DNA from: Oscillospiraceae bacterium
GTDB taxonomy: Bacteria > Bacillota > Clostridia > Oscillospirales > Oscillospiraceae
NCBI GenBank assembly: GCA_017395085.1
Contig: JAFPWF010000010.1
Location: forward strand, 102,705-166,704
Reading direction: 5' to 3'
DNA length: 64,000 nt
The notes beneath the pieces were generated by a model, which made no database searches, was not told the DNA's origin, and saw only the letters and a list, made by a program, of their open reading frames with translations. The translations under genes and the position numbers were made by a program. Positions 1 to 64,000 of this stretch are shown here, piece after piece (the first letter of the stretch is position 1; each line of letters starts with the position of its first letter).

Positions 1-552
1 TCCGACGGAGATGACTTTTCCGATCCGCAGTATGTCGAACATTTCCGCACGATCCTTCAGGCAATGCACGAAAAGCGCAAGTTGCGCATTCAGTTTCACG
101 GTCACCGCGGTACCCGGCAGAACTATTTCTGCATCCCGTACAGGATGGAGTATTCTTCCAAGGACGACAAATTCCGCCTGATCACGGGATTCAAGGGCAG
201 GCCGCTGACAGTCAATCTCTCCCGCATGGACTCGGTGGAACTGCTCGGTTCCTGGGACGAGGACGAATACGTGCTTCCGCATGAGCGGGAGGAAACACTG
301 GTCATGGAATTGTACGACGCCCGGAACGCCCTGGAACGCGTTATGCTTCACTTTTCTGATCTCGAGAAAGAGACCGAACGGATCGGCGACCGGCGCTACC
401 GCATTACGCTGAAGTACCGGCAGGGAGATGAGACGGAAATTCTGATCCGCATCCTCTCCTTCGGCCCGGTGCTGAAAGTAACTGTGCCTGAGAGTATCGT
501 CTCCCAGATCCGCGAACGCCTTGCCAGACAGGCCGCACTGACACATAATTAA
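1..552 (+). CDS. WYL-domain transcriptional regulator, C-terminal part
   Basis: The reading frame is open from the first base, so the start lies outside the window; about 183 residues are visible. The visible part contains a segment typical of WYL regulators: KRKLRIQFHGHRG, then IPYRMEYSSKDDKFRLITG and a basic ligand-binding-like strand series, followed by a winged C-terminal part (VLKVTVPESIVSQIRERL). WYL proteins sense nucleic-acid or nucleotide ligands and often control defence or RNA/DNA damage genes. It ends just before a strong terminator that separates it from the Y RNA/Ro-like/RtcB segment. A regulatory link to that segment is inference from adjacency; any N-terminal HTH cannot be seen. 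Confidence 0.75.
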   Translation, partial: SDGDDFSDPQYVEHFRTILQAMHEKRKLRIQFHGHRGTRQNYFCIPYRMEYSSKDDKFRLITGFKGRPLTVNLSRMDSVELLGSWDEDEYVLPHEREETLVMELYDARNALERVMLHFSDLEKETERIGDRRYRITLKYRQGDETEILIRILSFGPVLKVTVPESIVSQIRERLARQAALTHN

Positions 553-566
553 ACTGCAAGTATAAC

Positions 567-613
567 AAAAAGCTGCGAATTTCTTTGAAAACGGAGAGTT
601 CGCAGCTTTTTTT
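567..613 (+). terminator. Rho-independent terminator after the WYL gene
   Basis: AAAAAGCTGCGAA pairs with TTCGCAGCTTTTT around a 19-nt loop and ends in a run of seven T. It isolates the WYL gene from the downstream RNA. Its right arm is part of a direct repeat found again after rtcB. Confidence 0.85.
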
Positions 614-622
614 CCATGAAAA
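595..622 (+). repeat. Direct repeat, left copy, flanking the Ro/RtcB segment
   Basis: The 28-bp segment begins AGAGTTCGCA and ends CCATGAAAA. It matches the segment at 3756-3783 in 26 of 28 positions by direct reading. The two copies bracket the Y RNA-like RNA, the Ro-like gene and rtcB, which suggests a cassette boundary or a duplicated terminator arm. Confidence 0.6.
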
Positions 623-699
623 CATCATTCCGGAGTGATATTTTATGCTTGTGAAAAGCACGAACAGCAATCCATATTCATACAACTCTTAATTGTACT

Positions 700-915
700 G
701 GAAAAACGCGTGCTTTGGGAAAGGTACCAACAGCAACAAAGAAGCAAGCTTTGTGGTTAAGCAGCGTACTGAAAATACGCATTTGGGTTCGAATCCCGTT
801 TCAACGGTGCCTTGAAAACCGAAAGGTGCATACAGCAAATAGTTCTTCATTCTTTCCAATGATCCGGGGCTTAGAAACCCCACCCTGCCCTGCGCAGGTC
901 TGCACCTTGTTTTAT
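700..915 (+). ncRNA. Y RNA-like (Yrl) noncoding RNA with tRNA-like module
   Basis: Visible structure: a D-arm-like hairpin (GCTT/AAGC around TGTGGTT, 748-762), an anticodon-arm-like hairpin (GCGTA/TACGC around CTGAAAA, 764-780) and a T-arm-like hairpin (GGG TTCGAAT CCC, 785-797), joined by an acceptor-like stem GGTACC (723-728) with GGTGCC (806-811). Outside it, TGC-TTT-GG (711-718) pairs with CC-AAA-GCA around 819-830 with bulges, resembling a Y-RNA Ro-binding stem. The acceptor stem is far from the D arm, so it does not fold as a normal tRNA. AAGGTGCA (823-830) can also pair with TGCACCTT (901-908), which precedes a T-rich tract. Bacterial YrlA RNAs are tRNA mimics encoded beside Ro (rsr) and rtcBA in Salmonella; the position here, immediately before a Ro-like gene, fits. 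Exact ends are estimates. Confidence 0.7.
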
Positions 916-950
916 TCAGCATACTAAATTTTGTAAAGGAGGTATTTCCC

Positions 951-2402
951 ATGCTGGAATTCCTGAAGAGAGAAGCAAACAAGACCTATACCGAAAACGG
1001 CTCCGTCACCTACCGCAGCACCGGCAGGGACTGCCTCGATCTTTTCGCGACCATCGGTGCGTTGCGCCGTGAAAGTGAGCAGGAGATCACCGCGCGTTTT
1101 CTCCGTGCCTATGCGGAGGATCCTGATCTGGCGATGAAGATCCTCTTCTACGGCCGTGACGTCCGCGGCGGTCTCGGCGAGCGTCGTGTGTTCCGCATCC
1201 TGCTCCGCTGGCTCGCAGTCAGCAAGCCGGAGTCCGTTGTCCGCAACCTGCCCTATGTCGCGGAGTACGGCCGCTGGGACGACGTTCTCGTCCTGCTGGA
1301 CACTCCCTGCCGCGCCGAGGCACTCGCTCTGCTCAAGCAGCAGTTCGACGCCGACCTTGCTGCACTCAGCTCAGACGGCGACGTCTCCCTTCTCGGCAAG
1401 TGGCTGCCCTCTGTCAACGCATCCAATGATGAGACCATCCGTGCGGCAAAGCAGATTGCAAATGCTTTCGGCCTTTCCGACCGGGATTACCGCAAGACCC
1501 TGACCAAGCTTCGAGCACAGATCCGCATTCTGGAGAACAACCTCCGCGAAAGGGACTACACGTTTGATTACTCCAAGCAGCCTTCTAAGGCGATGTTTAA
1601 GTACCGCAAGGCCTTCCTGCGCAACGACGCCGAGCGTTACGGCGCTTTCATGCAGCGTGTTAGCACGGGTGAGGTAAAGCTCAACACCGGTGCTTTGTAC
1701 CCTTACGAGATCATCGAGAAGGCCTATCACTGCGATGATGCAGAGCGCCTTTCCCTGGACGCAACCTGGCGTGCTCTCGCGGACTACACGCAGGATGAGA
1801 ACGCGCTTGTCGTGGCGGACGGCTCCGGCTCCATGTACTGGGGCGGCAAGCCCATGCCGGCGGCTGTCGCGCAGTCTCTGGCGATCTACTTCGCCGAGCA
1901 CAACCGCGGCGCATTCCGCAACTATTTCATCACCTTCTCCATGAACCCGCGTCTCGTGGAGATCAAGGGCAGGGACATCGTGGACAAGGCCCGCTACTGT
2001 GAGACTTTCAACGAGTGCGCCAATACGAACATCCAGAAGGTGTTTGAGCTGGTGCTGAACGCTGCGGTCAGAAACCGCGTTCCACAGAAGGATCTGCCCT
2101 CCACGCTCTACATCATCTCCGACATGGAGTTTGATTCCTGTGCGGCCGGCGCTTCCCTCACGAACTTTGAATACGCCGCAAAGCTGTTCCGGCAGGCTGG
2201 CTATCGGCTTCCGAATGTGGTATTCTGGAATGTATCCAGCCGCAACCAGCAGCAGCCCGTCACCATGAACGAGCAGGGCGTCGCGCTGGTCTCCGGCTGC
2301 AGCCCCCGTATCTTTTCCATGGTGATGGAAGGCAGTCTGGACCCGTTTACCTTCATGCTCAGCGTCATTGACACCGAGCGCTATGCGCCGATCAGGGCAT
2401 AA
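951..2402 (+). CDS. Ro60/TROVE-like RNA-binding protein (DUF2828-type) with vWA domain
   Basis: A 483-residue protein. The first two thirds read as helical repeats of the TROVE/DUF2828 kind (TGRDCLDLFATIGALR, and ILFYGRDVRGGLGERRVFR around residues 63-82). The last third is a von Willebrand A domain with a MIDAS: DGSGSMYW (DxSxS), a Thr/Asn stretch in CANTNIQKVFELV, and IISDMEFD. Ro proteins form a HEAT-repeat ring that binds misfolded RNA and Y RNA. The gene starts at an ATG behind AAAGGAGG, directly downstream of the tRNA-like RNA, and is followed by rtcB. I cannot decide between classical TROVE and DUF2828 by eye; both share the ring-plus-vWA architecture. Cytoplasmic RNA quality control or repair is the likely role. 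Confidence 0.75.
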   Translation: MLEFLKREANKTYTENGSVTYRSTGRDCLDLFATIGALRRESEQEITARFLRAYAEDPDLAMKILFYGRDVRGGLGERRVFRILLRWLAVSKPESVVRNLPYVAEYGRWDDVLVLLDTPCRAEALALLKQQFDADLAALSSDGDVSLLGKWLPSVNASNDETIRAAKQIANAFGLSDRDYRKTLTKLRAQIRILENNLRERDYTFDYSKQPSKAMFKYRKAFLRNDAERYGAFMQRVSTGEVKLNTGALYPYEIIEKAYHCDDAERLSLDATWRALADYTQDENALVVADGSGSMYWGGKPMPAAVAQSLAIYFAEHNRGAFRNYFITFSMNPRLVEIKGRDIVDKARYCETFNECANTNIQKVFELVLNAAVRNRVPQKDLPSTLYIISDMEFDSCAAGASLTNFEYAAKLFRQAGYRLPNVVFWNVSSRNQQQPVTMNEQGVALVSGCSPRIFSMVMEGSLDPFTFMLSVIDTERYAPIRA

Positions 2403-2467
2403 CAGACAACAGAAGTGTTGATCACGCCCTATATCGGACTCGGGTCTTGCCTTGCGCTGTTTTGCAC

Positions 2468-2498
2468 GGGGAGAGCGGTTTTTGTCACCGCCCTCCCC
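2468..2498 (+). other. Stable hairpin between Ro-like gene and rtcB
   Basis: GGGGAGAGCGGT (2468-2479) pairs with ACCGCCCTCCCC (2487-2498), eleven pairs with one A-C mismatch and a 7-nt loop. No T-run follows, so it is not a normal terminator. It may stabilise or process the mRNA, or set the RtcB:Ro ratio. Confidence 0.5.
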
Positions 2499-2521
2499 AT
2501 TTCCGAAAGGATTGACTTACA

Positions 2522-3724
2522 ATGATTGAAATCAAGGGATTATTTAACACTGCCATCTGTTACACCCCCGATCTGGAAGAAGCTGCGGCTGCGCAGATAC
2601 GGGCGGTATGCGACCAGGCGGCCTTCGCCTCCAGCAAGATCCGCATCATGCCCGACGTCCATGCCGGTAAGGGCTGCACCATCGGCACAACCATGACCGT
2701 CACCGACAAGATCGTACCCGGCATGGTGGGCGTGGATATCGGCTGTGGGATGGAAACCGTCCGGCTGGCCGAACGCGAACTTGATTTTGCCGCGCTGGAC
2801 GCTCTGATCCGCCGGGAGATCCCCTGCGGAATGGAAATCCGCAGCGTGTCGCATGAACTGAGTGAACAGATCGACCTCGGCCAGCTTCGCTGCGCTCCGT
2901 ATGTGAACCTGGACCGTGCCTGCCGCAGCATCGGTACGCTCGGTGGAGGCAACCACTTCATTGAAGTGGATCGCGGGGAAAGCGGTGACCTGTACCTGGT
3001 TGTTCACTCCGGCAGCCGCCATCTGGGCAAGCAGGTCTGTGACTTCTACCAGGAACAGGGCCGCTTTGCCATGTGGGGCGGAGCGCGTCATCAGATCGAC
3101 GAACTGATTGCAGAGTACCGCGCTGCGGGACGCTTCCAGGAGATTGAGACTGCTGTCAGGAGACTGCGCCGCGAGCACCCCATCAGCATCCCCAAGGAGC
3201 TAGCCTATGTGGAAGGCAAGCTGTTCGACGACTACATCCATGACATGCGCATCACCCAACGCTTCGCCGTGCTCAACCGCAAAGCCATGACGGATGTGAT
3301 CCTGCGCGGCCTGGGCCTGACGAAGGTCGAGGAGTTCACGACCATCCACAACTACATCGACACGGAAAAGATGATCCTCCGCAAGGGCTCCGTTTCCGCC
3401 GAAGCCGGCGAAAAGCTGCTGATTCCCATTAACATGCGCGACGGCAGCCTGATCTGCCTGGGTCGCGGCAACGAGGAATGGAACTGTTCCGCCCCCCATG
3501 GGGCCGGTCGGCTCATGAGCCGCAAGCAGGCGCTCGCGGAACTCTCGATGGATGAATATGCCGCCGAGATGGAAGGGATCTGGTCAAGCTGTGTCGTGAA
3601 GGACACGCTGGACGAGTCTCCTATGGCCTACAAGCCCCTGAATGAGATTGTCTCCGAGATCGGCCCTACCGCCGAGATCATCGAACACATTCTTCCGGTA
3701 TACAACTTCAAGGCAACCGATTGA
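2522..3724 (+). CDS. rtcB: RtcB-type RNA-splicing ligase
   Basis: RtcB joins RNA 2',3'-cyclic phosphate or 3'-phosphate ends to 5'-OH ends through a GTP-dependent, Mn-dependent 3'-guanylylation; in bacteria it repairs cleaved tRNA and rRNA. All family signatures are visible in order: MPDVHAGKGCTIG, GMVGVDIGCGM (the Asp and Cys metal ligands), GGGNHFIEV, VVHSGSRHLGKQV, HNYID, and SAPHGAGRLMSRKQA near the guanylylated-His region, ending in the typical YKPLNEIV...VYNF tail. At 400 residues it is near the E. coli length. It starts behind AAAGGA, about 120 bp after the Ro-like gene, and is probably cotranscribed. No rtcA cyclase is visible nearby. Confidence 0.95.
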   Translation: MIEIKGLFNTAICYTPDLEEAAAAQIRAVCDQAAFASSKIRIMPDVHAGKGCTIGTTMTVTDKIVPGMVGVDIGCGMETVRLAERELDFAALDALIRREIPCGMEIRSVSHELSEQIDLGQLRCAPYVNLDRACRSIGTLGGGNHFIEVDRGESGDLYLVVHSGSRHLGKQVCDFYQEQGRFAMWGGARHQIDELIAEYRAAGRFQEIETAVRRLRREHPISIPKELAYVEGKLFDDYIHDMRITQRFAVLNRKAMTDVILRGLGLTKVEEFTTIHNYIDTEKMILRKGSVSAEAGEKLLIPINMRDGSLICLGRGNEEWNCSAPHGAGRLMSRKQALAELSMDEYAAEMEGIWSSCVVKDTLDESPMAYKPLNEIVSEIGPTAEIIEHILPVYNFKATD

Positions 3725-3755
3725 CCGGGCAGCCCTGGGATTTTGAAAAACAAAC

Positions 3756-3783
3756 AGAGTTCGCAACTTTTTTACCATGAAAA
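3756..3783 (+). repeat. Direct repeat, right copy
   Basis: Second copy of the 28-bp repeat at 595-622. Here the T-run is not preceded by a complementary left arm, so unlike the left copy it does not form a terminator. That asymmetry favours a duplicated boundary over two independent terminators. Confidence 0.55.
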
Positions 3784-3787
3784 AGGC

Positions 3788-3819
3788 TTCCCGTCATGGT
3801 ATTCTCAGCATGACGGGAA
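3788..3819 (+). other. Perfect 11-bp hairpin before tRNA-Arg
   Basis: TTCCCGTCATG (3788-3798) pairs perfectly with CATGACGGGAA (3809-3819) around a 10-nt loop. No T-run follows. It lies between rtcB and the tRNA and may be a processing signal or part of a second structured RNA. Confidence 0.6.
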
Positions 3820-3833
3820 ACCTTACCCGATTT

Positions 3834-3910
3834 GCGTTCTTAGCTCAACCGAACAGAGCATCGGATTTCTACTCCGTCGGTTCCGGGTTCGAATCCTGGA
3901 GAGCGCGCCA
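3834..3910 (+). tRNA. tRNA-Arg(TCT)
   Basis: Acceptor GCGTTCT pairs with AGAGCGC (one G-T wobble). The D stem is GCTC/GAGC, the anticodon loop TTTCTAC gives TCT, and the T arm is CCGGG TTCGAAT CCTGG; discriminator G and CCA are encoded. It stands apart from the array at 4.5-5.6 kb, about 110 bp after rtcB. Confidence 0.8.
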
Positions 3911-4156
3911 GTTATACCACCGGTTTATTTACATCCGGAAAACAACGTGTTATAGTAAAATCAGTAATCAGGGCAATGCCCGGAAAGGAAAAGAAATGAT
4001 CCTCTTGCACTTCACCACTCTCTTTAAATCAGAATATCAGGATCGTACACTGTGGAGCTCCAACTACGAGCAGCACAGTCCTTTGGTATGCCCATATAAG
4101 ACCAGGTATCAAACTGTGAAGCGACAGCCGTAACAGGCAGTTCAGAATATCCACAG
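3911..4156 (+). other. Unassigned, probably transcribed gap after tRNA-Arg
   Basis: About 245 bp without a convincing protein gene. A good intrinsic terminator follows, so an RNA from the tRNA-Arg or an internal promoter probably runs through it. No T-arm-like motif was seen. It could hold a second Y-type RNA or merely a trailer. Confidence 0.3.
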
Positions 4157-4200
4157 GCCGCTTGTCTTGTATGAGGCAGGCGGCTATTTTGTATTCTTTT
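4157..4200 (+). terminator. Rho-independent terminator
   Basis: GCCGCTTGTCT pairs with AGGCAGGCGGC over eleven positions (three wobbles) with a 6-nt loop, followed by ATTTTGTATTCTTTT. It ends the transcript that includes tRNA-Arg. Confidence 0.7.
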
Positions 4201-4211
4201 GAAGATTCATT

Positions 4212-4223
4212 GTTTGATCAAAC
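4212..4223. promoter_or_regulatory. Palindromic candidate operator
   Basis: GTTTGATCAAAC is a perfect 12-bp palindrome 33 bp upstream of the small HTH gene. Such sites are commonly autoregulatory operators; this is inference from position and symmetry. Confidence 0.4.
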
Positions 4224-4256
4224 GGCCTGTGTGGCCAGAAAAAGGAGAGGTTAAAC

Positions 4257-4511
4257 ATGGTTCGAGTACCGGTCATTGACATGACCGCAACCGGAATCAA
4301 CATCACCCGTATGCGGATCCGCGCGGGTTTGACAGTCAGGGATATCCAGGACATTTTCGGCTTCAGCACTCCCCAGGCCATCTACAAGTGGCAGCGCGGA
4401 ACGGCGATGCCGACGGTTGACAACCTTGCGGTTCTCGCCGCCGTTCTCGGGGTAAAGATCGACGACATTCTTGTTTTTCAGGACAGCAGACAGTTTCGGA
4501 TCCCTGCATAA
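4257..4511 (+). CDS. Small XRE-type HTH protein
   Basis: An 84-residue protein that is almost entirely a helix-turn-helix domain: GINITRMRIRAGLTVRDIQ, FGFSTPQAIYKWQRG (recognition helix) and PTVDNLAVLAAVLGVKIDDIL. It starts behind AAAGGAGAGG. It sits directly upstream of the tRNA array with only 37 bp between, so it may be cotranscribed with the tRNAs. A perfect palindrome upstream suggests autoregulation. Targets are unknown; control of the RNA-repair/tRNA island is a guess from context. Confidence 0.8.
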   Translation: MVRVPVIDMTATGINITRMRIRAGLTVRDIQDIFGFSTPQAIYKWQRGTAMPTVDNLAVLAAVLGVKIDDILVFQDSRQFRIPA

Positions 4512-4548
4512 AAAAGCATAAAACCGGCCCAAAGGATCGGGTCGGCGT

Positions 4549-4625
4549 GGTCCCTTCGACTAACAGGTAAGGTCACCGCATTTTCAATGCGGCAATGCCG
4601 GGTTCGAATCCCGCAGGGATCACCA
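4549..4625 (+). tRNA. tRNA-Glu(TTC)
   Basis: Acceptor GGTCCCT pairs with AGGGATC; anticodon arm CCGCA-TTTTCAA-TGCGG gives TTC; T arm CCGGG TTCGAAT CCCGC; CCA is encoded. First gene of the array. Confidence 0.85.
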
Positions 4626-4628
4626 TTT

Positions 4629-4702
4629 TCCGAATTGGTGTAACGGCAGCACGCCTGACTCTGACTCAGGAGGTCGTGGTTCAAATCCATGATCCGGAGC
4701 CA
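4629..4702 (+). tRNA. tRNA-Gln(CTG)
   Basis: Acceptor TCCGAAT pairs with ATCCGGA with one A-C mismatch; anticodon arm CCTGA-CTCTGAC-TCAGG gives CTG; CCA encoded. Starts four bases after the previous CCA. Confidence 0.8.
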
Positions 4703-4705
4703 AAT

Positions 4706-4780
4706 ACGGGCCTCATACAATCGGCAGTATTACGGTCTCCAAAACCGTCCATTGTGGTTCGAATCCACAGACCCGTGCCA
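4706..4780 (+). tRNA. tRNA-Trp(CCA)
   Basis: Acceptor ACGGGCC pairs with GACCCGT with one C-A mismatch; anticodon arm ACGGT-CTCCAAA-ACCGT gives CCA; T arm TGTGG TTCGAAT CCACA; discriminator G; CCA encoded. Confidence 0.8.
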
Positions 4781-4787
4781 CCATACA

Positions 4788-4863
4788 GCCCCGTAGTGCA
4801 GTTGGTTAACGCGCCTGACCGTCTATCAGGAGATCGCGGGTTCAAGTCCCGCAGGGATCACCA
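4788..4863 (+). tRNA. tRNA-Asp(GTC) with non-matching acceptor 3' strand
   Basis: The anticodon arm CCTGA-CCGTCTA-TCAGG gives GTC and the body is Asp-like (GCCCCGTAGTGCAG...GGAGATCGCGG). The expected 3' acceptor strand, CGGGGCT, is missing; instead the gene ends AGGGATCACCA, identical to the end of tRNA-Glu in this array. Only three C-G pairs and a wobble are possible in the acceptor stem. It may be a gene-conversion chimera or non-functional; the 5' end is approximate. Confidence 0.6.
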
Positions 4864-4866
4864 TCT

Positions 4867-4955
4867 GCCGGATGACGTCAGCCGGTGCTGACACCGGTCC
4901 TGAAAGCCGCGGGCGGCAGCAATGCCGTGGGGATCGACACCTCCGTCCGGCGCCA
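4867..4955 (+). tRNA. tRNA-Ser(TGA), atypical
   Basis: Acceptor GCCGGAT pairs with GTCCGGC. The loop CCTGAAA reads TGA but has C instead of U at position 33. A long variable arm (GCGGCA/TGCCGT) marks a class II tRNA. The T loop is ATCGACA instead of TTCGANT. CCA is encoded. Confidence 0.65.
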
Positions 4956-4962
4956 TCAATAC

Positions 4963-5051
4963 GGAGTGATATCCTAACCGGTAAGGAACCTCCCTGCTAA
5001 GGAGGCGGCGCAGAAATGCGCCTGAGCGTTCGAGCCGCTCTCACTCCGCCA
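4963..5051 (+). tRNA. tRNA-Ser(GCT)
   Basis: Perfect acceptor GGAGTGA/TCACTCC; anticodon arm CCTCC-CTGCTAA-GGAGG gives GCT; long variable arm with GCGCA/TGCGC; T arm GAGCG TTCGAGC CGCTC; CCA encoded. Confidence 0.9.
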
Positions 5052-5076
5052 GTTTTTTACATTTTTAATTTTATTT

Positions 5077-5161
5077 CGGGGTGTCGCATAGCAGCAATTG
5101 CAGCGGACTGTAAATCCGCCGCCTTCGGGCTACGTTGGTGCAAGTCCAACCACCCCGACCA
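5077..5161 (+). tRNA. tRNA-Tyr(GTA), C1-G72 type
   Basis: Acceptor CGGGGTG pairs perfectly with CACCCCG, so the first pair is C1-G72; anticodon arm GCGGA-CTGTAAA-TCCGC gives GTA; class II variable arm; T loop TGCAAGT; CCA encoded. Bacterial tRNA-Tyr normally has G1-C72. Confidence 0.8.
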
Positions 5162-5179
5162 GAATTCCTCACGCCATAT

Positions 5180-5255
5180 ACGTTCTTAGCTCAGTTGGCA
5201 GAGCAGCGGTCTTTTAAACCGCAGGTCGCGGGTTCAAACCCCGCAGAGCGTACCA
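5180..5255 (+). tRNA. tRNA-Lys(TTT)
   Basis: Acceptor ACGTTCT/AGAGCGT; anticodon arm GCGGT-CTTTTAA-ACCGC gives TTT; T arm GCGGG TTCAAAC CCCGC; CCA encoded. Confidence 0.9.
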
Positions 5256-5258
5256 TAC

Positions 5259-5334
5259 GCGTTCTTAGCTTAGCCGGTAGAGCGGCGGATTGTTACTCCG
5301 AAGGTCACAGGTTCAAATCCTGTAGAACGCGCCA
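5259..5334 (+). tRNA. tRNA-Asn(GTT)
   Basis: Acceptor GCGTTCT/AGAACGC; anticodon loop TTGTTAC gives GTT; T arm ACAGG TTCAAAT CCTGT; discriminator G; CCA encoded. The body is close to the neighbouring Lys genes. Confidence 0.85.
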
Positions 5335-5337
5335 TAT

Positions 5338-5413
5338 GCGTCTTTAGCTTAGTTGGAAGAGCAGCGGATTCTTACTCCGAAGGCCGTGGGTTCGACCCCC
5401 TCAAGACGCACCA
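5338..5413 (+). tRNA. tRNA-Lys(CTT)
   Basis: Perfect acceptor GCGTCTT/AAGACGC; anticodon loop TTCTTAC gives CTT; T loop TTCGACC; CCA encoded. Second lysine tRNA of the array. Confidence 0.85.
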
Positions 5414-5416
5414 TAC

Positions 5417-5490
5417 TGCTCCTTCGTCCAATGGAAGGACAGCGGCCTGATAAGCCGTTAATGCAGGTTCAATTCCCGCAGGAGCAACCA
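5417..5490 (+). tRNA. tRNA-Ile(GAT)
   Basis: Perfect acceptor TGCTCCT/AGGAGCA; anticodon arm GCGGC-CTGATAA-GCCGT gives GAT; T loop TTCAATT; CCA encoded. The sequence differs from the usual rRNA-operon tRNA-Ile type (which begins GGGC). Confidence 0.8.
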
Positions 5491-5494
5491 TCAC

Positions 5495-5582
5495 GGGAGA
5501 ATGCCTGAGCCCGGCCAAAAGGGGCGGACTGTAAATTCGTTGGCACAAGCCTGCGTTGGTTCAAATCCAACTTCTCCCACCA
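5495..5582 (+). tRNA. tRNA-Tyr(GTA), G1-C72 type
   Basis: Perfect acceptor GGGAGAA/TTCTCCC; loop CTGTAAA gives GTA, with a weak anticodon stem (GCGGA/TTCGT, two wobbles); class II variable arm; T arm GTTGG TTCAAAT CCAAC; CCA encoded. Last gene of the array and the second Tyr gene. Confidence 0.85.
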
Positions 5583-5630
5583 AAAAGAGAAGCCCGGACC
5601 GCGGTACCGCCGCCCGGGCTTCTCTTTTCT
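5583..5630. terminator. Bidirectional terminator after the tRNA array
   Basis: AAAGAGAAGCCCGG pairs with CCGGGCTTCTCTTT around a GC-rich loop with T-runs on both strands. It serves both the tRNA array and the GH65 gene from the other side. Confidence 0.85.
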
Positions 5631-5675
5631 GTTTTGTGATTCTTTCTGCCGTAGCTCACGGCATTCGTTATAATA

Positions 5676-7991
5676 TTAAAATGATACGGTCAGGTTGTTG
5701 ATAAAGGAATACTCTTTTCCGTGCACCTCCAGCGTGACGGGCACGGTGTTGGTCTCATTGCGGATTTCAAGCGCTCCGTGCTTTGCGATAACGCTCAGCT
5801 TCTGTCCCTGCCAGAGGATGGTGTAGCGCAGTGCACTCCAGGCCTCCGGCAGCTTCGGGCTGATGCGGAGTTTTCCGCCGAGCATGCGCACTCCGCCAAA
5901 GCCGTAGACCACGCACTGCCAGAGACCGCCGCAGGAGGCCGCATGAATTCCTGCGTCCGAAGAGTGCGGGTTCTCGTTGCTCAGGTCAATCCCGCATGCT
6001 TTCTGGAACATCTGGTACCCGAGTTCGACATCACCGATATCGCAGGCCAGGACAGAATGCGTGGAGAGAGACAGACTGGAATCGTGCAGAGTTCGGGGCT
6101 CGTAGTAGCTCCAGCTTGCCTTCTTGACCGCCTCGCTGAACTGCTCCTCCAGCAGATAGAACAGCACCATGACGTCGGCCTGCTTGGAGACCTGGATCTT
6201 GTTGATCTGTTCCTGGTTATAGTCCTTGTAGATGCCGCCGACATGCTTTTGCTGTTTATACTTGCTCAGGTCGACCTCCCTGAGCGTCAGGTAACTCGCA
6301 TCCTGCGGCAGCACCCCGTTCTGGTTCGGCTTGGTCAGGAAGATCTTTTCGATGCACTCTTTCCACTCCGGCACCAGTTCCTCCAGGCCAAGTTTGGCGT
6401 CCAGTGCAGCATACAGTGCGGGTTTTTCCGATTTCAGGAGTTTTGCGTACTCGACAGCCCTGCACATCGTCCACCGGGCCATATAGTTGGTGAACGCGTT
6501 GTCGTCGACATGCTCCTTGAACTCATCCGGTCCGACCACGTTGTTGATGTGCAGCATTCCATCCGCACCCGGCTCCAGGCGGCTGTTCCAGAACTTCGCG
6601 CAGTCCAGGATCAGCTCGTACCCGAAGCGGTCCATAAAGTCCTGATCGCCGGTGCACATGTAATACTGCCACGCACCAAAGGCCACGTCGGCAGTGATGT
6701 GGATTTCAATGAGGCCGCTCCAGACCTTGATGGGCAGCCCGGTCAGGATATCTGTTCCAAAATACTCCGGGGTCACCTCTCCGTCGTCCAGCCAGGCTGA
6801 CTCCCAGGGGAACTGAGCACCATCATACCCGTTGTGCTTTGCCTTGGCATGTGCGCCGGGCAGTGAGAGATAGCGGTACTCCTCCAGGCTGCGGGCAATT
6901 TCGGGCATGGTGAAAATGAAATACGGCAGCAGGAAGATTTCCGTGTCCCAGAAGGTATGCCCCTTATAGCCCTCGCCGGACAGGCCTTTCGCACCGATGT
7001 TCATGCGGTTGTCGTGGGCAGGCACCATCAGCTGCATGTGGTACTGTGCGAAGCGGATGGCAAACTGGTCAAAATCAGGGCCTTCAATGACGATCGGCAC
7101 CCGGTCCCAGACCTTTTCCTGCCAGCAGGCAGCGGACTCCGCCGCCAACACCTGAAAGCCGGCGTCTTCATCCTCGCGCAGCGCCTTCAGCGCGTATTCC
7201 TGCATCTGCGGGAGCGTCATGCCGGCCAGTTCCCGGTCCCTTCCGGTGAAGACATTCGAGAGCTTTTCCATGACGACGCTCTGTCCGGCTTCGGCGGCAA
7301 GCGTATAATTGGAGTACATCCTCCGGCGTACGATGTTGATGTCGCTCTGCGGAACGGTTTCCGTCCCGTCCAGCCAGAAGCGGTGCACGGCACTGTGAAC
7401 AAAGGGAATCCCGGACTGGACAGTTTTGGGCGAATACTGCAGATATTTTTTGTCATAAAAACGGGTATCGCCTTCCGTAAAATGCTGTGAACCGTCGCTG
7501 GTCATCCGGCCGTCGATGCCGGAACGGAAGCTGATCGCCGTGTCCGCCTCCGGAACGACCGTAATCCGCATGCCGATGCTGTGAAGGCGCTTCAGAGATA
7601 CGAAGCGTTCAAAGCGCAGGCAGTATCCCGCGCCCTTCGGCGATTCCCATTTCACCGTACGGGTAAGCAAGCCTGTTTTCAGGTTCAGTTCGCGGCTGTA
7701 GTTCAGGATTCGGCCTGAAGTCAGGTCAAAGCGTTCGCCGTTCAGGGTCAGTTCGATGTTGGTTACATCGGCTGCGTTGGGAAGCTCCGTCACTTCTTCA
7801 GGCGAGAAGCAGTCAAAGGTTCCCGCAACCAGCAGATCGCGTGTCTGCCCCAGGTAGTTTTCCTCCGTTGCCGAGCGGAGGCCGAGATAGCCGTTTCCCA
7901 GGCAGAAATTTGCCTCTACTTTGCCCTGTGCATCCGGATCAAAGCTGCTTTCCGCCAGGATCCACTCGTTTACTCTGCTAAAGTCCAGCAT
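5676..7991 (-). CDS. Family 65 glycoside phosphorylase (maltose/kojibiose/trehalose phosphorylase type)
   Basis: GH65 enzymes reversibly phosphorolyse alpha-glucosides such as maltose, trehalose or kojibiose to beta-glucose 1-phosphate. Visible signatures are an N-terminal beta-sandwich (EANFCLGNGYLGLR), GHTFWDTEIFLLPYF, GAQFPWESAW, and VVGPDEFKEHVDDNAFTNYM, whose Glu is the general acid, followed by KQADVMVLFY and the C-terminal jelly-roll. The start at 7991 is chosen because AGGAGG lies seven bases upstream; the ORF opens earlier but without a ribosome site. The protein has 771 residues, the usual GH65 length. No beta-phosphoglucomutase is adjacent. The substrate cannot be fixed by eye. Cytoplasmic; no signal peptide. 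Confidence 0.9.
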   Translation of the reverse strand: MLDFSRVNEWILAESSFDPDAQGKVEANFCLGNGYLGLRSATEENYLGQTRDLLVAGTFDCFSPEEVTELPNAADVTNIELTLNGERFDLTSGRILNYSRELNLKTGLLTRTVKWESPKGAGYCLRFERFVSLKRLHSIGMRITVVPEADTAISFRSGIDGRMTSDGSQHFTEGDTRFYDKKYLQYSPKTVQSGIPFVHSAVHRFWLDGTETVPQSDINIVRRRMYSNYTLAAEAGQSVVMEKLSNVFTGRDRELAGMTLPQMQEYALKALREDEDAGFQVLAAESAACWQEKVWDRVPIVIEGPDFDQFAIRFAQYHMQLMVPAHDNRMNIGAKGLSGEGYKGHTFWDTEIFLLPYFIFTMPEIARSLEEYRYLSLPGAHAKAKHNGYDGAQFPWESAWLDDGEVTPEYFGTDILTGLPIKVWSGLIEIHITADVAFGAWQYYMCTGDQDFMDRFGYELILDCAKFWNSRLEPGADGMLHINNVVGPDEFKEHVDDNAFTNYMARWTMCRAVEYAKLLKSEKPALYAALDAKLGLEELVPEWKECIEKIFLTKPNQNGVLPQDASYLTLREVDLSKYKQQKHVGGIYKDYNQEQINKIQVSKQADVMVLFYLLEEQFSEAVKKASWSYYEPRTLHDSSLSLSTHSVLACDIGDVELGYQMFQKACGIDLSNENPHSSDAGIHAASCGGLWQCVVYGFGGVRMLGGKLRISPKLPEAWSALRYTILWQGQKLSVIAKHGALEIRNETNTVPVTLEVHGKEYSFINNLTVSF

Positions 7992-8217
7992 GTTGGAACC
8001 TCCTGTCTCAATTGATGAAAGGTCTTTTTCATTTCCGCTCCCCTGTGGGCAGGCAAACGGCATTCTCTATTCTGAATGTATCACAGAACAGGGATAGATG
8101 CAAGGATCATAGTCCGTTCCGTGGAAAAGGCCTCTTGATTTATCCCCGGAAATGGATATAGTAAATCATATAAAGCTTTCGGCAGGCTTTCTGTCGGTCC
8201 GTCATGGGGAGAAAAAC

Positions 8218-9162
8218 ATGAAAAGAATCTCCGCGGGAGAATATTCCCGGTTGTTTTCCGATTTTTCGGGGCCGGAAGACGAAGCCGTTTCCCTCTCCGT
8301 CGCAGAGGAGCGGGACTTTCTGCTTCCACGGCGTGAAAAACGCAGCCATAAGTGTTCTTACGGCCGCGCTCTGATTATCGCAGGCTCTTTGGGCTTTTCC
8401 GGTGCGCCGGTACTGGCGGCAAATGCCTGTGAGCGCAGCGGTGCGGGACTCACGCAGCTTGCTGTCCCCGAAAGCATCTATCCCATCGCCGCATCCCGCT
8501 GTGACGGCGCTGTGGTCACGCCTCTTCCTGCGTCTGAGGACGGCGGATTTTCCGCAGCAGCGCTCAGGCACATTCTCCCGCTTCTCCGACGGGCGGATGC
8601 CTGCGCCGTCGGGCCCGGGCTCGGTCTCAGCGAAGGCGCCGCCGGCACGGTCGGGTTCATACTTCAAAATGCCGAATGCCCTTTGGTTCTGGACGCTGAC
8701 GCTCTCACAATCTGCGGCCGGAGGCCGGAGTTGCTTTCATCCTGCCGTGTACCGCTGATCCTGACGCCGCATGAAGGTGAATTCAGCCGTCTGGGCGGAG
8801 ATCTCTCATCCGGGCGCCTTGCCGGGGCACTTGAATTTGCTGCCCGGTATCCGGAGGCAATCCTGATCCTGAAGGGGCACGGGACCCTGGTCTGCCGCGG
8901 GCACGAAATTACCGTGAATCCCACCGGTAATCCCGCCTTGGCGAAGGGAGGTTCCGGCGATGTGCTCTGCGGTATTCTCTGTGCGCTGCTGGCACAGGGC
9001 TTTGAACCTGTGTTCTCCGCCCGAATTGCCGTCTGGCTCCATGGGGCTGCAGGCGATCTCGCCTGTGGTGAGCTCGGCGAATACTGCGTCACACCCTCGG
9101 ATCTGATCCGCTGTCTCCCGGCAGCATTCGGAAAAATCTGTGAAATTGGAAACATCTTTTGA
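8218..9162 (+). CDS. nnrD: ADP/ATP-dependent NAD(P)HX dehydratase
   Basis: NnrD repairs hydrated NADH or NADPH (NADHX/NADPHX). The ribokinase-like fold shows GRALIIAGSLGFSGAPVLAANACERSGAG, AVGPGLG, VLDADAL, LTPHEGEFSRL, ILKGHGTLV and the nucleotide/catalytic loop NPTGNPALAKGGSGDVLCG. The chosen ATG has GGGGAG eight bases upstream. The protein has 314 residues and lacks the fused epimerase domain (NnrE). The downstream ArsC-like and TrmL genes lie close together and probably form an operon. Confidence 0.9.
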   Translation: MKRISAGEYSRLFSDFSGPEDEAVSLSVAEERDFLLPRREKRSHKCSYGRALIIAGSLGFSGAPVLAANACERSGAGLTQLAVPESIYPIAASRCDGAVVTPLPASEDGGFSAAALRHILPLLRRADACAVGPGLGLSEGAAGTVGFILQNAECPLVLDADALTICGRRPELLSSCRVPLILTPHEGEFSRLGGDLSSGRLAGALEFAARYPEAILILKGHGTLVCRGHEITVNPTGNPALAKGGSGDVLCGILCALLAQGFEPVFSARIAVWLHGAAGDLACGELGEYCVTPSDLIRCLPAAFGKICEIGNIF

Positions 9163-9175
9163 AAGGGGCAATCCT

Positions 9176-9529
9176 ATGCTTACGGTTTACTGCTACAGCA
9201 GGTGCAGCACCTGCCAGAAAGCCCTGAAATGGCTGGATGAACACAATATCTCTTATACCCTTCTGGACATCAAGACCGAGCACCCTGACGAGGCTGTGCT
9301 GCGGCGGTACTATGCCATGAGCGGTCTGACGTTGAAGCGCTTCTTCAATACCAGCGGCATTCCGTACCGCGAACTGGGTCTCTCGGGAAAACTGCCCGGG
9401 ATGAGTGAGGACGAGCAGCTTGCTTTACTTGCCACCGACGGTATGCTGGTCAAGCGCCCGTTGGTGATCGGCGACGGTTTTGTGCTGACCGGATTCCGGG
9501 AAGCCGAGTGGGCGGAAAAACTCCTGTGA
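9176..9529 (+). CDS. ArsC/Spx-family thioredoxin-fold protein
   Basis: A 117-residue protein with the N-terminal CSTCQKAL motif at residues 10-17, which is the CxxC site of the ArsC/Spx/YffB fold, followed by YTLLDIKTEHP and KRPLVIGDGFVLTGF near the C terminus. Family members are arsenate reductases, RNA-polymerase-binding Spx regulators or uncharacterised reductases; the sequence is closest to the generic ArsC-family group. No arsenic genes are adjacent. GAAAGGGG precedes the start; the stop overlaps the GTG start of trmL. Confidence 0.85.
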   Translation: MLTVYCYSRCSTCQKALKWLDEHNISYTLLDIKTEHPDEAVLRRYYAMSGLTLKRFFNTSGIPYRELGLSGKLPGMSEDEQLALLATDGMLVKRPLVIGDGFVLTGFREAEWAEKLL

Positions 9530-10026
9530 GCATCGATGTTATTCTGCACGAACCGGAGCAGCCCGGCAATACCGGTGCCATCGGGCGCACCTGCCTCTGC
9601 GCAGGAGCCGGCCTGCACCTGATCCGCCCTCTGGGCTTTCTGACCGATGAAAAGAGCGTGCGCCGCGCCGGCCTGGACTACTGGCCCCGCCTGAATGTGC
9701 ACGAGTATGAGAACTTCGACGCCTTCTGTACGGCGCACCCGGGCGCCAGAATCTGGTATCTGACCACCAAAGCCAGAAAGACCATTGCCGATGGAGACTA
9801 CCGTGACGGGGACTTCCTGATGTTCGGCAGGGAGAGTGCCGGTCTGCCGGAGGAACTGCTGATCCGGCATCCGGAGTTCTGTGTCCGCATTCCGATGGTG
9901 AACGGCGAGCGCTCGCTGAATCTGTCGAACGCGGTTGCCGTCGCCCTGTACGAGGCGCTGCGGCATACCGACTACGCGGGTTTGGAAACTGCAGGGGAAC
10001 TCCACCGGCTGAAATGGCCAAAATAA
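9526..10026 (+). CDS. trmL: tRNA (cytidine(34)-2'-O)-methyltransferase
   Basis: A SPOUT methyltransferase that 2'-O-methylates the wobble base of tRNA-Leu. Signatures are HEPEQPGNTGAIGRTC, HLIRPLGF, DFLMFGRESAGLPEELL and RIPMVNGERSLNLSNAVAVALYEALR, which forms the SAM-binding knot. With the GTG start that overlaps the previous stop the protein has 166 residues, normal for TrmL; a GTG six codons upstream is possible. Transcription ends at a strong terminator. Confidence 0.92.
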   Translation: MSIDVILHEPEQPGNTGAIGRTCLCAGAGLHLIRPLGFLTDEKSVRRAGLDYWPRLNVHEYENFDAFCTAHPGARIWYLTTKARKTIADGDYRDGDFLMFGRESAGLPEELLIRHPEFCVRIPMVNGERSLNLSNAVAVALYEALRHTDYAGLETAGELHRLKWPK

Positions 10027-10030
10027 AACA

Positions 10031-10084
10031 AAAGGGACGGTTCTTTGATCCTGAGCGTATCAGGAAAAGAACCGTCCCTTTTTG
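10031..10084. terminator. Bidirectional terminator
   Basis: AAAGGGACGGTTCTTT pairs perfectly with AAAGAACCGTCCCTTT, and T-runs on both strands terminate trmL and the convergent SIMPL gene. Confidence 0.9.
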
Positions 10085-10097
10085 ACGACGGAAAGAA

Positions 10098-10793
10098 TCA
10101 GTCCGCCTTGAATTTGATGGTGATGGTTGAGGTTACAGACAGTTTTGCCGCCTGAACCACCGTGCCGGCGGCAGCGTCTTCGGCGGTGGCCTTGGCAAAG
10201 TTGTTCATCATTCCTCGGTCATAGCTGTAGGTACCGCCTTCGACGATCTCCTCGATGCCGCGGATCTCGAGCCCGGAAGCCTCGGCCAGCACTTCGGCCT
10301 TGTCCTTCGCGTCTTCCACGGCTTTCTTCATGGCCTTTGCTTCGGCTTCCGTGGTGTCGGAAGCGGAGAAGGTAATGCCGTTCAGGGTATTCGCACCGGC
10401 TTCAAAGGCGATGTCGATCACTTCTCCGACAGCCTCGATGTCAGTCACACGGATGGCCAGGGTGGAGTTCGCGTTATAGCCCTTCAGTACTTCTGCGCCT
10501 TCGGAATAATCGTACATAGCGTAGATGTTGATGTAGTCGGTGTTGATGTCTTCCTCTTTCACGCCGGCTTTGATGAGTGCCTCGCGGATGTCGGCTATCG
10601 CCTGGTTCGCCTGCTTCTGTGCCTTCAGGACTTCGCGGTCGGTCGCGCTGACGCCGAGGGAAACGACGGCCGTATCTGCGGGAATCAGGACTTCACCCGT
10701 ACCGTTGACGGTGATCTCGGAATCTGCAAAGGCGAAAACCGGAACCGACAGAACGACCAGCAGGGTCAGGAGCATGGAAAGTATTTTACGCAT
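10098..10793 (-). CDS. Secreted SIMPL-domain (DUF541) protein
   Basis: A 231-residue protein. It opens with a signal peptide (MRKILSMLLTLLVVLSVPVFAFA) and then the SIMPL/DUF541 fold: SEITVNGTGEVLIPADTAVVSLGVSATDREV, a helical segment (KAQKQANQAIADIREAL), INTDYINIYAMYDY and a C-terminal strand TSTITIKFKAD. SIMPL proteins are extracytoplasmic and of poorly defined function (one interacts with an IRAK kinase in mammals). It is monocistronic. Confidence 0.9.
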   Translation of the reverse strand: MRKILSMLLTLLVVLSVPVFAFADSEITVNGTGEVLIPADTAVVSLGVSATDREVLKAQKQANQAIADIREALIKAGVKEEDINTDYINIYAMYDYSEGAEVLKGYNANSTLAIRVTDIEAVGEVIDIAFEAGANTLNGITFSASDTTEAEAKAMKKAVEDAKDKAEVLAEASGLEIRGIEEIVEGGTYSYDRGMMNNFAKATAEDAAAGTVVQAAKLSVTSTITIKFKAD

Positions 10794-10895
10794 CTAAATG
10801 CCCTCCTCCGTGTTGTGGATGGCGTCATTCTACTCCCGGCACGAAGAAAAAACAATGAAGAGGATGTGAATTCAGAATTCTTAAGCATACAAATA

Positions 10896-10938
10896 AAAAT
10901 GCCCCGCAGTTGATTGACAAACTGGTGGGGCTTTTGCC
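10896..10938 (-). terminator. Terminator downstream of the aminotransferase gene
   Basis: GCCCCGCAG pairs with CTGGTGGGGC (two bulged bases) with T-rich tails on both strands. It lies in an otherwise featureless 320-bp gap after the minus-strand aminotransferase gene. Confidence 0.65.
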
Positions 10939-11115
10939 ATCTCCCGCACAGATGGCAAATAAAGAGAAAAGGGAGAGAAATGAGGGGAAATGAATGCGCG
11001 GGATTCATAAGCCTTGAATCAATTATGAGCAAAAACAAAAAATCACATGGGGGCAATACCATTAAAAGGAACTGTTTCTTCTGTGAACTGTAACAGCATA
11101 CATCTGTTCTGATAC

Positions 11116-12414
11116 TCAGTTGCCTGCTGCTTTCGCAATCTCAGCGGTTACTTTCAGATATTCATCAATTTCTTCCCTCCCGTGGCAGTGCAGGGGAGAG
11201 ACACGAATGGCACCGGGAATGCCAAGTGTATCCACGATCCGCTTGGAGTAAATGCTTGCACGGACGCGCTCAAACACAGTAATGCCTCTTGCAAGATACG
11301 CTTCAGAAATACTTGCAAATTCCATTCCTTTGATTCCCATGGCGACTATGAGATCCTTTTTCGTCAGATCCTCAATATCGGTATATACTTCAACACCTGG
11401 AATGTGCCGCAAACCTGGAACTTCTTCAGTGCCTTCCAGCATCCGGAAGAGCAGTCCGCGTTCCTGGTTATGGATACGGGTCATCCCTTCAACAAAGAGC
11501 GTACGGCGGTCCGTGACGGTTTCGTTAAGGAAGTGTGCACCGATTTTGCAAACATAGTCGATGACAGCCATGGTGGCAGCAAAATTGCCCGGGGTCGGAG
11601 TGCCGAGGGCCCAGACGTTGGCATCTTTCTTTGTGAGTTTCGGATGCGGCAGCGTGGCGACCCTGTCGGAAACATAAGCATATCCGCAACCTCTGACGCC
11701 AAAGAACTTATAAGGGGCAAAGTTACAGACATCGACACCCCAGTCTTCTACGTCGATGACTGCATGCGGTGCATGCTGGACTGCATCGGTGACCACATAG
11801 ATTTCGGGGTTGATCTCGCGCACACGGCGGGTGATTTCTTTGATGTCCATAATATTGCCGGAGATATTGGAGGCCGCCATCACGCTGACGAGCGTGGTGT
11901 CCTTATCCACATACTTCAGTACTTCTTCCACTTCAATGCCGCCAGTCGCGGGGTTTGCAGGAACTTCACGGAACTCCCTGCCGGTTTTCGCAGCATAATA
12001 CTCGACCGCATCATGCGCTGAGGGATGCTCCAACAGGGTCGTGACGGTATTAGTGCCCCACTTGACCCCTTCCAGAATCGCGCCGACCGCATGGAACATG
12101 CACTGAGATGCAGAGAGTTCCGTCACCAGTGCGCCGCTTTTTGCTCCGAATACGGTTTCCAGAATGTCTTTGGTGCCGCCCATTACATACTTCTGGCCAA
12201 TTTCCATTCCTCTGCCGCGATTGCGTTCCGGACAGTCGGGAAATGCTTCCAGTGCAGCTTTTGCTTCGACCGCTCTCCTCAGGCGCAGAGATCCGCCAGA
12301 GTTTTCAAAAAACAGCCGATGACCATAGTCGGGATCCTCGTTGCCGTAACAGAACTGCTCTATCAAACTCTTCTGGTACTCATCCGAAAACAACTCGCCG
12401 TAAACTTTCCCCAT
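11116..12414 (-). CDS. Class V aminotransferase / cysteine-desulfurase-like PLP enzyme
   Basis: A 432-residue fold-type I PLP enzyme. It shows TELSASQCMFHAVGAILEG, EHPSAHDAVEYYA, VMAASNISGNIMDI, VTDAVQHAPHAVIDVEDWGVDVCNFAPYKFFGVRG (Asp that contacts PLP, then the Schiff-base Lys in PYKF) and a C-terminal domain ending IRVSPLHCHGREEIDEYL. The family includes cysteine desulfurases, isopenicillin-N epimerases and kynureninase-like enzymes; the reaction cannot be set by eye. AGGAGG precedes the ATG. It is transcribed divergently from a LysR regulator and an amino-acid symporter, which suggests catabolism of an imported amino acid. Confidence 0.8.
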   Translation of the reverse strand: MGKVYGELFSDEYQKSLIEQFCYGNEDPDYGHRLFFENSGGSLRLRRAVEAKAALEAFPDCPERNRGRGMEIGQKYVMGGTKDILETVFGAKSGALVTELSASQCMFHAVGAILEGVKWGTNTVTTLLEHPSAHDAVEYYAAKTGREFREVPANPATGGIEVEEVLKYVDKDTTLVSVMAASNISGNIMDIKEITRRVREINPEIYVVTDAVQHAPHAVIDVEDWGVDVCNFAPYKFFGVRGCGYAYVSDRVATLPHPKLTKKDANVWALGTPTPGNFAATMAVIDYVCKIGAHFLNETVTDRRTLFVEGMTRIHNQERGLLFRMLEGTEEVPGLRHIPGVEVYTDIEDLTKKDLIVAMGIKGMEFASISEAYLARGITVFERVRASIYSKRIVDTLGIPGAIRVSPLHCHGREEIDEYLKVTAEIAKAAGN

Positions 12415-12590
12415 TGATAGTTCCTCCTGTATAGTCTTTTATATTATGTTCAGTGCCGACGGAGTAAGCTGATTATCCGCCAAGCGCCATCTTTGTGATT
12501 ACTTTATCATGCACAGTCAATCTTGTAAAATGAATAATATATTGCTATAATATACGAAAAACGCATGATTAAATCGAAAGGATGTTGTGT

Positions 12591-13493
12591 ATGAACCTGA
12601 CCGATATTGAAACCTTTTTAACCCTGGTTGAAACACGCAATATAACCAAAACCGCCGAGAGTCTTTTTGTCACCCAGCCAACCGTCAGCCGGCGTCTGCA
12701 GAACCTAGAGGAAGAAGTGGGCATCGAGCTGATCCGTCGAAAGAAGGGTATGAAGCAGATTGAACTCACTGAGAAGGGTGAAGCATTTGTCTTGGTGGCA
12801 GAGCGCTGGATTTCTGTCTGGCAGGAGATGAATCTCATCCGCCAGGAAGAAAGCAGCACGTTGCTTACCGTCAGCAGCGTTGACACCTTCAACACAGCTG
12901 TCCTAGCCAATATTTACCGGGACGTACTGGCCAATCCCGATAACAAGCTTAAACTACATGTTCAGACTCACCATTCTGCCACTATCTATCGCCTGATTGA
13001 GCAGCGACAGGTAGATATTGGCTTTGTCCTGTTTAATCTGAACTATAAAAATGTTAATGTTCGACCGATTGCCCGAGAAAAAATGTACATCGTGCAGCGA
13101 GATTGCAATACTGCTCTACACAGTCTCCACCTCCATACCGATGAACTCGCCGACCGGACAGAAATTCATTTCCGGGGCAATATCAATTTTGAAAACTGGC
13201 ACAGCCAGTGGATCAATTATGGCGGTATTTCCCCGGTCTACGTTGACACCTATGCCCTATTACGTCGACTTCTATCTCTCGAAAAGACATGGACAATCGT
13301 CCCCGCATCAGTAGCGGAGCAGCTTCAGCAAGACCTGCCTATCATAGTCAGTCACGTGTCAAACGACATTGCTCCGCCGGAACGGATTGCTTACTGCATT
13401 ACCCACAAAAATATGAGTGACTATCTGAAACAGGCAGCAAAGCAGTTTGAATCCGCCGTTGCCGCTTATGTGCGGGAAAAGGGCTGGAATTGA
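12591..13493 (+). CDS. LysR-family transcriptional regulator
   Basis: The N-terminal winged HTH is clear: LTDIETFLTLVETRNITKTAESLFVTQPTVSRRLQNLEEEVGIELIRR. It is followed by a periplasmic-binding-like effector domain (residues about 90-295). The ATG at 12591 is preferred over an ATG nine bases earlier because AAAGG is then correctly spaced. It is divergent from the aminotransferase and followed by the symporter. LysR proteins usually control the divergent gene in response to its substrate. Confidence 0.9.
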   Translation: MNLTDIETFLTLVETRNITKTAESLFVTQPTVSRRLQNLEEEVGIELIRRKKGMKQIELTEKGEAFVLVAERWISVWQEMNLIRQEESSTLLTVSSVDTFNTAVLANIYRDVLANPDNKLKLHVQTHHSATIYRLIEQRQVDIGFVLFNLNYKNVNVRPIAREKMYIVQRDCNTALHSLHLHTDELADRTEIHFRGNINFENWHSQWINYGGISPVYVDTYALLRRLLSLEKTWTIVPASVAEQLQQDLPIIVSHVSNDIAPPERIAYCITHKNMSDYLKQAAKQFESAVAAYVREKGWN

Positions 13494-13637
13494 ACCAGCA
13501 GACGGCCACCTATAGCAGCCTTTAAATATACGTATTCTGTATTTTTTATAAAAAAACAATTCATTGGAAATTCTCCTTTATGCATGTTATTCTCTTCACA
13601 AGCAGTGCCTCAAAAAAGAGAAAAGGAGGATTTTCAA

Positions 13638-14867
13638 ATGAAGAAAATCAAGCTCGGCACTCAGATTCTTATCGGTATTGCCCTTGGTCTCCTGATCGGC
13701 TTTATCTCTCCGAAAGCAGCATCTTTCATTTCCCCGCTCGGTGACATTTTCCTGAACCTGCTGAAGATGCTCATTGTCCCTCTGGTATTCTTTTCAATTA
13801 CCAACGGCGTCATCATGATGCAGGATGCAAAACAGCTCCGTTCAGTAGGCGGGAGAATCATACTCTTTTACGTGATTTCTTCGCTGGTTGCCGCTGTCTT
13901 CGGTACAGCAGCCGCCCTCATTACCAAGCCCGGCCAGAATGCAACCGATTTTGCTAATATCCTCACTTCGGAAGCAGGCAGCGCGGTAGAGTTTAATTTT
14001 ATCAAAAATGTTGTATCCTGGTTCCCGACCAACATCATTGATGCGATGGCGAACGCCAACATGCTGCAGATCATCATTTTCTGCATCTTCCTTGGTGTAG
14101 CGCTGCTTGCCCTCGGTGATAAGGTCAGTACTATTAAAAAACTCATTGCACAAGGTAATGACGTCATGCTCAAAATCACTGAGTATGTCATTGCATTCTC
14201 CCCCTTCGGTATCTGCGCGCTGATGGCGAAACTGGTTTCCACCATTTCTGGGGCTATGATGAAGGAAGTCATCGTCTTTGTTCTTACCATCGACATTGTC
14301 ATTCTGATCTATGGTCTGATCTGGTATCCGTTGATGCTCAAGCTTGTTGCCAAATTGAACGTGCCCAAATTCTTTAAGAAGATTACCGAGCCGATGATCG
14401 TTGCGTTTACCACTACATCCTCTGCTGCAACGCTTCCCGTTTCTATCAGCGTTGCCAGGGACAAGCTCGGCTGCCCTGAAAAAGTCTACGGATTCACCCT
14501 CCCGCTCGGCAACACAGCCAATATGAACGGCGCGGCCATTCAGTTCTCTGTCATTGCTGTATTTGCTAGCTACCTGTTCGGGCTCCCGATCACTGCTTCC
14601 AGCTTGTTCCAATTCATCTTCCTGGCACTGATCCTTTCTATCGGCGCTGCAGGTGTCAAAGGTGCAGGCATCGTCATGTCCACCATCATCATCTCTACCC
14701 TGATCGGTGAAGAAGGCCTCGTTCTGATTCCGATTCTCGCTGCAATCTGGCCTACCATCGATCCGTTTGCCACCCTTGCCAATAATGTCGGCGATCTTGT
14801 TGGAACCACAGTAGTTTCCAAACAGATGGGCCTCCTCGACGAGGAAGTTTTCAATTCTGACAACTAA
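13638..14867 (+). CDS. Dicarboxylate/amino acid:cation symporter (DAACS)
   Basis: A 409-residue membrane protein with about eight hydrophobic helices and the DAACS core: hairpin motif TTSSAATLPVSISVARDKLG and the unwound helix LPLGNTANMNGAAIQFSV. The canonical acidic-substrate motif NMDGTA reads NMNGAA here, so a neutral substrate is plausible. It starts behind AAAGGAGG and ends at a terminator. Together with the LysR gene and the divergent PLP enzyme it forms an uptake-and-degradation locus. Confidence 0.88.
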   Translation: MKKIKLGTQILIGIALGLLIGFISPKAASFISPLGDIFLNLLKMLIVPLVFFSITNGVIMMQDAKQLRSVGGRIILFYVISSLVAAVFGTAAALITKPGQNATDFANILTSEAGSAVEFNFIKNVVSWFPTNIIDAMANANMLQIIIFCIFLGVALLALGDKVSTIKKLIAQGNDVMLKITEYVIAFSPFGICALMAKLVSTISGAMMKEVIVFVLTIDIVILIYGLIWYPLMLKLVAKLNVPKFFKKITEPMIVAFTTTSSAATLPVSISVARDKLGCPEKVYGFTLPLGNTANMNGAAIQFSVIAVFASYLFGLPITASSLFQFIFLALILSIGAAGVKGAGIVMSTIIISTLIGEEGLVLIPILAAIWPTIDPFATLANNVGDLVGTTVVSKQMGLLDEEVFNSDN

Positions 14868-14909
14868 TTCTCCCAGTTAACCAAACACAATAATAAGCGA
14901 TAATCAATT

Positions 14910-14955
14910 GCCCCTTTGGCAGGAACCCTTTCCCGCTAAAGGGGCCTATCTATTT
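14910..14955 (+). terminator. Terminator after the symporter gene
   Basis: GCCCCTTTGGC pairs with GCTAAAGGGGC around a 14-nt loop, followed by a T-rich tail. Confidence 0.75.
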
Positions 14956-15227
14956 GTCTAGTTCTATTACCTGTTTTATCATATGGAAGCCATATGATCG
15001 CGGCTAAACGCTAAACAGAGATATTACATGTTCTGAAAATCCCTACCGTATTTCCGCAGAAATACATTGATGTCCTTGTCTCTGAATATTGGAGATATTC
15101 CGTCAGTGAAACCGATTTTGCTGCGCATTACTTCGTTTTGTCCTTGTTTTGCACAATTAATTATGCAGCTCTTACATTGTTTTGCAATATTTTTCGCGTT
15201 TTTGCCTAATAAACTATGCATCTCCTG

Positions 15228-15256
15228 TTGCAATTTGTCATCGTTTGTGTTATTCT
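15228..15256 (+). promoter_or_regulatory. Sigma-70-type promoter for the S24 repressor
   Basis: TTGCAA, 17-bp spacer, TATTCT, about 75 bp before the gene start. The rest of the 370-bp gap upstream shows no gene I can support. Confidence 0.6.
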
Positions 15257-15330
15257 GTCCGATGGAAGTTTCTGTGGGGGTCATTTTGTGTGTTCCGGCC
15301 TCCCGGATAAACCTTGTTAAACCGGGTGAA

Positions 15331-16284
15331 ATGATGAATTCACGTGACAATCTCACCTCTTTCCCATCGGTCGGCGCGCGGATCCGTTCGGCACGCAAGC
15401 AGGCGGGTCTCTCGCAGCAGGCGCTGGCGGATTTGCTCCTGGTCAGCCGCAACACGGTAGTGAACTGGGAAGCCGGCCGCTGCGCCACAGATTATAAAAC
15501 AGCGCTGAAGCTCTGCGACGTGCTTGGGCTGTCGCCGGAAGATCTGACGCTCTCCGGCGGAAGCGAGGTTTTCCGCGGCAAGTCCGAAGCCGGTACCGCA
15601 AGTGCCATCCCCCGGCCGGCCCCATCGGAACCGTATCCTTTTGACTCCGGTGAGCTGCGTTTTCTTCAGCTGTACCGGCAGCTCAGCCCTGTCGGGCGCA
15701 GGCGTGCACAGATCGCCCTGGAAGCCCAGCTGAACGCCGAGGTGCAGGCCCGTCAGACACGCACGGTTCCAGCCGCGGGTCCAGCCCCGGGGAGAGGAAG
15801 CCCGCCGGGCAATGTGTTCCGTCTCTTTGCCGACTATCCGGGAACTGCAGCCTCGGGTCCGGGCAGCGAGTTCGTCGACACCCGGCCTGAGCCCGTCTTC
15901 CTGCGTAAGAATCCGCGCAATGAGAGGGCTGACGCCGTGGTGCGCGTCAGCGGTGACAGCATGGAGCCTGTTTACCACGAGGGGGACTATCTCTACTTCC
16001 GATTTGCAAACTCCGCCCGCAGCGGGACCGACGTGGTTTGCTCGACCATTCACGGTGCGGTCGTCAAGCGTATGGGCGAGGATGGGGGTCTCTATTCGGT
16101 GAACCCGGAACGGCCGTTTCAGATGAAGACTGAAGCCGACAATGTCCGGCTGCTGGGTGTGGTTACAGGGGTCGCCTCACCGGGGGACTGGCCATCGCCT
16201 GCCGAACGTGATGAACTTTCCGTCCGCTTCCAGGCGGAAGAGAGGGACTTCCGCCGCAAGTACCGACTGGAGAACTGGGAGTAA
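15331..16284 (+). CDS. XRE HTH / S24 peptidase (LexA/CI-like) repressor
   Basis: A 317-residue protein. Residues about 10-65 are an XRE HTH (VGARIRSARKQAGLSQQALADLLLVSRNTVVNWEAG). A Pro/Ala/Gly-rich linker contains Ala-Gly pairs that could be self-cleavage sites. The C-terminal S24 domain has the catalytic Ser in VRVSGDSMEPVYHEGDYLYF and the general-base Lys in TIHGAVVKRM. Such proteins derepress targets on RecA/ssDNA or other stress. An ATG one codon later is equally possible. It is followed, in the same direction, by a TIR gene. Confidence 0.88.
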   Translation: MMNSRDNLTSFPSVGARIRSARKQAGLSQQALADLLLVSRNTVVNWEAGRCATDYKTALKLCDVLGLSPEDLTLSGGSEVFRGKSEAGTASAIPRPAPSEPYPFDSGELRFLQLYRQLSPVGRRRAQIALEAQLNAEVQARQTRTVPAAGPAPGRGSPPGNVFRLFADYPGTAASGPGSEFVDTRPEPVFLRKNPRNERADAVVRVSGDSMEPVYHEGDYLYFRFANSARSGTDVVCSTIHGAVVKRMGEDGGLYSVNPERPFQMKTEADNVRLLGVVTGVASPGDWPSPAERDELSVRFQAEERDFRRKYRLENWE

Positions 16285-16415
16285 TGCCCCGGCATGAACA
16301 ATCTGTGCACGGTCTGTAAACACCTGCGGTTCCGCCTTGACGGGACGGACCGACCGGCGTATACTGCACCGGCAATTTCGCAGACACTGCGGATGGAATC
16401 AGGAGTCTGATCGTT

Positions 16416-17474
16416 ATGTTATATGAAGATAAACGCCTTGCCCCCTATCGCGGGAAGGAGCCGTTTCTGTTTTTAAGCTATTCTCACAAGGACGCCGAGC
16501 AGGCTGCGGAACTGATTCTGCGTCTCAAGCAGGCGGGTTTCCGCGTCTGGTACGATGAGGGAGTGATCCCCGCAACCGAATGGGATGAAAAAATCGCCCG
16601 GGCCATCAAGCATTCGTCATACTTTGTATCGTTGATTTCCGAAGCATACCTCGCCTCGGCCAACTGTCTGGATGAACTGAACTATGCACGGGATCTGAAC
16701 AAGCCCCAGCTCCTCATTTATCTGGAGGACGTTTCGCTGCCGGAAGGCCTGGCCATGCGGCTCGGGCGGTTGCTGGCGGTCTACCGGAGCCGTTACGACG
16801 ATCCGGAAGCCTTCTACTCGCATATCTTCCGTGCCAAGGGCATGAAGGTCTGCCGTGGTGAACCGCTTTTGCCCGCATACGAAAACCTGGAAGGCACAGG
16901 CAGCGTCTCGGCGGAAACCCGGTACGAAAGTGCAGCAGGCAGTTATACCGGCAGGCTCATCGCGGCACTGGTCGTTCTGATGCTTTTGGTGACGGCACTG
17001 CTGGCCTGGAACTACCGCTCGGAGATTGGCGGGCTGATTAACGATCTCCGCTACAGCCATGTTGCTTCCCAGCAGAACACTGAGCCGGCTTCGCCCATTC
17101 CGGAAATCATTCCGGATCCATCCCCGATGCCGACAGACAACTCTGCCGACATCACCGTGGAGAATCCGGAACCGACTGCAACGCCTGCTCCTACCCCCGC
17201 CCCGACACCGACTCCAGCGCCCACACCCACCCCGACACCGACTCCAGCGCCCACACCCACCCCGACACCCACTCCGACGCCGACACCAACACCCACTCCA
17301 ACCCCCGCACCGACTGACACGGTCGTGGTAGTGGAGCCCTCGGGCGATGAGGGCATCGGAACAGACGATGCTTCCCCTGGTGAAGACGGATCCGGAAGCG
17401 ATGGATCAGTCGTTGTCGTAAATCCCGCCGAAGCAAGTCCGAGTCCTTCTCCCTCGGCTGAGGTCGGCGCATGA
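16416..17474 (+). CDS. Membrane-anchored TIR-domain protein with Pro-Thr tail
   Basis: Residues about 15-145 form a TIR domain: [69 protein letters not shown]; the Glu in NCLDE matches the NADase catalytic position of bacterial TIRs. One transmembrane helix follows ([18 protein letters not shown], near residue 180). The remainder is a (T/A)P repeat tail of about 50 residues and an acidic, low-complexity end, probably outside the cell. Bacterial TIRs act in NAD-depleting immunity or in signalling. A repressor with an S24 domain precedes it, and its stop overlaps the next gene by four bases (ATGA). Confidence 0.82.
17175..17320 (+). repeat. Pro-Thr codon repeat inside the TIR gene
   Basis: Degenerate tandem of six-base units (ACNCCN) encoding TPTPAP-type repeats, with one 30-bp unit present twice in a row. 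It is prone to slippage and length variation. Confidence 0.85.
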
Positions 17475-18355
17475 AGAAAAACGCTTCTCTGCTCGACCCC
17501 GCGCTGATTATTCTGGCCGCGGTGTTCTGGGGGAGCATGGGGCTGTTTGTCCGCCCGCTTTCAGCCCGCGGATTCAGTTCGCTGCAGATTACATCAGCGC
17601 GCCTGACCTTCGGCGCGCTGGTTTTCTGCGGTTTTTTGCTGCTGCGCGATCCGAAAGGGTTTCGGATTCACCGGCAGGATATTCCGCTCTTTCTCGGTCT
17701 GGGATTTGCCAGTGTACTCTTCTTCACGGTATGCTACTTTACGGCCATCACCATGATGCCGCTCTCGACTGCGGCCATTCTGCTGTACACCTCGCCTATC
17801 TGGATTATGCTGATGTCGGTGCTGTTCTTTCACGAAAAACTCAGCTCCCGCAAGATGTTGGCGCTCGCGCTTGCTTTCGGCGGATGTGTGCTGGTTTCCG
17901 GCTTTTCCGGCGGCGGGCTGACCGCGGCAGGTCTGCTCTTTGGCCTGGGCGCCGGTTTCGGTTATGGCCTGTACAGCATTCTCGGTACCATCGCGCTGAG
18001 GCGCTACAGCCCCCTCACGGTGACGACCTGGGCCTTTGTTCTTTCGGCAGTCGGCTCGTGGTTCATCTGCCGTCCCGCCGACATGCTAGAAAAGATCGCG
18101 GCCGCCCCTTCCCCGGTCGGGCTGCTGCTCTTATTCCTGCTGACAGCTCTGGTCACCGCGGTGATTCCCTATCTCTCCTACACGCAGGGGCTGAAGACAG
18201 TGGAGGCCAGCAGGGCGGGCATCATCGCCACCGTTGAGCCTCTGGTCGCTACGCTCATTGGGGTACTGGTCTTCGCCGAACCGATGACGCTGAGTTCCTG
18301 CCTGGGCATTGCGCTGATTCTATCGGCCATAGTGCTCCTGAACACCCGAAAATAA
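17471..18355 (+). CDS. EamA/DMT-family transporter
   Basis: A 294-residue protein with ten predicted hydrophobic helices in two EamA repeats (start [29 protein letters not shown]; second half [18 protein letters not shown] ... [46 protein letters not shown]). EamA carriers export or import metabolites such as amino acids; the substrate is unknown. The ATG overlaps the TIR stop, suggesting translational coupling. Confidence 0.9.
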
Positions 18356-18374
18356 AAAACAGGATGAAATAATA

Positions 18375-18420
18375 CCCGCTTCCAAATCGGCCGGTCAGGC
18401 CGTTTCCGGAAGCGGGTTTC
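18375..18420 (+). terminator. Terminator after the EamA gene
   Basis: CCCGCTTCC pairs with GGAAGCGGG, with an inner GGCC/GGCC stem, followed by TTTCGACTTTC. Confidence 0.75.
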
Positions 18421-18460
18421 GACTTTCAACTGAATAATATTTGAGATTTTGAAATTGTTG

Positions 18461-18505
18461 TTTTCAAACGCTGAAAAGTATGCTACAATCAAACTACTTT
18501 CAGCG
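18461..18505 (+). promoter_or_regulatory. Promoter with inverted repeat before the molybdenum operon
   Basis: TTTTCA, 17-bp spacer and TACAAT form the promoter. An inverted repeat, CGCTGAAAAGTA (18469-18480) and TACTTTCAGCG (18495-18505), encloses the -10 element. It is a good candidate operator for a molybdate-responsive repressor; the MobA/ModE-like fusion encoded at 24.8 kb could be the binder (inference). Confidence 0.5.
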
Positions 18506-18545
18506 CTTACGACTATTTTTTAAAAACAATTCGCAGGTGATTTCG

Positions 18546-19571
18546 ATGAAACTCATGAAGACTGAAGAAGCCGTCGGGCAGGTCCTCTGCCACGACATTA
18601 CCCAGATTATCCGCGGCGTGACCAAGGGCGCCGTGTTCCGCAAGGGCCATGTAATTCAGCCCGAGGACATCCCCGTCCTGCTGAGCGTCGGAAAGGATAC
18701 TGTTTATATTTGGGAAAACGATGAAAGCATGCTTCATGAAAACGACGCAGCCTATATTCTCCGCGACATCTGCATGAACGAGCATATGCTCGCCTCCGAA
18801 CCGAAGGAAGGCAAAATCGAGTTGACGGCCGAAATTGACGGCCTGTTTCTGGTCGATCTCGAGCGTCTGCGCGCGGTGAACAGCCTCGGCGATATGATGA
18901 TTGCCACGCGCGCCTCCGGCTTCATGGTCAGGAAGGGCGACAAGCTCTGCGGTACCCGCGTCATTCCCCTGGTCATCAAAAAGGATCGTATGGAAGCCGC
19001 CAGGGCGGCAGCCGGAGACATGCCCATTATGAAGCTGGTACCCGTAAAGCCCAAGAAGTACGGCCTTGTCACCACCGGAAATGAGGTCTTCTACGGCCGC
19101 ATCGAGGATACTTTTACCCCCGTCATTCAAGCAAAGATGCGGGAGTTTGGCTGCGAGATGGCTGAGCATGTGATTCTGAACGACGACCATGAGAAGATTA
19201 CTGCCGCCATCAACGATATGCTCACGAAGGGCTGCGAGATGGTCATCTGCACCGGCGGCATGAGCGTTGATCCCGACGACAAGACGCCTCTCGCCATCAG
19301 GAACACCGGGGCAAACATCGTCAGTTACGGTGCCCCGGTGCTTCCGGGGGCTATGTTCCTGCTTTCCTATACCGGTGACGGCCGCCCGGTCTGCGGCCTG
19401 CCCGGCTGCGTAATGTACGCCAAGCGAACCATCTTCGACCTGGTGCTGCCGTTCCTCGTCACCGACACCCCCGTCACGGCGGAGCATCTGGCCGGTCTCG
19501 GCCACTGCGGCCTCTGCCTCAACTGCAAGATCTGCCACTTCCCGAACTGCAGTTTCGGCAAGGGCGTATAA
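18546..19571 (+). CDS. MoeA/MogA-like molybdopterin-binding protein with Cys-rich tail
   Basis: A 341-residue protein. The central part carries the MoeA/MogA molybdopterin-binding fold: GLVTTGNEVFYGRI, ILNDDHEKITAAINDML, MVICTGGMSVDPDDKTP and GLPGCVMYAKRTIFDLVLP. The N terminus (MKLMKTEEAVGQVLCHDITQI) is MoeA-like. The last 20 residues are Cys-rich (HCGLCLNCKICHFPNC), five cysteines suited to bind a metal or Fe-S cluster; this is unusual for MoeA. GGTGA precedes the ATG. It heads the molybdate uptake genes, consistent with molybdenum insertion or storage for the hydroxylase downstream. Confidence 0.85.
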   Translation: MKLMKTEEAVGQVLCHDITQIIRGVTKGAVFRKGHVIQPEDIPVLLSVGKDTVYIWENDESMLHENDAAYILRDICMNEHMLASEPKEGKIELTAEIDGLFLVDLERLRAVNSLGDMMIATRASGFMVRKGDKLCGTRVIPLVIKKDRMEAARAAAGDMPIMKLVPVKPKKYGLVTTGNEVFYGRIEDTFTPVIQAKMREFGCEMAEHVILNDDHEKITAAINDMLTKGCEMVICTGGMSVDPDDKTPLAIRNTGANIVSYGAPVLPGAMFLLSYTGDGRPVCGLPGCVMYAKRTIFDLVLPFLVTDTPVTAEHLAGLGHCGLCLNCKICHFPNCSFGKGV

Positions 19572-19736
19572 TTCTCTGCTTTAAAACTGAATAACCGGGC
19601 AGATCCTGTTCCATCCGTCTTTTCGCCGTCGTAACCCGCCCAGCGGGGACCGGACATTATCGGCGTATAGTAACGTTGAAATACACGTTCCTATAAATAA
19701 ACAGTTCCCTGAAATACGGGAAGAAGGAGAAAACCC

Positions 19737-20615
19737 ATGAAAAAAGTACTTGCGCTGCTGCTTGCGCTGACAATGGTATTCGCGCTGGCAGCATGCGGCC
19801 AGTCCGCTGCGCCCGCAGCCACAGCCGCACCAGAAGCTCCGGCGGAAGAGCCCGCCCCGGCTGAGGAACCTGTCGAAGAAGTTGAACTGATCGTCTTCGC
19901 CGCCGCTTCCATGACTGAGACGCTGACCGAGATCAAAGGCATGTATGAAGCCGCAAACCCCGGCGTGACCCTGACCTACAACTTTGACTCCTCCGGCACC
20001 CTGAAAACCCAGATTCAGGAAGGCGCCGACTGCGACCTGTTCATCTCCGCTGGCCAGAAGCAGATGAACCAGTTGGACATCACGGCCAATCCGGAAGTCA
20101 ACACCGACGGCCTGGACTTTGTACTGGAAGGCAGCCGCATCAACCTCCTGGAAAACAAGGTTACCCTGGTCGTTCCCGAAGGCAACCCCAAGGGCATCGA
20201 GAGCTTTGACGCCCTGGCCGAAGCCCTGAAAGCCGGAGACGTTTTCCTGTGCATGGGCAACAGCGACGTTCCCGTCGGCCAGTACACCCAGAAGATTCTT
20301 GCCTTCTACGGTCTGGACGAAGAAGAGCTTGCCGGCAAGGGCCTCATCAGCTACGGCACCAACGTCAAGGAAGTCACCACTCAGGTCAAGGAAGCCTCCG
20401 TTGATTGCGGTGTTGTCTATTGCACCGACGCCTTCTCCGCCGGCCTGACGGTTGTTGACAGCGCAACCGCCGAAATGTGCGGACAGGTTATTTATCCCGC
20501 TGCCGTGCTGAATGTCAGCAAGAATCCGAAAGCCGCCCAGGCTTTCCTGGACTATCTGCAGACGCCCGAAGCCATGGCCGTGTTTGAGAACGTCGGCTTC
20601 GCGCCCGTTGCCTGA
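19737..20615 (+). CDS. modA: Molybdate ABC transporter, substrate-binding lipoprotein
   Basis: A lipoprotein signal ends in the lipobox LAAC near residue 20, followed by an Ala/Pro/Glu-rich linker. The mature domain has ModA hallmarks: FAAASMTETLTEI (oxyanion-binding serine), NFDSSGTLKTQIQEGADCDLFISAG, ENKVTLVVP, DVPVGQYTQKIL and DCGVVYCTDA. It captures molybdate or tungstate outside the membrane. modB and modC follow. Confidence 0.95.
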   Translation: MKKVLALLLALTMVFALAACGQSAAPAATAAPEAPAEEPAPAEEPVEEVELIVFAAASMTETLTEIKGMYEAANPGVTLTYNFDSSGTLKTQIQEGADCDLFISAGQKQMNQLDITANPEVNTDGLDFVLEGSRINLLENKVTLVVPEGNPKGIESFDALAEALKAGDVFLCMGNSDVPVGQYTQKILAFYGLDEEELAGKGLISYGTNVKEVTTQVKEASVDCGVVYCTDAFSAGLTVVDSATAEMCGQVIYPAAVLNVSKNPKAAQAFLDYLQTPEAMAVFENVGFAPVA

Positions 20616-20726
20616 TCTGCCATAGACGAAATATGGAGAGCGGAGAAATCCGCCCTCCAATTCGTGTTTTTTAAGCGCGGGTTTTACGCGCGGTCATTCA
20701 CAGACTGAACGAAACTGGTGATCCAC

Positions 20727-21398
20727 ATGTTCGACTGGTATCCCTTATGGAATTCCCTGCGCATTGCGGCGATCAGCTGTGTGCTGGTGTTCTTCCTCGG
20801 CATTTTCTTCGCCTACTATGCGGCAAGGCTGCCCCGGACAATCAAGGGCATTCTCGACGTTATCCTGACGCTGCCGATGGTACTGCCGCCCACGGTCTGC
20901 GGTTACTTTCTGCTGCTGGTTTTCGGTGTGAAGCGGCCTCTGGGCATCTTTCTGCTGAAGTACGGCATCAAATTTGTCATGACCTGGTACGGCGGCATTT
21001 TAGCTGCAACGGTAGTCGCCTTCCCGCTGATGTACCGTACCGCCCGCGGCGCGTTTGAGAGCTTCGACCAAACACTCGCCTATTCCGGGCAGACACTGGG
21101 GCTCTCCAACACCTATATCTTCTGGCGTATTCGTATGCCCGCCTGCCGGCAGGGCATCCTGGCCGGAACAGTACTGGCCTTTGCCCGCGCCCTGGGCGAG
21201 TACGGCGCAACCAGCATGCTCATCGGCTACACACCCGGACGCACGGCGACCATTTCGACTACGGTGTACCAGCTTTGGCGTACCAACGATGAGAAGGGTG
21301 CAATGTTCTGGGTGCTCATCAACCTCGCCATCAGCACGGTAGTGCTGCTTTCCGTCAACATGCTGGAAGCCCGACAGAAGAAGGCGGTGAAAACATGA
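20727..21398 (+). CDS. modB: Molybdate ABC transporter permease
   Basis: A 223-residue integral membrane protein with the ModB pattern LPMVLPPTVCGYFLLLVFG, and the EAA loop TLGLSNTYIFWRIRMPACRQGILAGTVLAFARALGEYGAT that docks to ModC. The ATG at 20727 is preferred over a GTG nine bases earlier because GGTGA is then well spaced. Its stop overlaps modC by four bases. Confidence 0.93.
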   Translation: MFDWYPLWNSLRIAAISCVLVFFLGIFFAYYAARLPRTIKGILDVILTLPMVLPPTVCGYFLLLVFGVKRPLGIFLLKYGIKFVMTWYGGILAATVVAFPLMYRTARGAFESFDQTLAYSGQTLGLSNTYIFWRIRMPACRQGILAGTVLAFARALGEYGATSMLIGYTPGRTATISTTVYQLWRTNDEKGAMFWVLINLAISTVVLLSVNMLEARQKKAVKT

Positions 21399-22441
21399 GT
21401 CTCATCGTCGACATTCACCGTGACTTCGGCGGCTTTGTACTGGATGCCGCTTTTGAAGCCGAAAATGGTATTACCTGTCTGCTGGGCTCCTCCGGCTGCG
21501 GCAAGAGCCTGACGCTCAAGTGCATTGCCGGCATAGAAAAACCCGACCGCGGCCATATTGAGCTGGACGGTGTGGTGCTCTTCGATTCTGAAAAGCGCAT
21601 CAACCTCCCACCGCAGAGCCGCCGTGTCGGCTATCTCTTCCAGAATTACGCGCTCTTCCCCAACATGACGGTACGGCAGAACATTTTCTGCGGCCTGAAC
21701 CGCGAAAAGAACCGTACGGAAAAGGAACGCCGCCTTCGGGACATGCTGAAGCTGATGCAGCTGGACGGATTGGAGGAGCGCAAGCCCTCGCAGCTGTCTG
21801 GCGGACAGCAGCAGCGCGTCGCGCTGGCCCGCATTCTGGTCAATGAGCCGCGTATGCTGATGCTGGATGAGCCCTTTTCTGCTCTCGATGCACACCTGCG
21901 AGACTCGCTGAAGGTGGAGCTGCGCGACATGCTGCAGGAGTACGGCCGTGAGGTGCTGATGGTTACCCACAGCCGCGATGAAGCCTACAACATGTCGAGC
22001 CGTATCGCCGTCATGGATAAAGGAAGGCTTCTCAGCATCAAAGATACCAAAGATCTGTTTGCTGACCCCGGCAATACCCCTGCCGCAATTCTTACCGGCT
22101 GCAAGAACATCGCTCCGGCACGGAAAACCGGCATACACGAAGTGGAAATTCCAATCTGGGGCATCCGTCTCCAGACCGCTCAGGAAGTGAAAGACGGCCT
22201 GAGCGCCGTCGGCGTACGTGCGCATTATTATAACCCCTCCGCACCTCAGAACCGCTGGCCGGTCACCTATCTGGAGGAAATGGAAGAACCCTTTGAGGTT
22301 ATCATCCAATTCCGTTATGCCGGGCAGAACCCGGACAGCCCGCCGGTCTGGTGGCGCATCAGCAAGGATAAAAAGCCGCAGCAGTTTCCCACTGAACTTG
22401 GGATCTCTCCGGTCAACATCCTGCTGCTGTACGATGCCTGA
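21395..22441 (+). CDS. modC: Molybdate ABC transporter ATPase
   Basis: ABC ATPase with Walker A GSSGCGKSLT, Q-loop LFQNYALFPNM, signature LSGGQQQRVALARIL, Walker B MLMLDEPFSALD and the switch His in VTHSRDEA. A C-terminal extension of about 110 residues occupies the place of the ModC TOBE/regulatory domain. It energises the ModAB uptake of molybdate. Confidence 0.94.
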   Translation: MSLIVDIHRDFGGFVLDAAFEAENGITCLLGSSGCGKSLTLKCIAGIEKPDRGHIELDGVVLFDSEKRINLPPQSRRVGYLFQNYALFPNMTVRQNIFCGLNREKNRTEKERRLRDMLKLMQLDGLEERKPSQLSGGQQQRVALARILVNEPRMLMLDEPFSALDAHLRDSLKVELRDMLQEYGREVLMVTHSRDEAYNMSSRIAVMDKGRLLSIKDTKDLFADPGNTPAAILTGCKNIAPARKTGIHEVEIPIWGIRLQTAQEVKDGLSAVGVRAHYYNPSAPQNRWPVTYLEEMEEPFEVIIQFRYAGQNPDSPPVWWRISKDKKPQQFPTELGISPVNILLLYDA

Positions 22442-22517
22442 CAAGACGGCATCACAGCCTGTGCCCACCCGGATACGGCTGGCCGCCCAATCATTAAAAA
22501 AGAAAGGAACAATTATC

Positions 22518-22727
22518 ATGAAACTCAGTGCAAGAAATCAGTTCAAAGGCAAGGTCGTTGACATCCAGGAAGGTGCCGTCAACGGCATCGTGAAGATCGA
22601 CATCGGCGGAGGCAACGTCATGAGCGCCACCATTTCAATGAACGCCATCAAAGAGCTCGGCCTCGAAGTCGGAAAGGAAGCCTATGCCGTCGTGAAAGCC
22701 ACCTCCGTTATGGTCGGCATTGACTGA
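22518..22727 (+). CDS. Molbindin (single TOBE/Mop domain)
   Basis: A 69-residue protein: MKLSARNQFKGKVVDIQEG, followed by VNGIVKIDIGGGNVMSATIS, INAIKELGLEVGKEAYAVVKATSVMVGID-type sequence. This is the Mop domain that forms a hexamer binding molybdate in the cytoplasm. It follows modC and ends the operon at a terminator. Confidence 0.93.
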   Translation: MKLSARNQFKGKVVDIQEGAVNGIVKIDIGGGNVMSATISMNAIKELGLEVGKEAYAVVKATSVMVGID

Positions 22728-22750
22728 TTATACTATTACACAGCAACAAA

Positions 22751-22782
22751 GGGGCTGCCGTCCGGCAGCCCCTTGTCTTTTT
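22751..22782 (+). terminator. Terminator after the mod operon
   Basis: GGGGCTGCC pairs perfectly with GGCAGCCCC around GTCC, followed by TTGTCTTTTT. It also lies after the convergent xdhC-like gene. Confidence 0.85.
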
Positions 22783-22787
22783 CTATT

Positions 22788-23822
22788 TTACTGTTCCGTC
22801 CCGTCCTCGACCAGCACCAGCATTGTGCCGCCGCAGACCATGCCGTCGGATTCGGCCACCTCGCCGGTCAGGTCGATGTCCACCAGCTTGTAGCGTCCTG
22901 TTCCGATGATGCGTACGGCGTCCTGGATAACCGCCGCTTCGCTGCAACCTCCGCCGATGCTGCCCGTCACCTTCCCGAGAGGGCTGACCGCCATTTTGGC
23001 TCCGGTTCCGCGCGGCGTGGAGCCTTTGGTTTCCACCACGGTGACAACCGCTTTCGGGTCGTGGTTTTCGGCCAGGTACTCGAGCGTGGAAAGCTCCAGA
23101 TCGGAGTCGGCGCAGCAGCGCCCCGGTGCGCCGTGTTCCGGTTTTCGCTTGTAGGCGATGACTTCAGACAGGATGGAAACGGCGATCTCCGCAGGGGTGA
23201 TGGCGCCGATGTCCAGCCCGATGGGCGTACAGATCTTGCCGAGACGGTCTGTGTCAAAGCCTTCTCCCTTCAGCATCTCAAGCAGGCCCTTGGTTCGCCG
23301 GCGCGAGCCGATCATACCGAGGTAGGCGGGTTCTTCTCCGGGCAGCAGCACACGCAGGCAGTCGGCGTCGTGCCGATGGCCGCGGGTGATGACTACCACA
23401 TAATCAAACGGTGTCACACCGAACTTGAGGATGCCGTTTTCAAAGCTGTCGCAGGTGACGGCGGCGGCATCAGGGAAGCGGCGTTTGTTGGCAAACTCCG
23501 GCCGGTCATCCACGATGTGGACCTCAAAGCCGCATTTTGCGGCGAATTCGCAGACCGGCAGGGCGATGTGCCCGCCACCAAGGACAAGCAGGCGCTCCTT
23601 CGGCATGACGGGTTCGCTTATGTTCAGTGTCTCACCGTCGTATTCGGTTGTGACACGGGCAAAGCTCCTGCCTTTCGGATCGGTTACCGGGTTGACTCCC
23701 TCAAACAGCGCACGGCGCATTCCGGTGGCAATGTCACCTTCCCGGCCCTGAAGCACGGTTTTTACGGTGACGGGTTTTACCCGGGCAATGTTTTCCAGGA
23801 TTTCGGAATAGAGGTTGGCCAT
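22788..23822 (-). CDS. XdhC-family molybdoenzyme maturation factor
   Basis: XdhC proteins bind and sulfurate the molybdenum cofactor and load it into xanthine dehydrogenase-type enzymes. A Rossmann part comes first (LLVLGGGHIALPVCEFAAKCGFEVHIVDDRPEFA, about residues 75-110, and AYLGMIGSRRR). The XdhC/CoxI motif comes last (VVTVVETKGSTPRGTGAKMAV and SIGGGCSEAAV, about residues 255-300). This order is the reverse of canonical XdhC. It is the third gene of the minus-strand operon that faces the mod genes, five bases after the phosphatase/HD gene, and matures the Mop-like enzyme (inference). Confidence 0.88.
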   Translation of the reverse strand: MANLYSEILENIARVKPVTVKTVLQGREGDIATGMRRALFEGVNPVTDPKGRSFARVTTEYDGETLNISEPVMPKERLLVLGGGHIALPVCEFAAKCGFEVHIVDDRPEFANKRRFPDAAAVTCDSFENGILKFGVTPFDYVVVITRGHRHDADCLRVLLPGEEPAYLGMIGSRRRTKGLLEMLKGEGFDTDRLGKICTPIGLDIGAITPAEIAVSILSEVIAYKRKPEHGAPGRCCADSDLELSTLEYLAENHDPKAVVTVVETKGSTPRGTGAKMAVSPLGKVTGSIGGGCSEAAVIQDAVRIIGTGRYKLVDIDLTGEVAESDGMVCGGTMLVLVEDGTEQ

Positions 23823-23827
23823 GTTAT

Positions 23828-24847
23828 TCAGCTCCTGTTCAGCATATTTTCGATCCGTTTCGCGGTTTCAAATCGCCGGTCATGCGCGCGGAGGGCTTCC
23901 TCCGATTCACAGCGCGAGCGGCTCTTAGCGAAACGTTCTTCCAGCGAGACCTCTCGGTCGCTCTGCAGATACTTGTCCGCAAGGAACAGCAACGCAGCTT
24001 CGTTCAGCGCATCGCCTTCAACATCGTGGTGCTGCGCGATTACCTCCGCCGTATCAGGGTAACCCAAGGTGCGAAGCCATGCCGCTCCGAGAACGGCGTG
24101 ATCCGGTTCGGAACGTGCGACATCATGCAGCATACCTGCGGAAAAAAGCAGATTACGGTCAATCGGCACTCCGGCCGCTTCTGCCCTTTCCGCCAACTGC
24201 AGTGCCATCCCGGCAACCGCTCGGCAGTGTTCTATTACATGCTCGAGAGTTCCTGCCGCGTGCAACAGCGCGAGGCAGACCTCTTCCGTGAGTTTCGGGT
24301 GCGGCACCCTGCCGACTTCGGCAGGGGTCAGCGTTTCCCCGTCCCATTCCAGGACTGAAACCGAGGTGTGCAGCAGCTTCGGGCGCTGGCCGGTCATGCT
24401 GTCAATGGCGGACTTGTGGCTGACGATGACGATGTCGCCCTCCGATTCCTGCAGGCAGGACAGTACCGCCCGGTGCATACGATGCCGGACGGATTCCGGC
24501 GTTTCGGCGCTCTCGGGCCAGACATCCGGGTTCTTCTCACGCGCGGCGTAGAGTTCCGGCCAACGGACCATGATTTCGGAAAACGGCAAGCCGTCCCACT
24601 CGCCCAAGTCCTGCTCTTCCAGGCCGGGCATGATCCGGGGCTCCGGGCAGAGCGGCTGCGCCGTTTCAATTGCCCGCATCAGATAGCTGGAGAACACCGG
24701 CTTTCCCGTGAGTTCCGGGTCAAAGGGCAGCAGCGCCGCCTGCATCCGCCCGATGGCGGCAAGCGGCAGGTCGGTACGGCCGAGACACCAGCGCTCTCCC
24801 AGAGGGATGTCCGGGTGTCCGTGGCGAACCAGATATACGCGCCTCAT
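23828..24847 (-). CDS. Histidine-phosphatase / HD-domain fusion protein
   Basis: A 339-residue, two-domain protein. The N-terminal half is a histidine (phosphoglycerate mutase-type) phosphatase: MRRVYLVRHGHPD with the catalytic RHG, GLEEQDLGEWDG and IVIVSHKSAID. The C-terminal half is a metal-dependent HD phosphohydrolase: a conserved His near CRAVAGMAL, LLFSAGMLHDVARSEPDH, and AQHHDVEG. It overlaps the nucleotidyltransferase gene by four bases. The phosphorylated substrate is unknown; a nucleotide intermediate or by-product of cofactor maturation is a guess from context. Confidence 0.8.
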   Translation of the reverse strand: MRRVYLVRHGHPDIPLGERWCLGRTDLPLAAIGRMQAALLPFDPELTGKPVFSSYLMRAIETAQPLCPEPRIMPGLEEQDLGEWDGLPFSEIMVRWPELYAAREKNPDVWPESAETPESVRHRMHRAVLSCLQESEGDIVIVSHKSAIDSMTGQRPKLLHTSVSVLEWDGETLTPAEVGRVPHPKLTEEVCLALLHAAGTLEHVIEHCRAVAGMALQLAERAEAAGVPIDRNLLFSAGMLHDVARSEPDHAVLGAAWLRTLGYPDTAEVIAQHHDVEGDALNEAALLFLADKYLQSDREVSLEERFAKSRSRCESEEALRAHDRRFETAKRIENMLNRS

Positions 24848-25770
24848 CCGAATATCTCCCTAAAGTAGTCTTCATAAAGTTCGCCGGCAGCATCCCGCAC
24901 CGCGGCGGAGTATGCTTCATAGCGTTCCAGCAGCGTTCGGCCCTTTTCGGTCAGGAAGCTCTTGCCGCCGCCGGCGCCGCCCTGGCTGCGCTGGACCAGT
25001 GAATAGTGCAGCTGCGACTCCAGCGTGCGGATGGTGTTCCAGCCGCTGGAATAGGAGATCTGCATCCGCTGGCACGCCATACGCACCGAATGCGTCTCGT
25101 CCACCAGCTGCAGCAGCATGGCGGTGCGGCTGTCGAAAAACACCTTTTCCCGCGCGAGCGCCACGCTGACCACCGGGCGCACCAGCTGCTCGTTGTGGTA
25201 CTTCAGCAGAGCGCGGTAGTCTTCAGGCGTGTCGGCGTCGTGCAGAACGCCCCGATCTTCCACCGAAACATAGCTCATTTCCTCGCCGCAGCGGTCCAGC
25301 GCGCCCCGCAGGCCGCGCTCACCCGGATCGGCAAGGATGGCGTCAAACAGGCTTGATGCGATCATCATCGGGTGGCCGACTTCCCCGCCACAAACAGGCC
25401 CCGCAAGCGGCGCATCGCTTTCCAGCAGTTTCTGCACCGTGTCGGCAGTAAACAGCGGGATATCCACCGGCGTGAACAGCACACGGTCGCACTTATCCTT
25501 AAGGTAGCGCAGGCCGATACAGACCGACTCGAACATCTGCGTCGTCTCATAGGCCTCATTGCGCAGAAAAACGATTCCGTTCCCGGCAAGGTGCCGCTCC
25601 AGCATCACGGCGTTGTATCCCGTAACCATGACGATTTTATCCACGCCGGCCTGCTGGAATGTCGCCACCACGCGCTGGGCGATGGAGATAGATCCGACAT
25701 TCAGCATGGGCTTAAAGTCCCCCATGCGCGAGGACATGCCCGCCGCCGTAATGAGTGCTGCCGTTGTCAA
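24844..25770 (-). CDS. MobA-like nucleotidyltransferase fused to ModE-like HTH (DVU_1551 type)
   Basis: Residues 1-190 are a MobA/MocA-type NTP transferase: ALITAAGMSSRMGDFKPML, VMVTGYNAVMLERHL, VLFTPVDIPLFTADTV and GGEVGHPMMI. Residues about 205-308 resemble the ModE/LysR-type winged HTH: FFDSRTAMLLQLVDETHSVRMACQRMQISYSSGWNTI, GGAGGGKSFLTEKGRTLLERY. It probably makes the cytosine-dinucleotide form of the cofactor (MCD) and may sense or control molybdenum genes. The start is TTG behind AAGGTGA. This matches the family seen at DVU_1551 in Desulfovibrio. First gene of the operon. Confidence 0.82.
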   Translation of the reverse strand: MTTAALITAAGMSSRMGDFKPMLNVGSISIAQRVVATFQQAGVDKIVMVTGYNAVMLERHLAGNGIVFLRNEAYETTQMFESVCIGLRYLKDKCDRVLFTPVDIPLFTADTVQKLLESDAPLAGPVCGGEVGHPMMIASSLFDAILADPGERGLRGALDRCGEEMSYVSVEDRGVLHDADTPEDYRALLKYHNEQLVRPVVSVALAREKVFFDSRTAMLLQLVDETHSVRMACQRMQISYSSGWNTIRTLESQLHYSLVQRSQGGAGGGKSFLTEKGRTLLERYEAYSAAVRDAAGELYEDYFREIFG

Positions 25771-25808
25771 ATGCGTTCACCTTCTTCCGCCATTGTTCCT
25801 GTCAAAAT

Positions 25809-25838
25809 ATTATACCCTTTCATCCGACTTGTTTTCAA
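25809..25838 (-). promoter_or_regulatory. Promoter of the DVU_1551-like operon
   Basis: On the minus strand TTGAAA, an 18-bp spacer and TATAAT lie about 40 bp before the TTG start. The rest of the 280-bp divergent gap toward the 84-residue gene has no clear promoter that I can support. Confidence 0.65.
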
Positions 25839-26049
25839 GTGCTATTTGCATCCGGTTGCCTGCGCTGTGCCATCACAACCTTCCAGCTGTTTCACACTGA
25901 TAAAATCACCAAAAACACTCCAAGTTTTTTAAGCAGTTTTCACAAAAACCAGGTTTGAGATTCTGCGAATCGTTTTTGGATACAACTTGAACTGGAACCC
26001 TTGGAGGAATAAAATAGCATTAGATCATTATGGGATCCGGAGTAACGAC

Positions 26050-26304
26050 ATGGAAGAAGAACTGTTTGAAATCACGGCAACCTCTGTCACGGTGGAAGTG
26101 ACGGATGCATACACCGGCAACGTCTACCGCCGGGAGCTCCCCATTGACTACTATGAAAACGCAAACTTTCTGAAGCTCAGCGGTGAGAATATGGACGGCA
26201 GCGTTTCCCAACTGGTTTTCCTGACTCCCCGCGGCATCCAGCGGACCAAAGACCTGATCGGTAAAGGTGCCGACAGCGATCCCTGCGGCGGCCACAGTCA
26301 CTGA
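26050..26304 (+). CDS. Small acidic protein of unknown function in the Mop cluster
   Basis: An 84-residue protein (MEEELFEITATSVTVEVTDAY...) with mixed beta and helix character and a C-terminal CGGHSH that could bind a metal. I do not recognise a family. GGAG lies just upstream of the chosen ATG. It precedes the molybdoenzyme gene by 75 bp in the same direction and is probably cotranscribed; a role in cofactor handling is inference only. Confidence 0.65.
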   Translation: MEEELFEITATSVTVEVTDAYTGNVYRRELPIDYYENANFLKLSGENMDGSVSQLVFLTPRGIQRTKDLIGKGADSDPCGGHSH

Positions 26305-26378
26305 TCCGTCTGTTAATCTGCGCATCCCCCTGAACGGGTAATCAAATAAACCATTATATAATTCAAGGAGGAAAACAC

Positions 26379-29132
26379 ATGGTAAGAAAAACACTTGTCA
26401 TCAACGGCGTGACCAGGAACCTCGTGCTCTGCAAGGACGAGACCCTCGCCACCGTGTTGCGTGAGCATCTGCTGCTCACCGGCTGCAAAATCGGTTGCGG
26501 CGAAGGCCACTGCGGCGCTTGCAACGTCATCATGAACGGCAAGGTCACCAAGGCCTGCATCGTGAAGATGAGCAAGGTTCCCGACAACGCCGTGATCACC
26601 ACCATCGAGGGTGTCGGCACCCTCAGCGATATGCATCCCCTGCAGGTTGCCTGGATGGCATTCGGATGCGCACAGTGCGGCTTCTGCACCCCTGGCTTCA
26701 TCATCAGCGCAAAGGTTCTGCTCGAAGAGAATCCGAACCCCACCCGCGAAGAAGTCCGCGACTGGTTCAACAAGACCCGCAACCTGTGCCGCTGCACTGG
26801 CTACAAGCCGCTGGTTGACGCCGTCATGGCCGCCGCTGCCGTGATGCGCGGTGAGATCAGCAAGGAAGACCTCATCTTCAAGGCCACTGGCGACAGCATC
26901 AAGGGAACCAAGTACATCCGTCCCTCCGCTGCACAGAAAGTCACCGGTCAGTGGGACTTCGGTGCTGATGATGCCCTGAAGATGCCAGGCTGCCTGCGCC
27001 TTGCCCTGACCCAGGCCAAGGTTTCCCACGCAAACATCAAGAGCATCGATACCAGTGAAGCCGAGAAGATGCCCGGCGTTGTCAAGGTCATCACCTACAA
27101 GGATATCCTTGCTGCCGGCGGCACCAACCAGATCAATGGCCTCGTCATGCTGCCGAAGCACAACAAGACCGATGGTTTCGAGCGTCCGGTTCTCTGCTCC
27201 GACAAGATCTTCCAGTTCGGTGATGCCATTGCCATCGTCGCCGCCGACACCGAGGCACATGCCCGTGCCGCCGCCGAGGCAGTCAAGGTCGACATCGAGG
27301 AGCTGCCCGCCTATATGAGCGCTCTCGACGCTATGGCTCCCGACGCCATTGAGATTCACCCGGGTACCCCGAACGTCTTCTATGAGACCAACTGCATCAA
27401 GGGACCGGACTTCGATTGGGACAGCATCCCCGATGCGCAGCAGGTTGAGATTGAGAGCTACTGCTCCCGTCAGCCGCACCTGCACCTCGAGCCGGACAAC
27501 GGCTACGGCTACATCGATGAGGACGGCATGGTCACGGTGCACTCCAAGTCCATCGGTATCCACCTGCATATGCCGATGATCGCTGCCGGTATCGGCGTTC
27601 CGATGGAGAATCTTCGCATCGTCCAGAACCACGCGGGCGGTACCTTTGGCTACAAGTTCTCCCCGACCAACGAAGCGCTCATTGGCGCAGCCGCCAAGAT
27701 CCTCGGTGTTCCCGTTTCCCTGAACTTCACCCAGTTCCAGAACATCACCTACACCGGCAAGCGTTCCCCGGCCTTCATGCACATCAAGCTGGCCGCCGAC
27801 AAGGACGGCAAGCTGCTTGCTCTGTGGGGCGACAACTATGTTGACCACGGCCCGTACTCCGAGTTCGGCGACCTGCTGACCATGCGTCTCAGCCAGTTCA
27901 CCGGCGCCGGCTACGGCATCGCCTCCATCCGCAACAAGAGCCAGACCGTGTTCACCAACCATGCATGGGGCTCCGCCTTCCGTGCTTACGGTTCTCCGCA
28001 GTCCTTCATGGGCTCTGAAATCGCCATCGACTGCCTGGCCGCCAAGATGGGCATCGACCCGTTCGAGATGCGCGCCATGAACTGCTACAAAGAGTCCGAA
28101 GGCACCACCATCCCGACCGGCTATGCACCCGATGTGTACTGCGAAGAGGCACTGTTCGAGAAGGCCCGTCCGTACTATCTGGCTGCCAAGGAGAGAGTTG
28201 CCGAGAAGAACGCCGCCTCCGACGGCCGCTACAAATACGGCGTCGGCGTGTCCCTGGGTGTCTATGGCTGCGGCCTTGACGGTGTGGACGCCTCCTCCGC
28301 CTATGCAGAGCTGAACAAGGACGGCACGGTCACCATCTATGTCTCCTGGGAGGATCACGGCCAGGGCGCTGACATGGGTGCTCTCGTCTCCGCGCATGAG
28401 ACCCTGCGTCAGGCAGGCTTCAAGCCCGAGGACATCCGCCTTGTCATGAACGACACCAAGTACACCCCGAACTCCGGTCCTGCCGGCGGTTCCCGCTCTC
28501 AGGTTATGTCCGGTAACGCCTGCCGTCTCGCTGCCGAGGCGCTGCTTGCCGAGATGAAGAAGGACGATGGCACATGGCGCACCTATGACGAAATGGTCGC
28601 CGACGGCAAGAAGCTGAAGGTCGAAGGCAACTGGGTCACCACCTACTGCGCCGACCACCCGGTGGATCAGGACACCGCACAGGGCGAGCCGTTTGCCACC
28701 TACATGTACACCATCTTCCTGCCCGAAGTCTGCGTCGACACCGAGACCGGCAAGGTCAAGGTTGAGAAGTTCACCGCTGTCGCCGACGTCGGTACCATCA
28801 TGAACAGGCTGCTCGTAGATGGCAACTTCTACGGCGGTCTTGCCCAGGGCATCGGCCTTGCGCTGACTGAGGACTTCGAGGATCTGTCGAAGCACACCAG
28901 CCTGCTGAAGTGCGGCATCCCGTACATCAAGGACATCCCCGATGACATCCACGTTGTCTACAACGAGACCTACCGTCCGAACGGACCTTACGGTGCCGCC
29001 GGCTGCGGCGAGGCCCCGCTGGATGCTCCTCACCCGGCTGTCCTCAATGCCATCTTCAACGCCACTGGCGCCCGCGTCACCCGCATCCCGGCTACCCCGG
29101 ACAAGGTGCTCGCCGCGCTGAAGGCACTCTAA
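26379..29132 (+). CDS. Molybdenum-containing aldehyde oxidoreductase (Mop/xanthine-oxidase family)
   Basis: A 917-residue single-chain enzyme, near the 907 residues of Desulfovibrio gigas Mop. N terminus: plant-type [2Fe-2S] ligands in GCKIGCGEGHCGACNV, and the second cluster in CGFCTPGF with NLCRCTGYKPL. The rest is the molybdopterin-binding part: HLEPDNGYGY, GGTFGYKFSPT, FRAYGSPQ, DHGQGADMGALVSAHE, GGSRSQVMSGNA, and the catalytic Glu in AAGCGEAPLDAPHPAV. No FAD domain is present. It hydroxylates aldehydes, or a related substrate, using water. Accessory genes flank it on both sides. The exact substrate is unknown. Confidence 0.9.
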   Translation: MVRKTLVINGVTRNLVLCKDETLATVLREHLLLTGCKIGCGEGHCGACNVIMNGKVTKACIVKMSKVPDNAVITTIEGVGTLSDMHPLQVAWMAFGCAQCGFCTPGFIISAKVLLEENPNPTREEVRDWFNKTRNLCRCTGYKPLVDAVMAAAAVMRGEISKEDLIFKATGDSIKGTKYIRPSAAQKVTGQWDFGADDALKMPGCLRLALTQAKVSHANIKSIDTSEAEKMPGVVKVITYKDILAAGGTNQINGLVMLPKHNKTDGFERPVLCSDKIFQFGDAIAIVAADTEAHARAAAEAVKVDIEELPAYMSALDAMAPDAIEIHPGTPNVFYETNCIKGPDFDWDSIPDAQQVEIESYCSRQPHLHLEPDNGYGYIDEDGMVTVHSKSIGIHLHMPMIAAGIGVPMENLRIVQNHAGGTFGYKFSPTNEALIGAAAKILGVPVSLNFTQFQNITYTGKRSPAFMHIKLAADKDGKLLALWGDNYVDHGPYSEFGDLLTMRLSQFTGAGYGIASIRNKSQTVFTNHAWGSAFRAYGSPQSFMGSEIAIDCLAAKMGIDPFEMRAMNCYKESEGTTIPTGYAPDVYCEEALFEKARPYYLAAKERVAEKNAASDGRYKYGVGVSLGVYGCGLDGVDASSAYAELNKDGTVTIYVSWEDHGQGADMGALVSAHETLRQAGFKPEDIRLVMNDTKYTPNSGPAGGSRSQVMSGNACRLAAEALLAEMKKDDGTWRTYDEMVADGKKLKVEGNWVTTYCADHPVDQDTAQGEPFATYMYTIFLPEVCVDTETGKVKVEKFTAVADVGTIMNRLLVDGNFYGGLAQGIGLALTEDFEDLSKHTSLLKCGIPYIKDIPDDIHVVYNETYRPNGPYGAAGCGEAPLDAPHPAVLNAIFNATGARVTRIPATPDKVLAALKAL

Positions 29133-29141
29133 GTACAACCC

Positions 29142-29195
29142 TTTTCAAAGCACAGAAGCAATGCTATAATGGAGAGGCCCTTCGGGGCCTCTCTG
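29142..29195 (+). promoter_or_regulatory. Promoter plus 5' UUCG hairpin before the accessory operon
   Basis: TTTTCA, 17 bp, TATAAT, the same -35 form as before the MoeA-like gene. Immediately after it AGAGGCCC TTCG GGGCCTCT forms a very stable tetraloop hairpin. Without a T-run it would sit at the 5' end of the mRNA, where it may protect it, although it could also attenuate read-through from the Mop gene. Confidence 0.55.
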
Positions 29196-29250
29196 TGTTC
29201 CGTAAACACAATCACTGCGTATTCCCACTTTGAGTCCGGGAGGGATGCCT

Positions 29251-31545
29251 GTGGCACAGATTCAGGAACGTGGTTCCACCCACGTCTACAAGGTAAACAA
29301 GATCTCCAAGGAAGAAATGGAGAATATGGTGACGCGCTGCGTCTATGAGGAAGCGCCCTTCTGCAATGCCGCCTGCCCGCTGAAGCTCGACACCCGCGCA
29401 ATGCTGAAAGCTGCGGCGGCGGGGGACTTCAAAAAGGCGCTGCAGCTGTATGAAAAAGCTGCAACCTTCCCGCTGATTGTATCCGCAGGCTGTGAAGCGC
29501 CCTGTGAACAGAAGTGCCGCCTTTGCGAGTGCGGTGAGGGCCTTGCCATCCGCGAGGTGGAAGCGGCGGTCGCGCGCTTCGGCCAGGCGCAAAGGCTCGG
29601 CGGGATCTTCCGTACCAAAAAGAAAAAGACGGTCGCAGTACTCGGTTCTGGGCTGTTTGCGCTGTTTCTGGCGGGAGAGCTCGAAAAGAAGGCCTACCCG
29701 ATCACGGTGTTCTGTGAGCAGCCGGACCTGGAGAACTTTCTGCGCTGCGGTACGGAGTTTCTGGACCAGGAAGCCTTCGGATTGGAACTGAAGCGCCTGA
29801 AGGGAAAAGACATTTCTTTTGTTTTTTCCTGCAGCATCACCGCAGACTTCCTGGCAGAGAAGCGTGTCGCCTTTGATGTGCTCTGTATTTCCGAAGCCGT
29901 GTTTGCACGTCTGCTCCCGAGTGCTGCCTTTGTACCGGAACTTCAATACTGCGAGGAAGAGAAGCTGGTTACGGGCAGCTCCGCCGGAGTGATGGACGCC
30001 GCCTTTCAGGCGAAAAAGGCCGCCCTGACGGTGGACCGCCTTGCACAGAATCTCGACCCGCGCAACATGCGCGGTCAGGAGGATCCTTTTGAAAGCCGCC
30101 TCTACACAGATCTTTCCGCGGCAAAGGAACTGGCGCGGATTCCGGCGCAGACCGGCGGCTACACCAAAGAGGAGGCTGTCAAAGAAGCCGGCCGCTGCAT
30201 CCAGTGCCACTGCGACGAGTGCATGAAGAGCTGCGCCTACCTCAAGCATTACAAAAAATATCCGGGGCTCCTGTCCCGCGAAATCTTCAACAACACGCAG
30301 ATCATCATGGGCGACCACCAGCTGAATAAGCCGATGAACGCCTGCACGCTCTGCGGACAGTGCACGGCGGTCTGCCCGAACGGTTTCGACATGGCCCATG
30401 TCTGCGCGACGGCGCGGCGGAACATGGTTTCGACCGACAAAATGCCGCTGGCTCCGCATGAGTTTGCCCTGATGGATATGATCTTCTCCAACGGCGACGC
30501 CTTCCTCGCAAGGCCGCAGCCCGGCGTGGAGAAGTGTAAATACGTGTTCTTCCCCGGCTGTCAGGCGGTGGCCGTTGCGCCCGAAACGGTAAAGGCGGCC
30601 TATCTGGACCTCTGCGAGAGGCTGGAAGGAGGCGTGGCGCTGATGCTGGGCTGCTGCGGTGCCATCTGCGACTGGGCCGGGCGATACGAGATGCAGGCCG
30701 GCACACGTGAATTCCTTCTGCAGGAGTTTTCAAAGCTCGGGGACCCGGTCATCATCGCCGGATGCCCGACCTGCAAAAAGGAACTCGCCGAATCCGTCGG
30801 CGGCGAGATCATCGGCATCTGGGACGTGTTGGAAGAGATTGGCCTGCCGGAGGATGCGCACGGTCTGGACCGCCCCGCCGCCCTGCATGACGCCTGCGGT
30901 GCCCGCGGGGACGCCCCTACGCAGGAAGCCATCCGTGATCTGGCCAGGAAGCTCGGCGTCACCCTGGTGGAAACCGAGTACTCCGGCGACCGTGCGCCCT
31001 GCTGCGGTTACGGCGGGCTGACCGCCTATGCAAACCCCGAGGTCGCTGCGGAAATCACGCAGAAAGCGCTGGAGCGTTCCGATGCGCCCTTTCTTTCTTA
31101 CTGCATGGCCTGCCGCGACCGCTTTGCACGGCAGGGACGTGAGTCACGCCACATTCTGGAATTGGTTTACGGCACCGATGCCGGGGCACCGCCGGACATC
31201 AGTGAAAAGCGATATAACCGCCTGAATCTGAAAAAAGAGCTCCTCTCGGAGCTCTGGCATGAGGAGACCGCCGAGATGAAACTGGATTACACGCTGGAAT
31301 ATACCGATGAAGCCCGGCAGCTGATGGACGGCCGAATGATTCTGACCGACGATGTCATTGCCGTCCTGAACTACTTCCGCGAAACCGGCGAAGCGATTCT
31401 GGACGACGAAACCGGGCTCATGATCGCCCGCAAGCGCGTCGGGAACGCCACTTTCTGGGTGAAGTTCACCCAGCCGGAGCCGGATCATTACCTGGTGCAC
31501 CGGGCGTACAGTCACCGGATGAACGTGGTCAGGAGGGATGGCTGA
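29251..31545 (+). CDS. Pyridine-nucleotide-disulfide oxidoreductase/dicluster-binding protein (DVU_1558 type)
   Basis: About 764 residues. The N-terminal Cys-rich half resembles the glutamate-synthase-small-subunit Fe-S module (CNAACPLKLDTRAML, CEAPCEQKCRLCECGEGLAIREVE) followed by a degenerate nucleotide-binding segment (VAVLGSGLFALFLAGEL). Then come CIQCHCDECMKSC and CTLCGQCTAVCPNGFDMAHVCATARR ([4Fe-4S] ferredoxin-type clusters) and CCG-type Cys-rich repeats (FFPGCQA, LGCCGAICDWAG, AGCPTCKKEL, PCCGYGGLTAYANP). The GTG start fits GGGAGGG spacing. It likely carries electrons between the molybdoenzyme and another carrier. It heads a tightly packed five-gene operon. Confidence 0.82.
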   Translation: MAQIQERGSTHVYKVNKISKEEMENMVTRCVYEEAPFCNAACPLKLDTRAMLKAAAAGDFKKALQLYEKAATFPLIVSAGCEAPCEQKCRLCECGEGLAIREVEAAVARFGQAQRLGGIFRTKKKKTVAVLGSGLFALFLAGELEKKAYPITVFCEQPDLENFLRCGTEFLDQEAFGLELKRLKGKDISFVFSCSITADFLAEKRVAFDVLCISEAVFARLLPSAAFVPELQYCEEEKLVTGSSAGVMDAAFQAKKAALTVDRLAQNLDPRNMRGQEDPFESRLYTDLSAAKELARIPAQTGGYTKEEAVKEAGRCIQCHCDECMKSCAYLKHYKKYPGLLSREIFNNTQIIMGDHQLNKPMNACTLCGQCTAVCPNGFDMAHVCATARRNMVSTDKMPLAPHEFALMDMIFSNGDAFLARPQPGVEKCKYVFFPGCQAVAVAPETVKAAYLDLCERLEGGVALMLGCCGAICDWAGRYEMQAGTREFLLQEFSKLGDPVIIAGCPTCKKELAESVGGEIIGIWDVLEEIGLPEDAHGLDRPAALHDACGARGDAPTQEAIRDLARKLGVTLVETEYSGDRAPCCGYGGLTAYANPEVAAEITQKALERSDAPFLSYCMACRDRFARQGRESRHILELVYGTDAGAPPDISEKRYNRLNLKKELLSELWHEETAEMKLDYTLEYTDEARQLMDGRMILTDDVIAVLNYFRETGEAILDDETGLMIARKRVGNATFWVKFTQPEPDHYLVHRAYSHRMNVVRRDG

Positions 31546-31766
31546 TGGCAGCGGAGCGGAATTATTATACCATTGACCCCGAGGGCAAGCTGCAGTGCGT
31601 CAAGTGCGGCGTGAAACTCATCAAGGGTAAAGCGAAGTTTATGTATCTCGATAATGGCTTTCCGGTGGAGCTGCCGGTCTGCCCGGTTTGCGGCTTTGTC
31701 TATGTGCCGGAAGAACTGGCGCTTGGCAAAGTGCTCTCGGTTGAAAAGGCTCTGGAGGATAAATGA
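31545..31766 (+). CDS. Small CxxC redox/zinc protein (DVU_1557 family)
   Basis: A 73-residue protein with two CxxC pairs, CVKCGVKL and CPVCGFVY, typical of a rubredoxin-like or zinc-ribbon site. It overlaps the stop of the dicluster gene and the start of the methyltransferase gene. It corresponds to the DVU_1557 family redox protein of Mop clusters; its exact role is not established. Confidence 0.8.
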   Translation: MAAERNYYTIDPEGKLQCVKCGVKLIKGKAKFMYLDNGFPVELPVCPVCGFVYVPEELALGKVLSVEKALEDK

Positions 31767-32302
31767 CCTCGCATCCGGGAGGAACGGAACACACCCTGAA
31801 CCTGCTGGCGATTGCCGTGGACGCCGGCCTCTCTCCAGGTGGGAGGATTCTTGACCTAGGCGCCGGAGCCGGAGAAACCGTGCTGCTGCTGAGGGAGCTG
31901 GGCTTTGCGGCGGAGGGAATCGATCTCGCGCCGCGCTCTCTGGCAGTCCGGGAAGGCAGTCTCCTGTGTACGGAATATTCGGATGGTTCTTTCGACGCCG
32001 TGATCAGCCAGTGCGCATTCTTTGTTTCCGGCAACGTGCCAGGCGCTCTCTGCGAAAGTTTCCGGCTGCTGAAGCCGGGCGGTTTGCTGCTGCTCTCCGA
32101 TGTTTGCTTTAAGCCGCTTCGTCCGCAGGCTGAGGCCGCCGGTTTTCGAGTGCTCTGGGAAGAGGACATGACGCCGGTCTGGAAAGAGTATTACATTGAG
32201 GCAATCTGGCGGGGTGATCCGCTCTGCTGTGAGTTTTCGCAAAAGAAATGCGCCTATTCGGCGCTTGTTTGCAGAAAGGATGAAACCAATGGACCTGTTT
32301 GA
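31763..32302 (+). CDS. SAM-dependent methyltransferase (DVU_1556 family)
   Basis: A 179-residue class I methyltransferase with HPGGTEHTLNLLAIA at the N terminus, motif I ILDLGAGAGETVLLL, the acidic residue in GIDLAPRSL and FDAVISQCAFFVSG. It overlaps the previous gene by four bases and ends within the start of the next. Its substrate is unknown; in this cluster it probably modifies a cofactor or protein. Confidence 0.83.
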   Translation: MTSHPGGTEHTLNLLAIAVDAGLSPGGRILDLGAGAGETVLLLRELGFAAEGIDLAPRSLAVREGSLLCTEYSDGSFDAVISQCAFFVSGNVPGALCESFRLLKPGGLLLLSDVCFKPLRPQAEAAGFRVLWEEDMTPVWKEYYIEAIWRGDPLCCEFSQKKCAYSALVCRKDETNGPV

Positions 32303-32714
32303 CCACATTTTGGAGCTCAGCCGTTACGGCTATTTCTGCAGCCAGATTCTCGCCATCCTGACCCTGGAACTCACCGGTGAGGAAAACCCCAAACTGGTGC
32401 AGGCCATGGGCGGCCTGGACGGAGGCGTCGGCTATTCCAAAAACAACTGCGGCTGCCTGACGGGCGGTGCCTGCCTGATCTCGTACTTCACTGGGAAAGG
32501 CAGCGACTTTGAGGCTGAGAGTCCCGAGCACAAGGGCGCTCTGGCTGAGTTTTCGCAGTGGTTCCAGGACGAGATCACCGCCGATTACGGCGGCATCAAC
32601 TGCGAGGATATTATCGGCACAAACGCCGCGAAGCGTGTGGAGTACTGCCCGCAGATCATTGCCGCTACCTATGAAAAATGTGTGGAGATCCTGCAGAACC
32701 GCGGGCTGCTGTAA
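32289..32714 (+). CDS. C-GCAxxG-C-C family protein (DVU_1555 type)
   Basis: About 141 residues with the redox/metal motif of the C-GCAxxG-C-C group: YFCSQIL early, then NCGCLTGGACLISYF (GCxxGGxC), and later NCEDI and YCPQII cysteines. The ATG at 32289 is well spaced behind AAAGG and lies inside the methyltransferase end. Such proteins bind metals or Fe-S and accompany redox enzymes; no reaction is known. Confidence 0.82.
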   Translation: MDLFDHILELSRYGYFCSQILAILTLELTGEENPKLVQAMGGLDGGVGYSKNNCGCLTGGACLISYFTGKGSDFEAESPEHKGALAEFSQWFQDEITADYGGINCEDIIGTNAAKRVEYCPQIIAATYEKCVEILQNRGLL

Positions 32715-32759
32715 TATCCTGCAGTCTGACTATCCCGGAAGGAGACTCGGATCCCGACC

Positions 32760-33971
32760 ATGAACCGCAGCCGCATCGACACTTATATTGCCGAACAGGA
32801 ACAACTGAAAACCCTGACCCGCAGGGACTTGGAAGCGGTCCAGCTCTCAAAGCTGAACCGCCTTCTGTCGTGCGAAAGGGAACGCGGCGGCTTTTATCGG
32901 AATCTTCCCGGCAATCTCGGCTCGCTTCGGGACCTCGCCTCCCTGCCGTTTACCACCGACGAGGACCTTGCGCATCGAGCCGGGGAAATGCTGATGACCT
33001 CGCAGGGCGCGGTGCAGCGCGTGCTGTCTGACGCCACCAGCGGCACAACTGGTGCCGCCAAGCGCGTCTTCTACACGGAGGGCGACCTTGAGCGCACCGT
33101 CCGTCTCTACACGGCAGGGCTGGGTGAACTGATTTTCCCGGGAAGTGTCACACTGATCGGCTTCCCGTTCTCAGGCCCATTCGGGCTGGGGGAACTCATT
33201 GCCGAAGCCGTCACCCGCCTTGGCGCGCGGCCGCTGCTACTCGGTCCCGGATTGAGCTACGGGGAATACCGGGATATTCTTGTGCGGGAACAGCCCGATA
33301 CTTTTGTCGGCATGCCAGTCCAGCTGCTGTCGCTGCTGCGCGTCTGCGGCAGGGGCAGCCTGCGCCGCGCGCTGGTCAGCGGCGACGCCTGCCCGGATTC
33401 GGTCATAAGCGGCTGTGAAAGCATACTGGGTTCCCGGCTTTTCCCCCACTACGGTTCCCGCGAGATGGGCATGGCCGGTGCTATCACCTGCCCGGCGCAT
33501 GAAGGAATGCATCTGCGTGAAACCGACGTCATCGCTGAAATTATTGACCCAGCCGGAAACGTTCTTCCGCACGGGGAGACAGGCGAACTCGTCATCACTA
33601 CCGTCGGGATGGAGGCCCTGCCCCTCATCCGCTATCGTACCGGGGACTATACGCGCATTCTCCCCTCTCCCTGCCCCTGCGGAAGCGAAGTGATCCGGAT
33701 TGACCGCCTGCAGCGAGGCGGCGAGGAAGGCCTGCTCTCACGTCTGGATGACGCGATGTTCCGCTTGCCGGAACTGGCGGACTACCGGATTGCGCGTGGC
33801 TCCGCCGGCTTCACCGTCCATGCGCTGACCGTCTGCGAAGCCCGGCTGGAACTGGAACGAATTCTGAAAGAGTTTTTCCCCGGCGAAGAGTTCCGGATCA
33901 CCGCCGTTCCCGCCGCTGATACAGACAGGGCACTGACTCCGGGAAAACGCAGGATCCTCCCACCTTCCTGA
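32760..33971 (+). CDS. AMP-dependent CoA ligase (phenylacetate-CoA-ligase-like, DVU_1553 type)
   Basis: A 403-residue adenylate-forming enzyme: SDATSGTTGAAKRVFYTEG (P-loop-like A3 motif), HYGSREMGMAGAITC (A5), GELVITTVGMEALPLIRYRTGDYTRI (A7) and a Cys-rich CPCGSEVIRIDRLQ before the small domain. It lies 45 bp after the previous gene in the same operon. It activates a carboxylic acid; in this context the acid may be the product of the aldehyde oxidoreductase (inference). Confidence 0.83.
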   Translation: MNRSRIDTYIAEQEQLKTLTRRDLEAVQLSKLNRLLSCERERGGFYRNLPGNLGSLRDLASLPFTTDEDLAHRAGEMLMTSQGAVQRVLSDATSGTTGAAKRVFYTEGDLERTVRLYTAGLGELIFPGSVTLIGFPFSGPFGLGELIAEAVTRLGARPLLLGPGLSYGEYRDILVREQPDTFVGMPVQLLSLLRVCGRGSLRRALVSGDACPDSVISGCESILGSRLFPHYGSREMGMAGAITCPAHEGMHLRETDVIAEIIDPAGNVLPHGETGELVITTVGMEALPLIRYRTGDYTRILPSPCPCGSEVIRIDRLQRGGEEGLLSRLDDAMFRLPELADYRIARGSAGFTVHALTVCEARLELERILKEFFPGEEFRITAVPAADTDRALTPGKRRILPPS

Positions 33972-34060
33972 CGCGATCCAACGCACGGTAATGTTCCGCT
34001 TTCCTAAATGGAGGAAACCTGGTGCTTTGGGAGACAGAACATGAAAGCCTTTCTTTGAGA

Positions 34061-34100
34061 AACAAAGGGACCCGGTTGTTCAGCCGGGTCCCTTTGTTTG
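34061..34100. terminator. Bidirectional terminator
   Basis: AACAAAGGGACCCGG pairs with CCGGGTCCCTTTGTT with T-rich tails on both strands; it separates the CoA ligase operon from the convergent NifX-like gene. Confidence 0.9.
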
Positions 34101-34120
34101 TTCAGTACTCTCTGCTGCTC

Positions 34121-34549
34121 TCAGTGACAGCCGCAGCCGCAGTCACTGCCGCAGCCGCAATCGCCTTCTTCGTCGCCGCAGGAACCGCCGCATCCTCCGC
34201 AGCTTCCGCTGCAGCCGCAGCCGCCTTCGGCCCCGTTTACCGGAAGCTGCCCGGTGACCAGCAGGTCCGCTGCGGTATCAGCATCGCCGCTGTAGCCGGC
34301 AATGGGGACAATGCCAAGGCTCAGGAGCTCGGCTTTTGCCTCGCCGCCCATGTTCCCCGCCATGACCGCCGCCACATCCAGTTCCTTCATCTTGGCTGCC
34401 ATAGCCTGGTGCCCCGACAGCATTGAGGTGTCCACCAGAGTCTTTTTACAGTCGCTGACATAGTCGCCGTATTCATACACGGCAAACATCGGGCAGTGCC
34501 CGAAGTGGCCGTAGATCTCTCCGTCCTGATATGCTACTGCTATTTTCAT
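34121..34549 (-). CDS. NifX/NifB-associated (dinitrogenase Fe-Mo cofactor) family protein
   Basis: The first about 100 residues form the NifX/NafY fold (MKIAVAYQDGEIYGHFGHCPMFAVYE, AKMKELDVAAVMAGNMGGEAKAELLSLGI). The tail of about 40 residues is rich in Gly and Cys (GGCGCSGSCGGCGGSCGDEEGDCGCG), probably metal-binding. A strong GGAGG precedes the ATG. It sits one base after the Mrp-like ATPase gene, a common pair in anaerobes with Mo or Fe-S enzymes. Confidence 0.85.
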   Translation of the reverse strand: MKIAVAYQDGEIYGHFGHCPMFAVYEYGDYVSDCKKTLVDTSMLSGHQAMAAKMKELDVAAVMAGNMGGEAKAELLSLGIVPIAGYSGDADTAADLLVTGQLPVNGAEGGCGCSGSCGGCGGSCGDEEGDCGCGSDCGCGCH

Positions 34550-34550
34550 G

Positions 34551-35390
34551 TCAGGTCTCCTCCAGCGGCAGATCCTTTTCCAGGTTGTCAACCAGTTCGG
34601 TCAGGAACTCCGCGTTTACATGTTCGATCTCGCCGGCATCCACCATGGTCGTAATCACCGGGTCGATGGGGATACGCGCCGTGTGGGGGATGTCAAACGC
34701 AGCTGCCACATCCTGCACTTTGCTGGCCCCGAAAATCTCGTGCTGCTTGCCGCAGTCCGGGCAGGTGTAGTAGCTCATGTTTTCCACCACGCCAAGGACC
34801 GGCACGTTCATCATTTCGGCCATCCGGACCGCCTTCGAAACAATCATGCTGACCAGATCCTGCGGGGTTGTCACGATAATAATCCCGTCCACCGGCAGTG
34901 ACTGGAACACCGTCAGCGGCACGTCGCCCGTTCCGGGAGGCATGTCGACGAACATATAGTCCACGTCCTTCCAAAGAACGTCCGTCCAGAACTGGGTCAC
35001 CGCACCGGCGATGACCGGGCCGCGCCAGACGACCGGCTCGGTCTCGTTCTCAAGGATCAGGTTGATGGACATGATCTGCAGACCGGTATAGGTGCTCACC
35101 GGAATCAGGTACGCATCCGTACCGGTGGCATGCTCGTGGATGCCGAAGGATTTCGGAATCGAAGGGCCTGTGATGTCCGCATCCAGTACGGCACAGCGGT
35201 GCCCGCGGCGCTGCATCTCGGCAGCCATCAGGCTGGTGACCAGGCTCTTGCCGACGCCGCCCTTCCCGCTGACCACAGCAATGACTTTTTTGACACTGGA
35301 GTAGGGGTTCAGGGGCTTTTGAAAACTCTCCGCCTTGCGCTCGGAACAGTTGGCGCTGCAGCTGGAGCAATCGTGATTGCAATCGCTCAT
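34551..35390 (-). CDS. Mrp/NBP35-family Fe-S carrier ATPase
   Basis: An N-terminal Cys cluster (CNHDCSSCSANC) is followed by a deviant Walker A P-loop, VVSGKGGVGKS, VLDADITGPS, DYMFVDMPPGTGD and a CPDCGK pair that binds a bridging Fe-S cluster. Such ATPases scaffold and deliver Fe-S clusters. Located with the NifX-like gene and next to the molybdoenzyme genes, it may serve Fe-S assembly of those clusters. The chosen ATG follows AAAGGA. Confidence 0.9.
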   Translation of the reverse strand: MSDCNHDCSSCSANCSERKAESFQKPLNPYSSVKKVIAVVSGKGGVGKSLVTSLMAAEMQRRGHRCAVLDADITGPSIPKSFGIHEHATGTDAYLIPVSTYTGLQIMSINLILENETEPVVWRGPVIAGAVTQFWTDVLWKDVDYMFVDMPPGTGDVPLTVFQSLPVDGIIIVTTPQDLVSMIVSKAVRMAEMMNVPVLGVVENMSYYTCPDCGKQHEIFGASKVQDVAAAFDIPHTARIPIDPVITTMVDAGEIEHVNAEFLTELVDNLEKDLPLEET

Positions 35391-35512
35391 GAAGTTGGTT
35401 CGTCCTTTCAAAAAGCGGGAATTTGTGCCTCCTGCATGGTTTCTCCCGCCCGTATTATATAGTGCCCGCCTATTATAACAGATTTCCGGGTTTCGTCAAC
35501 CGTCAGTGGCGG

Positions 35513-35962
35513 TTACCGCCGCCCTTCAAAAAACTCCCGCAGGAGCCGGCGGCTCTCCATTGCACAGACGCCGGTATACACCTTCGGGCTGTGCCCGTAC
35601 TTTTCGGCAAAGAGGTCAATGACGCTGCCGCAGGAGCCGCTGTTCTCTTCCCGCGCGCCGAAAACCAGCTCGGGGATACGCGCGTTGATGATCGCGCCGG
35701 CGCACATAGGGCAGGGTTCCAGCGTTACAAACAGTGTGCAGTCATCCAAACGCCAGCTGCCGCGCGTAATACATGCCTCGCGAATGGCCTCGACCTCGGC
35801 ATGGGCAGTGGCGTCTCGGTTTTCTTCCCGCCGGTTCCTGCCTCTGCCGATGATGCTGCCGTCCGCATCCGTGATTACGCAACCCACCGGCACGTCGCCG
35901 CAGGCTGCCGCTTCTTCCGCCAGCCGCAGGGCTTCCTGCATGTATATTTCCCGGTCACTCAT
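35513..35962 (-). CDS. tadA: tRNA-specific adenosine deaminase
   Basis: TadA makes inosine at wobble position 34 of tRNA-Arg(ACG). The zinc and catalytic residues are seen in HAEVEAIREA and PCPMCAGAIINARI, and VTLEPCPMC is present. Length is 149 residues, normal. It is transcribed away from the Mrp-like gene's start region. Confidence 0.93.
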   Translation of the reverse strand: MSDREIYMQEALRLAEEAAACGDVPVGCVITDADGSIIGRGRNRREENRDATAHAEVEAIREACITRGSWRLDDCTLFVTLEPCPMCAGAIINARIPELVFGAREENSGSCGSVIDLFAEKYGHSPKVYTGVCAMESRRLLREFFEGRR

Positions 35963-36034
35963 GCTGTTCTCTCCTGAAAAAGGCTGCGCCGGTTTTCGGC
36001 ACAGCCTTTCTGATTTCTTATGCTTTCCCTGCGC

Positions 36035-37033
36035 TCAGGCAAGCGCTGCGGTGATGATGGACATTTGATAGACTTCCTCGGCGTCGCAGCCGCGGGACAG
36101 GTCGTTGATGGGGGCGTTCAGACCCTGCAGAATCGGGCCGTAAGCTGCAAAGCCGCCCAGGCGCTGGGCAATCTTATACCCGATGTTGCCGGACTGGATC
36201 TCCGGGAAGATAAAGGTGTTGGCATAGCCTGCAACCGGGCTGCCCGGGAACTTCAGCTGGCCGACGGTCGGGGATACCGCGGCGTCAAACTGCATTTCGC
36301 CGTCGATGGCGAATTCGGGGGCCTTTTCCTTGGCAATGGCGGTGGCTTCACGCACTAGGTCGACGTTCGCACCCTTGCCGGAACCTTTGGTGGAGTAGGA
36401 CAGCATGGCAACCTTCGGCTCGATGCCGAAGACTTTAGCCGTCTTTGCGGTCTCAACGGCAACTTCAGCCAGCTGAGCTGCCGCGGTAAGTGTCACATTG
36501 CCTTCCTTGTCGGTTTTGTCCTGATAGTCGATGTTGATGGCACAGTCGCCCATGCAGATCATCTCGTCGCCGCGGACCAGAATAAAGCAGGAGCTTACCA
36601 GGTTTGCGCCCTTCTTGGTCTTGACCAGCTGCAGTGCCGGGCGTACGGTATCGGCTGTGGAGTAGGTCGCGCCGCCAAGCAGCGCGTCGGCCACTCCCAT
36701 CTTGACCAGCATAGTGCCGAAGTAGTTGCCCTTGCTGAGTGCCTTGCGGCAGTCTTCCTCGGTCATCTTGCCCTTGCGGAGTTCGACCATCTTGGCGACC
36801 ATCTCATCCATACCAGCGTAGGTCAGGGGATTCAGAATTTCAAGGCCTTCGATATCAAACCCGCCTTTTGCGGCGGCGGCCTTGACTTCTTCCACATTGC
36901 CTACCAGAATCGGGGTCAGGAATCCGCCTTTTTTCAGCCGTGCAGCCGCTTCCAGGATGCGGGCATCCGGGCCTTCGGTAAAGACGATCTTCCGCGGATT
37001 TGCTTTCAGAATTTCAATCAGGTTTTCAAACAT
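36035..37033 (-). CDS. pta: Phosphate acetyltransferase
   Basis: Converts acetyl-CoA and phosphate to acetyl phosphate, the energy-yielding step of acetate formation. The 332-residue protein shows PARILEAAARLKKGGFLTPILVG near the start, and the C-terminal signature region SYSTKGSGKGANVDLVREA, GEMQFDAAVSPTVGQLKFPGSPVAGYANTFIFPEIQSGNIGYKIAQRLGG. It lacks the N-terminal DRTGG/BioD domain, as in clostridial Pta. Acetate kinase is not in the window. Confidence 0.95.
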   Translation of the reverse strand: MFENLIEILKANPRKIVFTEGPDARILEAAARLKKGGFLTPILVGNVEEVKAAAAKGGFDIEGLEILNPLTYAGMDEMVAKMVELRKGKMTEEDCRKALSKGNYFGTMLVKMGVADALLGGATYSTADTVRPALQLVKTKKGANLVSSCFILVRGDEMICMGDCAINIDYQDKTDKEGNVTLTAAAQLAEVAVETAKTAKVFGIEPKVAMLSYSTKGSGKGANVDLVREATAIAKEKAPEFAIDGEMQFDAAVSPTVGQLKFPGSPVAGYANTFIFPEIQSGNIGYKIAQRLGGFAAYGPILQGLNAPINDLSRGCDAEEVYQMSIITAALA

Positions 37034-37220
37034 GCTTGTTTCCTCCTGTTGTGTTATATTCTTGACTTTAATAATTTATCACGCCCGGAAGTGTTTTTCA
37101 AGTGCAATCGACTGCCTGTTGGGGAATTGCTGAAATAATCTTTGGATTTGCGCATTTCTGTTTACAAGAAGGCCCCTGTTGCGGTATAATACCACAATCT
37201 GAACCGAAGCGGGAGACGAC

Positions 37221-39026
37221 ATGACTGAACAAAGCAGGGTACGGAATTTCTCCATTATCGCCCATATCGACCACGGAAAATCGACCCTTTCCGACCGGCT
37301 GATTGAAAAGTGCGGCGCGGTCGAAGCGCGCGTGATGGAGGATCAGATTCTCGACAATATGGACCTGGAAAAGGAACGCGGGATTACCATCAAGGCCCGC
37401 GCTGTCGGTCTGCAGTATCATGCGCAGGACGGGCAGGACTATACCCTGAACCTCATCGACACCCCGGGCCACGTGGACTTCAACTATGAAGTCAGCCGTT
37501 CGCTGGCCGCCTGCGAAGGCGCCATTCTGATCGTTGACGCTTCGCAGGGTGTGGAAGCGCAGACCCTGTCGAACACCTACCTCGCGTTGGACAACAACCT
37601 GGAGATTCTCCCCGTCATCAACAAAATCGACCTGCCCGCCGCCGACCCGCACCGGGTCAAGAACGAGATTGAGGAAATCATCGGTATCCCAGCGCAGGAT
37701 GCGCCGGAGATCAGCGCAAAAGCCGGCATCAACATCGACGCTGTGCTGGAGGACATTGTCAGCGGCATCCCCTCCCCCTCCGGCGATCCGGACGCGCCGC
37801 TCAAAGCGCTGATTTTTGACAGCCAGTATGATAATTACCGCGGGGTCATCGTCTTCCTGCGCGTGATGGACGGCAGGATCGCCAAAGACACCGAAATCCT
37901 GCTGATGTCGACCGGCGCCCGCTACAAGGTGCTGGAAACCGGCTATCTCCGCCCCACGATGCTGGAGCCCTGTGCGGAACTCCGTGCCGGCGACGTCGGC
38001 TACTTCACCGCCAGCATCAAAAACGTCGCCGATACCCGCGTGGGGGACACCGTGACCGAGGCCGCACGTCCCACCGCCGAGGCGCTGCCCGGCTACCGAC
38101 CGGCAAGGCCGATGGTTTTCTGCGGCATCTATACGGAAGACGGTTCCAAGTATCCCGACCTCCGGGACGCTCTGGAAAAACTCAAGCTGAACGACGCTTC
38201 CCTCTCCTATGAGCCGGAAAGCTCCGTCGCGCTCGGTTTCGGTTTCCGTTGCGGCTTCCTGGGGATGCTGCATATGGAGATCATCCAGGAGCGCCTGGAG
38301 CGCGAGTTCAACCTGGAGCTCGTCACCACGCTGCCTTCCGTCATCTATCGGGTGGAGAAAACAGACGGCACAGTCGTCATGGTGGACAACCCCCACAACT
38401 ATCCGGAAACCGCTTCCATCGCCGAGGCCTATGAACCCTACGTCAAGGTCTCCATCATCACGCCCAACGAGTTTGTCGGCAACATTATGCCTCTCTGTCA
38501 GGACCGCCGCGGCGTTTACAAGAACATGCAGTATCTCGATACCCGTCTGGTGGAGCTGCATTACGAGATGCCGCTGAATGAGATCATTTACGATTTCTTT
38601 GATACCCTGAAGGCGCGGACGAAGGGTTATGCATCGCTGGACTACGAGTTCTCGTCCTACGAGCCCAGCGATCTCGTTAAAGTCGACATGCTGCTGAACG
38701 GTGATCAGGTTGATGCGCTGAGTTTCATTGCCCACCGCGACAAGGCCTATCCCCGTGCGAGGAAGCTCGCTGAGAAACTCAAGGAGAATATCCCCCGTCA
38801 GCTCTTTGAAGTCCCTATCCAGGCCGCGATTGGCGGGAAGATCATTGCCCGTGAAACAGTCAAGGCGCTGCGCAAGGACGTTCTGGCAAAGTGCTACGGC
38901 GGCGATATCACGCGGAAGAAAAAGCTGCTGGAAAAGCAGAAGGAAGGCAAAAAGAAGATGCGCCAGCTCGGCACTGTGCAGATCCCCACAGAAGCGTTTC
39001 TTGCTGTGCTGAAGCTGGATGAATAA
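37221..39026 (+). CDS. lepA: Elongation factor 4 (back-translocating GTPase)
   Basis: 601 residues, typical. GTPase motifs are [12 protein letters not shown] (P-loop), DTPGHVDF and [10 protein letters not shown]; then domain [23 protein letters not shown], and the LepA-specific C terminus with [25 protein letters not shown]. It acts on stalled ribosomes. GGGAGA precedes the ATG. Confidence 0.97.
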
Positions 39027-39041
39027 ACAGGAGGAAACAGG

Positions 39042-39671
39042 TTGAAGGGAAGAATTCGTCTGTTCTGGCTGATCCTTGCTGTGGTATGTTCCGCGCTGGC
39101 GGTGTTCGCCTGCCTGTATGCGGGGCTGTTCGGCAGCATCATCAACTGGCCTGAAGGTAATCCGGCGGATACGGTCACGCAGTTTTTTGAGAGCATCCGC
39201 TACGGCAATTATCCCCTTGCGTATTCCTGCCTGAGCGACTATTCCACCCTTGGGCTCGAACAGGAGCCCGAAACGCCGGAAGCAAAGGCCGTCTATGATG
39301 CGCTGAAGAAGAGCTACACCTGGTCTCTGGACGGCGACTGTGCAGTGAACGGGACCGAAGCCACCCAGAAAGTGCGTCTGCGTGCGTTGAATATCCGGCG
39401 CACCGAAGTAGCCGTCGCATCCCGCGTGGATCCCGTGCTGCAGGAAATGCTGGCGGAAAAACCGAACTCCGAAATCTACGATGAAACCGGCGGCTACCGC
39501 AGCAGTCTTACTGATGCGGTATATACCGAAGCCCTGAACCGGGCGCTTGCGGATGCGGATTCCCTGTGCGAAACCACGAATCTTGAAATCCGCCTGCAGT
39601 ATATCGACGGCTCCTGGAAAATCATTACCGACCGTGCGCTGATGAACGCCCTTGTGGGCGGGCAGAGCTGA
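39042..39671 (+). CDS. Membrane-anchored hypothetical protein (NTF2-like fold suspected)
   Basis: A 209-residue protein with an N-terminal transmembrane/signal anchor (FWLILAVVCSALAVFACLYAGLFG) and an extracytoplasmic domain (ADTVTQFFESIRYGNYPLAYSCLSDYS ... IRLQYIDGSWKIITDRALMNALVGG). The pattern resembles NTF2/DUF4878-like domains. The start is TTG, seven bases after AGGAGG. It is the first gene of a three-gene operon with the two downstream genes. Function unknown. Confidence 0.75.
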   Translation: MKGRIRLFWLILAVVCSALAVFACLYAGLFGSIINWPEGNPADTVTQFFESIRYGNYPLAYSCLSDYSTLGLEQEPETPEAKAVYDALKKSYTWSLDGDCAVNGTEATQKVRLRALNIRRTEVAVASRVDPVLQEMLAEKPNSEIYDETGGYRSSLTDAVYTEALNRALADADSLCETTNLEIRLQYIDGSWKIITDRALMNALVGGQS

Positions 39672-39687
39672 AGGGAGGAAAGTCAGT

Positions 39688-41226
39688 TTGAGAAGAGAAT
39701 ACGATCTTGAAGATATTCTGGCCGAGTTTTCGGAACACAGCCTTGATGCGGAGGCCGCAAGACTGCAGGCTGCCGAGGAAGCCGCGGCAGAGGCCGCTGC
39801 GGAAGCCGCTCTGAATTCTGAGGATTCCTTATCAGAGGGAGCGGAAGCGGAACTGCCTAAAGAAGAATCAGTCCCGCAGGCTGTCGAAGCGGATGAAGTG
39901 CTCTCCGCAGACGAGCAGCAGTTGACCCGGGTTTTTAAGGCTCCGAGGCCCGCTGCCGCTGTGAAACCGGAAGAAGAGCCGGAAGAAAAACCGCGTAAGA
40001 AAAAGAAAGCGAAAAAGGAAAGCATCCTTGCCCGCCTGGGTCTCGGGACGCTGAGTCTTGTTTTTGCCGTCATCTCTCTTGCGGTCCTTGCCTGGTCCCT
40101 GCAGAATCTGCATCCGGACACCGGCGCGCCGGTCAAGACAAACCGCCCTGCGGCAAGCTCCAGCACCAACCTGGTCACAAGGCTGGATGCAGGGCTCAAC
40201 AACGCGAGGGCCAATGCGCTCAGCGACATCGCCTACATCCCCAAGCATTACTCCATTTCCGAAGGGGAGACGGTTGCCCCGCGGCCAAACGAGGCCTGTT
40301 TCGGTACGGTCAGCCCCTCGGAAGCCTCAAAGGTCATGGACGTCATTCAGCAGGCCAGGGATTCCGGGCTTCTGGAAGGGCAGGACGTCATCTTCAACCC
40401 CGATCTGAACTTCCTTACCCACACCGGCACCAACACCGACACGGATATCCATTATTACTGTGACGACACGATTCTTGTCATTACGTGGAAGGAACTCGTC
40501 GATGGCATGACTCTCACGTGCTGCGAAGTGAAAGTTGCCGATGCCAGCCAGTTCCGCCGCAAGTTTGTGGACGACACCTTTGGTTCTTCCAACAAGCTGT
40601 TTGCGACTTCCATTGCCGCAAGCGTCAACTCGGTGGTCGCCATGAACGCCGACTTTTACGCCTTCCGTGATTTCGGCATCGTGGTCTACGACCGCGATCT
40701 CTGCCGCTTCGGCCAGGACACCTATACCGGTCAGTATAAGAAGTACAACTGCACCGACACACTCTTCATCAACGACGAAGGAGACTTCCTGTTCTGGCAC
40801 CGACTGCAGGAGGCCAGCCCGGAGGAGATGAAGGCTTTCATCTCCGAAAACAACATCCTCTTTTCCATCGCTTTCGGGCCGATTCTGGTCGAAAACGGTG
40901 AATTGCAGGTCTGCGACTGGTATCCGGCCGGTGAAATCGACAAGGGATATTCCCGTGCCGGCATCGGGCTGAAGGATCACCTGCACTACTTTTACATGTC
41001 CCTGAACCATTCTGCCGAACAAGCTGCGCGCTGGACCGTCAACCAGTTCGGTGAACGCATGTATCAGCGCGGGCTGCAGCAGGCCTACTGCCTGGACGGC
41101 GGCCAGACCAGCGAAATCGTCTGGCGCGGTTCCCCCTACAACTACATCGACTTCGGCGGTGAACGTGAAGTCAGCGATATCATCTACTTTGCCACCGCAA
41201 TTCCGGAATCGGAGGGAACGCCATGA
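39688..41226 (+). CDS. Membrane-anchored phosphodiester glycosidase (NAGPA family) protein
   Basis: About 512 residues. The N terminus is a charged coiled-coil-like cytoplasmic segment (EAARLQAAEEAAAEAAAEAA...), then a transmembrane helix (TLSLVFAVISLAVLAWSLQ), then an extracytoplasmic phosphodiester-glycosidase domain: NADFYAFRDFGIVVYDRD, FGPILVENGEL, AGIGLKDHLHYFYM and a C-terminal LDGGQTSEIVWRG and YNYIDFGGER. The TTG start is eight bases from GGGAGG. Related proteins hydrolyse GlcNAc-1-phosphodiesters or act on exopolysaccharide and wall glycans. Overlaps the next gene by four bases. Confidence 0.83.
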   Translation: MRREYDLEDILAEFSEHSLDAEAARLQAAEEAAAEAAAEAALNSEDSLSEGAEAELPKEESVPQAVEADEVLSADEQQLTRVFKAPRPAAAVKPEEEPEEKPRKKKKAKKESILARLGLGTLSLVFAVISLAVLAWSLQNLHPDTGAPVKTNRPAASSSTNLVTRLDAGLNNARANALSDIAYIPKHYSISEGETVAPRPNEACFGTVSPSEASKVMDVIQQARDSGLLEGQDVIFNPDLNFLTHTGTNTDTDIHYYCDDTILVITWKELVDGMTLTCCEVKVADASQFRRKFVDDTFGSSNKLFATSIAASVNSVVAMNADFYAFRDFGIVVYDRDLCRFGQDTYTGQYKKYNCTDTLFINDEGDFLFWHRLQEASPEEMKAFISENNILFSIAFGPILVENGELQVCDWYPAGEIDKGYSRAGIGLKDHLHYFYMSLNHSAEQAARWTVNQFGERMYQRGLQQAYCLDGGQTSEIVWRGSPYNYIDFGGEREVSDIIYFATAIPESEGTP

Positions 41227-42263
41227 ACGAAATTGCTGTCTTCACCGGAAACCTGACCATTTACTGGAGTGCAATCGTGATCTGTCTGGGCATTGCGGCC
41301 GGACTCTGCCTGACCCTTGCCCTGTATCCGATGGACCACCAGCATAACACCGCTGTCTGGGTCTTTTTCCCCATCGCGGTGGTTCTCAGCGTTCTGTTTT
41401 CCCGCACCATCCACTGGTACAGCCACATTGAACAGTATGAGTCGCTGCTGAAGTCCATTACCGATTACAGCACCGGCGGCTACTGCATTCAGGGCATCAT
41501 CCTGGGCGTCTTTCTGGCAGCCGCCATTGTCCGGCTCTTTCATCTTGCGCCGACGGCCGGGGAACTTCTGGACGCCGTCGCCCCGGGTCTGGCGCTTTGC
41601 CTCGCGCTGATCCGTCTGAGTTCCCTATTTAACCTGAACTGCCGAGGCAGGATTGTTATCCTGAACAGCGCATATCAGCGCCTGCCATTCGCCGTGTCGT
41701 GGACCGATGCCGCCGGCAATGTTGAATTCCGTCTGGCGACCTTTTTCCTGGAATTTCTGGCGCTGCTGGTAATTACGGTAATTCTCTGCGTGTTCTTCTT
41801 CCGCCATCGGTCTGAACCGCTCTGGGAAGGCTTTCCCAACCAGGGCAACGTGATGCGGATGTTTCTGATCCTGGTGGGCATTGTCGAGATTATCGCCGAC
41901 TCCACGCGCTATGACTCGGCCCTGATGCACTTCTTCCTGATCAAAAAGCTGAATCCGTATGCCTCGTTCATCTCCATTGCGCAGGTGTTCTCCGCCGTTA
42001 TGATCCTGCTGGTCTTTATCCGCTACATGCGCTGTTCCGTGAAGGCAAACGGCTGGAGTTGGTATCATATTCTCGCCATTCTGGTGTTCATAGCAAGCCT
42101 GGTCGGCATCGGCTTCTTCGGCGAGTACAGGGTCCAGCGGACAGCGCAGTATGTGCGCTGCTACATCTGGCAGGGTTCTTCCCTTCTTGTCCTTGCCTCA
42201 ACGGTTATCGGCATCTACGCCACCTGCGTTGCCCGGGACTACGATTACGATGACGAAGAATAG
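41223..42263 (+). CDS. Lgt-like polytopic membrane protein
   Basis: A 346-residue protein with roughly eight hydrophobic segments. Fragments resemble prolipoprotein diacylglyceryl transferase: NLTIYWSAIVICLGIAAGLCL, the GYCIQGIILGVFLAA helix, APGLALCLALIRLSSLFNLNCRGR, and FFLEFLALLVI. It may be a divergent Lgt paralog, or a related membrane enzyme of unknown substrate. The start overlaps the previous stop (ATGA), so it is coupled to the NAGPA protein. Active-site residues were not all verified. Confidence 0.6.
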   Translation: MNEIAVFTGNLTIYWSAIVICLGIAAGLCLTLALYPMDHQHNTAVWVFFPIAVVLSVLFSRTIHWYSHIEQYESLLKSITDYSTGGYCIQGIILGVFLAAAIVRLFHLAPTAGELLDAVAPGLALCLALIRLSSLFNLNCRGRIVILNSAYQRLPFAVSWTDAAGNVEFRLATFFLEFLALLVITVILCVFFFRHRSEPLWEGFPNQGNVMRMFLILVGIVEIIADSTRYDSALMHFFLIKKLNPYASFISIAQVFSAVMILLVFIRYMRCSVKANGWSWYHILAILVFIASLVGIGFFGEYRVQRTAQYVRCYIWQGSSLLVLASTVIGIYATCVARDYDYDDEE

Positions 42264-42423
42264 CGACGGCAAATCTTAATAATACCTGAAAATCCTCTTT
42301 ACTTCATGCATTTGTCATATTGTTGTGATAGAATCACAGCAGACAGTTCGGCACAGGGTCGCTTGCCGCTGCCCTGTGTCGTTTCTATTTTCCTGACTTT
42401 TGTGCCCGGAAAGGGGGCAGCAT

Positions 42424-43146
42424 ATGCCCGATCCTGTTCGCAGCAGAAAATCCGTTCCCTGGCTTTGGGTAACAGCACTGGTCGTTCTGGCCGGGCTGTC
42501 AGTTTTTGCCGCGGTTCGCTTCCAGACCTGGCACCGCCAGGCAGAGGACCGGCGCCTGCTGACCCTGACAAACCCGTGGAACCCCGTTTCCGAGACCGGC
42601 TATACCTACCGCTCCACCGACACCGGCGAAGGCGTACAGGCCGACCGCTCCTGTGCGGATGCCCTCCGGCGCATGCTGCAGGACTGCCGTGCGGCGGGCT
42701 GCAAACCACAGGTCACCGCAGGTTACCGCAGCGTTGACGACCAGCTGGTGCTCTACGACGAGGCGGTTCAGCAGCGCGTGGATACCGGCAGAAGCCCCGA
42801 AGAGGCGGAAACCGCGGTCTCCGCCATCATCGCACAGCCCGGCAGGAGTGAGCATGAACTCGGGCTGGCTTTCGACATTGTGGACACAGACTTCCCGCTC
42901 ACCGATGACCGCCAGGCCGAGACCCCGACCGGCCGCTGGCTCTCGCAGAACGCCTGGAAGTACGGATTTATTCAGCGTTATCCGAAGGGTGCCGATGAAA
43001 TCACCGGTTACAGCTGGCATCCCTGGCATTACCGATATGTGGGCGAAGGCCCCGCCGGGAACATCTTCTCCCTCGGCATCACGCTGGAAGAATATCTCTC
43101 CCTCTTCTACACCGAAGAAGCCCAGGTCGTATATGAGAAGCCATAA
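42424..43146 (+). CDS. VanY-like D-alanyl-D-alanine carboxypeptidase (M15)
   Basis: A 240-residue protein with a hydrophobic N-terminal anchor (VPWLWVTALVVLAGLSVFAAV) and the M15B/VanY metallopeptidase core: TAGYRSVDDQLVLYDE, PGRSEHELGLAFDIVDTD (His and Asp zinc ligands), KYGFIQRYP and the third His in YSWHPWHYRYVG. It trims D-Ala from peptidoglycan stem peptides outside the membrane. AAAGGGGG lies before the ATG. Confidence 0.92.
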   Translation: MPDPVRSRKSVPWLWVTALVVLAGLSVFAAVRFQTWHRQAEDRRLLTLTNPWNPVSETGYTYRSTDTGEGVQADRSCADALRRMLQDCRAAGCKPQVTAGYRSVDDQLVLYDEAVQQRVDTGRSPEEAETAVSAIIAQPGRSEHELGLAFDIVDTDFPLTDDRQAETPTGRWLSQNAWKYGFIQRYPKGADEITGYSWHPWHYRYVGEGPAGNIFSLGITLEEYLSLFYTEEAQVVYEKP

Positions 43147-43158
43147 ATAAAAAGAAAG

Positions 43159-43194
43159 ATTCCGCGGTTCGGAACTCAGTTCCGGCCGCGGAAT
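43159..43194. terminator. Convergent terminator
   Basis: ATTCCGCGG pairs with CCGCGGAAT with an inner GGAAC/GTTCC stem, between the convergent VanY and DUF4422 genes. Confidence 0.75.
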
Positions 43195-43979
43195 TTGCGT
43201 TTCAGGAATGCGGTGCCCTTTTTCAGCCAGTGCTGTGACTCCAGATGCAGGACCGGGAGCTCCAGATACTGAATGTGATTCGTTTCCAGCCAGACGTCCA
43301 GGAGACGCTCTGCCACAAAGCCGAAAACCCGCTTGTCGTAATCGGAATAACCGGAAATATCCAGCCGGGCTTCCAGTTCAAAGAGGATGTCAAACAGCCA
43401 GCTGCAGTACCGGTCCAACAGGTCGTGCCGCATGATAAACATGTTAAAACGGTGTCCCTTTGTCCTGGCAAGAGTCCGGTCAAAGGCTTCGACGTAATCC
43501 GGGCAGCGCTCGGACAGAATTGCCCGGGTGGCGGTCAGGTCTTCCTCATGGTGCGCGTGGGCATACTGGCTGTAGCCCGTCTCAATGTAGTAATTCCGTT
43601 TCTTCGGCAGGAGGACCGGTGCCTTACGCAGCAGCGCTTCTGCCTCCTGTGCGGTCAGAATACGGGAGGCCCTCCGGTCAAAGGCTTTGTCGCCTGTCGT
43701 CAGTTCACCGAAGGGCTTTTCACCTGTGGAGCCTTTTCCCGCCAGATAACGGCGGTAGTGGCAGAGGCCGACAGCGTCGGCGTCCAGGTTCCTCCACGCC
43801 CAGTACAGGCAGGTCAGTTCGCAGTAGTTTTTATTTTTCCCGCTGATATTCTCGCCCGTATCGTCCCCGGTGTAGGGCAAAGGTGCATGCAGAGCGCGCC
43901 CCGCCTGCACCGGCAGGTACAGGGGGTCAACCGGCATCGGATATTCCTTATGGGCAGCAACAAGTACGATCGTTTTCAT
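43176..43979 (-). CDS. DUF4422 glycosyltransferase-like protein
   Basis: A 267-residue protein of the DUF4422 (EpsG-type polysaccharide) group: KTIVLVAAHKEY near the start, YCELTCLYWAWRNLDADAVGLCHYRRYL in the middle and YVEAFDRTLARTKGHRFNMFIMRHDLLDRYCSWLFDILFELEARLD. Such proteins act in capsule or exopolysaccharide synthesis. Its 3' end lies inside the convergent terminator. It is divergent from the undecaprenyl-phosphate sugar transferase gene, consistent with a polysaccharide locus. Confidence 0.85.
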   Translation of the reverse strand: MKTIVLVAAHKEYPMPVDPLYLPVQAGRALHAPLPYTGDDTGENISGKNKNYCELTCLYWAWRNLDADAVGLCHYRRYLAGKGSTGEKPFGELTTGDKAFDRRASRILTAQEAEALLRKAPVLLPKKRNYYIETGYSQYAHAHHEEDLTATRAILSERCPDYVEAFDRTLARTKGHRFNMFIMRHDLLDRYCSWLFDILFELEARLDISGYSDYDKRVFGFVAERLLDVWLETNHIQYLELPVLHLESQHWLKKGTAFLKRKFRGRN

Positions 43980-44115
43980 GCCTTCACTATATCAAAAAAG
44001 CAGGAGGAATGCAAGAAAGCTTGAACTTTTTATGGGTTCATGATAAGATAAATAAGATCGGCAGTCGTGATGCTGCACGGCACAGAAATCTCTTCCGTAA
44101 GGACGATTCCGGACC

Positions 44116-45495
44116 ATGATTAAAGAAAACCAGCAGCTGCTGAACAGACTGAACATTCTCAGTGACGGGCTTATCATTTTCCTGATGATTCCCGTCTCCT
44201 TCTGGCTGCGCTATCAGGTCCTGCCGAACGCAAGTGTGAACATGTCGCTGCAGCGTTACATGGCGATCGGCTTCTTTTTTACCATTGTGCAGATCGGTAT
44301 TTTTCTTCTTGCGGGCGTTTACCGGCCTTTCCGCCACGCGCGGCTGCGGCGGAAGCTGAGCGAGATGCTGGGTGCATTGCTGCTGGGCTTGGCGCTGCTG
44401 CTGAGCTATCTATCCCTGCAGCACATGGACGACTACTCCCGTCAGATGATCTTCCTGTGGTTCGGCCTGAGCTTCGTGTTGCTCAGTGTGAAGCGCGTGG
44501 TGCTCATCCAACTGATGTGGCACTTCCGCGGGAAAGGCTACAACCTGAAGCACGTGGTGGTAATCGGCAGCGGTGCGCTGGCAAAGCGCTACCTGAAAAA
44601 AATCGAGACGGAAGTCAGTATGGGCTATCACCCGCTGGGCTACATTGCCGAAAAAGAGTGCGACCTGGACATTCCTTGGCTGGGTGGCTTTGACAGGCTG
44701 GAATCCGTGCTGGAAACAAAAAAGCCGGATGAAGTCATCTCGGCGGTCGAGTCCGGAGAATTTGACCGCACGCCGCAAATCTGCGCGGCATGCGAGAAAA
44801 CCGGCTGCAAGCTCTCGGCGATCCCCATTTATGCCGAATACATGTCTGCAAACCCGCAGATTGACGACCTGGACGGCATTCCGCTGCTGAACATGCGGCG
44901 CATCCCTCTGGACAATCTGGCAAACGCTTTTGCGAAGCGAGCCGGCGACATTGTCTGTTCGGCGCTGGTCCTGCTGCTGTTCTCTCCTCTGATGCTGTTC
45001 TGCGCCATCGGCGTGAAGCTTTCCTCTCCGGGGCCGATCATCTTTGCCCAGCAGCGCATCGGGCGCAACAAAAAACCGTTTATGATGTATAAATTCCGCT
45101 CCATGCGGGTGAATCCCTCACAGGATACCGCCTGGAGCACGCAGAAGGACAGCCGCAAGACGGCCTTCGGCACTTTTATCCGCAAGTATTCCCTCGATGA
45201 ATTCCCTCAGTTCTGGAATGTGCTGAAAGGCGACATGAGCATGGTGGGGCCCCGTCCGGAGATCCCTTATTATGTGGATCAGTTCAAAGAGGAGGTTCCC
45301 CGCTATATGCTGAAGCACCTTGTGCGGCCGGGCATCACAGGCTGGGCACAGGTGAACGATCTGCGCGGTGATACTTCCATCCCCGAGCGGATCCGCTATG
45401 ATATAGAATACATTGAACGTTGGAGTCTTGGCTTCGATCTGATGATCCTGTTCCGGACGGTTTTTCGGGGAAAATTTAAAAACAACGAAAAGTAG
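44116..45495 (+). CDS. Undecaprenyl-phosphate sugar phosphotransferase (WbaP/CpsE type)
   Basis: Initiates exopolysaccharide synthesis by moving a sugar-1-phosphate to undecaprenyl phosphate. 459 residues: four N-terminal transmembrane helices, a CoA-binding-like domain (VVVIGSGALAKRYLKKIE), a fifth helix (IVCSALVLLLFSPLMLFCAIGVKLSSPGPIIFAQQRIG) and the bacterial sugar-transferase core KFRSMRVNP, KYSLDEFPQFWNVLKGDMSMVGPRPE and RPGITGWAQVNDLRG. glf follows closely. Confidence 0.95.
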   Translation: MIKENQQLLNRLNILSDGLIIFLMIPVSFWLRYQVLPNASVNMSLQRYMAIGFFFTIVQIGIFLLAGVYRPFRHARLRRKLSEMLGALLLGLALLLSYLSLQHMDDYSRQMIFLWFGLSFVLLSVKRVVLIQLMWHFRGKGYNLKHVVVIGSGALAKRYLKKIETEVSMGYHPLGYIAEKECDLDIPWLGGFDRLESVLETKKPDEVISAVESGEFDRTPQICAACEKTGCKLSAIPIYAEYMSANPQIDDLDGIPLLNMRRIPLDNLANAFAKRAGDIVCSALVLLLFSPLMLFCAIGVKLSSPGPIIFAQQRIGRNKKPFMMYKFRSMRVNPSQDTAWSTQKDSRKTAFGTFIRKYSLDEFPQFWNVLKGDMSMVGPRPEIPYYVDQFKEEVPRYMLKHLVRPGITGWAQVNDLRGDTSIPERIRYDIEYIERWSLGFDLMILFRTVFRGKFKNNEK

Positions 45496-45536
45496 CGCCG
45501 TTTTCAGCGCTGCTTTTCCATGAAGGGAGAACAACC

Positions 45537-46661
45537 ATGGCCCAGTATGATTATCTGATCGTCGGCGCCGGCCTCTACGGTGCGGTATTTGCGCACGAGG
45601 CGAAGGCAGCCGGAAAACGCGTCCTTGTGATCGACAAACGTCCGAACATCGGCGGCAACGTCTATACGGAGCCGGTCGAAGGCATCCAGGTACACGTCTA
45701 CGGCGCGCACATCTTTCACACCAGCAGCAAAGAGGTCTGGGACTATGTGAACCGCTTTTCGGTGTTCAACCGCTTTACCAACTCCCCGGTGGCAAACTAC
45801 AGGGGCGAACTCTACAGTCTGCCCTTCAACATGTACACCTTCAACAAAATGTGGGGGGTCGTCACGCCGGAGGAAGCTGCCGCAAAAATAGCCGAACAGC
45901 GGAAGGAAATCACCGGAGAGCCGAAAAATCTGGAAGAACAGGCCATCTCACTGGTTGGCCGGGACATCTTTGAGAAGCTGGTCAAAGGCTATACCGAAAA
46001 ACAGTGGGGCCGCGACTGCAAAGAGCTGCCCGCCTTTATCATCCGGCGGCTTCCGGTTCGGCTGACCTTCGACAACAACTACTTCAACGCCCTGTATCAG
46101 GGCATCCCTGTCGGCGGCTACACCAGACTGGTGGAGAATATGCTGGACGGCATTGAGGTCCACCTGAACTGCGATTATCTGGAAAACCGCGAAACGCTGG
46201 ACGCGCTGGCGGAAAAGGTTCTTTACACCGGGCCGATCGACGCCTTCTACGGGTTCTGCCTCGGCACGCTGCAGTACCGCAGCGTCCGTTTTGAAACCGA
46301 ACTTCTGGATATGTCGAACTTTCAGGGCAATGCCGCCGTCAACTACACCGACCGGGAAACCCCGTGGACCCGCATCATTGAGCACAAATGGTTCACCTTC
46401 GGGAAGGATGAAAACGGGAACGACCTGCCGAAAACCGTCATCTCGCGTGAGTACTCCGCCGAATGGAAGCCGGGGGACGAGCCTTATTACCCTGTCAACG
46501 ATGAGCGGAACGGCGCCCTGTACCGGGCTTATAAGGACCTGTCGGACAGGGAGGAAAAAGTCGTCTTCGGCGGGCGTCTCGGCGAATACAAATACTACGA
46601 TATGGACCAGGTTATCGCCGCCGCACTGGTCAAATCGCGTCAGCTGCTGGCGCAGGCCTGA
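45537..46661 (+). CDS. glf: UDP-galactopyranose mutase
   Basis: FAD-dependent enzyme that makes UDP-galactofuranose for surface glycans. The 374-residue protein starts with the FAD motif YDYLIVGAGLYGAVFAHEAKAAGKRVLVIDKRPNIGGNVYTE, then HVYGAHIFHTSSKEVWDYV, GYTEKQWGRDCKELPAFIIRRLPVRLTFDNNYF, and ends FGGRLGEYKYYDMDQVIAAAL. It is 40 bp downstream of the sugar transferase and ends at a strong terminator. Confidence 0.96.
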   Translation: MAQYDYLIVGAGLYGAVFAHEAKAAGKRVLVIDKRPNIGGNVYTEPVEGIQVHVYGAHIFHTSSKEVWDYVNRFSVFNRFTNSPVANYRGELYSLPFNMYTFNKMWGVVTPEEAAAKIAEQRKEITGEPKNLEEQAISLVGRDIFEKLVKGYTEKQWGRDCKELPAFIIRRLPVRLTFDNNYFNALYQGIPVGGYTRLVENMLDGIEVHLNCDYLENRETLDALAEKVLYTGPIDAFYGFCLGTLQYRSVRFETELLDMSNFQGNAAVNYTDRETPWTRIIEHKWFTFGKDENGNDLPKTVISREYSAEWKPGDEPYYPVNDERNGALYRAYKDLSDREEKVVFGGRLGEYKYYDMDQVIAAALVKSRQLLAQA

Positions 46662-46676
46662 AAGCAGGGACCCGCA

Positions 46677-46720
46677 AAACAGCGCACAGCCTTCGATTGC
46701 GAAGGCTATGCGCTGTTTTT
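46677..46720. terminator. Terminator after glf
   Basis: AAAACAGCGCA-CAGCCTTCG pairs with CGAAGGCTATGCGCTGTTTT with a 3-nt loop and a T-run. Confidence 0.9.
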
Positions 46721-46778
46721 GATCTGATCAGGCGGATGGATTCGAATCCCGTCAGCCGTTTTTGCTGTGCTCTTTTTC

Positions 46779-47765
46779 TTATTCTTCGGTGAAATGGTTA
46801 CTCTCCGAAACGCCATTGCACTCATTTTCTGAAACGAACTCTTCCACCCGTTCACGGTACAGTTCCAGCACGTTGTAGATGCCGTCCTCCGAGAGGACTC
46901 CACGCTTCAGGTCTTTCGGAAGAAGCCCTTCCTCATCGGCGGTATAGTCCTGTTTCCACTCGGTGCTGTTGTAATAGCTTTCCAGTTCCTGAACCAGTTC
47001 CGCGGCTCCCGAAAACTCTTTTTCTGTCACGTCTGCCCTGGAGGCGAGCTGCTGCAGCCGCAGCAGCAGGTCCTCATAATAACGGATTCTCTCAATCTGC
47101 TCCCGGTTCATATCCCCGCCATGGCAGTACCCGTAATACCAGCACTCATACGGATCAGAGCACTGTGTTCCGGGCTGAACCTCAATTTCTTCCGGCTGCT
47201 TCTGCATGCGGTTCAGATCCCAGATATGGTCATTGATCCATTTATAGTACCCTTTCGCTTCCTTTGTTACATCGACGGGAACAAAGGGGTTATCCTCGTC
47301 CGGACCGTGAATCACGATAAAAATCCTGCCGATCTTCAGTTTGCATCGGGATATGATGTAATACTGAAACGCCGCATCCTTGATAAACTGCGGCTGCACT
47401 TCCCCGGCGTTCTTCACCTCATAAAAGTCATAGCCCGTTTCCGTTTTCCGGAGGATATCCACGGCGCAGTAGTTGTTGTAATTGCAGAAGGCCGCTTCGC
47501 AGATGACCCGCGTACCCGCTTCCAGATGTTCCCGTGTGCGCTGCAGCATGGCCGCCTTGTCCGGAATTGTCGTTCCCGGGCGATATACAGTCATCTCCTC
47601 GTAGGGGCCGAACATGCCCATGGCGCGGTCGCCAAAGTCATTGCCGGCGTCCAGTCTTGCCTGGATTTCCGGGGGGATTACCTTCAGCCCGGGCCTGTGC
47701 TTATCCAGCCACAGCATTTTCGGGCACTGCATGCCCCGCATAAAATCCGTTTTTGTGATCGCCAT
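46779..47765 (-). CDS. Cas4/RecB-like PD-(D/E)XK nuclease with Fe-S cysteines
   Basis: A 328-residue protein. It starts ITKTDFMRGMQCPKMLWLDKHRPG, the entry motif of the DUF2779/Cas4-like group. The nuclease core reads AVDILRKTETGYDFYEVKNAGEVQ (Asp, then ExK). Later cysteines (QCSDPYECWYYGYC) could complete a [4Fe-4S] cluster with the first Cys. No CRISPR array or other cas gene is near. It may be a DNA-repair or defence nuclease; standalone members are of unknown role. Confidence 0.75.
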   Translation of the reverse strand: MAITKTDFMRGMQCPKMLWLDKHRPGLKVIPPEIQARLDAGNDFGDRAMGMFGPYEEMTVYRPGTTIPDKAAMLQRTREHLEAGTRVICEAAFCNYNNYCAVDILRKTETGYDFYEVKNAGEVQPQFIKDAAFQYYIISRCKLKIGRIFIVIHGPDEDNPFVPVDVTKEAKGYYKWINDHIWDLNRMQKQPEEIEVQPGTQCSDPYECWYYGYCHGGDMNREQIERIRYYEDLLLRLQQLASRADVTEKEFSGAAELVQELESYYNSTEWKQDYTADEEGLLPKDLKRGVLSEDGIYNVLELYRERVEEFVSENECNGVSESNHFTEE

Positions 47766-47848
47766 ATGCTTTGCTCTTCCGTTTTCAGTCGTCTGGTTTT
47801 AGTGCATGCAGGAAATAAGAAAAATCCAAAAAAGAGAAAAAACCTGAA

Positions 47849-48631
47849 TCAGTCGATGTGAATGATCTTCTGCGTCAGATCCGCAGCCTTTACCTTCGGG
47901 TTCGGGAAGCGTTCGCGTTTTTCTGTGATTTTTCCGATGTTGATCGCCTGTTTCGGGCAGTACTGCACGCAGCTCAGGCATCCGATGCAGTTGGTGCCGA
48001 AGCTTGGCTTGCTCCCGACGAGCTGAATGTTGTTACGGGGACAGACCTGCACACAGGTGCCGCAGCCGATGCAGGCATCACTGGCCGCGAACTTTTTGAC
48101 GCGCTTGGCGTGCGTTTTTCCGAGGCCTTTGCTCATCAGCTCAAATGCCGCTTCTTTCGGCGGCCGCTTTTCGCTTCTTCTTCCGGCAAGGACCGCAGCA
48201 GCGACTTCGGCGGCTTTCCGGTCAACACGACGCTGCGCCTTCTCCGGCGTTGTGGGTGGGAATGTCAGGGTGTGAGGCATCAGCCAGATCGCCGTGGAAT
48301 GGTTGGAAACTCCGTTCCAGTAATCCAGGCGCACGATTTCGTCAATTTTGCGAAGCCCGCAGCCAAGATAGCCCGCATACTGTTCCACAGCAAACTTGTA
48401 GGCATCCGGAGCGATCTGGATATCCCGGATGTACATCTCCATATCACCGGGCAGTCCGCCTGCCATGCACGAGAAAACAAAGCCGACGCGTTTGGCCTCC
48501 CGCGCATCCGTCTTTATCGGATAGCTGCGCATCATGACAATGTCCGTATCCCCAAGTTTTTTGGCGATGGTCTTTGCCATGTCAAGGCAATGGCCTGCCC
48601 CAGAGTAACAGTAGATGATGTTTTCGCTCAT
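47849..48631 (-). CDS. EFR1-family ferredoxin (flavodoxin plus two [4Fe-4S])
   Basis: A 260-residue protein. The N terminus is flavodoxin-like (MSENIIYCYSGAGHCLDMAKTIAKKLGD; GMF-like phosphate loop in YSGAGHC). The C terminus has two [4Fe-4S] motifs: CIGCGTCVQVCP and CIGCLSCVQYCP. Such proteins are electron carriers in anaerobes. The gene is adjacent to a HxlR-type regulator. Confidence 0.9.
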   Translation of the reverse strand: MSENIIYCYSGAGHCLDMAKTIAKKLGDTDIVMMRSYPIKTDAREAKRVGFVFSCMAGGLPGDMEMYIRDIQIAPDAYKFAVEQYAGYLGCGLRKIDEIVRLDYWNGVSNHSTAIWLMPHTLTFPPTTPEKAQRRVDRKAAEVAAAVLAGRRSEKRPPKEAAFELMSKGLGKTHAKRVKKFAASDACIGCGTCVQVCPRNNIQLVGSKPSFGTNCIGCLSCVQYCPKQAINIGKITEKRERFPNPKVKAADLTQKIIHID

Positions 48632-48744
48632 GAGGTTTTCTCCTTTATGATTCTTGTGAAATGATCAACTGATTACAATTTATTTATACCATCAGGCGAC
48701 ATGGATTACAACAAAAAGCTTTCGGTTGTATTTGATTATCTGTT

Positions 48745-49077
48745 TTATTCCTGCCTCTGTTCCCGGTATGCCAGCCCCCAGCTCTCCATCGACTGGAAAA
48801 TCAGGCGCATGGATTCACCCAGTTCCGTCAGGGAATACTCCACCCGGGGCGGAACTTCGGGAAAAACCTTGCGGTTTACGATACCGTCAGCCTTCATGGA
48901 ACGCAACGCCTCCGTTAACGCTTTCTGGCTGATGCCATCAATGCTCTTTTGCAGCTCGTTAAAGCGCCAGGGCCGGGAAAGCAGATTGCGCATGATCAGC
49001 AGTTTCCATTTGCTGCCGATCAGGGAAACAGTCATTGCGACCGGACACTCCGGCAGAATTTTTTCTTTTGATCTCAT
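48745..49077 (-). CDS. HxlR-family transcriptional regulator
   Basis: A 110-residue winged HTH: CPVAMTVSLIGSKWKLLIMRNLLSRPWRFNELQKSIDGISQKALTEALRSMKADGIV, RKVFPEVPPRVEYSLTELGESM. HxlR/YodB-type repressors have a redox or electrophile-sensing Cys near the N terminus, here CPVAM. It is divergent from the sirtuin gene; a palindrome overlapping that promoter is a likely binding site. Confidence 0.92.
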   Translation of the reverse strand: MRSKEKILPECPVAMTVSLIGSKWKLLIMRNLLSRPWRFNELQKSIDGISQKALTEALRSMKADGIVNRKVFPEVPPRVEYSLTELGESMRLIFQSMESWGLAYREQRQE

Positions 49078-49179
49078 CGGTCACACCACCATTAGTATCT
49101 ATTTGAATGCTGCAGTCGAATCATACTGTAATATGCGGATAAATGCAAGATCCTTTTCAAGTGGAGCAGGTTACAAAAA

Positions 49180-49217
49180 GGTGCGTACTTGCACCATCTT
49201 TCACTTTCCCTTATACT
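49180..49217 (+). promoter_or_regulatory. Sirtuin promoter with overlapping palindromic operator
   Basis: TTGCAC, 17 bp, TATACT lies about 30 bp before the sirtuin ATG. GGTGC-N6-GCACC (49180-49195) covers the -35 element, so a repressor bound there would block transcription. The divergent HxlR protein is the obvious candidate. Confidence 0.65.
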
Positions 49218-49250
49218 GGAACTCAGTAACACCCCAGGGAGGACCGTCAC

Positions 49251-50219
49251 ATGCTTTACAACCGTTCTGCCAAGAAGAGTACGAGCTTTGAAGGCTTTTT
49301 GACCTATGAGCACGCTGGTGATTACATTCTTCAGAAAGTGCCCTATGAAGTTCAAATTGAACTGGCCGCTCAGGCAATCCGCGAAGCAGACTTCGTGCTG
49401 CTGGGTGCCGGGGCCGGAATGAGCACTGCTGCCGGAGCCGAATACGGCGGCAAGTTTTTTGAGGACAACTTCGCCGAGTTCCAGCAGCTTTACGGTAAGG
49501 GTCCATATATGCAGGACATGTACTCTGCAGGGTTTTACCCCTTTCCCGATCAGGAGAGCAAGTGGGGACTGTGGAGCCATCTGGCTTTGCTGGCAGGAGC
49601 AGATCTGGATGTGACACCTTTGCATAAAACGCTGCTGACTGCTCTGAAAGGCAAGAAGATCTTTCTTCTCAGCACAAATGCCGACCATCAGTTTGAAAAA
49701 GCAGGGCTACCCCCTGAGCAGGTCTTCGCCACGCAGGGCAGTTACAGGCTGATCCAGTGCGCGCGGGGCTGCCATCAAAAAACCTACGACGCGGTAGGGC
49801 TTTTTCGGCAGATGGAGCGAGAGCGAGTACAGGGGAAGATCCCCAAGGAGCTTGTTCCAAAATGCCCGGTCTGCGGAGGTCCGATGGCAATGAATCTGCG
49901 GGTGGACGACCACTTTGTACAGGACAGGGACTGGCATGCTGCGGAGAATCGTTTCAATCAGTTTTTATCTGAATGCATCCACGAAAAAACGGTGCTCCTG
50001 GAGTTGGGCGTGGGCTTTAACACTCCCACCATCATCCGTTTTCCTTTTGAAAAGCTGGCAAGGGAACATGAAAACATTACGCTCGTCCGTCTCAGCCGCA
50101 GCAAGGCCATGGTGCCCGCCAGTCTCGGCGTTCGGGCCATCGGCATCAACGCGGATATGGCACGGAGCATTACGGACATCTCCGCGAAACTGAAAGGCAC
50201 GGAGGCGACCGGAACATGA
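49251..50219 (+). CDS. SIR2-family NAD-dependent deacylase/ADP-ribosyltransferase (SirTM-like)
   Basis: A 322-residue sirtuin: VLLGAGAGMSTAAGAEYGG (NAD-binding GAGxS), LLSTNADHQFEKAG (TNxD), a zinc-type Cys set (CARGCHQ ... CPVCGGPM) and LELGVGFNTPTIIRFPFE. The catalytic His is not typical at the usual GHG position, as in class M sirtuins that ADP-ribosylate lipoylated GcvH-L. Class M members sit beside macrodomain hydrolases, and a truncated macrodomain gene lies 1 kb downstream on the other strand. It overlaps DUF1848 by four bases. The assignment to class M rests mainly on context. Confidence 0.8.
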   Translation: MLYNRSAKKSTSFEGFLTYEHAGDYILQKVPYEVQIELAAQAIREADFVLLGAGAGMSTAAGAEYGGKFFEDNFAEFQQLYGKGPYMQDMYSAGFYPFPDQESKWGLWSHLALLAGADLDVTPLHKTLLTALKGKKIFLLSTNADHQFEKAGLPPEQVFATQGSYRLIQCARGCHQKTYDAVGLFRQMERERVQGKIPKELVPKCPVCGGPMAMNLRVDDHFVQDRDWHAAENRFNQFLSECIHEKTVLLELGVGFNTPTIIRFPFEKLAREHENITLVRLSRSKAMVPASLGVRAIGINADMARSITDISAKLKGTEATGT

Positions 50220-51148
50220 TCATCCAGACCGGTATGCGTACGGACATTCCGGCCTTCTATTCCGAATGGTTTCTCAACCGGCTGAAGGAAGGCTATGTGC
50301 TGGTGCGCAACCCTTACGATCCTCTGTCTGTCACACGCTACCGGCTCAACCCGGATGTTGTTGACCTGATTGCCTTTTGCACCAAGAACCCGGCCCCGAT
50401 GCTGTCGCAAATGGATGCTCTGAAGGATTACGGCCAGTACTGGTTTGTGACCATCACGCCATATGGCCGGGATGTGGAGCCGAATGTGCCCGGCAAAGAA
50501 CAGGTACTGGAGGACTTCATGCGCCTGTCGGAAATCGTTGGCGTGGATTCCATGGGCTGGCGTTATGATCCTGTCCTGATCACCGACCGTTATCCACTGG
50601 AGAAGCACGTCGAAGTTTTTGAACACATGGCAAAAACTCTTTCCGGATATACGGAGAACTGTGTCATTTCCTTCATTGACCTGTACCAAAAGGTCAGGCG
50701 CAATTTCCCGGAAGTGCGGGAAGTTCGAAAAGAGGATCGCATTGCCCTCGGCAAGGCTTTTGCCGAGATCGGCAGAAGCTGCGGCATAACAATCCGCGCC
50801 TGTGCTGAGGGGACGGAGCTTGCCCCATACGGCGTCAACTGTGATGGCTGCATGACCGTAAGCACCTTTGAAACAGCGCTTCACAGGAAACTGAACGTCC
50901 CGAAACGAAAGAACCAACGGGGCGGACAGTGCGCCTGTGTGCTGGGGACAGACATCGGCGCTTATGACACCTGCGGCCATCTCTGCCGTTACTGTTATGC
51001 CAACACAAACGCTGAGCAGGTGCGCCGCAATCTGCGTGCCCACGATCCTGCCTCTCCTTTCCTGTTGGGCGGACACCTGCCGGGAGATAAGATTCATGAA
51101 GCAAAACAGGAGAGCTGGCGAGTGGATCAGTTAAGTCTGGAATTGTGA
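50216..51148 (+). CDS. DUF1848 protein with C-terminal Fe-S-like Cys motif
   Basis: A 310-residue DUF1848 protein: IIQTGMRTDIPAFYSEWFLNRLKEGYVLVRNPYDPLSVTRY at the start, a TIM-barrel-like middle (YGQYWFVTITPYG, WRYDPVLIT) and a C-terminal cysteine motif in QCACVLGTDIGAYDTCGHLCRYCYANT. The CxxxCxxC-like C terminus suggests a [4Fe-4S] cluster, as in spore-photoproduct-lyase relatives, but the reaction is unknown. Cotranscribed with the sirtuin, ending at a strong terminator. Confidence 0.85.
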   Translation: MIIQTGMRTDIPAFYSEWFLNRLKEGYVLVRNPYDPLSVTRYRLNPDVVDLIAFCTKNPAPMLSQMDALKDYGQYWFVTITPYGRDVEPNVPGKEQVLEDFMRLSEIVGVDSMGWRYDPVLITDRYPLEKHVEVFEHMAKTLSGYTENCVISFIDLYQKVRRNFPEVREVRKEDRIALGKAFAEIGRSCGITIRACAEGTELAPYGVNCDGCMTVSTFETALHRKLNVPKRKNQRGGQCACVLGTDIGAYDTCGHLCRYCYANTNAEQVRRNLRAHDPASPFLLGGHLPGDKIHEAKQESWRVDQLSLEL

Positions 51149-51199
51149 CATATTGTCCGTACAATCGGAAGCGATCGGCTAAACAATAAGATCGCACAC

Positions 51200-51245
51200 A
51201 AAAACACCGGACCCGATCCGTTTCAGGATCAGGTCCGGTGTTTTT
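51200..51245. terminator. Bidirectional terminator
   Basis: AAAACACCGGACC-GATCC pairs with GGATC-GGTCCGGTGTTTT around a short loop (one bulged base on each side), between the DUF1848 gene and the macrodomain remnant. Confidence 0.9.
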
Positions 51246-51250
51246 CCGGC

Positions 51251-51700
51251 TCAATACAAAAGCTTATGATAAACTTGCAGATTTTCATCTCCGTGGATAC
51301 AGAATATGACCTTCTCAATTGCACCGGTTTTCAAGTATTCTCGAACTGTGGATACAGCAATTCTTGCCGCTGCTTCCTTGGGAAAGTGAAACACTCCTGT
51401 GGAGATACAGCAGAAAGCAATGCTTTTGAGCCCCTTCTCTTCTGCCAGCGCAAGGCAGGAGCGGTAACAGGAGGCAAGCAGCTCCCGATCTTCCTCTGTG
51501 AGAGGTCCTGAAATGATCGGTCCTATGGTATGCAGCACATGCTTTGCTGGGAGATTATAGCCTTCTGTGATCTTGGCGAGCCCGGTGGGCTCTTCTTGTC
51601 CCTGTGCCCGCATGATTGCTGCACACTCTTCCCGAAGCTGCAGTCCTGCCGCCGAATGGATCGCGTTTGCGACACCCTTCAGAATCACACATTTCTCCAC
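51251..51700 (-). pseudogene. Macrodomain (ADP-ribosyl hydrolase) gene, 5' part lost
   Basis: Only the C-terminal half of a macrodomain protein is present: NAIHSAAGLQLREECAAIM, GLAKITEGYNLPAKHVLHTIGP, CYRSCLALAEEKGLKSIAFCCISTGVFHFPKEAAARIAVSTVREYL and VIFCIHGDENLQVYH. The expected N-terminal part with the NAANS loop is absent, and the sequence upstream of NAIHS is recombinase sequence in another frame. Macrodomain/sirtuin pairs reverse and install ADP-ribose on lipoylated proteins. The gene was split by insertion of the mobile element; the rest should lie at the element's far end, outside this window. The remnant may still be transcribed but is not a complete enzyme. Confidence 0.82.
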
Positions 51701-53498
51701 CTTGGGAGAATGCGGTCATTGTAGTCTCTTCTGATTCTGTTTCAAGAGTGCCGCTGCGTCCGAAAAAATAGTCTTCCTCGCCGGAATAGTCTTCGGTGAC
51801 GCAGCCCTTGATATAAATGTGGCAGACCTCATTTTTCCCGTCTCGGGTCACATAGACACGCTCCACAATGCTGCCGATCAGCGATACGATCTCCGTGGGT
51901 TCTGCATCCTTCACCAGTTCCCGGAAGGACAGCAGCGTCTCCTTGATCTTTTCATAATCCCTGATATGAGCCTGTTGGTCCTCCAGCTCCATCTCCAGCC
52001 TCGAGAGCGTCTTCCGCTTTGCGAAGATCTCCTCGGTCATCTCATTGACATCCGCTTCCAGGTAGGGCCTTGTGGTTTCGGAAGCCGTCCGCAAGGCTTT
52101 CACCTGGGCCTTGATATCCCGGTCCAGACGGTCGATCTCTTTCTGAAGCGAAGAGATCTCCTGCTGTGTCTTGTCGCCTTTTACGGTCTGGTCGATCTGC
52201 CGCTGGATATTGGTGAGATAATAGTTCTGCTCTTCGTCTGACAGGGAGGAAAGCTTCTCTACGATAAACTCATCAAACTCCACGCCGTGAACCGCCTGGT
52301 AGTCGCAGGAACCTTTCCGGACCGCATTCGGACAGGCGTATTTGAACCGCGGTTTCCCATGTGTATACCGTCCGCTTTCTGAAACCACGTTCAGGCGCTG
52401 ATGACAAAGCGGGCAGTAGATGAGGCCTGCCAGCAGCGCGTTGGTTGCCCGGTGCGGCCTGTTGTAGCGGTCAGCGATATCCAGCTTTAAAGTCTGCGCT
52501 GTCACCCAATCCTTGCCTTCAATGAATCCTTCGTGGCGGCCGATGGCAATGATCCATTCACTGATGTCTTTCTCCCGGACCGTCTTAGAAAACTCCGGGT
52601 GAAGGAAAGTTGAGTCGTCACTTTCTTCCCGCATCTCACGGGTACGGTTATAAACCGATATCCCGTGAAGACCGTCGTAATCTGCTTCCTCGCCGTAAAT
52701 ATCCCCGTCATGCTCGATGAAATAACGGAAGGCATCCTGATCGGCGCTGCAGTAGACCGGATTCGTCACGATATCCCGCACCGACTGTGTATTGAAGGGA
52801 AGACCGGTCTTTGTCCGATATCCCTCTGCATTCAGCTTCCGGGCAGCCGCATTGTAGCCTCTGGTAGAAAGGAACGCCTGAAACACATGCTGCACCAGTA
52901 CCTTTTCTTCCGGAATCGTGACGAGATAGGCATACCCATTCTTCTTGCTGCCACTGCCATGCTGGGACCGGTCAACTGAAAAGCCTGTCGGCGCAATCCC
53001 TCCCATCCAGCGGCCGTCCTTTGCCAGCTCGATCAGGTTGTCGGTGATCCTTTCCTTGATGACGTCGCGCTCAAACTCCGCAATGATGCCGAGCATCTGG
53101 ATCATCATCTTGGAATTGCTGTCCTGGGTGTTCAGGTTATTGGAACTGATCAGCAGGGCAACATTATGCTTGTTCAGGTAGTCGATCATCGTGGTGAGAT
53201 CCGACATCTTGCGGCTGATACGGTCCAGCTTATAGCAGACGATAGCACGAATCTTGTTCTGTTCCACATCGCGGATCATCCGCTGGAAATCCGGCCTGTC
53301 GGCATAAAAGCCGCTCTTGCCTTCGTCCTCATATACCTTGAATTCATAGTCAGCCGGGAGTTTCAGATGCAGTCTGGCATATTCGCGGCAGTACTCCTCC
53401 TGATTTGCAATGGAGTCGCCTTTGTGGGTGATCTTTGATTTCCTGGCATAGATCACAACAGCACGATCATCTTGTTTTGTATGATCATTCTTTTTCAA
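51555..53498 (-). CDS. Large serine recombinase (integrase of the element)
   Basis: About 647 residues. Order: resolvase catalytic domain (AVVIYARKSKITHKGDSIANQEEYCREYARLHL with the catalytic Ser, GKSGFYADRPDFQRMI, YKLDRISRKMSDL), the recombinase domain (GIAPTGFSVDR ... FNTQSVRDIVTNPVYC), zinc ribbon (GLIYCPLCHQRLNV ... YACPNAVRKGSCDY) and a coiled coil near residues 450-560. The TTG start at 53498 follows AGGAGGTGA. The last about 45 codons overlap the macrodomain remnant in another frame, so the native terminus has probably been replaced by target sequence at the attachment junction. Confidence 0.92.
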   Translation of the reverse strand: MKKNDHTKQDDRAVVIYARKSKITHKGDSIANQEEYCREYARLHLKLPADYEFKVYEDEGKSGFYADRPDFQRMIRDVEQNKIRAIVCYKLDRISRKMSDLTTMIDYLNKHNVALLISSNNLNTQDSNSKMMIQMLGIIAEFERDVIKERITDNLIELAKDGRWMGGIAPTGFSVDRSQHGSGSKKNGYAYLVTIPEEKVLVQHVFQAFLSTRGYNAAARKLNAEGYRTKTGLPFNTQSVRDIVTNPVYCSADQDAFRYFIEHDGDIYGEEADYDGLHGISVYNRTREMREESDDSTFLHPEFSKTVREKDISEWIIAIGRHEGFIEGKDWVTAQTLKLDIADRYNRPHRATNALLAGLIYCPLCHQRLNVVSESGRYTHGKPRFKYACPNAVRKGSCDYQAVHGVEFDEFIVEKLSSLSDEEQNYYLTNIQRQIDQTVKGDKTQQEISSLQKEIDRLDRDIKAQVKALRTASETTRPYLEADVNEMTEEIFAKRKTLSRLEMELEDQQAHIRDYEKIKETLLSFRELVKDAEPTEIVSLIGSIVERVYVTRDGKNEVCHIYIKGCVTEDYSGEEDYFFGRSGTLETESEETTMTAFSQGGEMCDSEGCRKRDPFGGRTAASGRVCSNHAGTGTRRAHRARQDHRRL

Positions 53499-53627
53499 AG
53501 AATCACCTCCTTGTTTTTCTTTAACACACACGCATTATACCACGAAAAATAAAAAAAGCCAGAGGGAATCTGATGTTTTTCAGAAATCCCTCTGGTTGAC
53601 TTGATTGGCATCGCTGAAGGCCTATCT

Positions 53628-53816
53628 TCAGCTGGCCTTAAGATACTCCTTAAGATCGATCTGACGGAGTGCGGCTATGTCCTGCTTCTGGATAAACCTC
53701 GCCGCAAGCTTCAGCCGTTTATCCTGGAATTCACGCATGACCTGCTTCCTGTTATCCCCGAAATGAATCACACACTCCATATCCCTATAGCGATTGTCTT
53801 TCAGCAAAGGCATCAC
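53628..53816 (-). CDS. Small hypothetical protein of the element
   Basis: A 62-residue protein (MMPLLKDNRYRDMECVIHFGDNRKQVMREFQDKRLKLAARFIQKQD...) with charged helices. Its start overlaps the stop of the relaxase gene, so the two are probably translated together. No family recognised; small accessory proteins at this place are common in mobilizable elements. Confidence 0.6.
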   Translation of the reverse strand: MMPLLKDNRYRDMECVIHFGDNRKQVMREFQDKRLKLAARFIQKQDIAALRQIDLKEYLKAS

Positions 53817-54799
53817 CTCCCCGGCTCCAACTCATGGAGCTTGTCCGGTGAGCTTCTGTCGGCATAGGCTGCCAGCACCTCCGGCGGAATCCTCTCCAGA
53901 AGGGATACGGCTTCCTCGTAATCATGCTGCAGCTTCAGATCTGTCATTTTCTTCAGGATGCTTTCCTGCTGAGATTCCTTCAGTTCGGCGGATAAGGTTT
54001 CATTTTGCAGCTCAAGAGCTGTGTTTTCAGCCTTCATCGTGCTGAAAGCCTTGCTGTACTTTCTGACCTGGGTGCTCATCTTTTCGACGCTCGGGATATA
54101 TTTGTCCAGCACCTTCCCGATCTCAGCAGCCTTTGCCTTAGCATTGAAGGCATTGACCTCCGTGAGCAGGCTCTCCAGCTTCTCACGCTGTTTATTGAGC
54201 CGAGTCATCTCTTTGAAGACCCGGGGCGGGATATAGTCTCTTCCGGTCTCGCTGGCGCTTTGTCCGCGCTCTAGTTCCGGGTACTTCCGGACCATATGCT
54301 CCCAGTAGGCATCCTGCCATTTGGTCAGCTTCTTTTTGTTGCCCACGATCTCTTTCGCCGAAAGCCTCCCGTCCTCTGTCAGCGGGACAAAAGAAAGGTG
54401 CATATGGGGCGTTGTCTCGTCCATATGCACCACGGCTGAAATGATCGTATCCGGATCCTGTTTTTGTTTGATGAACTCCAGCGCCTCCTGGAAAAAGACC
54501 TTCATCTCTTTCATGCTCTTTCCCTGGAAAAACTCCGGGGTGGCGGTGATCACCGTCTCCACCAGCCTGACGCTGTCGGTCCTGGTCCGGCATCCGGCCT
54601 CCCGGATCTGCCGTTCTGCCTCCGCCCGGTACCGCCCCTGGGGTTCGACCAGGTGATAATTCAGATGCGTCCGGGTCGGGTCGATGTCCGGGTTGCTGGC
54701 GTAAGATTCCTTGGTTCTTTCATCATGGGCCTCAATCTTTCCGATCTCCGGCCCCTTGTATTTCATAAAGCGCATGATCGCGTACTGCGGTACTGCCAT
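53813..54799 (-). CDS. MobV/Pre-type relaxase
   Basis: A 328-residue plasmid-mobilisation relaxase: MAVPQYAIMRFMKYKGPEIGKIEAHDERTKESYASNPDIDPTRTHLNYHLVEP is the MOBV N-terminal motif, followed by AVVHMDETTPHMHLSFVPLTEDGRLSAKEI, whose HxDE...HMH residues bind the metal. The rest is coiled coil (KLESLLTEVNAFNAKAKAAE). It nicks oriT and is helped by another element's secretion machinery. The ATG at 54799 is chosen because the relaxase motif begins there. A palindrome-rich segment just upstream may be oriT. Confidence 0.9.
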   Translation of the reverse strand: MAVPQYAIMRFMKYKGPEIGKIEAHDERTKESYASNPDIDPTRTHLNYHLVEPQGRYRAEAERQIREAGCRTRTDSVRLVETVITATPEFFQGKSMKEMKVFFQEALEFIKQKQDPDTIISAVVHMDETTPHMHLSFVPLTEDGRLSAKEIVGNKKKLTKWQDAYWEHMVRKYPELERGQSASETGRDYIPPRVFKEMTRLNKQREKLESLLTEVNAFNAKAKAAEIGKVLDKYIPSVEKMSTQVRKYSKAFSTMKAENTALELQNETLSAELKESQQESILKKMTDLKLQHDYEEAVSLLERIPPEVLAAYADRSSPDKLHELEPGR

Positions 54800-54850
54800 T
54801 GTGTTTGCTCCTCCTTCAAACTCTGTAATGAAAAAGACTTCGTGATTTTT

Positions 54851-54920
54851 GCGTTCGTACGTACATGCGTACAGCCGGCACCCGGGATGGACACCGAACG
54901 CTTGTACGTACGTACGCATG
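54851..54920. other. Palindrome-rich segment, candidate oriT
   Basis: GCGTTC (54851) faces GAACGC (54896), and each is joined to GTACGTAC-type and ATGCGTAC/GTACGCAT blocks. It lies in the roughly 130-bp gap between the relaxase and the primase/helicase gene. MOBV origins of transfer are usually just upstream of the relaxase and are rich in inverted repeats. The nick site was not identified. Confidence 0.45.
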
Positions 54921-54931
54921 ATTTGACAACT

Positions 54932-56257
54932 TTATTTAAGAAAGGGATTATTATGATCGATGACCTCGACGCCACGGTATCCCCGGCAGCGTTTGCCCTT
55001 CCCGCGATAGATGTTGTTGTCAGGAATCAGGTGGTAGACTTCAGCATACTGGGAAAGAAAGTTGGCGAAGCTCTTCATGGAAAGAGCATTCTCCGCATTG
55101 TCATCACACCATTCCTTGTATGCCGCATACAGGTCGCTGGTCGCCGCCTTGCTGTCTTCATGAAAGGTGAGATACCCCTCAGACGCCAGGAACTCCAGGA
55201 TGTTGTTGGCGTCCTTTACAATAGCGGCGATGTTCTCCTTCGACCGTTCGCTGATGGTGAAGCGATAGTCATTGGCAATGAGGCGCTTTAAGCCTTCCAG
55301 GCACCAGAGCAGGATACCTTCCTTTTCCGCGATCATCTTTTCCACCAGATACGGGTCATCGACACGACCTTCGGGCTTGTCCTTCGTGGTGATCACGATC
55401 TGCCGCCGGAAAAAGCCGTCAGACCGGTCGTGAAGCGCGGTGAGGGCACCGTTTCCAAAGCAGAGGAAGCGGACATACAGAAGGCTCTGATAACTTTGGA
55501 TGCCTTTGCGTTCGACGTCCATCTGGCATTCGGAGGTGACGATGGATTTGATATAGTTCGTCTTACTCAGCGCACTCATATCCATGTCGTCATCCACCAT
55601 CAGGAGCCTGTCCTCCAGATCCGCTCTCGCGAACTTGTTTGTCTCAACCTTCTGGATACTGGTGGTGTTCATGCTGATCCCGAGGATCGATTTCATGACG
55701 AGTCCCACACGCGACTTGCCCTCGCCGCCTTTTCCGATCATCAGGAGCATCTTCTGGGCCCTGGTCGTAGGGAGCAGGCAGTACCCCAGGTACTCCTGCA
55801 GCGTCGGGATGTCCTCCGGCACCAGGAGCTCCGAAAGGAACTTCAGCCATACGTTCGCCGTGTCTGCTGCCGGATTGTAGGAGACGTCCAGCCGGTTCCG
55901 GCAGTATTCCTTTTCTTCGCTGAAATGGCCGTCCAGATACCAGGTGCCGTTGGACACATGGATGCGGTCCTGATGAAGCGGGATCTCGTCGGCAAATGCC
56001 ATCATCTTGACCGCTTTCATAAGATCCTCGACCTTCCTTGCAGTCCCGGTCTTGACCCAATCGCAGATCTCCATGAAGATCTCGCGTTTCAGGGCAGCCT
56101 CGTCGGGGATAAGGCCCTCGACGGTACACAGCTTGCCATGGACACATTTCATGGGAAAGGCCTCCAGAAACGAGCAACAAAACATCATCTCATCGATCCT
56201 GCGATCCTCGGTGACCCATACCGGAGCGTCAGGAGGCAATGTTGATTTCCTCGGCAT
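54932..56257 (-). CDS. Superfamily 3 primase-helicase (D5/P4-type) protein
   Basis: About 441 residues. The middle is the D5N/SF3 helicase: RNRLDVSYNPAADTANVWLKFLSELL, LLPTTRAQKMLLMIGKGGEGKSRVG (Walker A), DLEDRLLMVDDDMDM (Walker B), FLCFGNGALTALHDRSDGFFRRQI. The C terminus is the DNA-binding tail (GYRGVEVIDHN). It starts inside the preceding CHC2 gene region and probably forms a replication module with it for the element. Confidence 0.87.
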   Translation of the reverse strand: MPRKSTLPPDAPVWVTEDRRIDEMMFCCSFLEAFPMKCVHGKLCTVEGLIPDEAALKREIFMEICDWVKTGTARKVEDLMKAVKMMAFADEIPLHQDRIHVSNGTWYLDGHFSEEKEYCRNRLDVSYNPAADTANVWLKFLSELLVPEDIPTLQEYLGYCLLPTTRAQKMLLMIGKGGEGKSRVGLVMKSILGISMNTTSIQKVETNKFARADLEDRLLMVDDDMDMSALSKTNYIKSIVTSECQMDVERKGIQSYQSLLYVRFLCFGNGALTALHDRSDGFFRRQIVITTKDKPEGRVDDPYLVEKMIAEKEGILLWCLEGLKRLIANDYRFTISERSKENIAAIVKDANNILEFLASEGYLTFHEDSKAATSDLYAAYKEWCDDNAENALSMKSFANFLSQYAEVYHLIPDNNIYRGKGKRCRGYRGVEVIDHNNPFLK

Positions 56258-56861
56258 TCTCCGACCTCCTTTCTTCCTCACGGGCTCTTCCCACACGATC
56301 TTCGAGACCGGTGATCTTGCCGTCCTTCATCAGTTCCATTACCACAGCCTTCCTCTGTTCGAGGTTACCGACCGTTAAAAGATCTGCCAGATATTCAATA
56401 TAAGAAAACATCTGGCAGGCTTCCACAAAGCGGCCATCGGGCTCCTCGTCCATCGATATGGGTGAGTACTGCACCTTCCAGTCCTCCAGAAGGTGCAGAT
56501 AATCACAAAGCACCCGCTGACAGTAGCGTTCGTCATCACGGAACGCCCTGATCATCGGGTGCCTGGGTTTTGCAAGCGCGGCTGCTTCCGGCGGCTTATC
56601 CGGGTCGATACCGAAGTCCTCCGCGATCTTCCTGGCCGCCTCGTAAGGGCTGAGGTTAAACAACTCTGCGACCAGGTCGATCACATCGCCTTTCGCTCCG
56701 CATCCGAAGCAGTAGTAGAAGTCCGGATTGAGCTTGAGGCTCGGGTGACGGTCATTGTGGAATGGACATCGGGCCATGCTGTGGCGGGTCACGGTAAGCC
56801 CGTATGCCCTGGCGGCTTCCGGCACGCTGACGTTTGCTTTGACAGTGTCAAATAGGTTCAT
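56229..56861 (-). CDS. CHC2 zinc-finger primase-like protein
   Basis: A 210-residue protein with a DnaG-type CHC2 zinc finger at its start: ARCPFHNDRHPSLKLNPDFYYCFGCGAKGDVIDLVAELFNLSPYEAARKIAEDFGID (Cys, His, Cys, Cys ligands). The catalytic TOPRIM domain is absent, so it acts with the helicase-like protein that follows; the two reading frames overlap. Replication of the excised element is the likely role. Confidence 0.9.
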   Translation of the reverse strand: MNLFDTVKANVSVPEAARAYGLTVTRHSMARCPFHNDRHPSLKLNPDFYYCFGCGAKGDVIDLVAELFNLSPYEAARKIAEDFGIDPDKPPEAAALAKPRHPMIRAFRDDERYCQRVLCDYLHLLEDWKVQYSPISMDEEPDGRFVEACQMFSYIEYLADLLTVGNLEQRKAVVMELMKDGKITGLEDRVGRAREEERRSENAEEINIAS

Positions 56862-57067
56862 AGTCGGCAGTTCCTCCTTTAAGATTATTTGGATTTTTCA
56901 TCCTGGTTTCTTATACGGAGAAAATGCCGGTCAGCTGAAAAATAAGGCGTTTTCGGGATTTGGAGGAGATGACGGAGAAGAAAATTGCAAAAACACAATT
57001 GAGACCGGATTATGGGACAGGTATATACGTATGATAGTGGCATGGAAGTTATGACACCGAGCCCTAC

Positions 57068-57142
57068 TGGACAATTTTTCGTGTTTTAAGAAAATTGTCC
57101 ATTAGTAGTGGACAAAGCGAGAGATATGCGTTAAAATGTCCA
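57068..57142. promoter_or_regulatory. Array of TGGACA half-sites before the DUF4143 gene
   Basis: Four half-sites alternate in orientation: TGGACAAT (57068), ATTGTCCA (57094), TGGACAA (57109) and TGTCCA (57137). The first two form an extended palindrome, GGACAATTTT with AAAATTGTCC. This covers the promoter region of the ATPase gene and looks like a multi-dimer operator. Confidence 0.55.
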
Positions 57143-57177
57143 GTAGGAACAAGACCATTTGCCAGGAGGCGCGTAAA

Positions 57178-58359
57178 ATGATTAAGCGTGAAAAGTATAT
57201 GGAGCCCATCCGGGAATTTTATGACGGGGATCTGATTAAGGTCATTACCGGCATTCGCCGATGCGGAAAATCCGTAATTCTAAAGCAAATAATGGAAGAA
57301 ATCAAGGAACGGTCAGACAATATCATTTTCCTTGATTTCGAAGATACAGCTGTTCTGAATGCTATCCCAGATGAGATGACACTGCTAAATTATATTGACA
57401 GTCATCGCAAGGAATCGCTGTGCTATGTATTTCTGGATGAAGTTCAGAGAGTAGAGGGATGGGCTGGAGCGTGCCGTACGCTCCGGATCAGAAACTGCTC
57501 TGTCTTTATAAGCGGTTCAAACTCCAAGCTTCTATCCAGGGAGTTTACGAAAGAGCTTTCGGGAAGATATGTACCTTTCAGGGTCAGGCCGTTTGTGTAC
57601 AGGGAACTTGCCGAGTATGGAAAAGAACTGGGAAAAGACGTTTCTCTCACCGACTATATCATCTGGGGTGGATTCCCTAAGCGAATCGAATACAGCGGGG
57701 AGAGCGGACAACGGATCTATCTGAATGAGCTGAACGAGACGATTATTCTGAACGATATCATTAACCGTTATAAGATCAGGAAAACCGAGGTCTTCAAACG
57801 GCTGGCCAACTTTGTGTTCCTGTCAAACGGCAGAATCCTTTCTGCCAGGTCCGTAGAGAAATATATGAAAGGTGCCGGCCTGCCCTGCTCCATCACAACG
57901 ATCATCAAGTATATCGGCTATCTGGAGGAAGCCTATGCAATAGGGACCGTAAAGAAGTATTCGGCCAAATCCAAACGAGAATTGGAATACTATCTCAAGG
58001 TTTACGATGAGGATGTTGCTTTGAATTCCATCCGCGTTATGAACAGCAGATATGATCTCACACACAATTTTGAGAACGTCGTTTATAACGAACTCCTTTA
58101 TATGGGCTACAGCCTCCAGGTGTATCATGACGGGTCTCAGGAAATAGATTTCGTGGCCAATAAGGGAAATAAGCAATACTATATCCAGGTCGCTTACTCT
58201 GTAGCAGAAGAAAAGGCTTATGAGAGAGAATTCGGAGCTTTTGCAAAGCTGGACAATTCCTGCCAGAAGATCGTTATCACAAATGACGATATTGATTTCA
58301 GCACCAGCACGGTGCGTCATATCCTGTTCAGGGATTTCGTTCACATGGACGAATTATGA
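57178..58359 (+). CDS. AAA ATPase with C-terminal DUF4143
   Basis: About 393 residues. N-terminal ATPase: Walker A ITGIRRCGKSVIL, FLDFEDTAVLN, Walker B CYVFLDEVQRVEGWAGACRTL, FISGSNSKLLSREFTKELSGRYVPF. C-terminal DUF4143 with SVEKYMKGAGLPCSITTIIKYIGYLEEAYAIG, DYEN-like FENVVYNELLYMGYSLQVYHDGSQEIDFVAN (nuclease-like core) and YYIQVAYSVAEEKAYERE. AGGAGG precedes the ATG. Homologues are scattered, horizontally moved genes of unknown function. A half-site array precedes it. Confidence 0.85.
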   Translation: MIKREKYMEPIREFYDGDLIKVITGIRRCGKSVILKQIMEEIKERSDNIIFLDFEDTAVLNAIPDEMTLLNYIDSHRKESLCYVFLDEVQRVEGWAGACRTLRIRNCSVFISGSNSKLLSREFTKELSGRYVPFRVRPFVYRELAEYGKELGKDVSLTDYIIWGGFPKRIEYSGESGQRIYLNELNETIILNDIINRYKIRKTEVFKRLANFVFLSNGRILSARSVEKYMKGAGLPCSITTIIKYIGYLEEAYAIGTVKKYSAKSKRELEYYLKVYDEDVALNSIRVMNSRYDLTHNFENVVYNELLYMGYSLQVYHDGSQEIDFVANKGNKQYYIQVAYSVAEEKAYEREFGAFAKLDNSCQKIVITNDDIDFSTSTVRHILFRDFVHMDEL

Positions 58360-58373
58360 TGAAGGAGATTGCT

Positions 58374-59207
58374 ATGTCCGACACTTATCTCCCCGGTGAC
58401 ACCCGGCAACGTATCCAGGACCTTATCAAAAACAGAAAGATCACCCAGGCCGAACTCGCCGAAAAGGTCGGTCTTTCGAACAGTGCCATCAGCCGGTATC
58501 TCCAGGGTAGCACAAAGAATCTTGGAGACGGTTACATCATCCGGATCGCCAAATATTTTGACGTATCGACGGACTTCCTTCTTGGGGAAACGGACATTCC
58601 GGACCGGAAGAATTATGATATTGAAGAGCTGGGGCTCTCGGCGGAAACAGCAAAGCTTCTGTATACCGGAAAGGTCGATGCCTCTGTTCTGAACCAGCTG
58701 ATCGAACATCCCCGCTTTCCACAGCTGCTGCTTTTGCTGGCACGGTATCAGGACGAGACCATGATCGCCGGTATCAATGCAATGAACCAGGTGATGAATT
58801 TCTCCCGTTCCTTTATTATCGGCCAAGCGAAACTTCACCCTGAAGATGCCGAAGCCGCCGGGGAAGCTGCAAAGGCACTGCAGCTGCTTAGTACTCCTCC
58901 TGTCGCGGCGGACACAACTGCGATTCAAACTCTTTTCATGCAGATCGCCCGCGATATCAAGAAGAATGCCGAATCGACTGCCGAGGAAAAGCAGAAGGCA
59001 ACAGCTGAAGTGTTGAATCGCCTGCGTGCAAACCTGACGAAAGACGGGGAGGCAGTTGATCTCAGCAAGCTGACCGCCGAGGAGGTGACGGCCGCGGTCA
59101 TGAAGACCATTTCGGAAGCGGGCATACCGGAAGAAATGCTCTCATCTCTTGGCATCAGTTTTCTGGATTTGCTGAATGCTCTCAAGGAACCGGATCATGA
59201 CGAATGA
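58374..59207 (+). CDS. XRE-family regulator (element repressor type)
   Basis: A 277-residue protein with an N-terminal HTH: DTRQRIQDLIKNRKITQAELAEKVGLSNSAISRYLQGSTKNLGDGYIIRIAKYFDVSTDFLLGETD. The rest is helical, with a C-terminal stretch rich in Ala and Glu (STAEEKQKATAEVLNRLRANLTKDGEAVD). AAGGAG is seven bases before the ATG. It is followed, overlapping by 11 bases, by the sigma factor. It probably represses or times element genes; the TGGACA array is a possible target. Confidence 0.83.
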   Translation: MSDTYLPGDTRQRIQDLIKNRKITQAELAEKVGLSNSAISRYLQGSTKNLGDGYIIRIAKYFDVSTDFLLGETDIPDRKNYDIEELGLSAETAKLLYTGKVDASVLNQLIEHPRFPQLLLLLARYQDETMIAGINAMNQVMNFSRSFIIGQAKLHPEDAEAAGEAAKALQLLSTPPVAADTTAIQTLFMQIARDIKKNAESTAEEKQKATAEVLNRLRANLTKDGEAVDLSKLTAEEVTAAVMKTISEAGIPEEMLSSLGISFLDLLNALKEPDHDE

Positions 59208-59820
59208 GGAGCTCTGCATTCTGGCGCAGGAAGGAAGTACCGAAGCAGAGGAGGAGCTGATTCGCAATTTACTGCCATCGCTGCAGGCACTGGCTGTAAG
59301 ATTTGAAGCACAGTACTCCGGACTTCAGATCGAATCTGACGATCTATTACAGGAAGGTTCGATTGGATTTTTAAGGGCTGTTCATTCCTTCCGTCCGGAA
59401 AAAGGGAATCTGTTCCAGACCTATGCATCCCGGGTTTCCGAAAACGCGATGATGGACTATGTCCGAAAATGCGCATCCACTGTTCCGTCTACAGGTCAGA
59501 CGTTGAGCCTTGACGTCGAACCCCATAATGACCAGGATAACGAGGAGAGCAGTTTCTACGACAAGCTTTTTTCGGAATACACGAAAACACCGGAGCAGAT
59601 CTATATCGAAAAGGAGACCAACGAGGAAGTTCATCATGCGCTGGATATGATCTCTGCCAGGGAGCAAACTTACCTCCGCTTCCGCTACGGATTTGATGAC
59701 GATCTTCTCCACGACAGGGAAGAGACCGCGGCGCATTTCCACTTGAGCGAGAGCCGCGCAAAAAGCATCGAACGAACCGCTCTTCATAATTTCCGCGAAG
59801 AGCTCCATTGGTGGCAGTAA
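59197..59820 (+). CDS. Sigma-70-like RNA polymerase sigma factor
   Basis: A 207-residue sigma-70 family protein. Region 2: LLQEGSIGFLRAVHSFRPEKGNLFQTYASRVSENAMMDYVRK (the RNA-polymerase core and -10 contacts). Region 4-like HTH: MISAREQTYLRFRYGFDDDLLHDREETAAHFHLSESRAKSIERTALHNFREEL. It starts within the end of the XRE gene, suggesting translational coupling. It may direct transcription of element genes. Confidence 0.82.
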   Translation: MTNEELCILAQEGSTEAEEELIRNLLPSLQALAVRFEAQYSGLQIESDDLLQEGSIGFLRAVHSFRPEKGNLFQTYASRVSENAMMDYVRKCASTVPSTGQTLSLDVEPHNDQDNEESSFYDKLFSEYTKTPEQIYIEKETNEEVHHALDMISAREQTYLRFRYGFDDDLLHDREETAAHFHLSESRAKSIERTALHNFREELHWWQ

Positions 59821-59961
59821 TTCCATTGCTTGGTTTTTGTATACCTCTATCCTCAGTCCGATCCGGAATCGGCGCTGTGACTGTTGTCACATCACCATTC
59901 CTTTTGTGCCGTTCAAATGTCCGCTTCCTCCTGGGAAGCGACCTTTTTAACGCCATAACGC

Positions 59962-60004
59962 AAAACAGCAGCATGTGCATCAAAGGGGCACACGCTGCTG
60001 TTTT
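59962..60004 (+). terminator. Terminator after the XRE/sigma operon
   Basis: AAAACAGCAGC pairs with GCTGCTGTTTT, with an inner GTG/CAC pairing; the T-run ends the sigma transcript. Confidence 0.75.
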
Positions 60005-60031
60005 GCTGCCGTCTTTCGGATAAAGGTATAA

Positions 60032-60086
60032 CACACTAGACTTTGCCGGCAAAGTCGTGTGCCAAAAGGAACGCTGTTCCCTTTGG
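60032..60086. repeat. Perfect palindrome and adjacent hairpin in a 520-bp gap
   Basis: GACTTTGCCGGCAAAGTC (60039-60056) is a perfect 18-bp palindrome, flanked by CACAC/GTGTG, and followed by a second hairpin, CCAAAAGGAAC with GTTCCCTTTGG. No gene is visible from 59821 to 60339. It may be a small structured RNA, a replication or transfer site, or an insertion boundary. Confidence 0.5.
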
Positions 60087-60339
60087 AATCCTATGCCACG
60101 AAACCGCCGGTTTCTTTGGATTCTTCCTGCAAACAGGACAGATGACACATGTCGGTTCCCCGTTTCATATCTCCAACTCTACTCTGTCCTGTTTGAATGT
60201 CTTGCCTTTCTTCTGTCCACATTCCAGGCAAGACATTCCTGATCCCTTGTGATTCTTATCGATATCAAAAATGCATCACCAGATAAACGGGATCAGCCGG
60301 TACCCCCCCCCCTTGCCCTAATACTCTGCATATCGCCCC

Positions 60340-61158
60340 TTACTCCTGCATGTTTTTGTATAGTCTGACTGCAACGAAAACGATGATCGCAGTCCACAAA
60401 GCTGCCCAGATCTCGACCGACCATAACGGCACCACACCTCTCTGATACAGGGCAGGGAAAGTATCCATCAACATGTGCAGAAAAATGGCCAGCGGCAGGA
60501 ATCCCTTTTTTGCGTTCTTCACGCCGTAAAATACAATGACCGTCAACCCGATATGCAGGAGCATCGCAAACAACCGCTCGAGGACATTCATTGCCATCAT
60601 TCCGTAATCGAACGAGGCAACTGCCTGAACGGTCGGAAGCGCAGCGGCGGCTGTATCCTCCGTGATCTTCAGTGCGTTCAATGCTTCGCTGGCCGATCCA
60701 TTGGAGAACATGACCGCAACTACAAGATACGTAATCATGGCAGGCAGAATGACGGCCAGAATCTCGATCCCGCCGTGGCCGATGCCGTATAGAACCGCGT
60801 TTTCATGGATGCGATGCTTTTTCATCACGTATTTCAGAACGATATGCCGTCCGCATTCTTCAAAGACGCCTGCCATAATGGTTCCGTAAAGCACATAGGC
60901 CGCCGTGCTCCCGTTAATAAACCTGGAAACCGGGTTGTCCGCGATAATACAGAGATAATGCACACCAAGCTCCAATACGCGGGCAGAAACGATGAACCCA
61001 AGAGCACCTGCAATCAGATAGCTGATATTTGTCTGCTGTTTATGTCTCCTGCGCCAACAGATAAAGAAAACGACGGGAATCGCAATCATCAGAATGACCG
61101 TAATGACCAGAGAAGGGATGCTGCTTCTGCCAATGACGATGCTCTCAATTTCCGTCAT
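60340..61158 (-). CDS. YhfC-family intramembrane metalloprotease-like protein
   Basis: A 272-residue polytopic membrane protein with about seven helices. The conserved pieces GVFEECGRHIVLKYVMKKH and YGIGHGGIEILAVILPA match the YhfC/CPBP-like group (Glu-Glu and His residues are potential metal ligands). It overlaps the MerR gene by four bases and is therefore probably its regulated partner. Substrate unknown. Confidence 0.8.
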   Translation of the reverse strand: MTEIESIVIGRSSIPSLVITVILMIAIPVVFFICWRRRHKQQTNISYLIAGALGFIVSARVLELGVHYLCIIADNPVSRFINGSTAAYVLYGTIMAGVFEECGRHIVLKYVMKKHRIHENAVLYGIGHGGIEILAVILPAMITYLVVAVMFSNGSASEALNALKITEDTAAAALPTVQAVASFDYGMMAMNVLERLFAMLLHIGLTVIVFYGVKNAKKGFLPLAIFLHMLMDTFPALYQRGVVPLWSVEIWAALWTAIIVFVAVRLYKNMQE

Positions 61159-61880
61159 TTCTCATCACCTCCCCAGACTTCCACGCAAAAGCCCTTGTGG
61201 CCGCATACGGTGCAGGTCAGCTTTCGGGTAGTCGGTGTGTGATTTGCCCAAAAAGCTTCCTTTAGTGTCGGTTTGAATACCTCGTGGCATTCCGGGCAGA
61301 TGTATTTCACATGTCTTAAGTAATACCTGCTGACAAGTATTCCCCAGGGAACAGCCACCAGCACCCAAAGTACAAACGGCCACCAGATGCCTCTGGCGAT
61401 CCAGAAAATGATGGAAACCCATTGTAGTGCCGCGACCGGGATTCCGGTCAGGATCATCATCCAGCGCATTTTCTTCAGTTTCTTCTTGCCTTCCATGATA
61501 ACGGCTATGTCACCGATGGATTCGAGGGAGAAAGACTCCTGGCTTTTCAATCCGTTTTTTAGTTCATGCAGTTTTTCCAGCTTTCCCTGTTTATCGGAGA
61601 TCTCATCTGAAAGAACCTTCTCCTGCTGTTCGATCAGCAAGGAGATTACTTTCTCAGGGTGTTCTTCCTTCAGGATTTGTGAAATAGCATCAATGGGAAG
61701 ATCCAGCTCCCTCAGAAAGCAGATGACCTTCATGCGCTTCAGATCGTCATCTGAATAGAGCCGTCTCCCGCCTTCAGATAGTTCACTGGGAATCAGGATA
61801 CCTCTGGTATCATAATACTGAACAGTCCGGACTGTAACGCCGCAGAGCTTCGCAAGCTCTCCCGTCGTGTATTTTGACAT
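61155..61880 (-). CDS. MerR-family regulator with C-terminal membrane and zinc-like part
   Basis: A 241-residue protein. The N terminus is a MerR HTH (YTTGELAKLCGVTVRTVQYYDTRGILIPSELSEGGRRLYSDDDLKRMKVICFLRELDLPIDAI), followed by a dimerisation coiled coil. The middle has hydrophobic helices (WMMILTGIPVAALQWVSIIFWIARG, WPFVLWVLVAVPWGILV). The end has CPECHEVFKPTLKE ... LTCTVCGHKGFCVEVWG, a zinc-ribbon-like Cys set. The start follows GAGGTGA. A membrane-anchored MerR that senses an envelope signal is plausible; it is coupled to the YhfC gene. Confidence 0.83.
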   Translation of the reverse strand: MSKYTTGELAKLCGVTVRTVQYYDTRGILIPSELSEGGRRLYSDDDLKRMKVICFLRELDLPIDAISQILKEEHPEKVISLLIEQQEKVLSDEISDKQGKLEKLHELKNGLKSQESFSLESIGDIAVIMEGKKKLKKMRWMMILTGIPVAALQWVSIIFWIARGIWWPFVLWVLVAVPWGILVSRYYLRHVKYICPECHEVFKPTLKEAFWANHTPTTRKLTCTVCGHKGFCVEVWGGDEK

Positions 61881-61966
61881 AGCGTTCACCTCCTTTCCCG
61901 TCAAGAATAGCTCATGACGCAGCGTCACAAGCAACCCCTGACACAGGGGGATTTTTTAAAAAATGG

Positions 61967-63502
61967 TTACTCAGATAGTTTCAATCCACTTGCAGTCATC
62001 GTATAGATTTTATTGCAGACCTCAGAAATATATTTTCGGTCATGGGAAACACTGATGATGGTTCCCGGAAACTGTCTCAGGATTCCTCGTACTTCCGGTC
62101 CTGACAAAGGCGAAAAATTCCTTGTAGGCTCATCCAGAATCAGAACATTTGCCTCCGTCAGGCTCATTTTCAAAAGAAATAGTTTTGCCTTCTGACCGCC
62201 GGACAGCTCCCTGACCGGATGAAACATTTCATCAGAAGTATACTTCATGGATCCCAGAAAAGTTCGGACCATGGTTACTTCATCCTTGATCCCGGAAGGG
62301 GCCAGATACTCTACCGGTGTCAGATCAAAGGGTAACTCTTCTTCGTAATTCTGCGGCATATAACAGGCAGCGAGATCTGCCCTGATGCAGAGTTCTTCGG
62401 CAATCTTCCGGATCAAAGTCGTTTTTCCGACACCGTTCGCACCTATGATGCAGACTTTTTCCGGTCCTTTGATCTGCAGACTGATGTTTTTCGCAAGAAT
62501 GTTCCCGTTTGGTGACTGAAGATACGGAAGCGACAGATCCAGAACCGTTTTCCCGGCAGGCATGGGCTTCTGTTTCTCAAAGCGGATGGTGATGGCAGAC
62601 TCTGTTTCCGGAATCTCTGTCATTTCATCATGTTCCCGCTCATAACGCCGTTCCATGGATTTTACAGCCTTCATCTTTTTCTTGAGGAGGCGTCCTCCAT
62701 GGGGATCCTGTCTGGAAATGGTCCGCTGATCATGTTCCACAGACTGCTCGATGCGACGGAATCGTTCCATTGCCTTTTTTTCTTCACGGCGTTCACTATA
62801 TGCCATCTGCTCCTGTTTTGAAAAACTCTTTTCCCGTTCCTCCATAAACGTTCTGAAGGGCATATTGGCAACGGTTAACCTCGGAACTGATTTCCGCCGC
62901 AGCTGTTCTATCAGAATGACGCGGTTTGCTGTCCTTTCGATGAGGGTTTCGTCATGTGAAATAAAAAGCACGCCGCCGGAGAACTTATTGATCAGTTTTT
63001 CAAGCCACTCCAGTGTCTCGATATCGATATCATTTGATGGTTCGTCCAAAAGCAGAATATCCGGGGCCGCCAGAAGGAGTCCTGCCATCTGGAGTTTCAC
63101 GCGCTCCCCTCCAGAGAGACTACTCATGGTCTGGGAAGAATAAAACAGCTCATCCCGAAATCCCAGCTCTGAAGATATCCGGTATAAATCCGCTGGATTT
63201 GCGGATTGAAAAGCCTGCAGCTCAGCAAAATACTGATACACCGTTTTGTTCTTATCTTCCTCAGAAAGCTCCTGGGGCAGGTACCCAAGAAGCTCTCCCT
63301 GTGTGGCCCTTATCCCTTCCGCATCTGCGTAATCTTCAATAAGGCCCGGATCATAGATCCATTTCAACAAAGTCGATTTCCCGTTTCCCTCTTCGCCGAC
63401 AAGTACGGCCTTGTCTCCTGGGTTCAGGACGATACTAAAATCCCTGATGATTGTTCTCAGGTCTTTTCTGTGCGTTATCGTAAGTGCATTGATTTGTAAC
63501 AA
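61967..63502 (-). CDS. ABC-F ribosome-protection-type ATPase
   Basis: A soluble protein of about 511 residues with two ABC domains. First: VGEEGNGKSTLLKW (Walker A), LSGGERVKLQMAGLLLAAPDILLLDEPSNDID. Second: IIGANGVGKTTLIRKI, LSGGQKAKLFLLKMSLTEANVLILDEPTRNFSPLSG, SVSHDRKYIS. There is no membrane domain; the linker is long and charged. ABC-F proteins of this sort remove ribosome-targeting antibiotics (lincosamide/streptogramin/pleuromutilin-type), but the class cannot be fixed. The start is TTG, just after a terminator hairpin, with a leader peptide upstream; see those entries. Confidence 0.88.
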   Translation of the reverse strand: MLQINALTITHRKDLRTIIRDFSIVLNPGDKAVLVGEEGNGKSTLLKWIYDPGLIEDYADAEGIRATQGELLGYLPQELSEEDKNKTVYQYFAELQAFQSANPADLYRISSELGFRDELFYSSQTMSSLSGGERVKLQMAGLLLAAPDILLLDEPSNDIDIETLEWLEKLINKFSGGVLFISHDETLIERTANRVILIEQLRRKSVPRLTVANMPFRTFMEEREKSFSKQEQMAYSERREEKKAMERFRRIEQSVEHDQRTISRQDPHGGRLLKKKMKAVKSMERRYEREHDEMTEIPETESAITIRFEKQKPMPAGKTVLDLSLPYLQSPNGNILAKNISLQIKGPEKVCIIGANGVGKTTLIRKIAEELCIRADLAACYMPQNYEEELPFDLTPVEYLAPSGIKDEVTMVRTFLGSMKYTSDEMFHPVRELSGGQKAKLFLLKMSLTEANVLILDEPTRNFSPLSGPEVRGILRQFPGTIISVSHDRKYISEVCNKIYTMTASGLKLSE

Positions 63503-63555
63503 AAAAACACCTCTCTCTGACACGCATAGACTGATAAGAGTCTGCCAGAGCGAGG
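63501..63555 (-). promoter_or_regulatory. Attenuator hairpin just before the ABC-F start
   Basis: On the minus strand CCTCGCTCTG pairs with CAGAGAGAGG (one mismatch) with an inner AGACT/AGTCT stem, followed immediately by TGTTTTTTT. That T-run abuts the TTG start, and the ribosome site GAGAGAGG is inside the stem, so both termination and start-site masking are possible. Confidence 0.7.
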
Positions 63556-63562
63556 CGATTTC

Positions 63563-63622
63563 TTAGTTCACATAGAATTGGTCGAAAGAACATGGTGGCC
63601 CGCGGTAAGAACACAGTGCCAT
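63563..63622 (-). CDS. 19-residue leader peptide of the ABC-F gene
   Basis: A short frame on the minus strand with AAGAAAGG before its ATG encodes MALCSYRGPPCSFDQFYVN and ends with TAA eight bases before the attenuator hairpin. Ribosome-stalling leader peptides upstream of ABC-F genes are well known; a drug-stalled ribosome here would disrupt the terminator and let the gene be read. Confidence 0.65.
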   Translation of the reverse strand: MALCSYRGPPCSFDQFYVN

Positions 63623-63800
63623 CAGGACCTTTCTTAAGATCCGCTCAAAATAACAGACAATCTTCATTCAGTCTACGCAAACTGTTTATGGGCATAATAC
63701 ACCCATGGTACCTCCGTTTACATATCCCGAAATTGATTATCTGTTAATCATTGCTTCACCGCCACATGAGCATCATGTGCCTTTCAAGAAAATCACAGGC

Positions 63801-63829
63801 ATCATAGCATATTATCCCCTCTTTTTCAA
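63801..63829 (-). promoter_or_regulatory. Promoter of the ABC-F leader
   Basis: On the minus strand TTGAAA, exactly 17 bp, TATGAT. It implies a transcript leader of about 290 nt holding the leader peptide and attenuator. No other gene is evident from 63623 to 63918. Confidence 0.65.
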
Positions 63830-63918
63830 TCCTGTTTTTCAAAACTGCGTTCCATCGCGTGTAGGATTACAATACATATGTTACATCACAACTGAATAAA
63901 GAAAACGGAAGAGCCAAC

Positions 63919-63994
63919 CTTGTGTTATAGTTAGTTCACCACAAACAAAACAAAAACATAAGGAGGTCTTCCGTTGTGGCTACTATAACACAAG
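63919..63994. repeat. 13-bp inverted repeat spanning the transposase start
   Basis: CTTGTGTTATAGT (63919-63931) and ACTATAACACAAG (63982-63994) are perfect reverse complements, 50 bases apart. The second lies within the first codons of the transposase-like gene. It may limit external transcription into the transposase or be part of the IS end. Confidence 0.55.
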
Positions 63995-64000
63995 ACATGC
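63976..64000 (+). CDS. Start of a transposase gene (cut by window edge)
   Basis: GTG behind AGGAGG begins MATITQDM, which resembles the opening of DDE transposases of a widespread clostridial IS group. Only eight codons are visible, so the call is tentative. Confidence 0.4.

What the first reader, a model, noticed from the sequence alone, without database searches (positions are those of the whole stretch)
700..3724. Ro60-like protein, Y RNA-like tRNA mimic and RtcB ligase in one locus
A noncoding RNA with D-, anticodon- and T-arm mimics (GCGTA-CTGAAAA-TACGC and GGG-TTCGAAT-CCC) sits just upstream of a Ro/TROVE-like ring plus vWA protein, which is followed by a full RtcB. The acceptor stem is displaced by about 20 nt from the D arm, and an outer bulged stem resembles the Ro-binding helix. 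In Salmonella the order rsr-yrlBA-rtcBA is established; a Firmicute version with a DUF2828-type Ro protein and a WYL rather than RtcR neighbour would be a distinct branch of the system.
Basis: partly seen in the sequence, partly recalled or inferred. Interest (0 to 1): 0.85.

Follow-up and report, generated by a model that had tools for sequence, protein, structure and literature searches.

The report
Array of Ro-linked tRNA-mimic RNAs
Beside a bacterial Ro60-like protein and an RNA-repair ligase lies a row of small RNA elements that share one stem but carry different pieces of tRNA, which may be baits or docking sites that protect the cell's tRNAs from damage.

The parts
1..552 (+). WYL-domain gene (C-terminal part; its start lies upstream of the window at L198:5641; a second WYL-domain gene, 411 aa, overlaps it at L198:4409-5644)
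   Evidence: Pfam WYL 24.8 bits for 1-552 and 28.6 bits for the 411-aa protein; ORFs of L198; relatives of the two in 56 and 55 of 80 loci
571..613 (+). Likely terminator of the WYL genes: AGCTGCGAA / TTCGCAGCT then a T run
   Evidence: read from the sequence; not listed by the scan, which allows loops of 3-8 only
655..716 (+). RNA unit 1: handle AAAGCACG/CGUGCUUU, ACAGCAA 664-670, anticodon-arm mimic UACAA-CUCUUAA-UUGUA 681-697 (Lys CUU loop)
721..813 (+). RNA unit 2: handle AAGGUACC/GGUGCCUU, ACAGCAA 730-736, D arm 748-762, anticodon arm 764-780 (Phe GAA loop), T arm 784-798
823..908 (+). RNA unit 3: handle AAGGUGCA/UGCACCUU, ACAGCAA 832-838, hairpin 847-862 with 6-nt loop, less tRNA-like
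   Evidence: model R1 24.2 bits, below several ordinary tRNAs of the window
951..2402 (+). Ro60-like ring plus vWA protein (DUF2828 + DUF7788), 483 aa
2522..3724 (+). RtcB RNA ligase, 400 aa, the only RtcB match in this draft genome
3834..5582 (+). Array of 12 ARAGORN tRNA genes, 12 of the 40 tRNA matches in the draft genome; link to the system inferred, it may be an ordinary tRNA cluster

Best explanation
The locus is an RNA-repair operon built on a Ro60-fold protein. Upstream of it an array of small Y-like RNAs is made from one cassette: a constant outer helix with ACAGCAA (inferred binding site of the Ro-like protein) that presents an interchangeable piece, often a piece of tRNA, such as a bare anticodon arm, a D/anticodon/T mimic without a normal acceptor, or a YrlA-type permuted elbow. 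Most likely the RNPs work as decoys and competitive inhibitors for nucleases or toxins that cut tRNAs, while RtcB (with RlaP in some relatives) reseals tRNAs. The two WYL-domain genes probably induce the locus on damage. Shown here by computation: array, handle, covariation of one class, tRNA-arm enrichment, Ro fold, gene order. Inferred: transcription as separate RNAs, binding, decoy action, induction, and a role for the nearby tRNA genes.
For: Handle: 406 of 578 bacterial 5' anchors have the exact 7-nt reverse complement downstream, against a mean of 58.5 (max 77) with partners permuted; reverse strand 2 of 66. Of 254 distinct units, 42 hold a C-U-NNN-A-A anticodon hairpin (shuffle mean 1.4, max 5), 75 a looser one (mean 9.9, max 18) and 63 a T arm (mean 0.7, max 4). 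Covariation in 28 mimics chosen by eye. Units in 70 of 80 loci. Anticodon loops differ among relatives while the handle is kept. Unit 2's anticodon arm differs from the host tRNA-Phe arm only by one compensatory pair. RtcB within 700 nt in 42 of 80 loci, RlaP relatives in 6 (one checked by Pfam). Hughes et al. (PMC7790460, passages) suggest that YrlA could competitively inhibit an anticodon nuclease.
Against: 141 of 254 units show no canonical tRNA arm by my test. In Salmonella YrlA is not cut by the nuclease studied, so a decoy would have to bind without being cut. No nuclease is tied to any unit. I have no expression or binding data for the window. 10 of 80 loci have no unit by my search, three of them with under 300 nt upstream. 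37 of 80 have no RtcB in the fetched stretch. In the draft genome Lys, Asn, Glu, Trp, Ile and Arg(UCU) tRNAs were found only in the window's array, so it need not be a set of spares. tRNA density is also raised 2-5 kb downstream (0.20 per kb), and 15 of 80 loci hold all upstream tRNA calls outside units.
Confidence: 0.45

Rival explanations
1. The RNAs are tethers or gates, as described for Deinococcus: the handle binds Ro and the tRNA-like end recruits tRNA-handling enzymes or PNPase, so that Ro RNPs steer decay or repair of structured RNAs; the variety of inserts recruits different enzymes.
For: RYPER and modification of YrlA by tRNA enzymes as summarised in PMC8394870 (passages); permuted units resemble YrlA.
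Against: Does not readily explain bare anticodon-arm units with many different anticodons or up to 8 units in a locus.
Confidence: 0.27
2. The units are leader elements that act in cis: Ro or tRNA-handling factors bind the leader and tune expression of the Ro and RtcB genes.
For: They lie mostly upstream and on the same strand. In the 7 of 80 loci where RtcB stands directly before Ro, the units, where found (6 of 7; L071 has none), precede RtcB.
Against: Units lie downstream of Ro in Staphylococcus phage 6ec; their number varies from 0 to 8; unrelated inserts share one handle.
Confidence: 0.15
3. The permuted or handled tRNA pieces are precursors that are cut from the handle, joined by RtcB and matured into working tRNAs.
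For: Ten units have a T arm followed by a closed acceptor-like hairpin, eight of them with a D-arm-like sequence after it by eye; two other or overlapping cases, L077 at -1273 and L055 at -446, are called as tRNAs by ARAGORN only when the insert is rotated.
Against: Most units listed lack a normal acceptor stem; the permuted order is that of Rfam's YrlA, which is not a tRNA precursor as far as is known (recalled).
Confidence: 0.06
4. The units are decaying tRNA genes or selfish repeats.
For: In several loci they sit among tRNA genes.
Against: Compensatory changes, fixed strand, and in the host genome three of six motif matches are the three units while the reversed-pattern control gives eight.
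Confidence: 0.03

Closest known systems
Salmonella rsr-yrlBA-rtcBA RNA repair operon (PMC7790460, passages seen)
   Same: Ro protein, Y RNAs with a tRNA-like domain and RtcB in one operon
   Different: RtcR/CARF control and RtcA there; here DUF2828-type Ro, two WYL-domain genes, no RtcR or RtcA match in the draft genome, and an array of varied units
Bacterial Y RNA YrlA (Rfam RF02553)
   Same: Terminal stem plus tRNA mimic; permuted T arm, acceptor hairpin, D arm in some units of relatives
   Different: Window units do not match the model; matches in relatives reach 47.8 bits against a cut-off of 69; handle with ACAGCAA; bare anticodon-arm and normal-order units
Ro-like (DUF2828) genes of phages: Listeria A511, Bacillus FADO, Enterococcus Porthos, Staphylococcus 6ec, Mycobacterium LeBron
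   Same: Same protein family (681 of 50,697 phage records); A511 has tRNA genes, three handle units, Ro-like gene, RtcB
   Different: Phage setting; A511 handles differ in their outer bases (e.g. AGGAAUC, AGAGAGC, AGGAAGC); LeBron and Alf5 show no ACAGCA handle unit next to the Ro gene by my search, though LeBron has a weak YrlA match just downstream
Thermus phage phiLo Ro60 and Deinococcus Rsr structures (9l5y, 2nvo)
   Different: 12-14% identity

Membership tests
Ro60/TROVE proteins | Ring of helical repeats plus vWA domain | tested here: met
Ro60/TROVE proteins | Match to the Pfam TROVE sequence model | tested here: not met
   No TROVE match up to E 1; DUF2828 and DUF7788 match instead; none in the draft genome
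Ro60/TROVE proteins | vWA metal site DxSxS ... T ... D | tested here: met
   D290, S292, S294, T359, D391 invariant in 47 sequences; motif recalled
Ro60/TROVE proteins | Binds Y RNA | not testable with these tools
   needs a binding experiment
Bacterial Y RNA (YrlA) | Terminal stem plus tRNA-like domain, encoded beside a Ro gene | tested here: met
   unit 2 and its relatives; units 1 and 3 only in part
Bacterial Y RNA (YrlA) | Rfam RF02553 match above cut-off | tested here: not met
   window units: no match up to E 5; in 5 of 6 relatives and phages scanned 29.4-47.8 bits, cut-off 69, none in L014
RtcB ligase | Full-length RtcB domain with conserved motifs | tested here: met
   Pfam 35-397, E 3.6e-61; GVDIGCGM, GGGNH, HSGSR, SAPHGAGR seen in the translation (motif roles recalled)
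rsr-yrl-rtcBA operon | RtcR as regulator | tested here: not met
   no RtcR match in the 84.5%-complete draft genome; the control search finds it in E. coli; neighbours are WYL-domain genes
rsr-yrl-rtcBA operon | RtcA cyclase | tested here: not met
   no match in the draft genome, 5 of 14 control genomes ring; relatives not searched for it
tRNA gene | Complete cloverleaf with 7-bp acceptor | tested here: not met
   unit 2: 27.8 bits, below cut-off 29; not called by ARAGORN

The most novel reading that the evidence does not exclude
A bacterial and phage bait library: a constant Ro-binding cassette that displays a changing set of tRNA fragments, each matched to a tRNA-attacking nuclease met by the lineage, so that the array records and neutralises tRNA-cutting weapons while RtcB repairs what is cut.
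Probability: 0.3. Interest if true: 0.92.

Novelty: new variant of a known kind. Interest (0 to 1): 0.75.

Why it matters
What Ro proteins and Y RNAs do in RNA-repair operons is open. Here one kind of locus offers many natural Y-like RNAs on a constant stem with different tRNA pieces, so the question which enzyme or toxin reads the tRNA-like end becomes directly testable by swapping or removing units. It also joins phage Ro-like genes, tRNA-rich stretches and RtcB into one recurrent arrangement, and gives a search pattern (handle plus ACAGCAA) for Y-like RNAs that Rfam's model misses.

Tried and rejected
Folding energy of the whole leader: not significant, dropped as evidence.

Reading the permuted units as split tRNA genes awaiting ligation: attractive at first, but Rfam's YrlA consensus has the same order, so it is kept only as a weak rival. 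The rotation test called a tRNA in 27 of 254 doubled inserts against 24 of 254 linear units (0 of 254 in each of ten shuffled sets, doubled); only 4 were new and 2 of these (L077 at -1273, L055 at -446) are permuted. L077 at -1273 is not among the ten, and two of those ten (L082, L077 at -403) show no clear D arm by eye.

Model R1 as a genome-wide detector: it has matches in 394 of 394 genomes, up to 52.1 bits outside Ro loci; in the window such matches are tRNA genes, elsewhere I did not check them. Only 7 of 394 genomes stand above that (72-102 bits); all 7 are among the 26 genomes with a protein match; the other 19 of 26 show none above it, though G177 has one of 50.0 bits right before its Ro gene. 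Several of the 7 loci, or near-identical ones, were in the training alignment. The match list was capped; the per-genome best values were all shown.

tRNA genes as a fixed part: calls outside units are 0.31 per kb in the 2 kb upstream, 0.08 at 2-5 kb upstream, 0.03 in the 2 kb downstream and 0.20 at 2-5 kb downstream; no genome-wide rate was measured. So I keep this as a frequent neighbour, not a defining part.

Selection to tell: A2 was chosen by eye from the unit list (28 of 31; L008, L022, L151 left out), so leans towards the structure; searches do not use that choice. The unit finder requires pairing; one search was made to test pairing without it. Forward 396, reverse complement 55, reversed 27 in 161 loci include near-duplicate loci. 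The 254 units are those with at least 7 bp, at most 140 nt and within 2 kb upstream, exact duplicates dropped; 179 come from the 80 bacterial loci, 22 from viral contigs, 53 from the rest; many are related to each other. The listing was cut, so I saw only part of it.

Promoter scan of 540-960: one site where 0.8 is expected, on the other strand. PDB sequence search gave no Ro protein and no credible relative. One structural fact rests on chains that Foldseek had ranked. Burroughs and Aravind 2016 (recalled) and the Annual Review on bacterial Ro60 are not held.
Full report
What is in the window. The locus reads WYL gene (1-552), noncoding stretch 553-950, a 483-aa protein (951-2402), RtcB (2522-3724) and then a tRNA array (3834-5582). 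The window lies in contig C19 of a 2.52-Mb draft genome of 84.5% completeness. Just upstream of the window a second, 411-aa WYL-domain gene overlaps the start of the first. The draft genome has one RtcB match and no RtcR, RtcA or TROVE match.

The RNA. Comparison with relatives shows that it is one unit of a repeated cassette. Each unit has an outer helix of mostly 7-9 bp, zero to three bases, the heptamer ACAGCAA or a near variant, an insert of 18-110 nt (median 65), and the returning strand, which ends in UUG or is followed by G. The window has three: 655-716, 721-813, 823-908. The pattern AAAGN{5,6}ACAGCAA occurs six times in the whole host genome; three are these units and three are scattered elsewhere; the reversed-pattern control gives eight. 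So by this pattern the cassette is confined to this locus in this draft.

Is the handle real? In 161 oriented loci the finder gave 396 units on the coding strand of the Ro gene, 55 on the other strand and 27 in reversed sequence. Because that finder demands pairing, I tested pairing from the 5' element alone: 406 of 578 bacterial anchors have an exact 7-nt reverse complement downstream, against 58.5 on average (max 77) when 5' strands are dealt out anew; the other strand gives 2 of 66. In viral contigs it is 44 of 138 against 3.2 (max 8), other strand 0 of 22. The strands change together: AAGGCGC/GCGCCUU, AAAGCAC/GUGCUUU, AAGAUGC/GCAUCUU, AAGACGC/GCGUCUU.

What the inserts are. Of 254 distinct units, 42 hold a hairpin with the loop C-U-NNN-A-A (1.4 expected from 100 dinucleotide shuffles, max 5), 75 a looser anticodon hairpin (9.9 expected, max 18) and 63 a T arm (0.7 expected, max 4). 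By class: 50 anticodon arm only, 23 anticodon arm then T arm, 30 T arm without canonical anticodon arm, 10 with a T arm followed by a closed acceptor-like hairpin (eight with a D-arm-like sequence after it, by eye), 141 none. The triplets in the loops are varied; UUU (14) and CAU (13) are commonest, then UCU and GAA (6 each). The window's unit 1 is a bare anticodon arm with a CUU loop; unit 2 carries a GAA loop. The host's own tRNA-Phe has the arm GCGGA-CUGAAAA-UCCGC, which differs from unit 2 by one compensatory pair. Unit 1 shows no such likeness to the tRNA-Lys(CUU) of the window's array.

Covariation. Twenty-eight normal-order mimics (A2) on a five-helix structure give 93.1% paired cells (79.0% in shuffles), 19 of 26 pairs with changes on both sides (10.5), 99 double-changed cells (31.3) and a covariation score of 0.409 (0.150), each 0 of 500 shuffles; slid structures drop to 35-46% paired. 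The weakest helix is the pseudo-acceptor (78% paired). RNAalifold without guidance finds the handle, D, anticodon and T stems, not the pseudo-acceptor. The set was picked by eye, which favours the structure.

Relation to known Y RNAs. Rfam's YrlA consensus is itself a T arm, an acceptor hairpin and a D arm inside a long stem. The permuted units have the same order, and YrlA matches of 29.4-47.8 bits (cut-off 69) fall on units or near the Ro-like gene in 5 of 6 sources scanned: L016, L055, L075, Enterococcus phage Porthos and Mycobacterium phage LeBron, not L014. The window's own units do not match YrlA. So I call them Y-like, not members of the YrlA family.

Neighbourhood. In 80 bacterial loci (125 relatives found, the best 80 kept) 70 have at least one unit within 2 kb upstream, 54 at least two, 31 at least three, up to eight; three of the ten without have under 300 nt of upstream DNA. 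RtcB lies within 700 nt downstream in 35 and upstream in 7. Relatives of the two WYL genes are found in 56 and 55 of 80, and of RlaP, an RNA-repair nucleotidyltransferase, in 6 (one confirmed by Pfam). Many records are fragments of metagenome assemblies, so absences count little. tRNA calls outside units are denser in the 2 kb upstream (46 calls, 0.31 per kb) than at 2-5 kb upstream (0.08) or in the 2 kb downstream (4 calls, 0.03), but also raised at 2-5 kb downstream (0.20); all 71 calls in the 2 kb upstream, 25 of them in units, are on the Ro strand, and 15 of 80 loci hold the 46. In the window's genome the array holds the only copies found of several tRNAs, so it may be an ordinary cluster. 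The record titles include Clostridia, Succinivibrionaceae, Synergistaceae and records labelled Chloroflexi, which suggests transfer between lineages.

Phages. Listeria phage A511 has tRNA genes, then three handle units (each with ACAGCAA; outer strands such as AGGAAUC, AGAGAGC, AGGAAGC), the Ro-like gene and RtcB 1.3 kb further; the stretch with the units is found in 54 Listeria phage records, P100 among them. My finder missed these three because their helices do not end in UUG. Bacillus phage FADO and Enterococcus phage Porthos have units upstream and Staphylococcus phage 6ec has three downstream; LeBron and Alf5 show none next to the gene by this search. In the P100-like phage CKA15 three unannotated, highly transcribed regions lie within 2 kb upstream of the Rsr-like gene, and the authors suggest Y RNAs among other explanations (PMC12282133, passages). 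I did not map those regions on the units.

Specificity. A covariance model of the normal-order class gives background matches up to 52.1 bits in 394 genomes of the order; seven genomes stand above (72-102 bits), all seven with the Ro-like protein and with the match within about 1.6 kb of that gene; 19 further genomes with a protein match have none above background.

How it may work. The constant handle suggests one binder, most simply the Ro-like protein encoded next to it. The displayed part is often a piece of tRNA that lacks a normal acceptor and so should not act in translation. Bare anticodon arms with different triplets fit targets of anticodon nucleases better than they fit a general scaffold. 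With RtcB next door, decoy plus repair is the simplest joint reading, and a related thought, YrlA as a competitive inhibitor, is in print (PMC7790460, passages), together with the counter-observation that YrlA is not cut. The tether reading (PMC8394870, passages) and the cis-leader reading remain open. The jumbo-phage survey PMC7824862 (passages) already treats TROVE proteins with a tRNA-like partner as an RNA-repair platform.

Literature. Ten searches listed no paper that holds DUF2828 together with RtcB, and I saw in their listings none on an array of Y-like RNAs with anticodon-arm units; subscription papers and preprints are mostly not held, so this is weak evidence of absence.

Noticed in passing
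window 3834-5582: Twelve tRNA genes, most with encoded CCA, make up 12 of 40 tRNA matches of the draft genome; Asp, Gln(CUG), Ser(GCU) and Tyr also occur elsewhere in it, while Lys, Asn, Glu, Trp, Ile and Arg(UCU) were found only here.
   Followed up: partly
window 4866-4952: A selenocysteine-tRNA-like match just at Rfam's cut-off (47.2 against 47 bits) that ARAGORN does not call.
   Followed up: no
L016:3310-3746: A GOLLD-like giant RNA match (65 bits, cut-off 150) enclosing a tRNA, inside a tRNA-rich stretch upstream of the Ro-like gene.
   Followed up: no
L014:966-1143: Clostridiales-1 RNA, 95.4 bits, some 4 kb upstream of the Ro-like gene.
   Followed up: no
L038, L027, L010, L008, L074, L015: Relatives of RlaP (PF10127), an RNA-repair nucleotidyltransferase, in the same stretch as the Ro-like gene (L038 confirmed by Pfam).
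   Followed up: partly
window 596-625 and 3757-3784: Two similar stretches (GAGTTCGCA, then CTTTTTT and CCATGAAAA with small differences) flank the Ro-RtcB block, one in the likely terminator after the WYL gene and one after RtcB.
   Followed up: no
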